From: a virus
Strand: one strand, 5' to 3'
Virus record (IMG/VR): IMGVR_UViG_3300046331_000696
Coordinates: 1-42,866 of that record
Length of the DNA stretch: 42,866 bases
Below are positions 1 to 42,866 of this stretch, in pieces. Under the pieces are notes generated by a model. The model did not search any database, was not told the origin of the DNA, and worked only from the letters and a program-made list of their open reading frames with translations. The stretch's first letter is position 1; each line of letters starts with the position of its first letter. The translations under genes and the position numbers were made by a program.

Positions 1-170
1 CTGGTGGGCAATATGTGAAAAACGAAAACCGCGCCCCAATTTGGAAAAACGAACCATCCACCAACGCCTACTATTTTCCGCCCAGCTTAAAATCTTTTTT
101 CTTAGAATTGCGTAAAACGCACAAAGGGCTGAACGATGCTATTTTTGCGGAATTTTGGGCGGTGGTATTC
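1..170. repeat. Left copy of the terminal repeat (circle overlap)
   Basis: Bases 1-170 match 42697-42866 at 166 of 170 positions. The differences are at 118, 119, 124 and 167. The first three change two residues (Thr/Lys and Lys/Thr, nine bases apart) and the last is silent. The repeat lies inside one continuous reading frame, which points to an assembly overlap of a circular or circularly permuted genome rather than a biological duplication. Confidence 0.85.
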
Positions 171-509
171 CCTGCAGCAGCAGCGCCCAAAACGAAACAA
201 TCTATCCCGCAAAGTTCCCCAGTCGCTTCCCAACAAAAAATCCAACCTGCACCCTACAAAACTTTTACACCCAACGCCGCGCCTGTGAAAGATGCTGCGT
301 ATCAATATGAAAGCATTTTATTGGAACTCGCTGAAAATGAAACGTTTGAAGAACTTATACAAACGGCTGGTGCAAATATTTGGGCAGCATCTAAAAGCTT
401 TATAGCTAAGACCTACCCACAAACGAACAATTTTCAAGAGGATGGTTGGGCAGAATTTTACGCCCAATTGTCCAAATTATTACCTCAATTTTCTAACTAC
501 AAAAACTAA
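1..509 (+). CDS. Replication initiator, C-terminal part (continues from the right end of the window)
   Basis: This is the last third of the gene that begins at 41418. Joining 41418-42696 to 1-509 gives 1788 nt, exactly 596 codons with the stop, so the frame is preserved across the circle. The GTG at 15 is an internal valine codon, not a start, because the same codon is preceded by a long open frame in the right-end copy. The segment is lysine- and proline-rich with no domain I can name. In initiators of this layout the C-terminal part usually contacts the host helicase or loader, but that is inference here. The stop TAA is followed after 8 nt by the next gene, suggesting one operon. Confidence 0.8.
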   Translation, partial: GGQYVKNENRAPIWKNEPSTNAYYFPPSLKSFFLELRKTHKGLNDAIFAEFWAVVFPAAAAPKTKQSIPQSSPVASQQKIQPAPYKTFTPNAAPVKDAAYQYESILLELAENETFEELIQTAGANIWAASKSFIAKTYPQTNNFQEDGWAEFYAQLSKLLPQFSNYKN

Positions 510-517
510 TCGCAAAT

Positions 518-976
518 ATGAAAACCATACAAAGGGTTATTTCTAAAAATGGGCGTGAATACGCCTATGAAAAAAATCGTGAAACAAAAGCTGTTCATAA
601 ATTATCCACCATTGAATTTGAAAAAATTTTGTTGGTTGGAAAAATTTGGGCTACAGCTGTTCCCAATTGGGGAGTGCCTGGCAAAAGGGTGCGCGGGGTG
701 GTGAATATTGAAAACTGTTTGGTAGCCAAAGAATGCCCCGATGGACTAACAGAAGACCAATTTTTAATTTTCAAAGAATCTCCGATTCAATGGAGGGCAT
801 TTTTCCGTTTCAGAGAAAAAGCCAATAATAATCCTAATGCTTGTGTCCGAGCCTGGCAATCTACCATTCAAAAAATAGATGAGTATATCCAAAAATATCA
901 GCATCTAATTCCCGAACCTCAGCAGGACGCGCCCAGCGATGCAACCGAGCCCGACCTAACCAATATCAGTAACTAA
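518..976 (+). CDS. Hypothetical protein in the initiator operon
   Basis: A 152-residue soluble protein of unknown function. It starts 8 nt after the initiator stop, with ATG preceded by 'cgcaaat'. It is rich in Lys and aromatic residues, has a Trp-containing stretch near residues 43-52 (KIWATAVPNW) and a proline/acidic tail. No signal peptide or membrane segment is visible. Its place directly behind the initiator makes a replication-linked role possible, such as a helicase loader, but no P-loop or other motif supports that. Confidence 0.75.
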   Translation: MKTIQRVISKNGREYAYEKNRETKAVHKLSTIEFEKILLVGKIWATAVPNWGVPGKRVRGVVNIENCLVAKECPDGLTEDQFLIFKESPIQWRAFFRFREKANNNPNACVRAWQSTIQKIDEYIQKYQHLIPEPQQDAPSDATEPDLTNISN

Positions 977-988
977 ATTTTTTAAAAT

Positions 989-1216
989 ATGATGAATTTT
1001 GCGCTCGGTATTCTATTTGCCGTTTTCATGATTTTTTTTATTGCCCAAATGGTGGAGCATCAAAAAGCCAAAAAGCCCCTTTTGTGTGGAATACTTCCCA
1101 TGACATGGAAGCAATTTTTCACCTGGTTGTTTTTCGGAGCTTGGTTTCTTTTTTTGGCTCATTTGCTGGAAAGTCCGCCCGTTTACCTGCCTACAGTCAA
1201 CACAATCGGGCTTTAA
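989..1216 (+). CDS. Small membrane protein, two predicted helices
   Basis: A 75-residue protein with two strongly hydrophobic stretches, about residues 3-20 and 41-60, joined by a short Lys-rich loop. ATG occurs twice in a row (989 and 992), so the exact start is uncertain by one codon. It is the last gene of the initiator operon: a 40-bp palindrome follows within 25 nt. The function is unknown. Being in an early operon, a lysis role is unlikely; a host-envelope or superinfection role would be guesswork. Confidence 0.7.
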   Translation: MMNFALGILFAVFMIFFIAQMVEHQKAKKPLLCGILPMTWKQFFTWLFFGAWFLFLAHLLESPPVYLPTVNTIGL

Positions 1217-1240
1217 GCCTATTGTTTTAGAGGTTTTAAA

Positions 1241-1280
1241 ATAAAAAGACACTTTTTTTTTAAAAAAAGTGTCTTTTTAT
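1241..1280. terminator. Palindrome ending the initiator operon (copy 1 of a two-copy element)
   Basis: Two perfect 19-base arms (ATAAAAAGACACTTTTTTT and its complement) are separated by two bases. The A-tract on one side and T-tract on the other would allow termination in both directions. The last T residues also form the -33 box of the promoter that follows. A nearly identical element lies at 41325-41368. Confidence 0.7.
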
Positions 1281-1311
1281 TTGCACGTTTTAGAAAGTTG
1301 GCGTATCTTTG
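1280..1311 (+). promoter_or_regulatory. Bacteroidetes-type promoter for the 1338 operon
   Basis: TTTG at 1280-1283, a 20-base spacer, then TATCTTTG at 1304-1311 fit the Bacteroidetes consensus TTTG-N19-21-TAnnTTTG exactly. The start codon at 1338 lies 27 bases downstream. The leader from 1302 to 1333 is identical to the leader of the leftward operon (41274-41305, opposite strand) and contains the small inverted repeat ATTGC...GCAAT, a plausible operator. Confidence 0.8.
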
Positions 1312-1337
1312 TATTGCAAACCAAAGCAATCAAGAAT

Positions 1338-1772
1338 ATGAAAACGCAACTCCAAGAGTTTCCAATTAGCGAACTCAAAAAAGCCAGCACGTATGCTGAG
1401 CTTGACCAATTATCAGGAATGTTAGCCGAGTGTGCTTCTGAATTGGACACCGAACCCACTATCGGGTTTGAACATTTTGTCTCTAAAGAAGATTGTTTCG
1501 CATTTTTTGGCGCGGACGAGTGGAGCGAAAGAATTGGGATGTTATCCAACCCACAACACGCTTACCATTACAGAGACATCCTAATTTATGCATCCCACGA
1601 GGTGCGTGCAGCGTTCCGCCCAGCGTATGAACAGCACATCAAAACCCTTAAAAAATCTTCGTTGGAGCTTGCAAATAGCAGCGATTATTTTCAAGCTGTA
1701 TGGGCAGAAAACAAGCTGCACGAACTTGCAACGCAGGAAAAAGCATACTGCGAGCGTTATTTTGGTAAATAG
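1338..1772 (+). CDS. Hypothetical early protein
   Basis: A 144-residue, mostly helical, acidic protein with no recognised domain. A longer frame starts at 1269, but those extra 23 codons run through the promoter and palindrome, so I take the ATG at 1338. The same spurious extension occurs on the leftward operon because both leaders are copies. It is the first gene after the strong promoter at 1280-1311, so it is probably expressed early and well. Small first-position early proteins are often host-takeover or regulatory factors; nothing in the sequence shows which. Confidence 0.75.
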   Translation: MKTQLQEFPISELKKASTYAELDQLSGMLAECASELDTEPTIGFEHFVSKEDCFAFFGADEWSERIGMLSNPQHAYHYRDILIYASHEVRAAFRPAYEQHIKTLKKSSLELANSSDYFQAVWAENKLHELATQEKAYCERYFGK

Positions 1773-1780
1773 CACCCAAA

Positions 1781-1800
1781 GCCCCTGCGTTTGTAGGGGC
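1781..1800 (+). terminator. Short hairpin, possible attenuator or weak terminator
   Basis: GCCCCTGC and GTAGGGGC, separated by a four-base loop, can form a GC-rich stem with one G-U pair, followed by AATTTTCCC. The tract of T is short, so read-through into the next gene is likely. Confidence 0.45.
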
Positions 1801-1829
1801 AATTTTCCCACCTCCTAATTTTTATTATC

Positions 1830-2108
1830 ATGCAAAACCAAAAAAATATAATCGGTGGTCAAAATGATACCCACGCCGATTTTAAAAACTTAGCCCTTGA
1901 TAGATTTGAGTACATGGTTCGTACCACAAGAGACGAGGACAGAAGCACCATGACAGAAGCTCAAGAAAAGGTAATCGCTTGGCTGTATCCAGCTGTTGGA
2001 ATCACAGATTTGAAAAAAAGTATCAAAAAGCTGAGCAAGGAAACTTACAAGAAAATTTATGATGCTTCTGAAGACCGCTGCGAAAATATGTACGACGTAT
2101 GGATATAA
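1830..2108 (+). CDS. Hypothetical protein
   Basis: A 92-residue charged protein without a recognised domain. It contains a Lys-rich helix around residues 60-72. Its stop overlaps the next start as TAATG (2106-2110), a typical coupling arrangement, so it is probably co-translated with the following gene. Confidence 0.7.
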   Translation: MQNQKNIIGGQNDTHADFKNLALDRFEYMVRTTRDEDRSTMTEAQEKVIAWLYPAVGITDLKKSIKKLSKETYKKIYDASEDRCENMYDVWI

Positions 2109-2530
2109 TGAAACGCTTCCTAACCCTTGACAAGCTACAGGGTACAGCCATAACCGACTGGAACAAAATAATATCCAATTTTGGGGAGGTCTGCGATACT
2201 GATAATAACCCCTTAGAGTACGGCTGCTGCTACAACGTTTATTTGTTTGGGTATAAGGATGGATTTGCAGGGGCTCATTTCTTACTGTATGACCTCAAAG
2301 CCCAAGCTATCCGATTCCTGCTAAGACCAGTCTTGGAAAGCAATCGCTTCATGCTGCATGAGGATAGCTTAGTCATAAAGGCGCGCAACGGACTACAGCC
2401 CTGGCATCATCATTTGATTTTTGAAAAAATTCCAAACTCCTATGCTTATGCCTTGGGACAAAAAGCGATACCCACCCAATTGGGAAGACCTGAGGAAACA
2501 AAGGCTGGAGATAGCGGGAAATTGTTGTGA
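2108..2530 (+). CDS. Hypothetical protein overlapping the HNH gene
   Basis: A 140-residue protein with a run of aromatic residues (CYNVYLFGYKDGFAGAHFL near residues 43-61). I place the start at 2108 because it overlaps the upstream stop as TAATG; an in-frame ATG at 2099 is the alternative. The last 30 residues overlap the next gene by about 89 bases and have low-complexity composition, so the natural end may have been extended, or a frameshift may have occurred near 2440. The stop is TGA. Confidence 0.6.
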   Translation: MKRFLTLDKLQGTAITDWNKIISNFGEVCDTDNNPLEYGCCYNVYLFGYKDGFAGAHFLLYDLKAQAIRFLLRPVLESNRFMLHEDSLVIKARNGLQPWHHHLIFEKIPNSYAYALGQKAIPTQLGRPEETKAGDSGKLL

Positions 2531-2786
2531 ACATTGCGGGGTTGCCAATGGCAGCCCCAAACAAACAAAGAAAAGCCCAACCAATAAAATTGTGCTTACC
2601 ACCGCCCACCTTGACCATGATTCGGATAATTGGGATGTGAGCATTGACAGGCTCCGTTCACTGTGCCAAGGTTGTCATCTAAAATACGACCTCCACAGGC
2701 ACATCCAAAAGCGCAAATACGGCTTAGACGTATTTAAAACCCAACCCGATTTATTTACCAATCCACCCACCACCGAAAATGAATAA
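2442..2786 (+). CDS. HNH-type endonuclease-like protein
   Basis: A 114-residue protein with an HNH/zinc signature: CEHC near residue 28, then AHLDHD, an Asn and LCQGCHLKYD. The two Cys pairs would hold a structural zinc. The His/Asp of HLDHD and the His of CHLKYD would form the metal-dependent nuclease site. The frame is open back to a TTG at 2421, but the ATG at 2442 (or 2448) gives the usual short N-terminus before the first Cys pair. Phage HNH proteins can be homing nucleases, packaging partners or host-DNA nucleases. This one sits far from the terminase genes, so a packaging role is less likely. Confidence 0.8.
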   Translation: MLMPWDKKRYPPNWEDLRKQRLEIAGNCCEHCGVANGSPKQTKKSPTNKIVLTTAHLDHDSDNWDVSIDRLRSLCQGCHLKYDLHRHIQKRKYGLDVFKTQPDLFTNPPTTENE

Positions 2787-3252
2787 TTCTAAAAAAATCA
2801 ATTTCCCCGACAAAGCAGAGCTTTTGAACGCTGTTGTAAATTGCAACAACACTAAGACAGATGCAGCTTCTGCGATGTTTGCAATCAGATGTCGGCTTGA
2901 GGCTTATATACGCCTCCAAATTAGTACTGCCAAAGTAGCAGAGCTTAAAGCTAGCATTATAGAATTGGCAAATAACAAATCAAAGCATTGGAAGTTTGAA
3001 GATAAACTTGATGCCAAATTAGAGGCTTTGGTGCAAGAATCCACGAACATGGGCATTTTGGCAAACAGCCAAACAGACATTGATAAACAGCTTGTTGACC
3101 ATATAGAATATCTCTGTGCGTGTTTGCTTGGCGACCAAGTTGCCTTTGCGTTTGCCCATTTATATGAATTTACCGAATTTGCCAAAGAGTTCGCGGCTTA
3201 TGCCAAAGAAAACGCCGAGAAAGTTTCCCCCGAATTTATTGAAGAAGATTAA
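2779..3252 (+). CDS. Hypothetical helical protein
   Basis: A 157-residue protein whose start ATGAATAA overlaps the HNH stop by eight bases, so the two are probably translationally coupled. It is Ala- and Leu-rich and predicted almost entirely helical, with a Cys pair at residues near 113 (CACL). No known family is apparent. It is the last gene before the terminator at 3265. Confidence 0.75.
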   Translation: MNNSKKINFPDKAELLNAVVNCNNTKTDAASAMFAIRCRLEAYIRLQISTAKVAELKASIIELANNKSKHWKFEDKLDAKLEALVQESTNMGILANSQTDIDKQLVDHIEYLCACLLGDQVAFAFAHLYEFTEFAKEFAAYAKENAEKVSPEFIEED

Positions 3253-3264
3253 TTCCCTCCACCC

Positions 3265-3287
3265 AAGCCCGCCCAGCGCGGGCTTTT
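3265..3287 (+). terminator. Rho-independent terminator
   Basis: AAGCCCGC and GCGGGCTT form a perfect 8-bp stem with a CCAGC loop, followed by TT. A nearly identical stem and loop is found on the other strand at 35322-35342. Confidence 0.75.
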
Positions 3288-3316
3288 GAATTGCCCACCT
3301 AAGCCACAAACCAACC

Positions 3317-4207
3317 ATGCAACCACAGCCCTACACCACACCCGAACTGATGATGCAAATAGAATTAGGAGCAGCCATAGCCATTTCTATTTCGGGCGGG
3401 AAAGATTCCCAAGCTTTGCTCAGTAGCGTTTTGAGCTGGTACAGAGCCAACAACCTAACCAACCAAATATTTGCTATACACGCAGATTTGGGTAGGGCTG
3501 AATGGGCGCAAACGGAGCAGTTTGTACAAGACCTTTGCGAATCCCACCAAATCCAGCTGGTTGTTGTTTCGGCTATGCACAACGGCAAGAAAATAGACCT
3601 TTTGGACAAAATAGAGCTTAGGCAAGAACAGCTCAAAAAAAGCGGACGTTTGGACGTGCCAATCTATCCCAGCATGATGCAAAGATATTGCACATCCGAC
3701 CTAAAAACAGACCCCATAAACGCATACTTCAAGCAGCAGGAATTCCCCAAGATTATCAGCGTTGAGGGTATCCGTTGGGACGAATCTAAAGCCCGTTCCC
3801 AAAAGCTTGTTTTCCAACGGAGGGATGGAATGAAGAGAGGATTAGTTCGCGGGTTCACCTGGAATGCAATAGCCCACTTCAAGGAAGCGGACGTACTGAA
3901 AGCCTGTGGAATGTCTGAAGCCGAATTTAAGCTTGGGCAATGGCAGTACAAAGCCACCGAAACCATTCCCAGCAATTGGAAAATACATCCAGCTTATGCA
4001 ATGGGCAATACTCGGCTAAGTTGCGCAATCTGCGTATTAGCATCCAAGAATGATTTTTTGAATGGCATCAAGCACAACCCACAGCTTGCCGACTGGATAA
4101 GCCAAAAGGAAGATGAAACGGGCTTCACCTACCAGCAGGGAATCAGCATCAAACAGGGACGCGCCCGACTCGCTGCACAGCTTGAACAAACAATGATAAA
4201 TTTTTGA
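3317..4207 (+). CDS. Phosphoadenosine phosphosulfate (PAPS) reductase family protein
   Basis: A 296-residue protein of the adenine-nucleotide alpha-hydrolase (PP-loop) fold. The PP-loop SGGKDS is at residues 26-31. A second conserved segment GIRWDESKAR is at 151-160. Cys125 (RYCTSDLK) and the CAIC pair at 236-239 are placed as in phage PAPS-reductase-like proteins. The family activates or transfers sulfur using ATP or PAPS. Phage members are common but their substrates are mostly unknown; proposals include DNA or RNA sulfur modification and cysteine supply. No dnd-type partner is nearby. The nearest partners are the two adenine methyltransferases downstream, so a nucleic-acid modification role is possible but unproven. 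The gene stands alone between a terminator and a 100-base gap. Confidence 0.85.
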   Translation: MQPQPYTTPELMMQIELGAAIAISISGGKDSQALLSSVLSWYRANNLTNQIFAIHADLGRAEWAQTEQFVQDLCESHQIQLVVVSAMHNGKKIDLLDKIELRQEQLKKSGRLDVPIYPSMMQRYCTSDLKTDPINAYFKQQEFPKIISVEGIRWDESKARSQKLVFQRRDGMKRGLVRGFTWNAIAHFKEADVLKACGMSEAEFKLGQWQYKATETIPSNWKIHPAYAMGNTRLSCAICVLASKNDFLNGIKHNPQLADWISQKEDETGFTYQQGISIKQGRARLAAQLEQTMINF

Positions 4208-4307
4208 TTATCAAGCATTTATATATTATTAATCTCCGAAAGTTCGTAACCTTTGACCGCAAACCTCCGTTTATGATGGTAATTAAAACGCACAAAAACC
4301 AAACAAA

Positions 4308-4589
4308 ATGTGGAATTTGCAACAAATTACCGACAAAGAATTCAAGCTTAAAACAAGCGTAAAACTTATCAAAGACAACACTCTTACCATTGAGTGTGCT
4401 GAGCACAGAGGCGGGAAATACCATTTATTTTTGTCCTTTTCAACATTCAGCACTGCAGATATCAAGGGAATGGAGATTTCGCTTTCTAATACAGAAACTT
4501 TTGATTTTGCGCCAAACGTTGAGCAGGCAAAAAAATGGGCAATTGCCAAAATAAAAGAAATGTTCAATCCTTTTAATGAACTCTCCTAA
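4308..4589 (+). CDS. Hypothetical protein
   Basis: A 93-residue beta-rich protein with alternating hydrophobic residues and a C-terminal amphipathic helix (AKKWAIAKIKEMF). ATG is preceded by 'ccaaacaaa', the usual start context here. The 100 bases upstream are AT-rich and contain AACCTTTG, a possible weak -7 box. The function is not recognised. Confidence 0.7.
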   Translation: MWNLQQITDKEFKLKTSVKLIKDNTLTIECAEHRGGKYHLFLSFSTFSTADIKGMEISLSNTETFDFAPNVEQAKKWAIAKIKEMFNPFNELS

Positions 4590-4602
4590 ACCAACCAAAA
4601 CA

Positions 4603-5286
4603 ATGAAACCTTACAAAGATTTAAAAATAAATGATTGGGCAAACGCAGCCCTTTTTGATTGTGGCTTTGAATATATGGGCTGGCAGTTTGATATACCTCT
4701 CAAGGAAAGACCAACCAGCATAGACCACTATGCTCTGTGTGTTACCTATAATCTTGAACAAAACAAGGTTTTTTTTACTGCCTACTTTTACAGAAGCTAC
4801 CCCGACGAGCGTAAAGATGTTCATTTTTCAGTAATTGAATTGGGTAGCATTGTAACCGAATTTGAACTGCGTATTTGCCCCAAACTTTGGAAAAAGAATG
4901 TGGGTACCAAAGAACGCCTTGAATTTGCGCAAACAGAATCCTTCCTAAAATTATTGTATAACTACTGCTTTGAGCACGGGCAAATCCAAAACCCAGTCGG
5001 CAAAAGCCTAAAAATGGAAAAAATAGGTGAATGCAAAAACTTCTACCTTGAAGGATGGATATATCAAAAGGTAGAAGTTTTTTCCAAAAACAACGGGCAG
5101 CTAAGGGTTTATAAATCCGTTGATTTGATTGCAAATACAATCTTTAGAGGTCGACACGTAGTTGATTTTGAAACTGGGGAGCGTATAAATTCTGTAGCCA
5201 ATAGCCGAGCGCAAAAAAGAAACAATCCCTCATCAATCATCAGAGACCCCGCTCTTTGGGTGCTGGGTCGCAACAAACCCAAATAA
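4603..5286 (+). CDS. Hypothetical protein
   Basis: A 227-residue protein with many aromatic residues and no recognised motif. The frame is open to an ATG at 4576, overlapping the upstream stop by 14 bases. I prefer the ATG at 4603, which has the usual 'aaaaca' context. It ends six bases before the methyltransferase pair, so it may be part of the same operon and could be an accessory factor, but the sequence does not show this. Confidence 0.7.
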   Translation: MKPYKDLKINDWANAALFDCGFEYMGWQFDIPLKERPTSIDHYALCVTYNLEQNKVFFTAYFYRSYPDERKDVHFSVIELGSIVTEFELRICPKLWKKNVGTKERLEFAQTESFLKLLYNYCFEHGQIQNPVGKSLKMEKIGECKNFYLEGWIYQKVEVFSKNNGQLRVYKSVDLIANTIFRGRHVVDFETGERINSVANSRAQKRNNPSSIIRDPALWVLGRNKPK

Positions 5287-5292
5287 TTACAA

Positions 5293-6225
5293 ATGAGCTA
5301 TAATATTAAAGATATTAAAAAGGAATTTAAAACAAAAGGCATTTTTTATACACAGCCCCAGTTGGCTGAATATATAAAATCCTTGATTGATGTTCCCATA
5401 ACAAATGTTTATGACCCGACCTGTGGAGATGGTGCACTGCTAAGTTGCTTTCCCGACGATTTGCCTAAATTTGGGCAGGAATTAAACGACCACCAATTAA
5501 ATATTGCTTCCCAGCGCTTAAAAAACTTTGTTGGAGTTTGCGCGGATACTTTAATAGAACCTGCTTTTTTAGATAAAAAGTTTTCGTGTATAGTTGCCAA
5601 CCCGCCCTTTTCAATAAAATGGAATCCTCCAGTAGGATTATTTAAAGATGAGCGTTTCAATAATGCACCAACTTTGCCTCCACAAAGCAAAGCCGACTAT
5701 GCCTTCTTGATGCATATCATGTATTTGCTTTCTGATGATGGTGTGGCAATTGTGTTAAATTTCCCTGGCGTTTTATACAGAGGATACAACGAGGGGATTT
5801 TAAGACGTTGGTTTGTTGAAAATAATTGGATTGAAAAGGTTATACAAATACCTGGCAAAACCTTTATTGATACAACTATTAGCACGGCTTTATTAGTGCT
5901 AAAAAAGAATAAAACTAATACTGATATTGAGTTTATTGACAACGAGCTGAAATTATCCCGAACAGTTTCTTTTGATGAAATCGCTGCAAATAATTTTAGT
6001 TTATCGGTAAGCGGATATGTTCAAAAGCCAACTATCCAAGAAGTTATAGATTCAGCAGATTTAAATAAGCAATGTAGGCTTAGTATGTTAAGAATGCTGA
6101 GAAAAGATATTCAAGTTGATAAAATGATTTGCGAGTTAGAGGGCTGGGATTGGAATTCCTATTTGGATGAGCTTAAATCTTTAATTGACCAATATTATAA
6201 AACAACCCAACCAGTTACAAAATGA
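5293..6225 (+). CDS. N6-adenine DNA methyltransferase, HsdM-like
   Basis: A 310-residue protein of the type I/IIG M-subunit family. The order is an N-terminal FYTQPQLAEYI segment (the family's FYTP motif), motif I DPTCGDGALL near residue 42 for S-adenosylmethionine binding, and catalytic motif IV ANPPF near residue 102. This gamma-type order suits an adenine-N6 enzyme. It lacks the large N-terminal helical domain of true HsdM and has no specificity subunit nearby, so it is probably an orphan modification enzyme. Its stop overlaps the start of the next methyltransferase-like gene as ATGA, suggesting a stoichiometric pair. The likely role is protection from host restriction or marking of phage DNA. 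Confidence 0.88.
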   Translation: MSYNIKDIKKEFKTKGIFYTQPQLAEYIKSLIDVPITNVYDPTCGDGALLSCFPDDLPKFGQELNDHQLNIASQRLKNFVGVCADTLIEPAFLDKKFSCIVANPPFSIKWNPPVGLFKDERFNNAPTLPPQSKADYAFLMHIMYLLSDDGVAIVLNFPGVLYRGYNEGILRRWFVENNWIEKVIQIPGKTFIDTTISTALLVLKKNKTNTDIEFIDNELKLSRTVSFDEIAANNFSLSVSGYVQKPTIQEVIDSADLNKQCRLSMLRMLRKDIQVDKMICELEGWDWNSYLDELKSLIDQYYKTTQPVTK

Positions 6226-7004
6226 AAAAAATCAAACAATTGACCGACCAAGATTTAAAAGATGCTGAAGCTCAAATCTTGGATAAATTTGAAAAGTTTT
6301 GCGCCGAATATCAAGGAGTTGGGCAAGATAAAGTTTTTATTGACTTGGTTGATTCAATGATGTATATAGGCTCTTTGGGCAAACTTCAATTAGAAGAATA
6401 TAATCGTGCCTGCAAATTGTATGGCAGTAAAGAGCTTAAGGAGATTATTTTTGAAATATCAGAAGCAAGCGAGGGCTTTAATGATGTTTTGGGAGAAATT
6501 TATATGCACATATCAAGTAAATATAAATCGCAATCATTGGGGCAATATTTTACGCCTAATCATATTGTTGATTTAGGAGCATTGATACTTGGCATTGAAA
6601 ATAATTTAGAAGGCGCGGCAATGACTGACCCAGCAGGATGTGGAAGCGGTCGGAATATTTTAGGAATGGCTAAAAAAGTCGGGCAAGAACGCTACAAACA
6701 TTTTTTTGAAGGTGCTGATGTTGACCTTTTGTGTGTAAAAATGTGCCTTGTTAATTGCCAAATGCAAACTATACCAGCGCGCGTATTTCACGCCAACCCA
6801 TTAGAGGGCACAACTTGGGCTGTTTATGATATAAAAATGATGTATTATACGCTGACCAAGCCCGCTATTTACATGGGTGTTATTACAAAATTACCTCAAT
6901 CAGAAGCCGAAATAGCGGGTAAAAGGTTTGAATTCGCAGAAAAGCCCCAAGCGGTTCGTAGTTTTGAAAAAGCAAAAACATCAAGTCAAACAACTATGTT
7001 TTAG
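6222..7004 (+). CDS. Methyltransferase-like protein lacking the catalytic motif
   Basis: A 260-residue protein with an HsdM-like SLGQYFTPNHIVDLGALI segment near residues 105-122 and a clear motif I DPAGCGSGRNI near 135. Where motif IV NPPY/F is expected there is only HANPLEGTTW, so the catalytic aromatic and second proline are absent. It overlaps the active-looking upstream enzyme by four bases. I infer a non-catalytic partner, as in other adenine methyltransferase heterodimers. A degenerate enzyme or an unusual active site are alternatives. The N-terminal 100 residues are helical and may mediate the pairing. Confidence 0.75.
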   Translation: MKKIKQLTDQDLKDAEAQILDKFEKFCAEYQGVGQDKVFIDLVDSMMYIGSLGKLQLEEYNRACKLYGSKELKEIIFEISEASEGFNDVLGEIYMHISSKYKSQSLGQYFTPNHIVDLGALILGIENNLEGAAMTDPAGCGSGRNILGMAKKVGQERYKHFFEGADVDLLCVKMCLVNCQMQTIPARVFHANPLEGTTWAVYDIKMMYYTLTKPAIYMGVITKLPQSEAEIAGKRFEFAEKPQAVRSFEKAKTSSQTTMF

Positions 7005-7048
7005 TATGCAATTCAATATTAAAACAACTTTTCAAACTTAAAACAACC

Positions 7049-7354
7049 ATGAAAAAAGATTTAAAACAATTTGTTTCCTATTTTGTAAATAAGGAACGGA
7101 CTTACCAGGTGCAGAAATGGGGGGTGCAAAACCACCAACCCGAAAAATGGCACCTTATCTCCGATGAAGAGCATGGAGAGATTGCCAAAGCAATCAATGA
7201 TGGGGATATGGATAATTATGCTGTGGAGCTTACCCAAACCATTGCCGTGTTGGAAACCGCCCTTGAGAACCACTTGAACAAAAATCCCAAAATCCAAGAA
7301 TATTTGGAGTGGTATTATGCACCGAACACCCGACGACCCAAGCCCCAAGTTTAG
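7049..7354 (+). CDS. MazG-like nucleotide pyrophosphohydrolase family protein
   Basis: A 101-residue protein resembling the short all-alpha MazG-like proteins of phages. It has QKWGVQNHQPEKW near residues 21-33 and the metal-binding-type helix DEEHGEIAKAI near 39-49, followed by AVELTQTIAVLETAL. The family hydrolyses (d)NTPs to monophosphates or cleans up (p)ppGpp. Only one of the two expected acidic EExxE helices is complete, so activity is uncertain. It is followed at once by a strong terminator. Confidence 0.7.
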   Translation: MKKDLKQFVSYFVNKERTYQVQKWGVQNHQPEKWHLISDEEHGEIAKAINDGDMDNYAVELTQTIAVLETALENHLNKNPKIQEYLEWYYAPNTRRPKPQV

Positions 7355-7367
7355 CAATTGCCCCACT

Positions 7368-7394
7368 AGCCCGCTATTTTAGTGGGCTTTTTTG
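7368..7394 (+). terminator. Rho-independent terminator
   Basis: AGCCCGCTA and TAGTGGGCT form a 9-bp stem with a TTT loop and one G-U pair, followed by TTTTTT. It closes the operon ending with the MazG-like gene. Confidence 0.85.
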
Positions 7395-7547
7395 TCCTTT
7401 TTATTATGTTAAATAACGTTTTGATAAATCCCCAAGCAGGCAGCAGCCCAAAAAAAGGCTAAAAAGGTCAAAACAGGCTGAAACAGATGCGAATAATCGT
7501 AACCATTCCTTAAAAATAGTCGTTTATGTATAAAAAAACAACGAACT

Positions 7548-7841
7548 ATGGAAACCACAATTCAACTCCCACAGATTACCAAAGAAATGTTCCCCAAGCT
7601 TACCCAGCTGGTAAAGTTGCGGAAAAACCTACCTAAAAAGAAAGTAGCCTTTTCTTACATCAAAGATGATGGTACACTCAGACACGCAATTGGCACCACC
7701 AACCCCGAGCTTATGCCCAAGGATAAGCGACCAAAGGGAATATCCAAGCGCAAACCCCACCCCGAACTAATCAACTACTACGATTTTCACTCCAATAGCT
7801 GGGCAAGTTTCCGCCCGTGTAATTTTCAAGAAATAATTTAA
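7548..7841 (+). CDS. DUF2693-like (SH3-fold) protein
   Basis: A 97-residue protein with the pattern KKVAFSYIKDDGTLRHAIGTTN, here broken as VAFSYIKDDGTLRHAIGTTN (residues 33-52), and a C-terminal WASFRPCN. This matches the DUF2693 family, small beta-barrel proteins common in Bacteroidota phages and mobile elements, whose biochemical role is not settled. The roughly 190 bases upstream hold the preceding terminator and no clear promoter box. Its TAA stop directly adjoins the first of two TTTGTCGACCTT repeats. Confidence 0.75.
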   Translation: METTIQLPQITKEMFPKLTQLVKLRKNLPKKKVAFSYIKDDGTLRHAIGTTNPELMPKDKRPKGISKRKPHPELINYYDFHSNSWASFRPCNFQEII

Positions 7842-7842
7842 G

Positions 7843-7911
7843 TTTGTCGACCTTACAATAGCTTCCATTTTGGGCAAAAAATAATTTTATGTTTGTCGAC
7901 CTTGCAGTTGC
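7843..7911. repeat. Two direct copies of a TTTGTCGAC-type 20-mer
   Basis: TTTGTCGACCTTACAATAGC at 7843-7862 recurs at 7892-7911 as TTTGTCGACCTTGCAGTTGC. Both are preceded by AAATAATTT. A third copy, with one mismatch to the first, lies at 39121-39140 inside a leftward gene. GTCGAC is itself palindromic. The spacing and intergenic position suggest a protein-binding site, but this is inference. Confidence 0.6.
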
Positions 7912-7935
7912 CCCCACCTCAAAATACATCTAACC

Positions 7936-8844
7936 ATGCAACCAAAACTAATTGGCAGAATTCAAACTCTTGAATTTTATAATGATATTCCCATTGATTC
8001 CACCTCCAACCAAAACCAAAAACACCAATCATACCCAATACATACCATGCAAACCCCACCCGCAAATTTACCCTACCAAGACTTTAGTTATAATGAAAAA
8101 AACATCCTTGACCTTTGGGTTAGCCAAGACCCCGCTAACATCCAATTAGCCAAAACATTTTGCAGAACTATCCTGCGAACTTCCCAAAAAGCCCTATTAG
8201 AAAAAGTAGGGATGTCCAACATACACGAGCGGGGAGAAACGTTTTGCAAATTGGCACCCATGACTACCTTTATCATAAAAGAAGATGATAAGTATCCTTT
8301 TGCTGGTTTTATCCAATGCAGGCTACAAATTGACTTTTTAAGGTTGTGTACAGGCTTTGAGTATTCGGCTGCTCCTGTGGATGGAGATACGTTTTTTTGG
8401 GGCTTGCAGGGATTGCCAATCACAAGATTGACAATGGCTACTAAGGGCGTGAATCGCATGGTAGTAGCGAATGGCTTAAAATCGCTATTTGGGCTTGATA
8501 GATTAGAACATATCTCAAACTACGAGCTTAGGGGCAAAAAAGTATTTGAAGACCTTGCAGAGCTTAAAAAGCTCAAGTTATTGAATGTAATTATTGATGT
8601 GAAAGAGATTTGCTTGTTTGTATCAACCATATCAAATAAGACATTGGAAGGTTTGCGTATAGGCTTTGACTGCACACGAGAAGATGAACTGGCAGAAGTA
8701 ACCGACGAACAAATTACCGAATGTTTGCAGGGGCTCAAGGAAAGGATTCCTAAAACAACGCATTTTAACTTTAATTATTCAGCGAAACATTCTCCATTTT
8801 GCGAAAGATTTGAGCGTATCCTAAACAAGATGCATAACCTATAA
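7936..8844 (+). CDS. Hypothetical protein, possibly leucine-rich C-terminal half
   Basis: A 302-residue protein not recognised as any family. The C-terminal half (about residues 165-295) has alternating leucine-rich strands and helices (DLAELKKLKLLNVIIDVKE) that resemble irregular leucine-rich repeats. The start is uncertain: ATG at 7936 has the favoured 'taacc' context, while ATG at 8047 would remove a polar 37-residue leader rich in Gln and Asn. It is the last gene of the rightward early region and converges on the methyltransferase cassette across a strong terminator. Confidence 0.7.
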   Translation: MQPKLIGRIQTLEFYNDIPIDSTSNQNQKHQSYPIHTMQTPPANLPYQDFSYNEKNILDLWVSQDPANIQLAKTFCRTILRTSQKALLEKVGMSNIHERGETFCKLAPMTTFIIKEDDKYPFAGFIQCRLQIDFLRLCTGFEYSAAPVDGDTFFWGLQGLPITRLTMATKGVNRMVVANGLKSLFGLDRLEHISNYELRGKKVFEDLAELKKLKLLNVIIDVKEICLFVSTISNKTLEGLRIGFDCTREDELAEVTDEQITECLQGLKERIPKTTHFNFNYSAKHSPFCERFERILNKMHNL

Positions 8845-8845
8845 A

Positions 8846-8879
8846 AAAAGCCCCTACAGTTTAAGCTGTAGGGGCTTTT
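8846..8879. terminator. Bidirectional terminator between convergent genes
   Basis: AAAAGCCCCTACAG and CTGTAGGGGCTTTT form a perfect 14-bp arm pair with a six-base loop. The A- and T-tracts make it functional on both strands. It separates the rightward gene ending at 8844 from the leftward gene ending at 8884. Confidence 0.9.
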
Positions 8880-8883
8880 GCGT

Positions 8884-9588
8884 CTAAAACAGGTTGCCCT
8901 GCACAAAATCGTAATTGGTAGGCAGGTTTGACCAAATCGCTTCTGTATTGTACAGGTTGGAAGCTCCTTTGCGGGTTACCATTGGCTTAAAGGGAAGTCA
9001 TTCCGCCCTGGTGTTCTCGCAAACAATCGTTTGACCTTTCCGAGACCTGCACCAGTCCGCCAATTGCTTAAAATCCAGCTTCTTTGAGCTTTTCTTGTAG
9101 GCAGTACCGCCGAAAACATAAGGCGGGTCAATGTACCAGCTAGCCTCTTGGTTCGGAATATCCTCATAAGAACCCAGCCGAACCTCCCAATGCCTAATTT
9201 TGTGCAAATTGTCCGCAATCCGTTTGTAGGTGTTGGCACGCCTATTCCCTACAAAGGCACCGAATGGGCTCACTGTTTTGCGCGGTTCAGCTGTACCGGC
9301 TCCAGCAATAAACCCCAAGAACAAAACCTCGTCCTCCGAAAGCCCCAAGGTAGTCAAATCTAATCCCCTTGTGAGCTTAGGTAGTCCAAGTATATCCTTG
9401 GGGCTGCATTGTTGTAAAAACTTTCAGATGCGAACCACCGCCTCATATTTATCCACCAGGAGAACATCCCTATCAAAATATTTAAGGGCGTACCGAGCCG
9501 AACCTGCGAAAGGCTCTATGATTTTGGAAAAAATCGGCTTGGGGTACATATGAATTATCTTAGATTTAGAGCCGTAATAGTTGAACAT
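8884..9588 (-). CDS. Dam-like adenine DNA methyltransferase with two in-frame TGA codons
   Basis: Reading leftward from ATG at 9588 to TAG at 8886-8884 gives 235 codons with no frameshift, interrupted only by TGA at codons 55 (9426-9424) and 197 (9000-8998). The protein has the Dam family order: FNYYGSKSKI at the N-terminus, motif I IIEPFAGSA near residues 23-31, and catalytic motif IV YIDPPY. Both TGA codons sit where the family normally has Trp: VVRI-x-KFLQQ and ENTRAE-x-LPF. Four other Trp codons are TGG. Conventional annotation would see only fragments, such as 8998-9357. It follows the ParB-methyltransferase fusion by 43 bases. Either UGA is decoded as Trp here, or the gene is a pseudogene with an oddly selective set of mutations. 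Confidence 0.75.
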
Positions 9589-9631
9589 TTGCGCAAAGAC
9601 TTACCAGGGACTGCCAAGCCCTGTTTTTTTA

Positions 9632-10837
9632 TCATGTGGTATCCCAAACTACACCGTTCTTTTTGACTTCCATTTCGGGGTTCAGCCGTTTCAGTCGCTG
9701 CACAATCACTTGGCAGTACTTTGGCTCCAACTCTACACCATAGCAGACGCGCCCTGTTTGTTCGGCGGCTACCATAGTGCTCCCACTTCCCAAAAACGGG
9801 TCTAAGACCAAATCCCCAATATCTGAGGAATTCCCTATGAGATACTCAAGCATCTCTACAGGTTTCATTGTGGGGTGGTCGGGGTTGCGCTGTGGCTTGT
9901 CAAAATTTAAAACGGTGGTTTGTTTTCGGTCTGCTCTTCATTTGTGAGCCGACCCCTCTATTCACCCATAGAGAATTGGCTCGTGCTGCCATTGATAATC
10001 TTGCCTACCTAAAACAAAATGTTGTTTGACCCAAATTAGGCACTGTTTTAGGCTAATTCCTGCACGCTTCATTTCGTTCCTAAACGTGTGCCCTGCTACA
10101 TCCGAATGGAAGACGTACCAAGCTGCACCCTTTTTTGTTTGGGCTGCTGTAAGCGTGTAAAATTGTTGGAGGAATTGTTCAAAAGCCTCATCTGACAAAT
10201 TGTCGTTTGCGATTTTGGCACGAGTTTTCGCAACTCCTTGATAATTCACGTTGTAAGGTGGGTCTGTAACAATGATGTCGGACTTCTTACCATCCATGAG
10301 CATCTCTAAGATGCCAGGCTGCGTACATGAACCACAAACTAACCTATGCGTTCCAATCTCCAGCAAGTCCCCGACCACAATATCCGTGTGGATTTCGTTT
10401 GATTTGGGAATTACAAAATCGTCGTCGCTTTCGGCTGCCTGTTTGGATTTGGATTTATCCTCCAGCCAATCCCCGCCAACGGCAAAATCAAGGCTTCAGT
10501 CGGATAATAATTCTTTGTCCCAATGTTCGTCCAAGACCGCAAAGTCCCATTCACCATAAGAGACATTATCTAAAATTTGCAGCCGTTTTTTTTCCTCTTC
10601 TGTAAGTGTGGAGGCTGCTTTTACCCAATTGTCGGGAATTTCTTTGTATCCCAACTTTTGGAGTGCTAAAAATCGCTGGTTACCAATGATAACCTCTTTT
10701 GTTCAATCATCATATACTAATCCTCGGTACTCCATAGCCTTGGGGAACTCCTTTAGGCTTTTCATGAGCTTATCCATGTTAGCACTTTTGATAAAACGCG
10801 GGTTTTTGGCACTCGGTTTTAAATCACTTAACAACAT
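9632..10837 (-). CDS. ParB-domain/DNA adenine methyltransferase fusion with four in-frame TGA codons
   Basis: From ATG at 10837 the leftward frame runs 402 codons without an indel, interrupted by TGA at codons 45, 114, 292 and 300 (10705-10703, 10498-10496, 9964-9962, 9940-9938). Residues 1-115 are a ParB-like N-terminal domain (LKPSAKNPRFI, IIGNQRFLAL). The rest is a beta-class methyltransferase with VTDPPYNVNY near residue 175 and C-terminal LDPFLGSGSTMVAAEQ. The family pattern predicts Trp at ELLSD-x-SLDF, ILYG-x-IEGSAHK and AHK-x-RADRKQTT. The first site is less conserved. Eight Trp codons remain TGG. The frame ends with TGA immediately followed by TAA, so reading the last TGA as Trp would add one residue. 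Such fusions are common in phages of Bacteroidota. Confidence 0.75.
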
Positions 10838-10858
10838 AAAAATGAAATTTAAAATGTA

Positions 10859-10877
10859 TCTGTTATAACTTAACAGA
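10859..10877. promoter_or_regulatory. Inverted repeat in the methyltransferase leader, possible operator
   Basis: TCTGTTA and TAACAGA flank a five-base spacer between the leftward promoter and the methyltransferase start. The position suits a repressor site or a 5' hairpin. No protein can be assigned. Confidence 0.4.
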
Positions 10878-10913
10878 TAGACGCGGTTAATATATAAGGC
10901 AAGCAAAGCACCG

Positions 10914-10943
10914 CAAAAGTAAAAGGGTTTTTAATTTTTGCAA
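10914..10943 (-). promoter_or_regulatory. Bacteroidetes-type promoter for the methyltransferase cassette
   Basis: On the minus strand TTG (10943-10941), 19 bases, then TACTTTTG (10921-10914) fits the TTTG/TAnnTTTG pattern. The first ATG of the cassette is 77 bases downstream. An intact promoter argues that the cassette is still transcribed. Confidence 0.65.
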
Positions 10944-10969
10944 CTCATGCAGTCGTTTTTTTTTAAGAA

Positions 10970-11002
10970 TTGCTTTATTTTGAATAAAAAGTAATAAATT
11001 TG
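10970..11002 (+). promoter_or_regulatory. Possible late promoter ahead of terS
   Basis: TTG at 10970-10972 and TAAATTTG at 10995-11002 (22-base spacing) fit the Bacteroidetes pattern loosely. The small terminase start lies 22 bases downstream. The AT-rich gap 10907-11023 could also hold the packaging site, but no cos or pac signature is visible. Confidence 0.45.
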
Positions 11003-11023
11003 TTATCAAAAACATTCTTGGAT

Positions 11024-11629
11024 ATGGAAAAAAAGGAGCCAAATGTCACACATGTCACACGGATTGATGCTGTAAAAAGAATGAAAGGCTATTTGAAAAA
11101 AAAGAAGCCACGCCAAAGGAAGCCCGCGCCCGCCCGATTCAGGAAACCAAAAGGCACCCGAAAAGCGATAAAAAAGGGCTATTCAAAAAAAATAAAAGAA
11201 TTTTTCTTTGCAGATAAACGGAACACAAAAGTAAAAAAAAGACAAAAAGCCTTTTTAAAGGAGTTTTCAAAGATTCCTGGCAAGGGGTTTTGTAATATTG
11301 CTTTCTGTTGTGAGGTTGTTGGAATTAATCGGCGAACTTATTACCGCTGGTATGCGTCGGACGAAACCTTTAGAAATGCTGTGGAGGCTGCGAAACAAAC
11401 TGCAGGGGATTATGTAGTATCCGTTTTGTTTAGTGAGGCGGTGGGCAACAAAAATACCAAGTGTTTGATTTATTTTGACCAAACACACGGGACAAGTGCC
11501 TTAGCTCGGAAACAACAATCCAAAGCAGCCCATGATTATTCAAAAGAAGTTACTAAATTTGTGGAGTCCAACAACCTGCTTACCAATATGAATGATACTG
11601 ATGATGGAATTGACAATAGTACAGGTTAA
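11024..11629 (+). CDS. terS: Small terminase subunit
   Basis: A 201-residue protein with a very basic N-terminal region (KKKKPRQRKPAPARFRKPK near residues 26-44) and a helix-turn-helix of the phage small-terminase type, CEVVGINRRTYYRWYASDE near 97-115. This would bind the packaging site and hand DNA to the large subunit. I start at the ATG at 11024; the frame is open eight codons further to a TTG at 11000. It lies 11 bases upstream of the large subunit, which supports the assignment. It is the first gene of the long rightward late block. Confidence 0.8.
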   Translation: MEKKEPNVTHVTRIDAVKRMKGYLKKKKPRQRKPAPARFRKPKGTRKAIKKGYSKKIKEFFFADKRNTKVKKRQKAFLKEFSKIPGKGFCNIAFCCEVVGINRRTYYRWYASDETFRNAVEAAKQTAGDYVVSVLFSEAVGNKNTKCLIYFDQTHGTSALARKQQSKAAHDYSKEVTKFVESNNLLTNMNDTDDGIDNSTG

Positions 11630-11640
11630 AACTAATCCCT

Positions 11641-12954
11641 ATGATTCCCAACCTAAAACAGGATAATTTTCGCTTCCTACTCCCACCCAAGCAGCAAAAG
11701 ATTTGGGTACCTGAGATAATTGTTCCCGATAAGCGGGGAATTATAAAGGATGTAGCGGATACCCCAACGGTAAAGCCCACGCTTATATCCGTGTTCAGCG
11801 AATACGCCTACAATGATTTGTGCAGGAAACGGCGGCAAAGGGACGAGCAAAGCATTCGTTATGCAATCAACCAGGGCGGTACCTATGCTGGTAAAACCAT
11901 GAGCATTTTGTTAGGGCTGTACGGAATCATGAGCATGAGCAAAGAACCATTAGATTGCCGTGTATTCGGTATGACAATGGGACATTTGAAAAGCGGTGCG
12001 TTGAAAGATTGGGGCAAAATATTAAACACTTATGATAAGGTCGCTTATGATACATGGAACAAAACCGACCACATTTTTAAGGTCGGGTTATGCGAGCTCC
12101 AATTCATAAGTATAGATAATCCCAACAAGGTATTGGGTACCAAGATAGATATTGCTTTTGTGAATGAGGCTAACTGCATGATTTATGAAACCTTTGAGCA
12201 AATTGATATGCGTACTAAGTACTTGACCTACCTTGACTATAACCCCGCATCCGTTTTTTGGGTACACACCAAGATAAAGACCCAACCCCAAAGCATATTC
12301 AAGCGGTGGAATTATACCCACAATTTGGAAAATGTGGATAAAGAGAAAGTCGCTTTTATAGAGAGCTGGAAGGATACAAACCCCAACCGTTACCAAGTGT
12401 ACGGATTGGGCAACACGGGTAAGTTAGAGGGTGCAGTTTTTCCAAACGTCCAAACTTGTGCAGTTTTCCCAAGCGATTGTGAGAATGTTATTTATGGAAT
12501 GGACTATGGTTTTACCAACGACCCGACCGCAATCATTAAGGTGGGTTGGAAAGATGGTTACCTGTACTGTGAGGAGATAGCATACGCAACGGGCTTAAGC
12601 TCTACCCAAATTGTGAACGTGTTTAAGAACAAAGGTATCAAGCCCTCCGATACGATTGTGGCTGATACCAGCGAGAACCGAACCTCTGAAGATATTAGAA
12701 GAAACGCAGGGTACTACGTTGTGCCTGTGGGCAAGAAGCCCGACATCATGGAAAGTATTATGCTTGTCAATGCCTACAAAGGCATATACATAACCGCCAA
12801 TTCAATCAATTGGCATAAGGAAGCCCAAAGCTATGTTTATAAAACAGAAAACGGGACTGCAGTCAATAAACCCATAGACAAACACAACCACTGCTGGGAC
12901 GCGCTTCGTTATGCTATTTATTCCATTCACTTTTATAAAACTCCACATTCTTAA
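11641..12954 (+). CDS. terL: Large terminase subunit
   Basis: A 437-residue DNA-packaging motor. Walker A is at residues 79-86 (GGTYAGKT) within a Gln-Gly-Gly context. The Walker B/catalytic segment KIDIAFVNEAN is near 168-178. The C-terminal RNase H-like nuclease is marked by YGMDYGFTNDPTA near 285-297, VADTSE, and the late acidic HCWDALRYA. The length is normal for TerL. It pumps DNA into the prohead through the portal and cuts it. Its neighbours downstream are neck and tail genes rather than portal and capsid, which are 12-15 kb further on. Several TGG codons followed by A occur here, in contrast to the methyltransferase cassette next door. Confidence 0.95.
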   Translation: MIPNLKQDNFRFLLPPKQQKIWVPEIIVPDKRGIIKDVADTPTVKPTLISVFSEYAYNDLCRKRRQRDEQSIRYAINQGGTYAGKTMSILLGLYGIMSMSKEPLDCRVFGMTMGHLKSGALKDWGKILNTYDKVAYDTWNKTDHIFKVGLCELQFISIDNPNKVLGTKIDIAFVNEANCMIYETFEQIDMRTKYLTYLDYNPASVFWVHTKIKTQPQSIFKRWNYTHNLENVDKEKVAFIESWKDTNPNRYQVYGLGNTGKLEGAVFPNVQTCAVFPSDCENVIYGMDYGFTNDPTAIIKVGWKDGYLYCEEIAYATGLSSTQIVNVFKNKGIKPSDTIVADTSENRTSEDIRRNAGYYVVPVGKKPDIMESIMLVNAYKGIYITANSINWHKEAQSYVYKTENGTAVNKPIDKHNHCWDALRYAIYSIHFYKTPHS

Positions 12955-12955
12955 C

Positions 12956-13552
12956 ATGAATCGAGCCGCTATTGAGATTTTAGAGAAACTTATCAACGAT
13001 GCAGAAGCCCACGCCAAAGCAAGCGAATCCGCAGCCACCAACCCCTCCGAAAAACGGGAAGTATCCAAGTTTAAACAAATTGCTCATACTGCACTCAAGA
13101 ACCTTATTAACCTATTTAAAAAAATGGTAGGTAAGCGGGTGAACAACCTTGAGCCGTTTATCAAGGACATTTCCAAACAAATCAGAGAGGGCTGGGATGA
13201 GTTCAAAGCACTACAGGCTATAGCCAAAAAGCTCATTGAGAGCATTGGCAAGCTCAAGGATGCTATCAACGCGCCCAAGGTACAAGAACCCCAAAAGGAA
13301 GGGGAACAGAAAGCCGACGCGGCAACCGCCCCGACCGTGAACAAAGACGCGGAAAAATTAGCTGGTTTGGAAGCCGATTTGCTTTTGACAAATGGCAAGC
13401 TTGCTAGCCTCAAACAAACCCTACAGACCAAGGCAAAAATTTGGAATGGCTTGGATGTGAACGCTGGACATTTTGGCAAAAGCATCGCAGCCGAACAGGA
13501 AGTGGTTGCAGCGACCAAAGCCATGAAACAAGCTGAAAAAGAATTAGCATAA
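12956..13552 (+). CDS. Hypothetical helical virion-region protein
   Basis: A 198-residue, almost wholly alpha-helical protein with Ala/Lys/Glu-rich stretches suggestive of coiled coil at residues 1-30 and 125-198. The frame is open to 12911, overlapping terL. The ATG at 12956, one base after the terL stop, is the better start. Its place in the late operon points to a structural or assembly role. No family is recognised. Confidence 0.7.
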   Translation: MNRAAIEILEKLINDAEAHAKASESAATNPSEKREVSKFKQIAHTALKNLINLFKKMVGKRVNNLEPFIKDISKQIREGWDEFKALQAIAKKLIESIGKLKDAINAPKVQEPQKEGEQKADAATAPTVNKDAEKLAGLEADLLLTNGKLASLKQTLQTKAKIWNGLDVNAGHFGKSIAAEQEVVAATKAMKQAEKELA

Positions 13553-13571
13553 CAGATTAAAACCCGCCCAT

Positions 13572-14318
13572 ATGATTCCTGCCAAAATAAACGACACCGT
13601 TTTATTGATACCCCAAACAGCTGAAGAGATTCAGCTTGGGCAAATGATAAGCCTTTCTAAAGATTTATCCAATTCTATGCAACTGCTAGGCAAAGAACAT
13701 AAGGACTATGCTCGCTACAGCGAGGAGGAGTTTGAGGTGCTTGCCGAGTGTGAATACGCTATCATCTTGGTATCTAACCTATGCATGATTGAAAAGGATA
13801 AAATTACCAATGGTAGTTCATGGAAGCACTTGGTTGATATTGTTGCCCACCTCAACGAATTATTTGCAACCCTGGAAGACCCAAATAATGAGGTTGTACC
13901 GGTGAACGCGTTTGAGCTGGATGGTTGCAAGTACATGGTAAAAAGCGTTTATAGGGATGAAAAGTATGGGCGGGAATTTTCTGACAAATTCACGGTTAAA
14001 GACTACATAGATAGTAGCTTCCTTTCTAAGAAAGCTGCTGCCATAGCCTATAAGAACCAATATGAGCAAATGTTATCCATTTGCACAATTATCTGTTTCA
14101 GAGAGGGAGACGACAAGCTCAACACCGAGCAGCTTGTGCTTGCCCGAAAGACAAGGGAAAAGGATTTTAACCTGCTCCCACTTTCCACAGCTATGGAGCT
14201 GTACTTTTTTTTTGTTCAGCAATGGCAAACCTTAGCAAGCGTTTCAAATTTGTTTTTAACGACTCAACTGATAGCGGAATTGAGCCCACATCGCATCAGA
14301 AAAGATATGGAGCTTTAG
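13572..14318 (+). CDS. Candidate tail assembly chaperone (G-like), upstream frame
   Basis: A 248-residue protein with no strong motif. It is mostly helical with an acidic centre. Its last 35 codons overlap the next frame (-1 relative), and a run of nine T (14205-14213) lies just before the overlap. Tail assembly chaperones of siphophages are usually made as a short G product and a G-T fusion by slippage at such a site. The size and late-operon position fit, but the tape measure gene is 5 kb downstream rather than adjacent, so the assignment is tentative. Confidence 0.6.
   Translation: MIPAKINDTVLLIPQTAEEIQLGQMISLSKDLSNSMQLLGKEHKDYARYSEEEFEVLAECEYAIILVSNLCMIEKDKITNGSSWKHLVDIVAHLNELFATLEDPNNEVVPVNAFELDGCKYMVKSVYRDEKYGREFSDKFTVKDYIDSSFLSKKAAAIAYKNQYEQMLSICTIICFREGDDKLNTEQLVLARKTREKDFNLLPLSTAMELYFFFVQQWQTLASVSNLFLTTQLIAELSPHRIRKDMEL
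14205..14213 (+). other. Nine-base T run, candidate slippery site for -1 frameshifting
   Basis: In the zero frame the run reads TTT TTT TTT GTT. A -1 slip would move ribosomes into the frame of the 14222 gene, which is open across this site. The overlap of about 100 bases and the direction of shift match tail chaperone G/G-T recoding. Confidence 0.45.
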
Positions 14319-14497
14319 AGCTTGCCTTTATTTGGGCAAATTCGGGCATGGTAGCAGATAGCGACCCAGCAAAGGGGTACACAAACCGACTGGAGGTTGC
14401 CAATGATAGCGCGCTCAACGATGTGCTTTTCTATATTCAACACGATATTAGTTCAAAACGGGATGAGGCTGCACGGAAAGCCTCCCAAAAACATTAG
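14222..14497 (+). CDS. Candidate tail assembly chaperone, T-like downstream frame
   Basis: A 91-residue protein from ATG at 14222, lying 97 bases inside the end of the preceding gene in the -1 frame. It contains RYGALELAFIWANSGM and no recognised domain. It may be translated alone from 14222, or as a C-terminal extension of the preceding protein after slippage at 14205-14213. It ends six bases before the next gene. Confidence 0.6.
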   Translation: MANLSKRFKFVFNDSTDSGIEPTSHQKRYGALELAFIWANSGMVADSDPAKGYTNRLEVANDSALNDVLFYIQHDISSKRDEAARKASQKH

Positions 14498-14502
14498 AAA
14501 AT

Positions 14503-15108
14503 ATGTCCAACCTGCTAACCATACACAACGCATTTGCAACTGCCTGTTACCTGCGTGCTCCACAGCTTGAATATCAGTTTGGGTACGGCTCATACATGGA
14601 GGCGCAATATGTAAGTCATCTAAACAAAAACAATCCCAACAAACCAAACAAGTATCCGCGCGTGCTGCTTGAGATTCCGACTTTCAACACCACAATCTTA
14701 GACAAAGACGCGGTTACCAATTGGCGGTTTAAGGCTATTTTTGCCGACCTTCCTCATGTGGACTCTAACACGAAAGCACCCAAGCACAAAAAATATACAG
14801 AGGTTCGGGTCTTATCCGAGCTGCACAGCATAGGCGTTCACACATTAGCCGAGTTTGTGAAAATACTTAAGGCTGAAGGTATCCGCAACATAGAAATAGA
14901 CAACAGCCCTATGAGCGGGGATACTGAGCTACACCAGTCGCTTATGGATGGTGCTGTGGTGGTGGATTTTACCTTCAACATTACCACCCGTGAAAAATTA
15001 GACTGCACGGTAATTACCAAAACGGACAAGCTGCCTACTCCTTTGGATAATACCCAAAACATTATCCCTATTGAATCTGAAAACGACCTTATGTACGTAC
15101 CCCGATAA
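14503..15108 (+). CDS. Hypothetical virion protein (neck or tail region)
   Basis: A 201-residue, mixed alpha/beta protein with no named family that I can recognise. It lies in a tightly spaced run of late genes: the next starts two bases after its stop, next to an HK97 gp10-like protein. That setting suggests a head-tail completion or tail terminator role. This is inference from context only. Confidence 0.7.
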   Translation: MSNLLTIHNAFATACYLRAPQLEYQFGYGSYMEAQYVSHLNKNNPNKPNKYPRVLLEIPTFNTTILDKDAVTNWRFKAIFADLPHVDSNTKAPKHKKYTEVRVLSELHSIGVHTLAEFVKILKAEGIRNIEIDNSPMSGDTELHQSLMDGAVVVDFTFNITTREKLDCTVITKTDKLPTPLDNTQNIIPIESENDLMYVPR

Positions 15109-15110
15109 CC

Positions 15111-15641
15111 ATGAATGACATCCAAAAGCTGGAGCGGGATTTTATCCGCGTTGTGGGCGGTATTACCCTAACCGCCCTAAGGGCTGAACTTGAGGAACAG
15201 GGTTTTAAAAACACGGGCAAACTGATAAAATCGCTTAGGTATGAATCGGAGTCTGATAACCTTTCCACCGTTATCAGATTCTTTTTCCAAGAGTATGGTA
15301 AGTTTGTGGATGAGGGTGTACCGGCAAGCAGCTATAAATTTGGAGGTGGAAACAAACCAAAATCTAAGGCTGTTGAGGAGCTTATGAAATGGGCTGTTGA
15401 GAAATTGGGCATCGGTACACAAAAGGCTCTTGGGGTTGCCATAGCAATAATAAAAACCTATAAGAAGCAGGGCTACGTAACAAACAACAGCTTGAAGTTT
15501 AGCAAAAACGGGCATCGGCGGAATTTTATTAAACGCGCCCTCAAAAGGATAAATAACAATGTTCGTACTCGCATCATTGCCCTTATTGGCGCAACGTTTG
15601 GGTACCTATTCCAAGACGCTATCAAACAATTATCATTATAA
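15111..15641 (+). CDS. HK97 gp10-like head-tail joining/tail completion protein (putative)
   Basis: A 176-residue protein with the early segment FKNTGKLIKSLRYES followed by FFQEYGKFVDEGVPAS. This recalls gp10-like tail-completion proteins (GxLxxSI...YAxxVExG...). The C-terminus is basic and helical. It would join the tail to the head or set tail end structure. Its stop overlaps the next start as TAATG. Similarity is judged by pattern, not by alignment. Confidence 0.55.
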   Translation: MNDIQKLERDFIRVVGGITLTALRAELEEQGFKNTGKLIKSLRYESESDNLSTVIRFFFQEYGKFVDEGVPASSYKFGGGNKPKSKAVEELMKWAVEKLGIGTQKALGVAIAIIKTYKKQGYVTNNSLKFSKNGHRRNFIKRALKRINNNVRTRIIALIGATFGYLFQDAIKQLSL

Positions 15642-15958
15642 TGACATACGAACAAGCCCTATTAGTTGCCGAAAAACTCAACCTACAGTTGGCAGCAAAA
15701 GTAAAAACACCCGAACCGCTGGAATATTTCTCCGATTACCTTGTGTATGTACTTTACTACCTATACCAAACGGACTTTGCGACAAAGGATTATAATTATA
15801 TCCTTATACCAAAGTCCTATGAAACTACTTGGGAGGGCTTGGGATATGAAGATAAAATGAAAGCCTGCCAAGCTTCAGCCTACACCAACAACCAGCTGAA
15901 TGTTACCCCAAGCTTGGATTTTGAAACTGTTTTTTATGAAAAATTGGAGAGCCTATAA
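15641..15958 (+). CDS. Hypothetical late protein
   Basis: A 105-residue acidic protein, translationally coupled to the gene before (TAATG overlap) and followed two bases later by the next. It is Tyr-rich in the middle (YLVYVLYYLYQTD). The function is unknown. The genomic position suggests a neck or tail-tip factor. Confidence 0.7.
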   Translation: MTYEQALLVAEKLNLQLAAKVKTPEPLEYFSDYLVYVLYYLYQTDFATKDYNYILIPKSYETTWEGLGYEDKMKACQASAYTNNQLNVTPSLDFETVFYEKLESL

Positions 15959-15960
15959 CC

Positions 15961-17253
15961 ATGCCTTATGTTCGCAGCCCTATTTTATTGACCACCATAA
16001 GCCGACCCGTGAAGTGGAGAGCCCAGCTTATAACGGGTGTTCCGATTGAATTCGCTATGTCTCGGATTTATGTCAATGGCAACCTCCTGCCCTTTGAGCA
16101 TAGAACGGACGCTTTGCCCGTTGGGATAGCTTTACAATTTGATATAGATGTAACTGGGCGGTTATTGGATGCTATCGCTTTGGCTCCCAACAATGGGCGG
16201 GTAACCAATTCCATAGCCCAAAACTATAAGCAAGAATACTTTCAGGAGGCTACAGACTTGACGCTGGAGGTGTACATTGATACCCAATATTATTATTATG
16301 ATTCCTTGGGCAACTTGAACACTTTGGGTATTTCTGAAATATCATCAACGGTTTATGTATTCGCTACCCAAGCCCAGCACCTGGAGACCACCAACATGAC
16401 AATGTTTGATGCTTACCCTGGCATGAAACCGTTGACGTATAGGGAGGACTACTACGAGGTGCAGAAAAACCAACAAGGCGTATTCCTTTCCTTTTTTTGG
16501 AAGAAGGGGTACGGCAATGTTATGATTTTTGTTAGCCTCAACGACGAAACGGGCATGAATGCACCGTTCCCCAACGAGGCGTACAAGATTATGACTTTAG
16601 CCCCAACGGCCAAAGAATACCATGTTCAGACTTTTGGGATTGGGCTGGTCAATCTGCTATCCACCGTTTGGACTGCTGGGGCTTTGAACATAGCTAGCAC
16701 CGAATATGATAGGGCAAAGATAGAAATCATACTTCCCGTTCCTTTGGGTGGTGGTGCCTACTTTTTCATAAACTTTTTTGAGGTAAATTACCTGGTGAAT
16801 CATAAAGCCTGCGAGGGTGTGGGCGTGTATTGGCGGAATTCGTTGGGTGGGTTTGAATCGCATTGGTTCAACGAATCCCAAAACAGACGCAAAGCAGCCA
16901 TTACCAGCGACCTTATCCGAACCCCGCAAAGAATGAACTACGATTTGCCACAAGCCTACAACCCCGCGCTGAGAGGTTTGGGTAATACCAACGGGAAAGT
17001 AGAAACAACCATATCAGTAGATACACCTTTGGAAAGCAACACGGCAAGGGCTAATTTTTGGGTTGGGCTTGCAGCCTCCCAAGAGGTGTATATAAGCGAG
17101 GACGCTTTGGAGGAATATCCTAACACGCTGAATACCACCACCTTAATACCTGTTATCCTGCCCGACCAAGAGTATAACTATCGCATAAATCGCAACGCAC
17201 CGGTATCGCAAACGATTGATATGATTTTGTCCAACCCTGTAAACACACTGTAA
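15961..17253 (+). CDS. Putative tail structural protein
   Basis: A 430-residue, beta-rich protein with many aromatic residues and few charges, typical of tail tube or tail-tip proteins. No signal peptide or catalytic motif is seen. Its last base is shared with the next start (TAATG). The large size and the adjacent 732-residue tail-like protein place it in the tail module, but the exact part is unknown. Confidence 0.65.
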   Translation: MPYVRSPILLTTISRPVKWRAQLITGVPIEFAMSRIYVNGNLLPFEHRTDALPVGIALQFDIDVTGRLLDAIALAPNNGRVTNSIAQNYKQEYFQEATDLTLEVYIDTQYYYYDSLGNLNTLGISEISSTVYVFATQAQHLETTNMTMFDAYPGMKPLTYREDYYEVQKNQQGVFLSFFWKKGYGNVMIFVSLNDETGMNAPFPNEAYKIMTLAPTAKEYHVQTFGIGLVNLLSTVWTAGALNIASTEYDRAKIEIILPVPLGGGAYFFINFFEVNYLVNHKACEGVGVYWRNSLGGFESHWFNESQNRRKAAITSDLIRTPQRMNYDLPQAYNPALRGLGNTNGKVETTISVDTPLESNTARANFWVGLAASQEVYISEDALEEYPNTLNTTTLIPVILPDQEYNYRINRNAPVSQTIDMILSNPVNTL

Positions 17254-19451
17254 TGGCTGGTAAAATAGTTGAATTAAAAATAGCGGGTACAACAATGGAC
17301 TTGCCCGAGGAGGGTATTGATGTGGTGCTTACCTACGAGGTTGAGCCTCCTAACTGGTCGGATATTTGCATAGGTTCGCGAACTGAAACGAGCATAGACC
17401 TACCCAATACCCAAAAAAATGAGGTAGCCCTACAGGAATTTGCCCAACTCAACAGCACCACCAAATTAGTAACCCGACGCGCGGAACTGCTTGTGGATGG
17501 TATTCAACTCATGCGAGGCTTTGCCGTGCATCAGAATATTATCGGCAAGATGTCGGGGTTCGGGCAATTCAAGGCACTGTACAAGATGACTATTGTCGGG
17601 CAGAACGCCAATTGGGGCAACCTAATCAAAGGGCTTAGGTTGGCGGATTTGCTTTGGGATGATTTGAACCATTTCAAAACGAACGCAGCTGTAGAGGCTG
17701 GGCTGGATGCCAAATACCCCGCACAAGAGTATGGGTATTGTTTGATAAAATACGCTGCACTTTACCAAGATAAGGGTTTGTTGGGTAGTACGGACTTTCC
17801 CGACCTAATGGAGTTCACCCCGTTTTTATTCAAAGCAACCATTATAAAACGCATCTTTGAATATATAAAAGTGCCTTTGCAAAGCGACTTTTTTAATTCC
17901 AACTTTTACAAAACCCAAATTTATCCTATCTTTCCCATTGAGAGGCTGGGCGGTCAATTCTCTGTGGATTTTTTGGATGCACGCGCGGCAATCCCCGCCC
18001 CAGTAACCACCCCATTAGATGTTATAACCACCTTTCACCAAGTTTTTCCGACCGACGTTTTTAGCCAACCACCCAACGACCCAATCCCTCCCTTTTCGGG
18101 TGGTGTTTATACCGCTCACTACAGGGGCTATAGGACTGTTTCGGTAAAGTCTTTGCTCAAAGCTGCTAGCCCTGATGGTATTGAGATAATTCTACAGATA
18201 TTTCTTAATGGTACGTTTGTGCCTGGCATCTCTTCAGGATTGTTTGTAGTAGATGGTTCGCTTGACGACAAGGAGGTAACGTTTTCTGCTGTAATACCTG
18301 TAGAGGTTGGGGATGTTATTTCTTTTGGATATTTTACTATGCCTGTTTTGCCAATGTTCCCCAATACTACTTTGCCCGTCACCATAAAAACGTTTGAGGT
18401 AACCATAACAGGGGAATGGGAGCAGCTTTTTGGACAGCCTGGCACGTTTAATTATTTCAAGTACCTATTCCGAAATGTAACCGTTCAAGAATTCTTATTG
18501 GCTGAAACTCAGCTTTTTAACCTTATATTTGAGCCCAACGGCTTAGGGGTGGTTCAATGCGAGCCAAGAGATGATTATTATTTGACTGATAGAATTGCCA
18601 ATACCATTACCCCATACAGCGGATTTTATCGCAGGGAGGCAAACCCAAACCGTGCAAACTCCTGGCAATACAAGGTGGATTTTGAACAGGATGTGGAGAT
18701 AATACCAAGCAAGGATGCCAAGAACCAACTATACGTTTTTAAATCTGATGCGAATGATGCATACGACCAAGATTCCAGCAAAGATGAGCAGTTACCCCGA
18801 TATGCCTGTATGGTCAATATCAACACCCAAAACACAAACGAAAATACCAAATTTGAAAACGTCCTGTACGCAGGCACTTCCCATTACTTTGACCAAAAGG
18901 TAAGCGCGCCTAATGGGTTTGTAGAAAACACGGTACAGGTACCGCTACTTTTGAAAAAGGAAGGCTACGAATTCCAACCTCGCAGCTTACTGTTTCGGGC
19001 AACGCAGGATTGGCAAATCAATGATGGGTATATCAAATATTGTAAAGACCGCAACCCCGCTATAGTTTTCACTGGCAAGCACGCGCCCGCCTATGCTGTG
19101 AATATGAATGATACTACAGGATTGGACATGAACCTATCACTATGCGATTACACGATAAATTCCAACAATTTAGCGGGTTTGGTTCGCAGGTTTAGATTGC
19201 CCAAAATATCCGAGCTTATTTTTAGCAAAAAGCTTGTGCTCTATATGTACCTAAGCCTGCAGGATGTAAATTCAATGTCCTTTAAGAACAAAATCTTATT
19301 CCAGGGGCGTTTTTACAAGGTCGTCAAGGTTGAGAACTATAACCCAATAAACAATGTACCGTGTAAAGTAACCTTGATGCATGAACCCAATGAGCTACTT
19401 AGCGGGTTCGGTGTTTTTATTCCTTCACCTTTCCAACCAAACGTATTCTAA
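17253..19451 (+). CDS. Putative tail-tip/distal tail protein
   Basis: A 732-residue protein. The N-terminal 120 residues resemble the start of large tail proteins of Bacteroidota phages: an opening acidic strand region, then RTETSIDLPNTQKNEVAL, then LLVDGIQLMRGFAV. The middle is beta-rich with Pro/Gly loops. The end again contains a strand-rich region. In those phages such proteins lie near the tape measure gene and probably build the tail tip or baseplate. It is coupled to the preceding gene by a TAATG overlap. Confidence 0.65.
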   Translation: MAGKIVELKIAGTTMDLPEEGIDVVLTYEVEPPNWSDICIGSRTETSIDLPNTQKNEVALQEFAQLNSTTKLVTRRAELLVDGIQLMRGFAVHQNIIGKMSGFGQFKALYKMTIVGQNANWGNLIKGLRLADLLWDDLNHFKTNAAVEAGLDAKYPAQEYGYCLIKYAALYQDKGLLGSTDFPDLMEFTPFLFKATIIKRIFEYIKVPLQSDFFNSNFYKTQIYPIFPIERLGGQFSVDFLDARAAIPAPVTTPLDVITTFHQVFPTDVFSQPPNDPIPPFSGGVYTAHYRGYRTVSVKSLLKAASPDGIEIILQIFLNGTFVPGISSGLFVVDGSLDDKEVTFSAVIPVEVGDVISFGYFTMPVLPMFPNTTLPVTIKTFEVTITGEWEQLFGQPGTFNYFKYLFRNVTVQEFLLAETQLFNLIFEPNGLGVVQCEPRDDYYLTDRIANTITPYSGFYRREANPNRANSWQYKVDFEQDVEIIPSKDAKNQLYVFKSDANDAYDQDSSKDEQLPRYACMVNINTQNTNENTKFENVLYAGTSHYFDQKVSAPNGFVENTVQVPLLLKKEGYEFQPRSLLFRATQDWQINDGYIKYCKDRNPAIVFTGKHAPAYAVNMNDTTGLDMNLSLCDYTINSNNLAGLVRRFRLPKISELIFSKKLVLYMYLSLQDVNSMSFKNKILFQGRFYKVVKVENYNPINNVPCKVTLMHEPNELLSGFGVFIPSPFQPNVF

Positions 19452-19453
19452 CC

Positions 19454-19705
19454 ATGTCTAAAAGAATAGAGATGATTAATTATGAAAACTACGAGGCTTA
19501 TAAACAAGCTGTAGTTGCCAATGACAAGGAAGCGCAAAGCAAATATTTTGCGCTATTACCCACCGATTTGCGGAACAGCGCGCTGGAGTTTCTCAAGGGG
19601 TACAACCATGCCAAAGAAAGCAATCAAGCAGCACGAATGAGGAATGAACGCACGGAAATTTTCATGCGCAAACAAATGGGCATTGACCCTAAAAATATAA
19701 ACTAA
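19454..19705 (+). CDS. Hypothetical small late protein
   Basis: An 83-residue charged, helical protein squeezed between the tail-tip gene (two bases upstream) and the tape measure gene (one base downstream). No family is recognised. The spacing shows it belongs to the same transcript. Confidence 0.7.
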   Translation: MSKRIEMINYENYEAYKQAVVANDKEAQSKYFALLPTDLRNSALEFLKGYNHAKESNQAARMRNERTEIFMRKQMGIDPKNIN

Positions 19706-19706
19706 C

Positions 19707-22700
19707 ATGGCTGAAAAACTCGCTTTTGAGCTGGAGATTTTGGGCAAAAATGAGGTTTTCAATAACATAGAGTCGCTTAGGAAAAAGCTCGCAGAGCTAA
19801 AGGCGGAAAAGGAAAAGGCAACCGACAAGGATACCTTTGAGAAATTGACCACCGCTGTAGGTACGACCACTAATTTTGTGAAACGCTTAGAGACTGCCCA
19901 AAAGGCTACCAATGCAGCATTGAGCAAGGTGGAATATCCCGAAGGCTCAGTAAATCAAATAAAAGCCAAAATCAAGGAGTTAGAGCAACAATTTAACAAC
20001 CTTGACAAGGCAGCACAAGATTCGGATTTTGGGGAAAAACTCAGCAACGACATCAAAAAATCAAGGCTTGAGCTTGATAAAATCAACGGTACGCTTGGGA
20101 AAACGGGTAAGCTGGTAGATGCAACCTCTGAGGGGATTCTGAAAGCATTTGGCAAGGCTCGCATCGGCGGGCGTATTGATGCTATTTCCTCTCAGTTTGG
20201 GGCTTTAGGTTCAACCGTTGCAAAACTGAGCGTTGTCGGGGTGGTTGCTGCTGGGGTATTCCAAGCGGGGCAACAAATCGCAGCTTTTGCAAAAGAATAT
20301 GATGATGCTTCCAACGTGGTCGCTAATTCTACGAAGCTCACAGGGGACGCGCTGGAGACTGGCAGCGAGCGGGTGCTAGCAACCAGCAAAACCTTTAAGG
20401 TTTCAGCCGAAAGCATTACAAGTGCTGCACAAGAATTATCTTTGGGTAAGGGTATTTCTTTCACGGATGCCCTTGACCAAATAAACAGGGGTTTGGCTGA
20501 GGGTAAAGCCAATAATGAAGAATACCTAAAAAGCATTGAGAAGAACCCAAGCCAATTCAAGAAGTCAGAAGGAGCACTCAGCGATTTAGCCAAAAAGAAT
20601 TTGGATGCACTCGCAGCCAACGAAGCATTGGCAGCCTCGCAGGGGAAGCTATCAAAGCAATTAAGCCGCGTCGGGGAAGCTTTATCTCCACTTGTTACCT
20701 CCATAAAAACGGGCTTTGTGAATGCCATTGCTACAGGCGTTGAGTGGGTTGGGAATTTCTTTGACTTGATTGGGGATGTTGGGGATGCACTTACCAGCTT
20801 CTCCCAATCTGCATCTGCTAGCCTCAACTCTTTGACCTTTGGGTTACTTGGTACCTCTGAAGCAGCCCAAAGGGCAAAACAGGAACAGGTAGAAGCCGAC
20901 GCACGCATCAACCAGTTGCTTTTAGAAGACCAAAAGCAACTATCCGACAAAATAACCAAATTATACGGTCGGGATTTTGCCGAAAAAGTAAAGGGGCTCA
21001 CAGGTATTCAGCGTGCCAATTTTGATTTTGCCGTGCTCAATGCCAAACAGGCAGCGAGTGAAGCGGGCAAAAGCACGGGTGAAGGGTTCAATGATGGGGT
21101 AAAGGCAGGGATTGCGGAATTGGAGAAACAGGGGTTTGACATTACCACCTTAGCCCAAAAGGAAGCAGAAGCAGCCCAAAAAACCCTAACCCAAGAAGCC
21201 CAAAAGGCAGCAGAGGAACGGGCAAAGAAACGGGATGAGGAGGCAAAGCGAGCACGGGAAAAGCTCAAGCAAGACCGCGAACAACTCCTAAAGGATATCC
21301 AGCAGCAGAACAAGGAGATTTTGTTACTGCAGACGGATTTGAATAAGCAGCTTATTAGCATAGGCACTTCGTTGATAAAAGACGAGTTTGAGCGTCGGCG
21401 GGAAGAGGTTAAAAACCAATATAAGAATGAATCCGATACCCGCAAAGACGCGTTTCAAGCCCTACAGGACAATGTTAGGAAGCAGCAGGAGGAATTCGCA
21501 AAGCTCAATAAAAACGATGCCAAGGCAGTACAGGCACAAAAGGAAGAATCCGAGAAGAAGCTAGCACAAATCAAGGCTCAGTATGATGCCATAGAAATAG
21601 CCAGCGAACAAAAAAAGGCTGAAGAGATTGTCGCAATCAATAAGGACGAATCCGAAAAGGTGCAAGCGGACAAAATCGCAGCAGCCGAGAAAGAGATTGA
21701 GCTGTACCGGAAACGCAACCAGCTCCGAAACGAATCCCTTGACCTGGACGCTGAAAACGAAAGGCTTTCCACCGAAATAATCAACAAGGGAATTTTGGAC
21801 AAGGATGGTGTTCGGAAAAAGGGCTACAAAAGTGAACGCAAATTGGCACGGGAAGCAGCAGCCGAACAAGCCGCCGCCGATAAAAAGGAATTTATCAACA
21901 GGCAGGAAGCCACCAGGCGCGAACTTGAGCAGCTCAACGAAGAGGAAACGCAGCTCAGACGCTTGGGGATTGAGCAATCATCCGAACAGGAACAAGAACG
22001 AGCCAACAAGCGCAAAGCCCTAAACAACCAACTGCTGAGTGCTGAAAGCGAGTTTTTGGACAAGTCCGCTGCAGCACGCGCCAAGGCAGGCAAGGACGAG
22101 GAGGAGAATTGGAAAAAGGTGGTCGGGGTTGTTGCCAACTATACCAAAGAAGCCTTATCTATCTTTGAGGAGTTTCAGAACATACGTAGTGCACGCGCCC
22201 TAAAAAGGATTGAGCGGGAAGAGAAGGCAAACAATGAAAGCATTGCCAAACTTACCGAGCAACAGGCTGGAGCGTCTGCCCTACAGCAACAGTACATACA
22301 ACAAAGGATTGATTTTGAGACCAAAGCCAACGAAGAGCTTGCACGGAAACGGGAACAAATAGAAAAGGCACAGGCACGCAGGACGCGTACCACCAAAGCC
22401 ATAGAGTCGGGTGTTAATACAGCCGTTGCGATAACCGCCTCTTTGCCCAATATTCCCTTAGCCATTGCGGTGGGAATTTTGGGAGCTATTCAAACCGCGT
22501 TTATCTTAGCCCAACCCCTTGCAAGTGGTGGTGTTGTCGGCAAAGGCAATTACAAAAAAATAGGTAGCGGTGTAGTGAACGAAACACCCAACGCACCGAC
22601 CAGCGAGAAAGGGGACAATATCCTTACATACATACAAAACGGTGAAGTCGTCCTAAACAAGGAACAGCAGGCACGCATAGGAATGGATACGCTCGCTGCT

Positions 22701-22997
22701 GCAGGCGTACCAGGCATCAAACCTAAGTACGGGTATGCAGATGGTGGAGTCGTTGTTCCAAGCTTTTCAAACGAAGCCTCCGAAAGCATGGCAAGGATTG
22801 GCAGCCAAAGAACCAACAGCGCGGGCAACGGCTCGGTAAGCACCGAACAGCTTACAGCGGTTATTGCTGCAACTGTTGCAGCGGTCAACAAAAATACAGA
22901 CCGCAAATTGAACGAATTAAAAGTATCTGTATCATCCGTTGATATTGACAAGGTCAAAGCCGAAAAGGATAGAACTTTGCAAGCAGCAACAATTTAA
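19707..22997 (+). CDS. Tail tape measure protein
   Basis: The longest gene of the window, 1096 residues. It is built of long Lys/Glu/Ala coiled-coil stretches (about 15-130, 480-800, 830-900). Hydrophobic segments occur near 175-195 (VAKLSVVGVVAAGVFQAG), 330-350 and 910-940 (ASLPNIPLAIAVGILGAI). The C-terminus has the Gly-rich LASGGVVGKGNY and IQNGEVVLNKEQQARIG motifs often seen at the ends of such proteins. It sets tail length and enters the host envelope on injection. If the usual 1.5 angstrom per residue rule holds, the tail would be roughly 165 nm long; that is an estimate. Confidence 0.88.
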   Translation: MAEKLAFELEILGKNEVFNNIESLRKKLAELKAEKEKATDKDTFEKLTTAVGTTTNFVKRLETAQKATNAALSKVEYPEGSVNQIKAKIKELEQQFNNLDKAAQDSDFGEKLSNDIKKSRLELDKINGTLGKTGKLVDATSEGILKAFGKARIGGRIDAISSQFGALGSTVAKLSVVGVVAAGVFQAGQQIAAFAKEYDDASNVVANSTKLTGDALETGSERVLATSKTFKVSAESITSAAQELSLGKGISFTDALDQINRGLAEGKANNEEYLKSIEKNPSQFKKSEGALSDLAKKNLDALAANEALAASQGKLSKQLSRVGEALSPLVTSIKTGFVNAIATGVEWVGNFFDLIGDVGDALTSFSQSASASLNSLTFGLLGTSEAAQRAKQEQVEADARINQLLLEDQKQLSDKITKLYGRDFAEKVKGLTGIQRANFDFAVLNAKQAASEAGKSTGEGFNDGVKAGIAELEKQGFDITTLAQKEAEAAQKTLTQEAQKAAEERAKKRDEEAKRAREKLKQDREQLLKDIQQQNKEILLLQTDLNKQLISIGTSLIKDEFERRREEVKNQYKNESDTRKDAFQALQDNVRKQQEEFAKLNKNDAKAVQAQKEESEKKLAQIKAQYDAIEIASEQKKAEEIVAINKDESEKVQADKIAAAEKEIELYRKRNQLRNESLDLDAENERLSTEIINKGILDKDGVRKKGYKSERKLAREAAAEQAAADKKEFINRQEATRRELEQLNEEETQLRRLGIEQSSEQEQERANKRKALNNQLLSAESEFLDKSAAARAKAGKDEEENWKKVVGVVANYTKEALSIFEEFQNIRSARALKRIEREEKANNESIAKLTEQQAGASALQQQYIQQRIDFETKANEELARKREQIEKAQARRTRTTKAIESGVNTAVAITASLPNIPLAIAVGILGAIQTAFILAQPLASGGVVGKGNYKKIGSGVVNETPNAPTSEKGDNILTYIQNGEVVLNKEQQARIGMDTLAAAGVPGIKPKYGYADGGVVVPSFSNEASESMARIGSQRTNSAGNGSVSTEQLTAVIAATVAAVNKNTDRKLNELKVSVSSVDIDKVKAEKDRTLQAATI

Positions 22998-23012
22998 CCC
23001 AACATCCACAAA

Positions 23013-23360
23013 ATGAGCACGCACTCCATTGAACAATTTGATTTTAAAAAGCTAAGAGACCATTTCAATAACAAAGGCGCGGACGAGTTCAAGAAATACA
23101 TTCTTGCCATTGATACCTTTCGGGGTCGTCTTGAATATGAGGATGGGGAATGGATGTGGAACAACGAAAGCCACAGGGCGGTTACCGACGAATTATATTT
23201 CCCTATTTTCAAGGCTTTTTATATGATTTCTCGGAACTACAGTGGCAATGAGTTCCAAAAACGGGTGAAAACCAAAGACCTTAAGCCCGAATGCACCTCT
23301 ATCAAAAGCCGAATTTTATTCCAAGCTCATAAAGATTACGAAACATGGAGGAAAGCGTAA
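23013..23360 (+). CDS. Hypothetical late protein
   Basis: A 115-residue charged protein with many aromatic residues (EWMWNNES) and no recognised domain. It overlaps the next gene by 16 bases. It follows the tape measure by 15 bases, so it is in the same operon. Confidence 0.7.
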   Translation: MSTHSIEQFDFKKLRDHFNNKGADEFKKYILAIDTFRGRLEYEDGEWMWNNESHRAVTDELYFPIFKAFYMISRNYSGNEFQKRVKTKDLKPECTSIKSRILFQAHKDYETWRKA

Positions 23361-23677
23361 AAAAGCGGGGTCGCAAAAAAAGGCATATTTGCCAAACCCT
23401 ACCCGCCAAATTGATAAGTTTGTTTTTGTCAGCCACCGAAAAGGATGCAGCCAAGCATGACAATTTATCCAATTCCGTGCTTGTCTTGTGGAGCAATGGG
23501 TTGATTTGTATGCATACCTTTAGGCGGGGAGTGTTTTATCTTGTATATGACAAGTATAGGCAGGAAGGGCTCAAAAAATGGGAGTCGGTCAAAAAATCCA
23601 GCGAGGATTTGGGGTATGATGAGCATTGGGGATTCCAGCTAATTCAGCATAGAAGCAGAAATCTTAAGCTTTTATAA
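23345..23677 (+). CDS. Hypothetical late protein with basic N-terminus
   Basis: A 110-residue protein starting with KKRGRKKRH, then a helical region with LPAKLISLFLSATEKDAAKHD. DNA binding is possible from the charge, but no helix-turn-helix is clear. It is the last gene before the terminator at 23701. Confidence 0.65.
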   Translation: MEESVKKRGRKKRHICQTLPAKLISLFLSATEKDAAKHDNLSNSVLVLWSNGLICMHTFRRGVFYLVYDKYRQEGLKKWESVKKSSEDLGYDEHWGFQLIQHRSRNLKLL

Positions 23678-23700
23678 AAAAACACCAATTAACAATAATA

Positions 23701-23741
23701 AAAGCAGCATAACAAAATATAATTTTGTTATGCTGCTTTTT
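23701..23741 (+). terminator. Strong terminator splitting the tail and head modules
   Basis: AAAGCAGCATAACAAAAT and its exact complement form an 18-bp stem with a three-base loop, followed by TT. Flanking A and T tracts would allow function on both strands. It separates the terminase-tail block from the head block. Confidence 0.9.
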
Positions 23742-23776
23742 AATTAGCCCAATTACAACACGAAAAATATACCGCT

Positions 23777-25183
23777 ATGAGATTTGTACAGACCGATGCC
23801 ACCGATACAAATAGTACATTTTTGCTTACTGGTGTTATCGCTGATGATACCGCTGATTATGATTCTTATGGGTATGCACAAGGCGTGCAGGAAGTTACCA
23901 AAATGCTCACAGCCCAAAAAGGCAAGAAGACAACGATTTGGTTAGATACGCCTGGTGGAAGTTTCTTTAGTGGTAATTCTATTGGCGGGGTGGTGAACAA
24001 CTTGGGAGGTATTACCGCTATTGGTATGGGGCTTGTTGCAAGTGCAGGTACGTTTATCCTCCTACAATCAGATGTTGCGGGCTTGGCTGAATCCGCTATG
24101 CTCATGGTGCATAAGTCAAGCGAGTCCAATGTTTCGGGGAATGCTGATACCTTTTTAGAGCACCACAATGTGCTGAATAAATTGGATGGGAACATACGAA
24201 ACATTATGCTCCAACGCATCAAGAAAAACAAAAAAATGGTCAATGGCAACGAAAAGGATACCCTCGCTTACATTGATTCTTTGCTTGTCAAAGATACTTT
24301 TATGAGCGCGGAGGAGGCTTTCAATGCTGGTTTAGTTGACAAGGTAATACCAATAAATGGAGAGAGATTTAGCCCCACAAAGGGTCAGCAAAGCACGGAC
24401 GCGGCTACGCTCTCTCCTAATTTTCAAAACGCTTACCGTGAATACTTGGATAGTATCAAAGCGGATAAAGTAGCATTTAAGGCTTTGCACGGCAACTCTG
24501 AAAGTGTAAAAACCATTCAGAATTTTTATTCACAATCTAACATTTTTAACCAAATGGAAAAGAAAGGCAAAGGAGCACAGGAAGAACCGAAAGATGATGC
24601 AGGGCTTTCGGAATTGGTAGCGGAAACAAAAAAACAAAATAGTTTCCTTGCAAAGATTTTTGGGGGATTTTGGGGTGCCAATAGTGCCAAAGAAGAAAAA
24701 ACGCCCGAACAAATACAAGAGGAACGCTTTCAAGCATTGGAGGCTAAAATCTCTGCATCTGAAAAGGTTCAAAACGAAATGCTCGCAATCCTAAAAGGTG
24801 AAAAATCGGGTGCTACTGAAAAACCAAAAGCCAAAGCGAAAGCCTCCGATGTTGGTATCAAAGCCAAAGCCAAAAAGGAAGAAGAAGAGGTAGAGGATGA
24901 TTTGGATTTGGAAGACGATTTGGAGGATGATGAGGATTTGGATTTGGAGGACGATTTGGAAGAAGACGAGGACGACTTTGAGGAGATAGAAAAACCAGCT
25001 GCCAAGTCTACCAAGTCCGCCCAAGCTGCCAAAATCCAAAGTGCTGCCAAGCGTTCACAAGAACAAATCGCAAACAACTCGGGAGGAAAAGCCAAAGTAA
25101 AGACTTGGCAAGAGGGGCTTGCAAAGGAGGGCAAATTTGCAGCAGCCTTGAACAACAAAATCAAGCAGTCTTTCAAAGACTAA
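23777..25183 (+). CDS. Head maturation protease (ClpP/S14-like) fused to a scaffold domain
   Basis: A 468-residue protein. Residues 1-200 are ClpP-like: WLDTPGGSFFSGNSIGG near 55-71, the nucleophile Ser89 in GLVASAG, and His112 in MLMVHKSSE; the third residue probably lies in the later helix-rich part. Residues 260-468 are a scaffold-like tail with a very acidic stretch (about 370-415, Asp/Glu/Leu repeats) and Lys/Ala-rich ends. The protease would remove scaffold and capsid pro-segments inside the prohead. An ATG at 24554 (residue 260) could start a separate scaffold product, as lambda Nu3 starts inside gene C. Confidence 0.85.
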   Translation: MRFVQTDATDTNSTFLLTGVIADDTADYDSYGYAQGVQEVTKMLTAQKGKKTTIWLDTPGGSFFSGNSIGGVVNNLGGITAIGMGLVASAGTFILLQSDVAGLAESAMLMVHKSSESNVSGNADTFLEHHNVLNKLDGNIRNIMLQRIKKNKKMVNGNEKDTLAYIDSLLVKDTFMSAEEAFNAGLVDKVIPINGERFSPTKGQQSTDAATLSPNFQNAYREYLDSIKADKVAFKALHGNSESVKTIQNFYSQSNIFNQMEKKGKGAQEEPKDDAGLSELVAETKKQNSFLAKIFGGFWGANSAKEEKTPEQIQEERFQALEAKISASEKVQNEMLAILKGEKSGATEKPKAKAKASDVGIKAKAKKEEEEVEDDLDLEDDLEDDEDLDLEDDLEEDEDDFEEIEKPAAKSTKSAQAAKIQSAAKRSQEQIANNSGGKAKVKTWQEGLAKEGKFAAALNNKIKQSFKD

Positions 25184-25245
25184 GCCTTTGTTTGTAGTTT
25201 CGTTTTTATTTTATTTTTTCACTTTTAACCATATACCATACAATT

Positions 25246-25674
25246 ATGGCATCAGGATACAACTCACCGAATTATACCAACGGGGAATTTACGCAGCTCC
25301 AGCTCAAAGGCAACCATGGGCGTACGCCAAGAATTAAAACGGAGGTTACGCTTGAGTATGATACTGTAGCAGAAGAGGTAACAATTACGCCCGACTTGAT
25401 TGACGCAAATTATTTGCGTGCAGGCTCTCATTTTCGCATTACGGACATGAACGGCATTGAGGCGCGTTTGGATATTAATCCCGCAACGCCCAATGACCCT
25501 CTTGTCTTGGATGTTTCGGGGCTCGCAAAAGCGACAACAACAGATGGGGATTGGTTGGTAACAATGTCTTTGGATAGCGCTGTTCCCGACAATTATGAAG
25601 CCACAGGGGTAGCAAAAAGAATCAATTCGGGTCGCTCCATTGCTCCAACTTTGTTCTTTGATACAACTGCTTAG
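25246..25674 (+). CDS. Putative head decoration protein
   Basis: A 142-residue, beta-rich, Thr/Asp-rich protein without Cys. It lies between the protease/scaffold and the major capsid gene. Small proteins in that slot are often decoration or stabilisation proteins of the capsid (like lambda gpD). No direct motif is available, so the call rests on position and composition. Confidence 0.5.
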   Translation: MASGYNSPNYTNGEFTQLQLKGNHGRTPRIKTEVTLEYDTVAEEVTITPDLIDANYLRAGSHFRITDMNGIEARLDINPATPNDPLVLDVSGLAKATTTDGDWLVTMSLDSAVPDNYEATGVAKRINSGRSIAPTLFFDTTA

Positions 25675-25745
25675 GCTCAAGCCAGGCAAAAAATAAGCAA
25701 AATAAGGGTGTCTTTTTATCTTAAAAATTAAAATTAAAATATTAT

Positions 25746-26735
25746 ATGCCAGTAACCAGCTCAACCGGCGGTCTAAAAATAGACACAACGGTAACGACAG
25801 AGTTCGCAGAAATTTTTCTTTCCGACAATCGTTTTGTTGAGAAAGATATGTTTGCCGGTGTACAGGTTATCGAAGTTCCCCAAGCAGATGGTTTTAACAA
25901 TTACGAAGCTGCATCCGATTTTAGAGGTTTCGGAGAAAGCGAGTGTGAAGGTGAACCAATTGGCAAAACGGAAATGACCCGCGTACCTTACAAGTGTAAA
26001 ACAGCTACTATGGTAGGGCATAGAAAAAGCTGCGAGCTGGAGGATACGGTACATACAACAAATGGTGCAGAGGCTGCACTTACACCTTTGCAAGTTGACT
26101 TGTCATATCAGGCAAGTCGGGGTACTTGGATGACAATGTGGTTTGGCAGATATGGGTCGTCTGATACACGGTTTAGACATCAAGATGGTTTTTTTACTCA
26201 ATTGTTGGCAAAATCGGGCACAAGCACAACCACAGCATACAAATACCCGACCGTGCTTTCAACTGGTAGTGCTTTGAGTGGGGACGATGCCCGCAACGTG
26301 CTTAGAGATATAAGCCGCAACTGTAAAGAACCTCTTTTGTCTTTGCCTAACAATATGAAAGTTTGGCACATGACAAAGGATTTCTTTGATGTCCTAAAAG
26401 ACGGGTTGAATGCCAACAACGCAACCGAAAGATACGCCGAGAAAGAGATAAACGGATTCATGGTTCCAACTTGGGATGGTATTCCGATTATCGTTCATCA
26501 GCAATGGTCAAAAGGTATTTGGAAAGAGTTTTGGGGTAACACTTACAACCGCGCGTATGGTGTAATCCTAACCGCTACAAATGCACTTTGGCACGTTCGG
26601 GTAAAAAACAAAAAATACCCATTTTTGAAATTCAGAACGGTGGATGAGGATTTTGGCTTTACGCTTCGTGCAGCGGCAAAAACCCGTTTCTGTTTGAGAC
26701 TTCCAAGACCTGAATACATCGCTTGGGCTAACTAA
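25746..26735 (+). CDS. Putative major capsid protein
   Basis: A 329-residue protein directly after the protease/scaffold and decoration genes. The size and alpha/beta composition fit an HK97-fold capsid protein. A helical segment (ARNVLRDISRNCK) and a C-terminal strand region (FGFTLRAAAKTRFCLRLPRP) are consistent. It has more Cys than usual (ECEGE, KCKTA, SCELE), which could give intersubunit bonds. No catalytic motif is seen. The preceding 70 bases are AT-rich and hold no clear promoter. Confidence 0.7.
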   Translation: MPVTSSTGGLKIDTTVTTEFAEIFLSDNRFVEKDMFAGVQVIEVPQADGFNNYEAASDFRGFGESECEGEPIGKTEMTRVPYKCKTATMVGHRKSCELEDTVHTTNGAEAALTPLQVDLSYQASRGTWMTMWFGRYGSSDTRFRHQDGFFTQLLAKSGTSTTTAYKYPTVLSTGSALSGDDARNVLRDISRNCKEPLLSLPNNMKVWHMTKDFFDVLKDGLNANNATERYAEKEINGFMVPTWDGIPIIVHQQWSKGIWKEFWGNTYNRAYGVILTATNALWHVRVKNKKYPFLKFRTVDEDFGFTLRAAAKTRFCLRLPRPEYIAWAN

Positions 26736-26764
26736 AAGCAGCCCAATACAAACTATTTTTTAAT

Positions 26765-27379
26765 ATGCCTTGTGATAACTTGGGTTTTGAGCTGGAATGC
26801 GATGATGATGTCATCGGTGGTATTGCAGACGTTTGGATGAACTCCTTAGATAATATTACCAATTACGAAGTGGGTGGTTTGCCCACCGTTGATGATATTA
26901 CTAAGATAAATTTGAATGGTGCAACAGCTGGATTTAAATTTAAACGTGTAGCTTTGCGTACCAAACCTGCAACAGTAGCACAATTTGACGAGCCTTTGGT
27001 TGGTGAATTCGGGGTTTCGGGGACTCAAAAATTGGAGCTTACCATTGATTCATTTATCGCTAAAGCTGCCCGCCAATTCAAAAAATACGCACAAACTTGT
27101 AAATGTGGATTTGTGTTTTTGATTCAGTTAAATGCTACGTATCTTGGGGAGCCTGCTGTTTTAGTATTTGGAAGCGACCCCAAAACACAATTGGCAGCCA
27201 CGCCTAAGATTGTGTTTGGAGGAACGCCCATTACAGCAGACCCACAGCCTGCATCGGGTACAGCGCAAACAACAAACAATGCACAAATCAACTCATTCGT
27301 TTTCACGAGAGTAACCAATGCAAGCGGTTTGAGCAGAAACTATGTCGGGGACATGGATAGCACCATCCTGGACATTTAA
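26765..27379 (+). CDS. Virion protein, possible tail tube
   Basis: A 204-residue, beta-rich protein starting with a Cys/Asp-rich ECDDDVIGGIADVWMNSLDN. A similar opening (GGI...VW...NLDN-type) occurs in structural proteins of other Bacteroidota phages, some annotated as tail tube. It lies between the capsid and portal genes, an odd place for a tail tube in other phage groups. The function remains open; a structural role is likely. Confidence 0.55.
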   Translation: MPCDNLGFELECDDDVIGGIADVWMNSLDNITNYEVGGLPTVDDITKINLNGATAGFKFKRVALRTKPATVAQFDEPLVGEFGVSGTQKLELTIDSFIAKAARQFKKYAQTCKCGFVFLIQLNATYLGEPAVLVFGSDPKTQLAATPKIVFGGTPITADPQPASGTAQTTNNAQINSFVFTRVTNASGLSRNYVGDMDSTILDI

Positions 27380-27401
27380 AAAAGATTTTTACCTAAAATT
27401 C

Positions 27402-27435
27402 AAAAAGCCTCTCACTTTCGTGTGGGGCTTTTTTA
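27402..27435 (+). terminator. Terminator before the portal gene
   Basis: AAAAAGCCTCTCAC, loop TTTC, then GTGTGGGGCTTTTTT form a stem with one G-U pair and one mismatch, followed by a T run. It may reduce transcription from the abundant capsid genes into the portal gene. Confidence 0.75.
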
Positions 27436-27447
27436 ATAAAAAATGCC

Positions 27448-29034
27448 ATGTATAATAACCGAAATCACAATCGCAAAAAAAATAACCCGCCCAAGGATAA
27501 TTTCAAGCAAAACCCAAGCACCGCTTATAAAAAAAAGGATGCTGGTTGGAGTATGGAATATTCGGACAAAGTCCCCGAGATTGGGGAAAATGCCCAAATA
27601 GCTGGTTATATGCGTGCAGATAATGCAGGCAATTATAGTTTTCATGCTATGGCAAGCACCGCCGAGAATGAAGACTTTACGCCTACACATAGGGAGGATT
27701 CGGAGAGCATTTTAGATAAAGATAGGCACGAAGAACCTCGCCCAGCCGATGTAATAAAAGGTATGTCTTTAGGCTTGGGTACTTTGACTGATACAGGCGT
27801 TTATATTGGGTTGAATGATTTGAACGAATTATACGACGCGCTAAAAGATGCAGCGGTGAATAGTACCACAAATGCCAGCTCAATTGAGCTAAAGCACACA
27901 ATGGTAGTAGGTTCGGGATTTATATTCAAGGAAGAGAATAGCAAGAAAAACGAGGCGTTGATTAAGAAATACCGAGTAAGGAACATATATAAAAAGTCTG
28001 TTTTACAGTTTATTGGGTTCGGAAATACTTTTGTCAAGATAGATAAAGCTACTAAAGCCTGCGAATTTGAGGTGCTTGATTGTGCCTTTACCAAGCTTAA
28101 ATTTGTAAAAATAAAATCGGATACCTACGAAGCAATGCCTTCAGAGATTGGATTTTCCTATGAGTTTTACGAAGAGAGCGGGGTTACCGCAACGGATAAA
28201 ACTATTATAGATTATCCTATTTACCCTGACTTTAAGACAGAAACACACGAAGAAGACAACGGAGAAGAAATAGCAGCCAACAACGTCCTTTCCAGCATTA
28301 TCCACCTAAAAAATGAGACCATTGGGCGGAATTATTTGGGCTTGCCCTCTTGGTATGCTGGGCGTATCGCTGCCAAAGCGGACTATTCCATTGGGCGGAC
28401 GAACTTAAACAAGTTTGAAAATGGCATGAAGCCCGACTACCTTATCCTTATTGAAGGTGCCAACCCCAACGACCCGCTACAAAATCTAATGCTCAAGAAA
28501 ATGGAGCAGCGGTTAAAAGGGCTAAAAAACACGGGTAGAACTATGATTTTTCACGCACCCATAGGCTCCACCAAAATAACGTTTATTAAGATATCGGGAG
28601 ACCTTGATGGAGATTACCTCAAACTTTGGGAACAGGTTAAATATACCATAGCGCAAAGCCAAAAACTAAGCCCCGCTTTAGCTGGTATCGCTGTTGCAGG
28701 TAAATTAGGGGATTTGCAGTCTTTGAGGTTAGACTTTGAATTACTCAACAATGGGGTAATTACCAAGATGCAGCAGGATTTTATTGAGGAAGTGTTGATG
28801 CCTATTTTTGAAACAATTGACGAGATTGAGGGCTCTACCCTGGTAGATGATTTTATTGGCATCAAATCCGCCCCGCCCTTAAGCTATAAAACGGAGCTCA
28901 AACCAGCCGACTACACGAAAGTAAACGAAGCTCGGACAATGAATGGTTTAGCAGAAGACCCGGAAATGGAGGGCAAATATATAAACCAAAATTTGCAACC
29001 ACAGGCACCCGAAACGCCTCAAACAATTCAATAA
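27448..29034 (+). CDS. Portal protein
   Basis: A 528-residue protein with the portal pattern. It has a long N-terminal region with VVGSGFIFKEEN and IGFGNTFVKIDK strands, a central stretch IIHLKNETIGRNYLGLPSW near 285-303 (the common HxKxxxxxxxxYGxP type), then long helices (LMLKKMEQRLKGLKNTG) and LSPALAGIAV. The C-terminus is Pro/Gln-rich. It would form the dodecameric ring through which TerL pumps DNA. It is separated from terL by about 14.5 kb, whereas in most siphophages it follows it. Confidence 0.85.
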   Translation: MYNNRNHNRKKNNPPKDNFKQNPSTAYKKKDAGWSMEYSDKVPEIGENAQIAGYMRADNAGNYSFHAMASTAENEDFTPTHREDSESILDKDRHEEPRPADVIKGMSLGLGTLTDTGVYIGLNDLNELYDALKDAAVNSTTNASSIELKHTMVVGSGFIFKEENSKKNEALIKKYRVRNIYKKSVLQFIGFGNTFVKIDKATKACEFEVLDCAFTKLKFVKIKSDTYEAMPSEIGFSYEFYEESGVTATDKTIIDYPIYPDFKTETHEEDNGEEIAANNVLSSIIHLKNETIGRNYLGLPSWYAGRIAAKADYSIGRTNLNKFENGMKPDYLILIEGANPNDPLQNLMLKKMEQRLKGLKNTGRTMIFHAPIGSTKITFIKISGDLDGDYLKLWEQVKYTIAQSQKLSPALAGIAVAGKLGDLQSLRLDFELLNNGVITKMQQDFIEEVLMPIFETIDEIEGSTLVDDFIGIKSAPPLSYKTELKPADYTKVNEARTMNGLAEDPEMEGKYINQNLQPQAPETPQTIQ

Positions 29035-29649
29035 ATGAATCTATTCAACCAGCTTACCCGCGCCCAAGAATATGAGCTTAGTGGCTTGGGCTTTGAGAAG
29101 ATAATTGCGCCCCAGCAGCTGCAGGATATTATTATGGGCGTTGAGGAGGGGTATTTGGTTACGCTCGTCGGGGAGGAAATGTATCAAGAGATGATAAGCA
29201 AAAGGAATCCGACCGATGCAAATTATGCACCCGATGATGGCTTATTGGCTTCTGTGGTAAAGATGTTCCCTAATGATACAAATTATGAGAACTTTTGGAC
29301 TTACTCCTGCTTTGCCTTTTTACGGAGCGCACTCAATGAACAGTTTTTAGCACAAAAAACCGTAACACCTAGCACGGTCGGGGTGCAACAAGCCAATACC
29401 GAGTTTAGTAAGCCAGCGGATAAAAACTCAGTGGGCAGTGTAATGAGCGCTATGTCCTCGTCGACAAATATGTTGCGTAATAAATCCATTCGCTACCTAT
29501 GCAAAAACAGGGATTTATTCCCCAAGTTAGACCTCACAATTTGCAACAATTCGTGTGGTTGTTCTTCAAACAATTCAAACCCAACGGATGCAGGCGGTAA
29601 AGCGATACCGCCTCAAGCTTCCACTGGTATAACTTTTCATATATTTTAG
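29035..29649 (+). CDS. Putative head-tail connector (adaptor) protein
   Basis: A 204-residue, mainly helical protein whose ATG touches the portal stop. Proteins after the portal gene with this size and opening (LTRAQEYELSGLGFEKII) are typical adaptor or connector proteins. The C-terminus carries a small Cys cluster (CNNSCGCS) that could bind metal. The call is from position and fold type only. Confidence 0.55.
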   Translation: MNLFNQLTRAQEYELSGLGFEKIIAPQQLQDIIMGVEEGYLVTLVGEEMYQEMISKRNPTDANYAPDDGLLASVVKMFPNDTNYENFWTYSCFAFLRSALNEQFLAQKTVTPSTVGVQQANTEFSKPADKNSVGSVMSAMSSSTNMLRNKSIRYLCKNRDLFPKLDLTICNNSCGCSSNNSNPTDAGGKAIPPQASTGITFHIF

Positions 29650-29652
29650 ACC

Positions 29653-30468
29653 ATGAAAATAACTAAAGTCGTAATAACAGCCAGCGGGCGGGTCTTGATT
29701 TATAGGAATGGTACCCTTGTGTATTCGGGGATAAAAACGGACAAGCTTACCTATAGCTCAGCGGATTCAATGTTTTCCATAAATGGAGACTTCTATTTCT
29801 CCTATGATAAAACGCCGGTCGTTTATGATTTTGACCCAAACCCACCCGTTACATTAGACCTTACCCCTACAGAGTTTTTAGACAAAATGACTGCAGAGGT
29901 GTTCAACGGTACGGATGCAGGCAGCGGTGGAGCGGGCAGTGGTGCAGCTACAGCAGACAAGCAGGACGACCAACTCGCATATTTGGAGCAAATAGATGAC
30001 ACCATAGGCTCAAATGCAGATACGCCTATAACAGACCCGAATTTGCTCGGTACGCATACGTCGCTACTCAAAGGCTTGCTCGTTGGCATAAATAGTATTG
30101 ATACAGAGCAGAAAGCAGCAAACGGGGTAACCGCTATCCCTAAGCACATTGTGGCTGCTGCAAGCAACAATGCCCAAATTTTGCGACTGGGACCAGGGCG
30201 TACCGTTGGAACAGGATATTTTAATGTGGTTGCTGCAGGAACAAAGCAAATTCGGGTTTATGATACAAACGTTTCCCCGACCAACCCCGCCCTTTTTCTG
30301 AATAGGCTTATCTATTCAGGTGTTGCAACGACCATTGGGCAAGTTTTAGAAATTCCACCGCTCAACTTTACTTTGGGGCTCGCTATTACCATGACTGCAG
30401 GCACAACCCCAACCGACAACACAGCAGTAGCAGTCAATTCTTGTAGGCTTACATTATCTCACACTTAA
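29653..30468 (+). CDS. Virion structural protein, possible fibre or decoration
   Basis: A 271-residue protein. Residues 1-75 are beta-rich; a Gly/Ser/Ala linker (DAGSGGAGSGAATAD) is near 92-106; a short helix follows; and the C-terminal 110 residues are Thr/Ala-rich strands. This modular build suits a surface or fibre protein. No receptor-binding motif can be named. Confidence 0.55.
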   Translation: MKITKVVITASGRVLIYRNGTLVYSGIKTDKLTYSSADSMFSINGDFYFSYDKTPVVYDFDPNPPVTLDLTPTEFLDKMTAEVFNGTDAGSGGAGSGAATADKQDDQLAYLEQIDDTIGSNADTPITDPNLLGTHTSLLKGLLVGINSIDTEQKAANGVTAIPKHIVAAASNNAQILRLGPGRTVGTGYFNVVAAGTKQIRVYDTNVSPTNPALFLNRLIYSGVATTIGQVLEIPPLNFTLGLAITMTAGTTPTDNTAVAVNSCRLTLSHT

Positions 30469-30479
30469 ATATTGCTCAA

Positions 30480-30929
30480 ATGGCAGCTACAATCCCAAAT
30501 GCAGGGGAAATTATTGAGGAACAATTTGTTTTAGCTCTAAAAGATAGTGCTGAAAAATTCCTCAACCCTGCCAATATGTTTTTGCCCAATCCCTCCGAAA
30601 TGGGATATGGTGTAAATCCCGAAAGTATTCACACGAAACTTTTGGCTACTCTCCAGCTCATTGCAGCCGACCCTCAATCTTTCAAACAAGAGGCTTTAGG
30701 GCTTTTCCAAAAGCACAGCATGAACTTGTTTGATTTTTATCAAAACTATGTGAATGGCAATCCCGACCAAACCTTTGATACTCTTTCCCAGCAGTATAGC
30801 GGTAAAGGTCTTCTTGCTGCAGCGGTCGGTGGTGGATTCAACCAGGGCTTTGCTGAGGGAACACCCGAACAAGGCAATCGGATGATTGATTATCTTGCTA
30901 AAATCCTGCGTACAGAGCTATTCTCTTAG
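30480..30929 (+). CDS. Hypothetical late protein
   Basis: A 149-residue soluble protein with a central Gly-rich loop (GLLAAAVGGGFNQGFAEG). The Gly/Ala stretch might be hydrophobic enough to touch a membrane, but no full helix is predicted. Its setting is the end of the late block. Confidence 0.65.
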   Translation: MAATIPNAGEIIEEQFVLALKDSAEKFLNPANMFLPNPSEMGYGVNPESIHTKLLATLQLIAADPQSFKQEALGLFQKHSMNLFDFYQNYVNGNPDQTFDTLSQQYSGKGLLAAAVGGGFNQGFAEGTPEQGNRMIDYLAKILRTELFS

Positions 30930-30983
30930 CCTGTACAATTTTGCAAGTTTTTATTTATGTATCAATAAACCAAAAAAAGCATC

Positions 30984-31358
30984 ATGCTGAACCAATATTC
31001 CAAATTCCTGCTCTTAAATGCAGTATTTGCGCAAATGTTAACCCTGCAGAAGCAGGTACAAATAGCCGATTCAAATATCGCTAAAAATCAAGCGCTTTTA
31101 GTACCGCTTGACCGTGAAGACCTTGCACCATTTGAAATGGTTCAAAAGTCAAACTACACGAACATTTTGGCAGCTTTGAACAACCAAAAGATTGTAACTG
31201 TAGCCAAAATTAACGAAATAACCGACAAGTGGGCAACAATGGGGACAATTTATGCAGGGCTTATGGTGGAGCTATCCCAGCCGAATCGGGAACAGGACAA
31301 AATCAAATTTGAGGAAAGTCCGCTCGGTATCGCTGCTGCTGCACAATTCCCTGCATGA
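30984..31358 (+). CDS. Hypothetical late protein
   Basis: A 124-residue helical protein with an N-terminal hydrophobic stretch (FLLLNAVFAQMLTLQ, residues 8-22) that could be a short membrane or amphipathic helix. No domain is recognised. The stop is TGA, and a strong terminator follows 34 bases later. It lies next to the holin-like gene, so a role in lysis is possible but not shown. Confidence 0.65.
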   Translation: MLNQYSKFLLLNAVFAQMLTLQKQVQIADSNIAKNQALLVPLDREDLAPFEMVQKSNYTNILAALNNQKIVTVAKINEITDKWATMGTIYAGLMVELSQPNREQDKIKFEESPLGIAAAAQFPA

Positions 31359-31392
31359 ACCGAATTTGCCAATAATACCGAATTATAAACCC

Positions 31393-31432
31393 AAAAAGGG
31401 AGACGCGGTCGGTATCCGTGTCTCCCTTTTTT
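31393..31432 (+). terminator. Rho-independent terminator
   Basis: AAAAAGGGAGACGCGG and CCGTGTCTCCCTTTTT pair with one G-U and a seven-base loop, followed by further T residues. Confidence 0.85.
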
Positions 31433-31448
31433 TATCCCAATTATCAAA

Positions 31449-31859
31449 ATGAAAAAATTAAATATTAAAATTAATATCTTGGTTTGCATTTGTCTGTTGA
31501 TAGCGACGCTTTCCACCATTGTACCCATGCTTGCCCAAAGTTCTGAACCAACAGCACCGACCGCCCAAACAGCTAGCACAATGCCAACAGACCCATTTAA
31601 CAGCAGCTTAGTAGGAATATTGATTGCGGGGCTGATTTGGGTGCTTAAAACCTCCATTTTGGATAATAACAAGGTTATTGGTTCAATTCCCCAAATGCTG
31701 GAGGCTAACAGGCTTTTGTTGGAAAAAACAGATGCCAGGCTTGTGCTTTTGGAAAAAACCACAGAAGACCACAAGCAGGCATTGGAACAAAATACACGAG
31801 CAACAAAGGAAATTCACGAAGATTTAAAAAAAATATTTGCCAAAATGTCTGCGGAATGA
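31449..31859 (+). CDS. Holin-like membrane protein with coiled-coil tail
   Basis: A 136-residue protein. Residues 1-30 are a basic start, a hydrophobic stretch and a possible signal-peptidase site after AQS. A second hydrophobic helix lies near 52-70 (SLVGILIAGLIWVLKTSIL). The rest is a coiled coil (about 78-134). Small two-helix proteins at the end of the late operon are often holins, and a signal-containing coiled coil would also fit a spanin-like part. No endolysin is next to it, so the call is tentative. The stop is TGA. Confidence 0.5.
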   Translation: MKKLNIKINILVCICLLIATLSTIVPMLAQSSEPTAPTAQTASTMPTDPFNSSLVGILIAGLIWVLKTSILDNNKVIGSIPQMLEANRLLLEKTDARLVLLEKTTEDHKQALEQNTRATKEIHEDLKKIFAKMSAE

Positions 31860-31915
31860 AACAGAATTTATATTTTTGCCGTTAGATAATCATAAAACTT
31901 AAGTCGCAAGGCTTT

Positions 31916-31942
31916 ATGCCTGCCCAAAAGGCGGGCATTTTA
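31916..31942 (+). terminator. Hairpin after the last late gene
   Basis: ATGCCTGCC and GGCGGGCAT form a 9-bp stem with a CAAAA loop, followed by TTTTAAAA. It is probably the terminator of the late operon. It could also release the 5' end of the tRNA-like sequence that begins four bases later. Confidence 0.65.
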
Positions 31943-31945
31943 AAA

Positions 31946-32016
31946 CAAAGGGTAGTTTAACAGGTAGAACATAGGCTTATGGCTGAACAATGGAGGTTCA
32001 AATCCTTCCCCTTTGA
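31946..32016 (+). tRNA. tRNA-like structure 1 (anticodon arm atypical)
   Basis: CAAAGGG and CCCTTTG form a perfect 7-bp acceptor stem with A as discriminator base. GTTT/GAAC with an eight-base loop containing GG makes a D arm. GGAGG-TTCAAAT-CCTTC is a good T arm. The intervening 21 bases do not give a normal 5-bp anticodon stem; only the short hairpin CATA-GGCT-TATG can form. CCA is not encoded. I therefore cannot name an anticodon. It may be a degenerate or remodelled tRNA. Confidence 0.45.
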
Positions 32017-32124
32017 CTAAGTGTATTTTTTTAGTTTCAATGTTTGAGCTTTGGTTTGCCCAAGAGTTGTCAAATTAAACTAAATATATTTATTGTTTCT
32101 TAGTAAAGCTCTAAGGAACAATTT

Positions 32125-32215
32125 AGAGGACAAGCATTTGATGGTTGATGCAGCTTTTGGGTAGCTTGTTCTTTGCTCCCATCAGAACAAGGAGGTTCAA
32201 ACCCTTCGTCCCCTA
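32125..32215 (+). tRNA. tRNA-like structure 2 with long variable arm
   Basis: AGAGGAC pairs with GTCCCCT with one A-C mismatch as acceptor. GCAT/ATGC makes the D arm. AGCT-TTTGGGT-AGCT gives a four-base anticodon stem with a seven-base loop (anticodon would read TGG). TGTTC/GAACA gives a long variable arm. GGAGG-TTCAAAC-CCTTC is the T arm, almost the same as in structure 1. A long variable arm belongs to Ser, Leu or Tyr tRNAs, which conflicts with a proline anticodon, so its identity is unsure. CCA is not encoded. Confidence 0.45.
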
Positions 32216-32253
32216 CGCACCGACCAAAGTGTTTTGGGTTTGTAGATTGGTTT

Positions 32254-32291
32254 AAAAAGCCCCGCTTATCTTTGGATAGGCGGGGCTTTTT
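32254..32291. terminator. Bidirectional terminator between late and leftward early regions
   Basis: A 17-base arm pair centred on GCCCCGC/GCGGGGC with a TTTG loop and flanking A and T tracts. The 438 bases from 31860 to 32297 hold no protein gene, only the two tRNA-like structures and these hairpins. Confidence 0.9.
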
Positions 32292-32297
32292 TGTGCT

Positions 32298-32567
32298 CTA
32301 TAAGTTCCGAGCTTCGTTCATTTCTATGGCAAATTTAGCCTGGTTAAATTCGGATTGCGGTGGTTTCCATGAATGCCCACATTGTGGACATTTAAGGCAC
32401 TCTCGCAGCATTTGGAACCAGCCCAAATCTTCTACAGAAACAAACTCCAAATCATCCCCGAAAGGATTTTCACGTGTCAATCCACCTGGCATCTTCCCAA
32501 TTTGGGCGGGCGCGTTGCATTTTTTACAAAAAGGCGTATTGGGATGATAAACCTTGTGTTTTTCCAT
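32298..32567 (-). CDS. Small zinc-ribbon protein
   Basis: An 89-residue protein with two Cys pairs, FCKKC near residues 13-17 and CLKCPQCGH near 57-65, a likely zinc ribbon. The second resembles rubredoxin-type knuckles (CPxCG). Such phage proteins can bind nucleic acid or a host polymerase, but nothing more specific can be read. It is the last gene of the leftward early block. Confidence 0.75.
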   Translation of the reverse strand: MEKHKVYHPNTPFCKKCNAPAQIGKMPGGLTRENPFGDDLEFVSVEDLGWFQMLRECLKCPQCGHSWKPPQSEFNQAKFAIEMNEARNL

Positions 32568-32568
32568 G

Positions 32569-32934
32569 TTACAGCGCGGGGATTACATATTTTGAATAAT
32601 TTGAGTCGGTTACAACCTTCCAGTCATTGGCATACACGTCGTAACCCTCTAAAACAACGGCTTGGTCAACAGTGTAACCACCGTTTTGAGAAACCAGCAA
32701 TGCACACAGGTAGGGAGAAAACTCAACCTTGGCATCCGCGCCCGATGTATTCATAACATCTTTGGCTAAATCAGGCACGGAGATAAATTTTGCCACCTCC
32801 CCAGCTGTTGTAGTAAGTCCTGGACGATAAAATAAAGCCTTGCCCTTGTATTGTGGGCGTGTGAATAAATAACCATTAGCAAGTGCTAATTCTGAAGCTT
32901 CTTGGAAGCTTAGGTTTTCCGTTTTGTTTTGCAT
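32569..32934 (-). CDS. DUF2829/Tad2-like protein (possible anti-Thoeris factor)
   Basis: A 121-residue protein. The pattern LSFQEASELALANGYLFTRP at the N-terminus, FSPYLCALLVS in the middle, and YDVYANDWKVV at the C-terminus follows the DUF2829 layout (F.EA...L..G..v.R, F.PYi...., D.lA.DW.vv). Members of that family include Tad2, which binds the signalling molecule of Thoeris defence and so blocks abortive infection. Several family positions are replaced here, so activity and ligand are uncertain. The frame is open upstream to 33060, but the ATG at 32934 gives the family-like start. Confidence 0.55.
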   Translation of the reverse strand: MQNKTENLSFQEASELALANGYLFTRPQYKGKALFYRPGLTTTAGEVAKFISVPDLAKDVMNTSGADAKVEFSPYLCALLVSQNGGYTVDQAVVLEGYDVYANDWKVVTDSNYSKYVIPAL

Positions 32935-33196
32935 GGTTGGTAATATAATTGTAATGTTTAAAAGTGTTTTTAATATTTGAAAGAATTTGCTGTACGGCAA
33001 GCTCTGTTCGCTTTTTGCGCCGTTGCTGCTCAAATTCGCGGTCTTGTGGGAACATTGCAATTAGTTGATTTATCTCCTCATCATTTAGGAAGACTTGAAT
33101 GGGCAGCGGTTCGGGCTCATACCATAGAATAACCTTGGGCTTTGTCGGGTCGTGTGGTTGGCGCGGTGCCTGTAGAGGGATATGGAATTCGGACAT
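32876..33196 (-). CDS. Hypothetical protein
   Basis: A 106-residue protein with a Pro-rich first third and a basic helical end. Its 3' part overlaps the Tad2-like gene by 59 bases. Its ATG shares one base with the stop of the methyltransferase upstream, so it is co-translated. No domain is recognised. Confidence 0.6.
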   Translation of the reverse strand: MSEFHIPLQAPRQPHDPTKPKVILWYEPEPLPIQVFLNDEEINQLIAMFPQDREFEQQRRKKRTELAVQQILSNIKNTFKHYNYITNHAKQNGKPKLPRSFRISTC

Positions 33197-34023
33197 TATT
33201 GAAAAAGTGTCGGGGTGAATGGTGTAGGTTTGGTAGGTTTTTCGGGCGCTAGTTTGGTAAAATTCATATGAATAACTGTTTTTGATTTGGGGTCTGTAGG
33301 GTCGTCGGAATAAATGGGAAATGTAATTCTTGCATAACCATCATCACAATAAGGGTCTCTACCAGCCAAACACTTATCATAATATAGCCCATGAAGACAC
33401 TCAAAAATAATAGGGAATCTATCCGATAAGCCCCAAGTTTTACTACTTGTAATAAACCCGTTGATTGTCCTTTCATAGTAATACTCATCGATTACAACAT
33501 CTTGCATATTTGGCCCCGGTTGATACAAGTCAAGTTTATTAAAACTGCAAAGCATCAGTGGGCAAACTTCTTTTAGTATTCGCTTATGAAAAAGCGCAAC
33601 AGCATCATTTGTACCATATTTATTTTTAGCATAAGAATGATGCGAGGCGGGCAGTTTCACATAGGGCGGATTGGTAAAAACGATTAGCCTATGATTGGGT
33701 ACGTTTTTGACCCAAGTAAGCAAATCTAAATTTACATTCAAAAAATCCGCCCTAGTAGCGGGATAGTCTTTATTTTCCAGCAAATATTTGCAATCTCCCC
33801 ATTCCAAAGTAGTAGCATACTTTTCGCAGTATTCGGGCAAAGCATCCAGCAAAGCACCTTCACCGGCTGCCATATCCCAAAAGTAATAATCCCACAAATT
33901 CGGGCTTATATCCGAATACTCATCAATAAGGGCTTTTTGGATATACTCTACAGCTTTTTCCGCCCACCGCTTGGGTGTATAAAAAGCCCCTGTTGCTTTT
34001 TGGCGCTCTTTGGTTAGTTTCAT
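33196..34023 (-). CDS. N6-adenine DNA methyltransferase
   Basis: A 275-residue protein with GAFYTPKRWAEKAVEYI near residues 12-28 (FYTP segment), motif I WDMAAGEGALLDAL near 49-62, and catalytic motif IV FTNPPYV near 116-122. The order is that of gamma-class adenine methyltransferases. Trp codons here are normal TGG. It overlaps the kinase upstream as ATGA, so both come from the same message. As an orphan enzyme it probably protects phage DNA from host restriction. No restriction subunit is seen. Confidence 0.85.
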   Translation of the reverse strand: MKLTKERQKATGAFYTPKRWAEKAVEYIQKALIDEYSDISPNLWDYYFWDMAAGEGALLDALPEYCEKYATTLEWGDCKYLLENKDYPATRADFLNVNLDLLTWVKNVPNHRLIVFTNPPYVKLPASHHSYAKNKYGTNDAVALFHKRILKEVCPLMLCSFNKLDLYQPGPNMQDVVIDEYYYERTINGFITSSKTWGLSDRFPIIFECLHGLYYDKCLAGRDPYCDDGYARITFPIYSDDPTDPKSKTVIHMNFTKLAPEKPTKPTPFTPTLFQ

Positions 34024-34829
34024 TCGTTATCTTGGAATAGTATGTCCGAATCGTCCAGCATATCCGCCAATCCCTCCCAAGCCTTATGTATGATAGAATC
34101 GGGTTCGGGTGGGGTTTGGCTAGCATGGTAATGAGCATTTACAATATCGCAGACCTTGTTCACTTGCCCCTCCAAATCCTCCACCAATTCGGAAAATTTA
34201 AGTTCCACAACCTTACAATTCGTGCCTTCTGAATCTACCAGGTAGTGAAGCCCAAACCGCCAATAATAATCAGTCATTTCCTCATAGGTTTCCATTGGGA
34301 ATACATTAAGCTCGGCTACGCGGTCTTCCTGCTCTTGGGCGCGTATGAGTGCATTTTGATAAGCATCCTTTGCGGGTATGCTGATATTGATAAGCGCGTC
34401 AATTTGGAAGTCGCTGAATAGATGTGTACGCGTTTGGAGCAAAACGCCCAAGTCTCGGTCGGCAATCATTCCGCGCTGGTGCAAATTGTTCCAAAAGAAC
34501 TCATCCTCCAAAGGTGAACGCTCCATAACAATCGCATCGCAACCTTTGCTAATAGCCTCTTTTATCATATTGGCGCGGTCGTAAAGCATAGCGACTTGAA
34601 ACCTATACACAATGTCTTGCACCTTGGGCGTCTCGGGTGTTACCGAAAAGTATTCTGCTGCGAGCTTGGAGGTTTGGCTATCTTCCCAAAATTGAGGCTC
34701 ATTCATAGCCCAAATATTCACGCTTGGCATTTGGGAGCATAATTTGGGATAAAACTCATCCAAAAAGGTGCTTTTGCCTGCAGCAATGGGACCAGCCACA
34801 GAAATAATATACATTTTCTTACTTTGCAT
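34020..34829 (-). CDS. Deoxynucleoside kinase-like protein
   Basis: A 269-residue P-loop protein. Walker A GPIAAGKST is at residues 13-21. A VMERSPLEDEFFW segment carries the ERS motif of the deoxynucleoside kinase family, which helps bind the substrate. A lid-like region with QEQEDRVAE follows. The reaction would be phosphorylation of deoxynucleosides for phage DNA synthesis. I choose the ATG at 34829 over the longer frame to 34889, since the latter overlaps the upstream gene more; MYII at 34814 is a second option. The C-terminal 60 residues are acidic and beyond the usual family end. Confidence 0.8.
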   Translation of the reverse strand: MQSKKMYIISVAGPIAAGKSTFLDEFYPKLCSQMPSVNIWAMNEPQFWEDSQTSKLAAEYFSVTPETPKVQDIVYRFQVAMLYDRANMIKEAISKGCDAIVMERSPLEDEFFWNNLHQRGMIADRDLGVLLQTRTHLFSDFQIDALINISIPAKDAYQNALIRAQEQEDRVAELNVFPMETYEEMTDYYWRFGLHYLVDSEGTNCKVVELKFSELVEDLEGQVNKVCDIVNAHYHASQTPPEPDSIIHKAWEGLADMLDDSDILFQDNE

Positions 34830-35049
34830 CGGATTGGGTTGGATTTGTGGTGTTAAAATAATCTTCTGTGGGCTCCCAGTCTGCAACAAACTTGGGCGGT
34901 GTTCTTAGTAAAAGCGAGTCAAAGACAGTACAATCAATAAATTGCGCTTGAACTGTTGGTGTTTTTTGGTTAAAATCGCTATTATAACTTGTTGCATTCA
35001 TTTCAGCGAAAATATCTACAATCTGCTTATATCCTACTAAGTGCTCCAT
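34819..35049 (-). CDS. Hypothetical protein
   Basis: A 76-residue protein with no recognised domain. It overlaps the kinase by 11 bases and starts one base into the stop of the gene before it (TAATG type), which shows tight operon packing. Confidence 0.65.
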   Translation of the reverse strand: MEHLVGYKQIVDIFAEMNATSYNSDFNQKTPTVQAQFIDCTVFDSLLLRTPPKFVADWEPTEDYFNTTNPTQSDAK

Positions 35050-35306
35050 TATGTGTTGAGTGTTCTAACTATTTTAAAATGTGTTTTGAGGTCGGTGGAT
35101 TCGGGCGGTGGTGGTGGCAAAATGCTAGCCTTATCCACCAAGTATATATTTTCGGGGAATATAGGGCAAAATGGTTCACCGGTACGCTTGGCATCCTCTT
35201 CAGCCCGTTGCCATTCCTTTGCGAGCGTTGAAATGGCAAGCTTATGAGCGTTTGTTTCGGTTGCCTCAAAATCTGCTGGCACTTCAATAATAACAGTTTT
35301 AGACAT
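35049..35306 (-). CDS. Hypothetical protein
   Basis: An 85-residue acidic protein with a PPPPPES proline run near the C-terminus. No family is recognised. A GC-rich hairpin lies just upstream of its start. Confidence 0.65.
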   Translation of the reverse strand: MSKTVIIEVPADFEATETNAHKLAISTLAKEWQRAEEDAKRTGEPFCPIFPENIYLVDKASILPPPPPESTDLKTHFKIVRTLNT

Positions 35307-35321
35307 AATTTAGGATTTTAT

Positions 35322-35342
35322 AAGCCCGCGCTGGGCGGGCTT
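35322..35342 (-). terminator. Hairpin matching the terminator at 3265
   Basis: On the minus strand AAGCCCGC, loop CCAGC, GCGGGCTT, then TATAAAAT. Stem and loop match those at 3265-3285 on the plus strand. The T tract is short, so termination may be partial. Confidence 0.55.
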
Positions 35343-35354
35343 GGGTTCAATATA

Positions 35355-35543
35355 CTAATCGGATTTATGTTTGCCCTGGTTGGGTGGGAATGCTGTTTTT
35401 TTTCGCCGAACCTCATCATCAGTGGAGGCAAACCCGAAAATTATCAACATTGCCACTATCCCAGTCAAACACCCCGCCTGTGCACTTACCAGCAAGCCAA
35501 TCGCAAAAGCAAAAAGGGCAGCCATGATATACAGAAAAGACAT
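35355..35543 (-). CDS. Small membrane protein
   Basis: A 62-residue protein with two hydrophobic stretches, residues 1-20 and 26-40, followed by a basic C-terminal tail. It is one of several small membrane proteins in this operon. The function is unknown. Confidence 0.65.
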   Translation of the reverse strand: MSFLYIMAALFAFAIGLLVSAQAGCLTGIVAMLIIFGFASTDDEVRRKKTAFPPNQGKHKSD

Positions 35544-35548
35544 GATGT

Positions 35549-36124
35549 TTATTTGTTTTTTTGTGAAAGGATAGATTCGGATTTTTGGAGGTCTGCTAAG
35601 GTTGCCTTAAGCTCTTCCAGCTGCTTCCCGATAAGGTTTATGCGAGATATATTTTCCTGCAACTTGTCCCCTTTGGAAGTTCCCTTGCTGATGCGTTCCA
35701 ATGTTTTAGTCTTTGTTTTTTTGGCACTTACAAGGAGTTTTTCACTGTTAGCGATTTGTTCTTTGACTTGGCTGATGCGTTGTTTGGTATAATCCAACGA
35801 GCCCTTTACTTCCATATTATCCCGCGTCTTTTGCAAACCCTCGTTCGCGAACTCCAGCATATCCTCGGGGTCGGTAAGGTCGTCCAAAGTGAGCCCTTCA
35901 AACTTAGATGCTGGTTCTTTTTGTACTAAGGTAAATGCAAAAACATTGTCCCCTATCTGTTCCCCGCCCAACTGTTCGGGTTGGATTTTGTTAGGAACGC
36001 CTGTTTTTGTCGCTGCTAGGCTTGTCGTTTGGAGGCTTATTTTGTCGCTTTTTTGTCGCTGATTTGTCGGAATTACCTGAAAAATACCCCTATTTGTCGC
36101 TTTTTCACGTGTTTTTGTGTCCAA
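35549..36124 (-). CDS. Hypothetical coiled-coil protein
   Basis: A protein of up to 191 residues. Residues about 105-190 form a Lys/Glu/Leu coiled coil. The start is unsure: the frame opens at a TTG (36124) and the first in-frame ATG is at residue 89. The first 45 codons coincide with a cluster of TTTGTCGC repeats, so the true start may lie inside or after that cluster. Confidence 0.5.
   Translation of the reverse strand: MDTKTREKATNRGIFQVIPTNQRQKSDKISLQTTSLAATKTGVPNKIQPEQLGGEQIGDNVFAFTLVQKEPASKFEGLTLDDLTDPEDMLEFANEGLQKTRDNMEVKGSLDYTKQRISQVKEQIANSEKLLVSAKKTKTKTLERISKGTSKGDKLQENISRINLIGKQLEELKATLADLQKSESILSQKNK
36006..36100. repeat. Cluster of TTTGTCGC octamers
   Basis: TTTGTCGC occurs at 36006, 36041, 36052 and 36093, with the variants CTTGTCGT at 36021 and TTTGTCGG at 36063, all in one orientation. 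This is six copies in 95 bases. Two neighbouring spacings are 11 bases, about one helical turn. It lies at the 5' end of the 35549 gene. Confidence 0.6.
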
Positions 36125-36210
36125 ATTGGCGGGGGTGGGGGGAAATATTTGGTCGGTTAGGCTTTGCCCTGCAAGCGGTTCGACTTCTTTTTTACGACTT
36201 GCAGGGCTGC

Positions 36211-37236
36211 TTAGTTTGGGACTAAGTCCTCTTCGTTCGGGTCAAGGTCTCCAGTATCTTGTCTGAATTGGCGGTCGGCTTTGTAGGCACCCTTAGCAAT
36301 TGCGATAATAACCCCAAGTACGCAGGGAACAAACCCAAACCAAAAGATAAAGCTACCTGCCATTTCTGAATTTTGGGTACTTAGGTCGTTCTTTTTGCCG
36401 AGTTTGGATAATACCACTTGCTCATCCTTTTCAAGGCTGGATTTGTTCTTTTGGCGGATTACGTCCATCTCTTTGCGGATTTCTTGTTCCCGTGTTTCGT
36501 AGTGTGCTAGGTGTTTTTTGAGACCCATAGAATCGGCTTGTTTGACCGCCCAGGCATTCTTTTTTTCAAATACTAATTTGTGCATATCCTTGCCTAAGAA
36601 TGCTAAAGCCTCCTTGTTTTTCTCTTCACGGAGTTTTGCGACTTCTGCATTGAGCGGGGCAAGCTGTTCGCTGAGTGCACCGGTGTACTTTTTTTGGAGG
36701 TCGTTCATTGGCTCATATTGGGCAACGGGCTCATAGAAAGTGCTTACCTTTTTGTTGGAATATTCCGAACCCTCAAAGGAGGTGAAGGTAGTAAAGGCAA
36801 CCCCAGCCGAACCAAAAATGAAAAGCATTACCAATTTGATGTATTGAGATATTGTCAGGCCCCGGTAAATGATTCCTGCGATTGCCAAGTAACTCGCATC
36901 TCTGAGCACAATCCCCACCAGCAAAAAATCAGCAGTTGCGCAAATCATCATGGAGAGTGCCATTAGGAACGCACCCAACAAATAATAGCTTGCCGACATA
37001 TCGGTAAAAATTTGTGGGTTGTAGGTAATTCCCCAAGCGAAAGTAAAACAGGAGATAGTGGAGGTAACGGTACTGAAGGCAAAGAATAGTTTCTCCAGGC
37101 TGAACACCACCTTTACGCTTCCTATGGTATTGTCTTTGAGTTTTTGAGCATTGCCACCGTTTGGGCTGCTCCCAGCATTGGAACGGCTGGAGCGTCCGAA
37201 TGCTCTGTGTGGTTTGAAGTTTGAATTAGAGGACAT
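36211..37236 (-). CDS. Multi-pass membrane protein with coiled-coil domain
   Basis: A 341-residue protein. A polar Ser/Asn-rich start is followed by hydrophobic segments near 50-70, 84-112 and 131-152, a long charged coiled-coil region (about 175-285), and a last hydrophobic helix near 294-316 with a charged tail. This would place the coiled coil on one side of the membrane. It overlaps the next upstream gene by 11 bases. No family is recognised; a host-envelope or superinfection role is conceivable only. Confidence 0.7.
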   Translation of the reverse strand: MSSNSNFKPHRAFGRSSRSNAGSSPNGGNAQKLKDNTIGSVKVVFSLEKLFFAFSTVTSTISCFTFAWGITYNPQIFTDMSASYYLLGAFLMALSMMICATADFLLVGIVLRDASYLAIAGIIYRGLTISQYIKLVMLFIFGSAGVAFTTFTSFEGSEYSNKKVSTFYEPVAQYEPMNDLQKKYTGALSEQLAPLNAEVAKLREEKNKEALAFLGKDMHKLVFEKKNAWAVKQADSMGLKKHLAHYETREQEIRKEMDVIRQKNKSSLEKDEQVVLSKLGKKNDLSTQNSEMAGSFIFWFGFVPCVLGVIIAIAKGAYKADRQFRQDTGDLDPNEEDLVPN

Positions 37237-37453
37237 TTTCGGAGTTTGTTGGGTTAGGATTTGGGTTTGGTGTTTTTTGGGCTTCCCTTTGAGCTTTGCG
37301 CTCTAAGCGTCGGATATGTCGGCGTTTCACGTATGCGAGCAGAAGCAGGAAGGTACAGACCAAAATAAAGATAATTAGTATAAACTTTGGGAAGAAGTCT
37401 TGGAAGCGGTCAAAAATATCCGACCAGGTTAAAACCGTTTGGAGAAATAGCAT
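37226..37453 (-). CDS. Small single-pass membrane protein
   Basis: A 75-residue protein with a hydrophobic helix at about residues 23-43 followed by KRRHIRRLERKAQRE, a positively charged cytoplasmic-type flank, and a Pro/Asn repeat tail (NPNPNPTN). It overlaps the following membrane protein, so the two may work together. Confidence 0.7.
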   Translation of the reverse strand: MLFLQTVLTWSDIFDRFQDFFPKFILIIFILVCTFLLLLAYVKRRHIRRLERKAQREAQKTPNPNPNPTNSENVL

Positions 37454-37476
37454 ATTTTGGAATTGGGTTGGAATTA

Positions 37477-37510
37477 AAAAACCAACCCGTGAATTTTTGT
37501 CACGGGTTGG
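37477..37510 (-). terminator. Leftward terminator
   Basis: CCAACCCGTGA and TCACGGGTTGG form an 11-bp stem with a seven-base loop. On the minus strand it is followed by TTTTTT. It ends the message of the gene at 37526. Confidence 0.85.
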
Positions 37511-37525
37511 GTGGGGTTTGCGAGA

Positions 37526-37810
37526 TTAGCGGTCAAAGTTGGGCGGGATTTCAAACTGCCCGTTGTGCTTGTTCTTTCCATCCTGTTCATGCTTGGGCAG
37601 GGGTGGCAAATCTTCAGCGCTGATTGGGTCTGAGCTCTCCAAAAATTTAGAGCCTATTTTAACCAAAGATTTGAAGCTTTTGGTTGGAATTATAAAATAA
37701 GTCCCAATCCATAAAAATTTAGACTCATCGTTCAATTGTTCTTTTATTTCTTCAGCTTCAGCGTCGGAAATAACGACCATTTCTTTATCATATTTGAATT
37801 CAAAAGACAT
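37526..37810 (-). CDS. Hypothetical protein
   Basis: A 94-residue acidic protein with an amphipathic helix (DAEAEEIKEQLND) and a short beta region. The C-terminal part is Pro/Lys-rich. No family is recognised. The terminator lies 16 bases downstream. Confidence 0.65.
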   Translation of the reverse strand: MSFEFKYDKEMVVISDAEAEEIKEQLNDESKFLWIGTYFIIPTKSFKSLVKIGSKFLESSDPISAEDLPPLPKHEQDGKNKHNGQFEIPPNFDR

Positions 37811-37843
37811 AAGAAAATAGGGGTTGCGGTGTGAAAAAATGGG

Positions 37844-38392
37844 CTAAGATGCCCTTTTGATTGCTTTCAGCCGTTCCTCTGCTGTTGGCGGTTCGTGTGC
37901 TATAAAGCACTTGGCTCGGCTTGGGTTTTGTGCATCAACAGTGCAAAGCGCCCTATCATCCTCGCTTTGTTTGGGTTGGCTCTTTGGCGTGCCCTTTGCT
38001 TCAAGCAGACCAACAAAATAATCCAACCTTTTATCGAGGGTACTCAAATCTTCCTTGATTGGTTTTAATTCGCTTGCAGCTGCCCTTTTCATAAGGACTA
38101 CCAAAGCTTTTTGCAAAACAGCAGCAGGGTTTAGTCCAATTTGATAATCTAAGGCTGCGGATTCAAAATCCCCGTTTTCAATTGGGAAAAATTCAGCGCT
38201 CAAAATCGCATTGCGTGGAATGCAAAACTCACCGCCAATGTGTTGAATTACCATATTTGGTACGTGTGCATACCTCCAATCAGATTTGAAGTCATCCTGC
38301 TGTTTTGGAGTAATTGCGAGCATTTTGCGAGAAGTTCCATATTCGGCTTCTGTGATGGTTAAAACGAGTTTAAAATTTTTGTCGTTGGACAT
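37844..38392 (-). CDS. Hypothetical protein
   Basis: A 182-residue protein with a beta-rich first half and a helical second half (LKPIKEDLSTLDKRLDYFVG) suited to oligomer formation. A Cys pair (CTVD, CFIA) is widely spaced and not a clear zinc site. The function is unknown. Confidence 0.65.
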   Translation of the reverse strand: MSNDKNFKLVLTITEAEYGTSRKMLAITPKQQDDFKSDWRYAHVPNMVIQHIGGEFCIPRNAILSAEFFPIENGDFESAALDYQIGLNPAAVLQKALVVLMKRAAASELKPIKEDLSTLDKRLDYFVGLLEAKGTPKSQPKQSEDDRALCTVDAQNPSRAKCFIAHEPPTAEERLKAIKRAS

Positions 38393-38422
38393 TGTAATAA
38401 TTGGTTTAAAAAAGTTAGAAAA

Positions 38423-38638
38423 TTATACGTAAATAGGAATTGGGGAGCACCTAATCTCCAAAATTTTAGAGCACTCAAAATAAGCCGTTCCTTTGCGGTG
38501 CTTGATAGCTATAAATGTGTTGTCGGGATTGTTCGCTTGGGTTTTTAATTCTTGGAGCCGCTCGTCGGTAACAGCAAATTGCCGATAAGATTTATCCTTG
38601 TCTTTGAATTCAAGGTGGATTAGGATGTATTCTTTCAT
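38423..38638 (-). CDS. Hypothetical small protein
   Basis: A 71-residue alpha/beta protein with no recognised domain. It lies one base from the stop of the next membrane protein gene upstream. Confidence 0.6.
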   Translation of the reverse strand: MKEYILIHLEFKDKDKSYRQFAVTDERLQELKTQANNPDNTFIAIKHRKGTAYFECSKILEIRCSPIPIYV

Positions 38639-38639
38639 G

Positions 38640-38789
38640 TTAGAAAAGAATTAGGAGGATTAGGAGGATAAAAGCAAGCGAGATAACAAACTTCCCGCAA
38701 AAATCAGCGCTGCGAACCCAAAGAACTATGCTTCTGTACTCTTCTAATTCTTTGGGCTGCATTTGGTGTTTATTTTGTCTTTTTGCCAT
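38640..38789 (-). CDS. Small single-pass membrane protein
   Basis: A 49-residue protein with a polar start and one hydrophobic helix at the very C-terminus (FVISLAFILLILLILF), a tail-anchored type. The frame is open upstream to 38858, but the ATG at 38789 suits the spacing; it overlaps the previous gene by 20 bases. Confidence 0.6.
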   Translation of the reverse strand: MAKRQNKHQMQPKELEEYRSIVLWVRSADFCGKFVISLAFILLILLILF

Positions 38790-38934
38790 GTTTGGGAGGG
38801 GTTGCGGGTTTGTTATATTCTTGTCGGATAGAGTTCCCAGCGTACAGGAACATGGCAATTACAAATAGGGAGAAGTTGCCAGGATTCGGGGCGGTTATGA
38901 GCCAAGCCAACAAAACAAATAGGATAATTATCAT
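38770..38934 (-). CDS. Small membrane protein, 54 residues
   Basis: From ATG at 38934 to TAA at 38772-38770. It has a hydrophobic start (MIIILFVLLAWLI), a short Pro/Asn turn, a second hydrophobic stretch (FSLFVIAMFLYAG) and a basic Pro/Lys tail. It overlaps both neighbours by a few bases, as do the other genes of this run, which supports it being real despite its size. Confidence 0.65.
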   Translation of the reverse strand: MIIILFVLLAWLITAPNPGNFSLFVIAMFLYAGNSIRQEYNKPATPPKHGKKTK

Positions 38935-39173
38935 TTTTTACTTTGGGAAACAATTAGGAAAAGGGCAAGTAGTAAGACAAAGGCAAATCCAAAACCCGAA
39001 ACAACAAGTTCGGTATCAACGAAGGGGTTTTGCAGTTGCCAGCGGTTGTAAAAGTTCCGCAAAAAAGCACCCAAGCATACCCCGAAAAACACAATCAGCA
39101 GTCCCAAAAAAGGATTAAATTTTGTCGACTTTACAATAGCCTGGCTTTGCGGTTTATGCTTCGTTGTCTTCAT
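38931..39173 (-). CDS. Small membrane protein, two helices
   Basis: An 80-residue protein with a basic start, a first hydrophobic helix near residues 21-37 (FLGLLIVFFGVCLGAF) and a second near 58-75. The ATG at 39173 is preferred to the open frame up to 39233, which lies in the gene before. The third copy of the TTTGTCGAC repeat (39121-39140) is within its coding region. Confidence 0.65.
   Translation of the reverse strand: MKTTKHKPQSQAIVKSTKFNPFLGLLIVFFGVCLGAFLRNFYNRWQLQNPFVDTELVVSGFGFAFVLLLALFLIVSQSKK
39121..39140. repeat. Third copy of the TTTGTCGAC 20-mer
   Basis: TTTGTCGACTTTACAATAGC differs from the copy at 7843-7862 at one base in 20. It lies in a coding region here and in a non-coding gap there. 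Confidence 0.55.
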
Positions 39174-39525
39174 TGGTTCGGTTTGTTTTAGATAAAACGT
39201 TGTCAAGGTCTGCTTGGGTTGGGTGTTCCACAAAATAAATTTTGTGCAATTTTAACATTGCGCTGTAATATTGCTTTTTCAAGCTATATTCTTGGAATCT
39301 TTCACGATTATGCAAAAGTGTCCGCCTTGCACCCCCAAGGCATTCTCTGAGGTCATTATTTTGCTCTAATAATTCATTGACCCCAGATTCAACTTTTAAA
39401 ACTTCCTGTTGAAGTTTATCGGCAAGTATTTCGGCTCGGGTTAATTTTTTTATATAAATTGACATACGAATTACGTGGGTAACAAGTAGGAAAACAATGG
39501 TAATTATTAAAGAAATGTCTTGCAT
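39154..39525 (-). CDS. Membrane-anchored coiled-coil protein
   Basis: A 123-residue protein with an N-terminal helix (ISLIITIVFLLVTHVI, residues 4-19) and a coiled coil (about 28-65). The layout resembles i-spanins or small anchored regulators, but it lies in the early leftward operon. It overlaps both neighbours by about 20 bases. Confidence 0.65.
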   Translation of the reverse strand: MQDISLIITIVFLLVTHVIRMSIYIKKLTRAEILADKLQQEVLKVESGVNELLEQNNDLRECLGGARRTLLHNRERFQEYSLKKQYYSAMLKLHKIYFVEHPTQADLDNVLSKTNRTNEDNEA

Positions 39526-39878
39526 TTTAGGATAGATAAGAAATGTTTATAAATCAGTTTGTAGGCGTTCAAAACGCCTTTTTTGCGCCCAAGAAACTGT
39601 ACACTAAAGCCTTTGGAATCAATGATATACGCATCCCAAATACCTTCCTTAAAGGTTCTTTGTTGGAGTGCGTATTGGTAAGTATTCCAATTTTGGGGAG
39701 GTTTATATCCCATGTGCGTGCTTAACAATTCTTGGCTATCAGGTAGGGTGTAGTAGGTTGTGCAATTGTCCATGCACTCAACACGTTTGCAATAACCGTT
39801 ATCCGAATTTAAAAAGATATATTCGGGGTCTTTGCTGATGTGCTTGAAGTATTCGGGTGGTGGGTATATGAAAACCAT
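39507..39878 (-). CDS. Hypothetical protein
   Basis: A 123-residue Tyr-rich protein with a possible Cys pair (CKRVECMDNC near residues 30-39). No known family is seen. Confidence 0.65.
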   Translation of the reverse strand: MVFIYPPPEYFKHISKDPEYIFLNSDNGYCKRVECMDNCTTYYTLPDSQELLSTHMGYKPPQNWNTYQYALQQRTFKEGIWDAYIIDSKGFSVQFLGRKKGVLNAYKLIYKHFLSILKCKTFL

Positions 39879-39898
39879 ATTTAGGCGGGATTTTTGGG

Positions 39899-40363
39899 TT
39901 AGAATTTCATTTCCTCCTGCTGGAGCGGGGTTTGCAAATATAACTTACAACCCCCAAACCTTTTAAAATCTTCCTGCACTAATTTTGCCTTGTCTCTGAA
40001 GTAGTTGAGGTTGCTATAAACCTGAACAGCCATTACCTCGCTTGGTATGATTGTGATGCTGTCAAAGGTTTTATACAGGAGGGCGGATTGGGGAAAACCT
40101 ACATCAGTGCATTTTTCAAAAATTAGCTCTTTGATGCCTGCATTGGCAACCGCCCGAATGAATCCACCAGCTTCCAACACTTGCAAAAGCGTTTTTTTGC
40201 CGAGTGCCCTTTTATCTTTTATGCTGATACTCAAGTTTTTAACCCCTTTTGATTTGAGGTAAGCTTCCAACAGTTTCAGCCGTTTGGGGTCTGTGGTAAG
40301 CTCATCAATGGTTGCAAATTGGGATGTTTCTTTTTTGGCTGGATAAGATGTTTCGTTACGCAT
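39899..40363 (-). CDS. Hypothetical protein
   Basis: A 154-residue alpha/beta protein. The central stretch (AVANAGIKELIFEKCTDVG) suggests a small Rossmann-like or ferredoxin-like fold. There is no catalytic motif. It overlaps the gene before it by eight bases. Confidence 0.65.
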   Translation of the reverse strand: MRNETSYPAKKETSQFATIDELTTDPKRLKLLEAYLKSKGVKNLSISIKDKRALGKKTLLQVLEAGGFIRAVANAGIKELIFEKCTDVGFPQSALLYKTFDSITIIPSEVMAVQVYSNLNYFRDKAKLVQEDFKRFGGCKLYLQTPLQQEEMKF

Positions 40364-40736
40364 AATCGGAAAGTATTTGAATGTTTGTGTTGATGATTGA
40401 TAAAGCAGCGTCCAAGTATGCGTTTAGCATTGTTTCGGACATGGAAACGATTGGGGCAATGCCAGGGGCTATTCTTAGAATGTGGATTTCTTTTTGAGCT
40501 TCACCGCCTGGGGCTTCCCATTCCTCACAAAGAAAACTCAGCAGGGATATTTTAACCCAAAGCGGTTGTATATTATCCAGCTGGTATTTTTCGTGTTGGT
40601 ATTTGAGGGGATTGGCTTGTATCCATGCTTGGAGTTCAAAAAGCCAATCCCTAAAGGTTAGGCTATCCTCAAGCTTGAGGATGCCAAGCTTCTGTTCTAA
40701 GCTTGTTCTTTTCTCGGTTGGGCTGGAGTTACACAT
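40356..40736 (-). CDS. Hypothetical protein
   Basis: A 126-residue helical protein rich in Leu and Trp. The open frame goes up to 40844, but those codons overlap the next gene. The ATG at 40736 gives a 40-base overlap. The function is unknown. Confidence 0.65.
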   Translation of the reverse strand: MCNSSPTEKRTSLEQKLGILKLEDSLTFRDWLFELQAWIQANPLKYQHEKYQLDNIQPLWVKISLLSFLCEEWEAPGGEAQKEIHILRIAPGIAPIVSMSETMLNAYLDAALSIINTNIQILSDYA

Positions 40737-41269
40737 ATAATTTGAGTGGCTTTTAACAATCTTACCTGTGGTTTTTCTTGACCCGGTATATTTTCCATAT
40801 ACATGATATTGCCATTTTTTGCCTCTCTTTCTTTGAGTTCGCAAATAGCCTCTGCGTTTGCGGTACGTTCTTCACCATCTAATTTGATGTATTTGATAAC
40901 CACCGCGTTGCGACGTATATTTGTTTGGTAGCGTGCGTATGCGATTTTGAGCGCTTCAGCAATACCAATCCCGCCAATTATGGTTTTAGTGAAAACATTT
41001 GCTTGGGTAACAACGTACTGCAAAAGTTCCTGCATCATGGATTGTACAAGCTCGGATTTGGCTTGTTTTTGCTCGGCAACTGTTTGGGTGGGTTGCTCGG
41101 CTGGGGTTTGCTGTGCTTCAAGCTCGGCAATGATTGCTGCCTTATTTGCTCTGTAGAATGCGTATGCTTCTTTGAAGGCTTCAGCTTTAGTAATTGTACC
41201 GTTTGAGTTCCAATACAAGTTGTTTGCGTATTTCGCTGCGAAAGCGGATGCGTGGTTTGTGCGTTTCAT
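40697..41269 (-). CDS. First gene of the leftward early operon, hypothetical
   Basis: A 190-residue protein. Residues 1-80 are helical and Ala/Gln-rich; residues 130-155 (VVIKYIKLDGEERTANAEAI) resemble the strand pattern of the DUF2693-like protein at 7548, a weak likeness only. I take ATG at 41269; the longer frame to 41338 runs through the promoter. As first gene behind a strong promoter it is probably expressed at once on infection. Confidence 0.7.
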   Translation of the reverse strand: MKRTNHASAFAAKYANNLYWNSNGTITKAEAFKEAYAFYRANKAAIIAELEAQQTPAEQPTQTVAEQKQAKSELVQSMMQELLQYVVTQANVFTKTIIGGIGIAEALKIAYARYQTNIRRNAVVIKYIKLDGEERTANAEAICELKEREAKNGNIMYMENIPGQEKPQVRLLKATQIICVTPAQPRKEQA

Positions 41270-41295
41270 ATTGTTGATTGCTTTGGTTTGCAATA

Positions 41296-41327
41296 CAAAG
41301 ATACGTCGACTTTTTAGAATCTCCAAA
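41296..41327 (-). promoter_or_regulatory. Leftward early promoter
   Basis: On the minus strand TTTG (41327-41324), 20 bases, TATCTTTG (41303-41296): an exact Bacteroidetes match with the same spacing as the promoter at 1280. The next 32 bases of leader duplicate 1302-1333, so both operons probably answer to the same regulator. Confidence 0.85.
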
Positions 41328-41368
41328 TAAAAAGACACTTTTTTTTAAAAAAAAGTGTCTTTTTATTT
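41325..41368. repeat. Perfect 44-bp palindrome between divergent promoters (copy 2)
   Basis: Two 22-base arms meet without a spacer, with the core AAGACACTTTTTTTT and its complement. Each end (ATTT followed by G) provides the -33 TTTG of the promoter pointing outward. It can act as a two-way terminator and as a shared regulator site. Copy 1 is at 1241-1280. Confidence 0.85.
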
Positions 41369-41397
41369 GCACGTGTTAAAATAATGGTCGTACTTTG
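41366..41397 (+). promoter_or_regulatory. Rightward early promoter for the replication initiator
   Basis: TTTG at 41366-41369, 20 bases, then GTACTTTG at 41390-41397: a variant of the Bacteroidetes -7 box. The initiator ATG is 20 bases downstream. The leader shares TTTGTA and CAAACCA with the other two early leaders. Confidence 0.7.
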
Positions 41398-41417
41398 TAC
41401 CACAAACCACATATAAT

Positions 41418-42866
41418 ATGAAAACGAACATCCAAGACCTTATACTCAACAACACCAGCTATATGTTACTGCCTTTCCCGCTCATTCAAAAGGTTGGGTT
41501 CAAAGCTGCCTGTTTTTACGCTTTTTTGGTGAATAAATCCAGCTTTTATTCAGGTGCTTGGTTTTACTGTAAATCTGAAGAAATAGAGGCGGGTATTGGA
41601 ATGGGGCGTACCATGCAAGGCAATTGCATAGAAACCTTAAAGGAAACAGGTATATTATTGTGTGAATTGCGCAAAGATTCCGAGCGGGGTTTTTTGAAGT
41701 ATTTCAACGTTTGCGATTGCGCGGATGCCTTAGCAAAGGTTATCTCGGAAAATAGCGCAATAGATATAAAAAATAATAATTTGGGAGTGCACAAAATCAA
41801 CAGTCGCGACTGCACAAAATCAACAGTCGGGACTGCACAAAATCAACAGTCGGGAGTGTATGAAATCAACAGTCGGGAGTGCTCAAAACATACAGTCGGG
41901 AGTGCTCAAAACATACAGTCGTTTATTAAAGAAGAATATACTAATAAACAAGAAGTAAATAAAGAAACCAATAAAGAAGAAGTAAACCCTTCTTTGTCGG
42001 GGGCGGGCTTTAAAAAATTAGTTTTGAACTCCGATTTGGTAAATTCTTGGATAGCAGAAACAGGGGCAAAGGTTTCGGAGTCGCTGGGGCTTTTATTGAA
42101 TGAATATTTTATTAAAAAAAATACCAAAAAAGATATTAGCCTGAAAAAACAAGAATTACAAAATTTTCTTAAAATTGCGCAAAACAAAGAAATTCCCGAT
42201 GCTGCCCTTGTTAGCTATATGCACACGGCTTTGGTTGGCAAATCGGGTAAGGCTTGGGTCTGCCTTGCTTGGTATGAGGAAACAATAACAAAAATTCTAA
42301 AAGGGCTACAGCCGACCACCCAAGCAGAGAATATTTCTAATAGCCTTTTGGATAACCCCAATGCTATGCAAATTTTTTCAACCTTTGCGACTGCGTTCAC
42401 TTGGGATATTCCAACAAATTCCAACGATACTGAGAAAGAGGTACGCTTGAGAAACTGCTTATCGGGGAAAGGGATGATGCAGCATGAGGAAACCCGCGCA
42501 AAGGAATTTTTTAATATGCTCCCCGTTGGTACCGACCTTGCCAAGCTGGTAGGCATTTTGACCAACCTAATGAAACACTTGGGTGTTGAGTACCAAATCA
42601 TCAAACAAAATGTGGAAGGACAAAAAATGTACAACAAGCCAAGAACCGACTATACAGCGAGCACCGCCCGTGCAGGCTTTTTTGCAAAATGGGTAACTGG
42701 TGGGCAATATGTGAAAAACGAAAACCGCGCCCCAATTTGGAAAAACGAACCATCCACCAACGCCTACTATTTTCCGCCCAGCTTAAAATCTTTTTTCTTA
42801 GAATTGCGTAAAAAACACACAGGGCTGAACGATGCTATTTTTGCGGAATTTTGGGCGGTGGTGTTC
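41418..42866 (+). CDS. Replication initiator protein, winged-helix type, with internal origin (continues at base 1)
   Basis: The gene is open from ATG at 41418 to the window end and continues at 1-509, giving 595 residues in all. Residues 1-110 look like an N-terminal winged helix of phage replication proteins: a helix-rich region with KVGFKAACFYAFLV, then SEEIEAGIGMGRTMQGNCIE (recognition helix type) and a beta hairpin. Residues about 123-168 are encoded by six 23-bp iterons and give two copies of a 23-residue repeat. A Lys/Glu-rich linker follows. This is the layout of lambda O, where the initiator binds iterons within its own gene. No helicase, primase or polymerase gene is in the window, so host enzymes must be recruited. 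Confidence 0.8.
   Translation, partial: MKTNIQDLILNNTSYMLLPFPLIQKVGFKAACFYAFLVNKSSFYSGAWFYCKSEEIEAGIGMGRTMQGNCIETLKETGILLCELRKDSERGFLKYFNVCDCADALAKVISENSAIDIKNNNLGVHKINSRDCTKSTVGTAQNQQSGVYEINSRECSKHTVGSAQNIQSFIKEEYTNKQEVNKETNKEEVNPSLSGAGFKKLVLNSDLVNSWIAETGAKVSESLGLLLNEYFIKKNTKKDISLKKQELQNFLKIAQNKEIPDAALVSYMHTALVGKSGKAWVCLAWYEETITKILKGLQPTTQAENISNSLLDNPNAMQIFSTFATAFTWDIPTNSNDTEKEVRLRNCLSGKGMMQHEETRAKEFFNMLPVGTDLAKLVGILTNLMKHLGVEYQIIKQNVEGQKMYNKPRTDYTASTARAGFFAKWVTGGQYVKNENRAPIWKNEPSTNAYYFPPSLKSFFLELRKKHTGLNDAIFAEFWAVVF
41785..41922 (+). repeat. Six 23-bp iterons inside the initiator gene
   Basis: Copies begin at 41785, 41808, 41831, 41854, 41877 and 41900, each exactly 23 bases. The shared core is GA(G/C)TG...CAGTCG. 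Copies 2 and 3 hold the inverted ends CGACTG and CAGTCG around 11 bases. Copies 5 and 6 share the variant CTCAAAACATA. The period is not a multiple of three, so three copies span 23 codons and the protein repeats at that period. Confidence 0.9.
41785..41990. other. Probable replication origin (iterons plus AT-rich segment)
   Basis: The iterons are followed at 41921-41985 by a segment made almost only of A, T and G on this strand (TTTATTAAAGAAGAATATAC and onwards). This would serve as an unwinding region. Iterons followed by an AT-rich stretch within the initiator gene is the layout of the lambda origin. Confidence 0.75.
42697..42866. repeat. Right copy of the terminal repeat
   Basis: It matches bases 1-170 with four differences and closes the genome circle. 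See the left copy for positions. Confidence 0.85.

Follow-up and report, generated by a model that had tools for sequence, protein, structure and literature searches.

Can a gene that is interrupted only by UGA, in a phage that otherwise uses UGA as a stop, still encode a working protein? The question is raised by a two-gene methyltransferase cassette in IMGVR_UViG_3300046331_000696, an IMG/VR virus record taken in full (42,866 bases; referred to herein as the window, i.e., the entire stretch of DNA that was analyzed), and we addressed it by comparison with homologues and with a second phage that carries the same cassette.

The cassette and its genomic setting

The window is likely a complete, circularly permuted genome, because its terminal 170 bases (1-170 and 42697-42866) match at 97.6%. 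It encodes a terminase and a portal protein, and its promoters are of the Bacteroidota type TTG-N-TAnnTTTG. A scan of IMG/VR returned one close relative of both cassette proteins, IMGVR_UViG_3300037882_004961 (the relative), a phage of 43,884 bases with an exact 99-base terminal repeat that is collinear with the window. The cassette lies on the minus strand, flanked by plus-strand genes, and is preceded by a promoter and followed by a terminator hairpin:

10914..10943, minus strand, Bacteroidota-type promoter TTG-N19-TACTTTTG, upstream of the cassette
10860..10876, minus strand, operator-like palindrome CTGTTAAGTTATAACAG, before the start codon
9632..10837, minus strand, ParB-domain/N6_N4 DNA methyltransferase fusion (ParB-MTase), 401 codons plus terminal TGA
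8884..9588, minus strand, Dam-like D12-class methyltransferase (Pfam PF02086), 234 codons, stop TAG
8843..8879, minus strand, terminator-like hairpin and T run downstream of the cassette, conserved in both phages

The ParB-MTase matched Pfam PF01555 (E = 1.5e-29) and, over residues 3-392, phrog_498 (E = 8e-123), and its PDB relatives are ParB and proteins of the CcrMI/DpnA type. It meets the features of phrog_498 and PF01555 (a ParB-like N terminus, an N6_N4 methylase domain, and DPPY and GSGST motifs), and the Dam-like protein meets those of the D12 family PF02086 (the D12 profile, with PFAG and DPPY motifs). With UGA translated as Trp, the Dam-like protein was predicted by AlphaFold2 with a mean pLDDT of 84.6 and a pTM of 0.84. 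Codon 402 of the ParB-MTase is TGA with TAA directly after it in both phages, and it is possible that this TAA is the true end of the gene. The initial annotation had described an intact promoter and an operator-like repeat ahead of the cassette. The promoter type held in both phages (TTG-N18-TACTTTTG in the relative), and the repeat is present in the window and absent from the relative, in which the remaining upstream DNA is unrelated. Besides the cassette, the window contains two adjacent N-6 DNA methylase (N6_Mtase) genes (5293-6225 and 6222-7004) joined by an ATGA overlap, and the phage therefore carries several methyltransferases.

In-frame TGA codons and the columns in which they fall

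The ParB-MTase contains four internal TGA codons (45, 114, 292, and 300) and the Dam-like gene two (55 and 197), and neither gene in the window has an internal TAA or TAG or a frameshift. This agrees with the initial annotation, which had reported two frames with six TGA codons (four plus two), free of TAA, TAG, and indels; its codon counts of 402 and 235 held once stops were counted, as did its statement that twelve other Trp codons are TGG. The six sites are as follows:

10703..10705, minus strand, TGA at ParB-MTase codon 45, next base A; TGA in the relative; variable column
10496..10498, minus strand, TGA at ParB-MTase codon 114, next base A; the relative has TGG followed by G; closest homologues have Trp
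9962..9964, minus strand, TGA at ParB-MTase codon 292, next base A; TGA in the relative; invariant Trp
9938..9940, minus strand, TGA at ParB-MTase codon 300, next base A; TGA in the relative; Trp, with some Phe
9424..9426, minus strand, TGA at Dam-like codon 55, next base A; TGA in the relative; invariant Trp
8998..9000, minus strand, TGA at Dam-like codon 197, next base C; the relative has TGA followed by T; invariant Trp

More than 100 homologues in total were compared at these columns, with ParB-MTases being 40-50% and D12 proteins 42-63% identical to the cassette proteins. Column 292 is Trp in all of 30 aligned ParB-MTases, and columns 55 and 197 are Trp in all of 24 aligned D12 proteins, while codon 45 (and codon 71 in the relative) falls in a variable column. 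The initial annotation had placed at least four or five of the TGA codons at family Trp positions and had set the homologue columns beforehand as a refutation test; the claim held, with invariant Trp at three columns, Trp or some Phe at column 300, Trp in the closest homologues at column 114, and only column 45 variable.

Apart from the relative, all of the homologues use TGG, including those of Dyadobacter and other Bacteroidota. No TGA-bearing ParB-MTase was found among the 80 nearest homologues other than the relative, no TGA-bearing D12 protein among 31 other D12 relatives in IMG/VR, and no TGA-bearing homologue in ~785 sampled genomes. When further phages in IMG/VR were sought by the pattern of TGA in place of Trp 292, Trp 300, or Trp 55, only the relative or chance matches were recovered. 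TGG is therefore the ancestral state, and TGA arose on the line leading to the two phages.

UGA is a stop codon in the rest of the phage

Only the cassette is recoded, and UGA is a stop in the rest of the phage. Within the window, 6/18 cassette Trp codons are TGA, compared with 0/134 elsewhere (Fisher, 1e-6). Other genes contain ~136 TGG codons per phage (~270 over both) and no in-frame TGA; an internal TGA was seen once in the orthologous pairs and was an out-of-frame artifact of a split alignment. Both phages terminate 30984-31358 and 38931-39233 with a conserved TGA, and the TGA that closes gene 3317-4207 in the window has a TAA at the corresponding codon of the relative. The two ATGA overlaps that had been cited as examples of UGA serving as a stop, at 6222 and 34020, are both present. 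TGA stops are few, at 7/56 in the window and 2/58 in the relative (automatic gene pick). The seven curated window TGA stops (2099-2530 to 38931-39233) have an in-frame TAA or TAG within 18 codons or fewer (p = 0.036 versus genes ending in TAA or TAG), which may hint at leaky UGA termination in the host, and five of these seven are themselves UGA-A.

A search for a tRNA with a UCA anticodon, i.e., one that would read UGA, had been proposed as a check; run in the phages with ARAGORN default settings and Rfam, it detected none in either, and relaxed ARAGORN settings returned hundreds of chance matches and were uninformative. The only tRNA in the window is tRNA-Ile(UAU) (31946-32017), and the relative has none. 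UAU is an unusual tRNA-Ile anticodon in bacteria. A search for the host via the portal protein gave no match at E ≤ 1e-20 in 395 Bacteroidota genomes.

Selection has maintained both full-length proteins

The relative carries the cassette at the same locus, with TGA at five of the six window sites (45, 292, 300, 55, and 197). Two exchanges were observed: codon 114 is TGA in the window and TGG in the relative, and codon 71 is TGG in the window and TGA in the relative. Between the two phages the ParB-MTases share 72% protein identity, with saturated synonymous sites (dS 1.8), and the Dam-like proteins share 93% identity with a dS of 0.5, a lower value that could reflect some recombination. With TGA read as Trp, dN/dS was 0.096 for the ParB-MTase and 0.087 for the Dam-like gene, and six other orthologous phage genes had values higher than either (0.15-0.35). 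The stretches downstream of the last TGA were the most constrained, with dN/dS of 0.071 in ParB-MTase codons 301-401 and 0.027 in Dam-like codons 198-234, and in all segments tested nonsynonymous changes per site were fewer than synonymous ones (Fisher p of 6e-7 to 5e-27 for the ParB-MTase segments). None of the four genes from the two phages carries a TAA, a TAG, or a frameshift, though 37-83 codons per gene lie one step from each.

Low dN/dS through and beyond the UGAs means that selection has kept full-length proteins since the phages diverged. Strong purifying selection has thus acted on both proteins while the UGAs were present, and the cassette UGAs are read as Trp at least sometimes, a conclusion that is established via purifying selection and without peptide or expression data. 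Relatives with added frameshifts and other stops would have spoken for ordinary decay according to the initial annotation; the relative has none, and strong purifying selection was found instead. The pattern is carried by two phages only, most TGA sites are shared by descent, and a search for more phage relatives via the conserved gene 40697-41338 recovered only IMGVR_UViG_3300037882_004961.

The base after the codon

In the cassette, UGA is almost confined to sites at which the next base is A, and this next base matters. All cassette Trp codons followed by A are TGA (5/5 in each phage), and TGG is followed by A at 0/12 sites in the window and 0/11 in the relative. Counted from the TGA codons, five of six precede A in each phage (Fisher, 7e-4 in the window and 1e-3 in the relative), with the single exception in both being Dam-like codon 197, which is UGA-C in the window and UGA-U in the relative. 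The next base switches along with the Trp codon at codons 71 and 114, which read TGG-G in one phage and TGA-A in the other. Outside the cassette, 43-44 of the ~135 TGG codons in the window precede A, and internal TGA-A never occurs.

About a dozen intact out-of-frame TGGA sites had been noted initially, and we counted 13 in the window and 14 in the relative; the sister codons CGG-A, GGG-A, and AGG-A are likewise common and not depleted. Because the pattern is specific to the frame while these sites are intact, the rule applies to Trp codons that are translated and does not reflect a mutational footprint. In Escherichia coli, misreading of UGA by tRNA-Trp is strongest when the next base is A (PMC5289835, citing Engelberg-Kulka 1981).

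A proposed UGA-gated methyltransferase module

We propose that the cassette encodes two working methyltransferases and constitutes a conditional, UGA-gated module read by a host tRNA-Trp, an explanation that we consider as likely to be wrong as right, with activity, decoder, and host all being inferred. UGA would be decoded by a host-supplied tryptophanyl-tRNA, probably through near-cognate reading by tRNA-Trp(CCA). That decoding is near-cognate rather than cognate is inferred from the A rule, and that it is conditional is inferred because other phage genes never risk TGA. Because all UGAs must be passed, output would vary with roughly the fourth power of readthrough for the ParB-MTase and the second power for the Dam-like protein. 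Serial UGAs would then form a steep gate, with the methyltransferases made only at high UGA readthrough, such as when RF2 is scarce, when a leaky tRNA-Trp is present, or in a particular host or infection state. From the families concerned, the likely role would be to methylate phage DNA against host restriction or to alter host DNA, with methylation timed appropriately or restricted to the appropriate host.

Several observations count against such a gate. TGG-A is frequent elsewhere in the window and never replaced by TGA-A, and most normal UGA stops are UGA-A, so decoding has to be restricted to certain times, hosts, or transcripts. Dam-like codon 197 is UGA-U in the relative, a poor readthrough context, and decoding is therefore not limited to UGA-A. 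At a few per cent per UGA, a gene with four UGAs would yield essentially no protein, so decoding would have to be far above known leakiness.

The initial annotation had offered three options: that UGA is read as Trp under some condition, that the cassette came from a lineage in which UGA encodes Trp, or that it is a selectively damaged pseudogene. Reading of UGA as Trp is supported and the damaged pseudogene is rejected, while our data do not decide between conditional reading and origin in a UGA=Trp lineage as the source of decoding. The UGA-before-A rule, which was absent from that annotation, favors a near-cognate tRNA-Trp over wholesale import of code 4.

A bolder reading, which we consider less likely than not, is that UGA=Trp applies to this one cassette, with a serial UGA-A gate and no phage suppressor tRNA. 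If true, a change of code can stay within one transcription unit of a standard-code genome and act as a switch, and UGA would be read as Trp far above known efficiency in certain infection states or in certain uncultured hosts among the Bacteroidota. Annotation pipelines would label such genes pseudogenes, and similar modules are thus perhaps widely overlooked. The UGA-A rule makes the question of the decoder directly testable.

Alternative explanations

A serious rival, and a possible one, is a split in host range, whereby the phage infects both standard-code and UGA=Trp bacteria; only in the latter would the methyltransferases be required and produced, and genes needed in both host types would avoid in-frame TGA. 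In its favor, the rest of the genome looks code-neutral (no in-frame TGA, few TGA stops, and backup stops), as has been reported for phages proposed to infect hosts of either code (PMC10746230). However, this leaves the confinement of TGA to sites before A unexplained, the promoters and nearest relatives indicate ordinary Bacteroidota, and no UGA=Trp Bacteroidota host with a TGA-bearing homologue was found in the ~785 sampled genomes; to our knowledge, no UGA=Trp Bacteroidota host has been described. It is unlikely that the cassette is instead switched on only when a cognate suppressor tRNA (UCA anticodon) becomes available, whether from the host, from another prophage, or from a UGA-recoding phage infecting the same cell. 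Such a tRNA would account for efficient passage of four UGAs and for the UGA-U site of the relative, and among UGA=Trp crAss-like phages of Bacteroidota only 11/73 have their own opal suppressor tRNA (PMC11210395), but neither phage here encodes one and a cognate suppressor would need no following A. Similarly improbable, though not excluded, is that the cassette originated in a lineage that reads UGA as Trp, recently entered both phages, and is silent there. Recent import would account for cassette-only TGA and intact genes, and the contrast in dS between the Dam-like gene (0.5) and the ParB-MTase (1.8) suggests some recombination. Against it, the two phages share the locus, the same much more diverged neighbors, and the terminator, so that two separate recent arrivals of diverged copies at one site would be required; furthermore, the homologues found were all TGG and no code-4 source was found.

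Decay and artifact are all but excluded. An ordinary pseudogene or G-to-A hypermutation has in its favor that TGG becomes TGA by one transition, and phage morons often decay. However, dN/dS is <0.1 through and after the TGAs, there are no other lesions, and TGA is conserved between diverged phages, while hypermutation is contradicted by the untouched out-of-frame TGGA sites and sister NGG-A codons. Sequencing or assembly error might be suspected since each phage is a single metagenome contig, but five TGA sites are common to two contigs whose proteins are 72% and 93% identical. We also rejected a selenoprotein, as the UGA columns are Trp, not Cys, and there is no downstream SECIS hairpin. No shared RNA structure was found after the UGAs in twelve 67-nt windows, and no raised synonymous conservation was found around the UGA sites; a SECIS-like element is therefore disfavored. 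A-to-I editing of mRNA from UGA to UGG was set aside on the site preference of TadA, an enzyme that edits at TACG, not TGAA.

Comparison with known systems

By features met, the cassette fits local stop-codon recoding or readthrough, in that constraint extends past the stop (dN/dS 0.07 and 0.03) and the base context is prone to readthrough (UGA-A at 5/6 sites per phage); conserved RNA structure is the exception, and the full-length product is inferred. Classification as a table-4 phage was rejected, with three features not met (TGA=Trp over many genes, UGA unused as a stop, and a UCA tRNA), of which the UCA-anticodon tRNA is not universal in UGA-recoded phages (PMC11210395). The cassette shares in-frame UGA at Trp with table-4 Crassvirales and with Mycoplasma and Spiroplasma phages, and crAss-like phages also infect Bacteroidota. 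In those phages, however, the change is genome-wide or covers whole late-gene blocks, often with a suppressor tRNA, whereas here it involves two genes only, with UGA a stop elsewhere, no tRNA, and UGA tied to the next A.

Prokaryotic genes with conserved in-frame stops and low dN/dS have been interpreted as readthrough (PMC7918605). Those cases mostly involve single stops of any type, while the cassette has six UGAs together, at Trp columns, with exchange of TGA and TGG and a base-context rule. Readthrough of UGA-A by tRNA-Trp (Engelberg-Kulka 1981, in PMC5289835) is similar in that Trp is inserted at UGA via a CCA anticodon and A is favored, and a leaky tRNA-Trp(CCA) with a 4-bp anticodon stem is reported in bacteria (PMC13092985); known natural leakiness of tRNA-Trp is low, however, and the cassette needs four UGAs passed in one frame. 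The proposed two-host phages of PMC10746230 likewise have backup stops near TGA stops and avoid in-frame TGA, as these phages do outside the cassette, but they avoid it everywhere, whereas here one cassette departs. In domain content and motifs the cassette proteins resemble phrog_498 ParB-methyltransferases and PF02086 D12 proteins, and they differ from the examined homologues of both families in that these use TGG only.

Other features of the phage genomes

The long gap at 41339-42866 was considered as a recoded region and rejected, because it is a normal open frame that the contig ends interrupt. The frame runs from near 41415 across the window ends into 15-509, and its counterpart in the relative is a 589-aa gene. 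The product of 3317-4207, common to both phages, is a PP-loop/PAPS-reductase-like protein that might modify DNA or tRNA. Other window genes encode a deoxynucleoside-kinase-like protein (dNK; 34020-34889) and a protein with a weak match, under the curated cutoff, to a Tad2-like anti-Thoeris domain (32572-33060).

A repeated element of ~110 bases is present at 1236-1348 and, on the minus strand, at 41263-41368, and the relative also has two copies. Its parts are, in order, an AT-rich hairpin (AAAAAGACAC...GTGTCTTTTT), a TTG-N-TATCTTTG promoter, and a start codon, and its copies precede genes on opposite strands. Near a D12 homologue, at L003:829-3260, three similar variable-protein-like ORFs are followed by a reverse transcriptase, an arrangement that resembles a diversity-generating retroelement.
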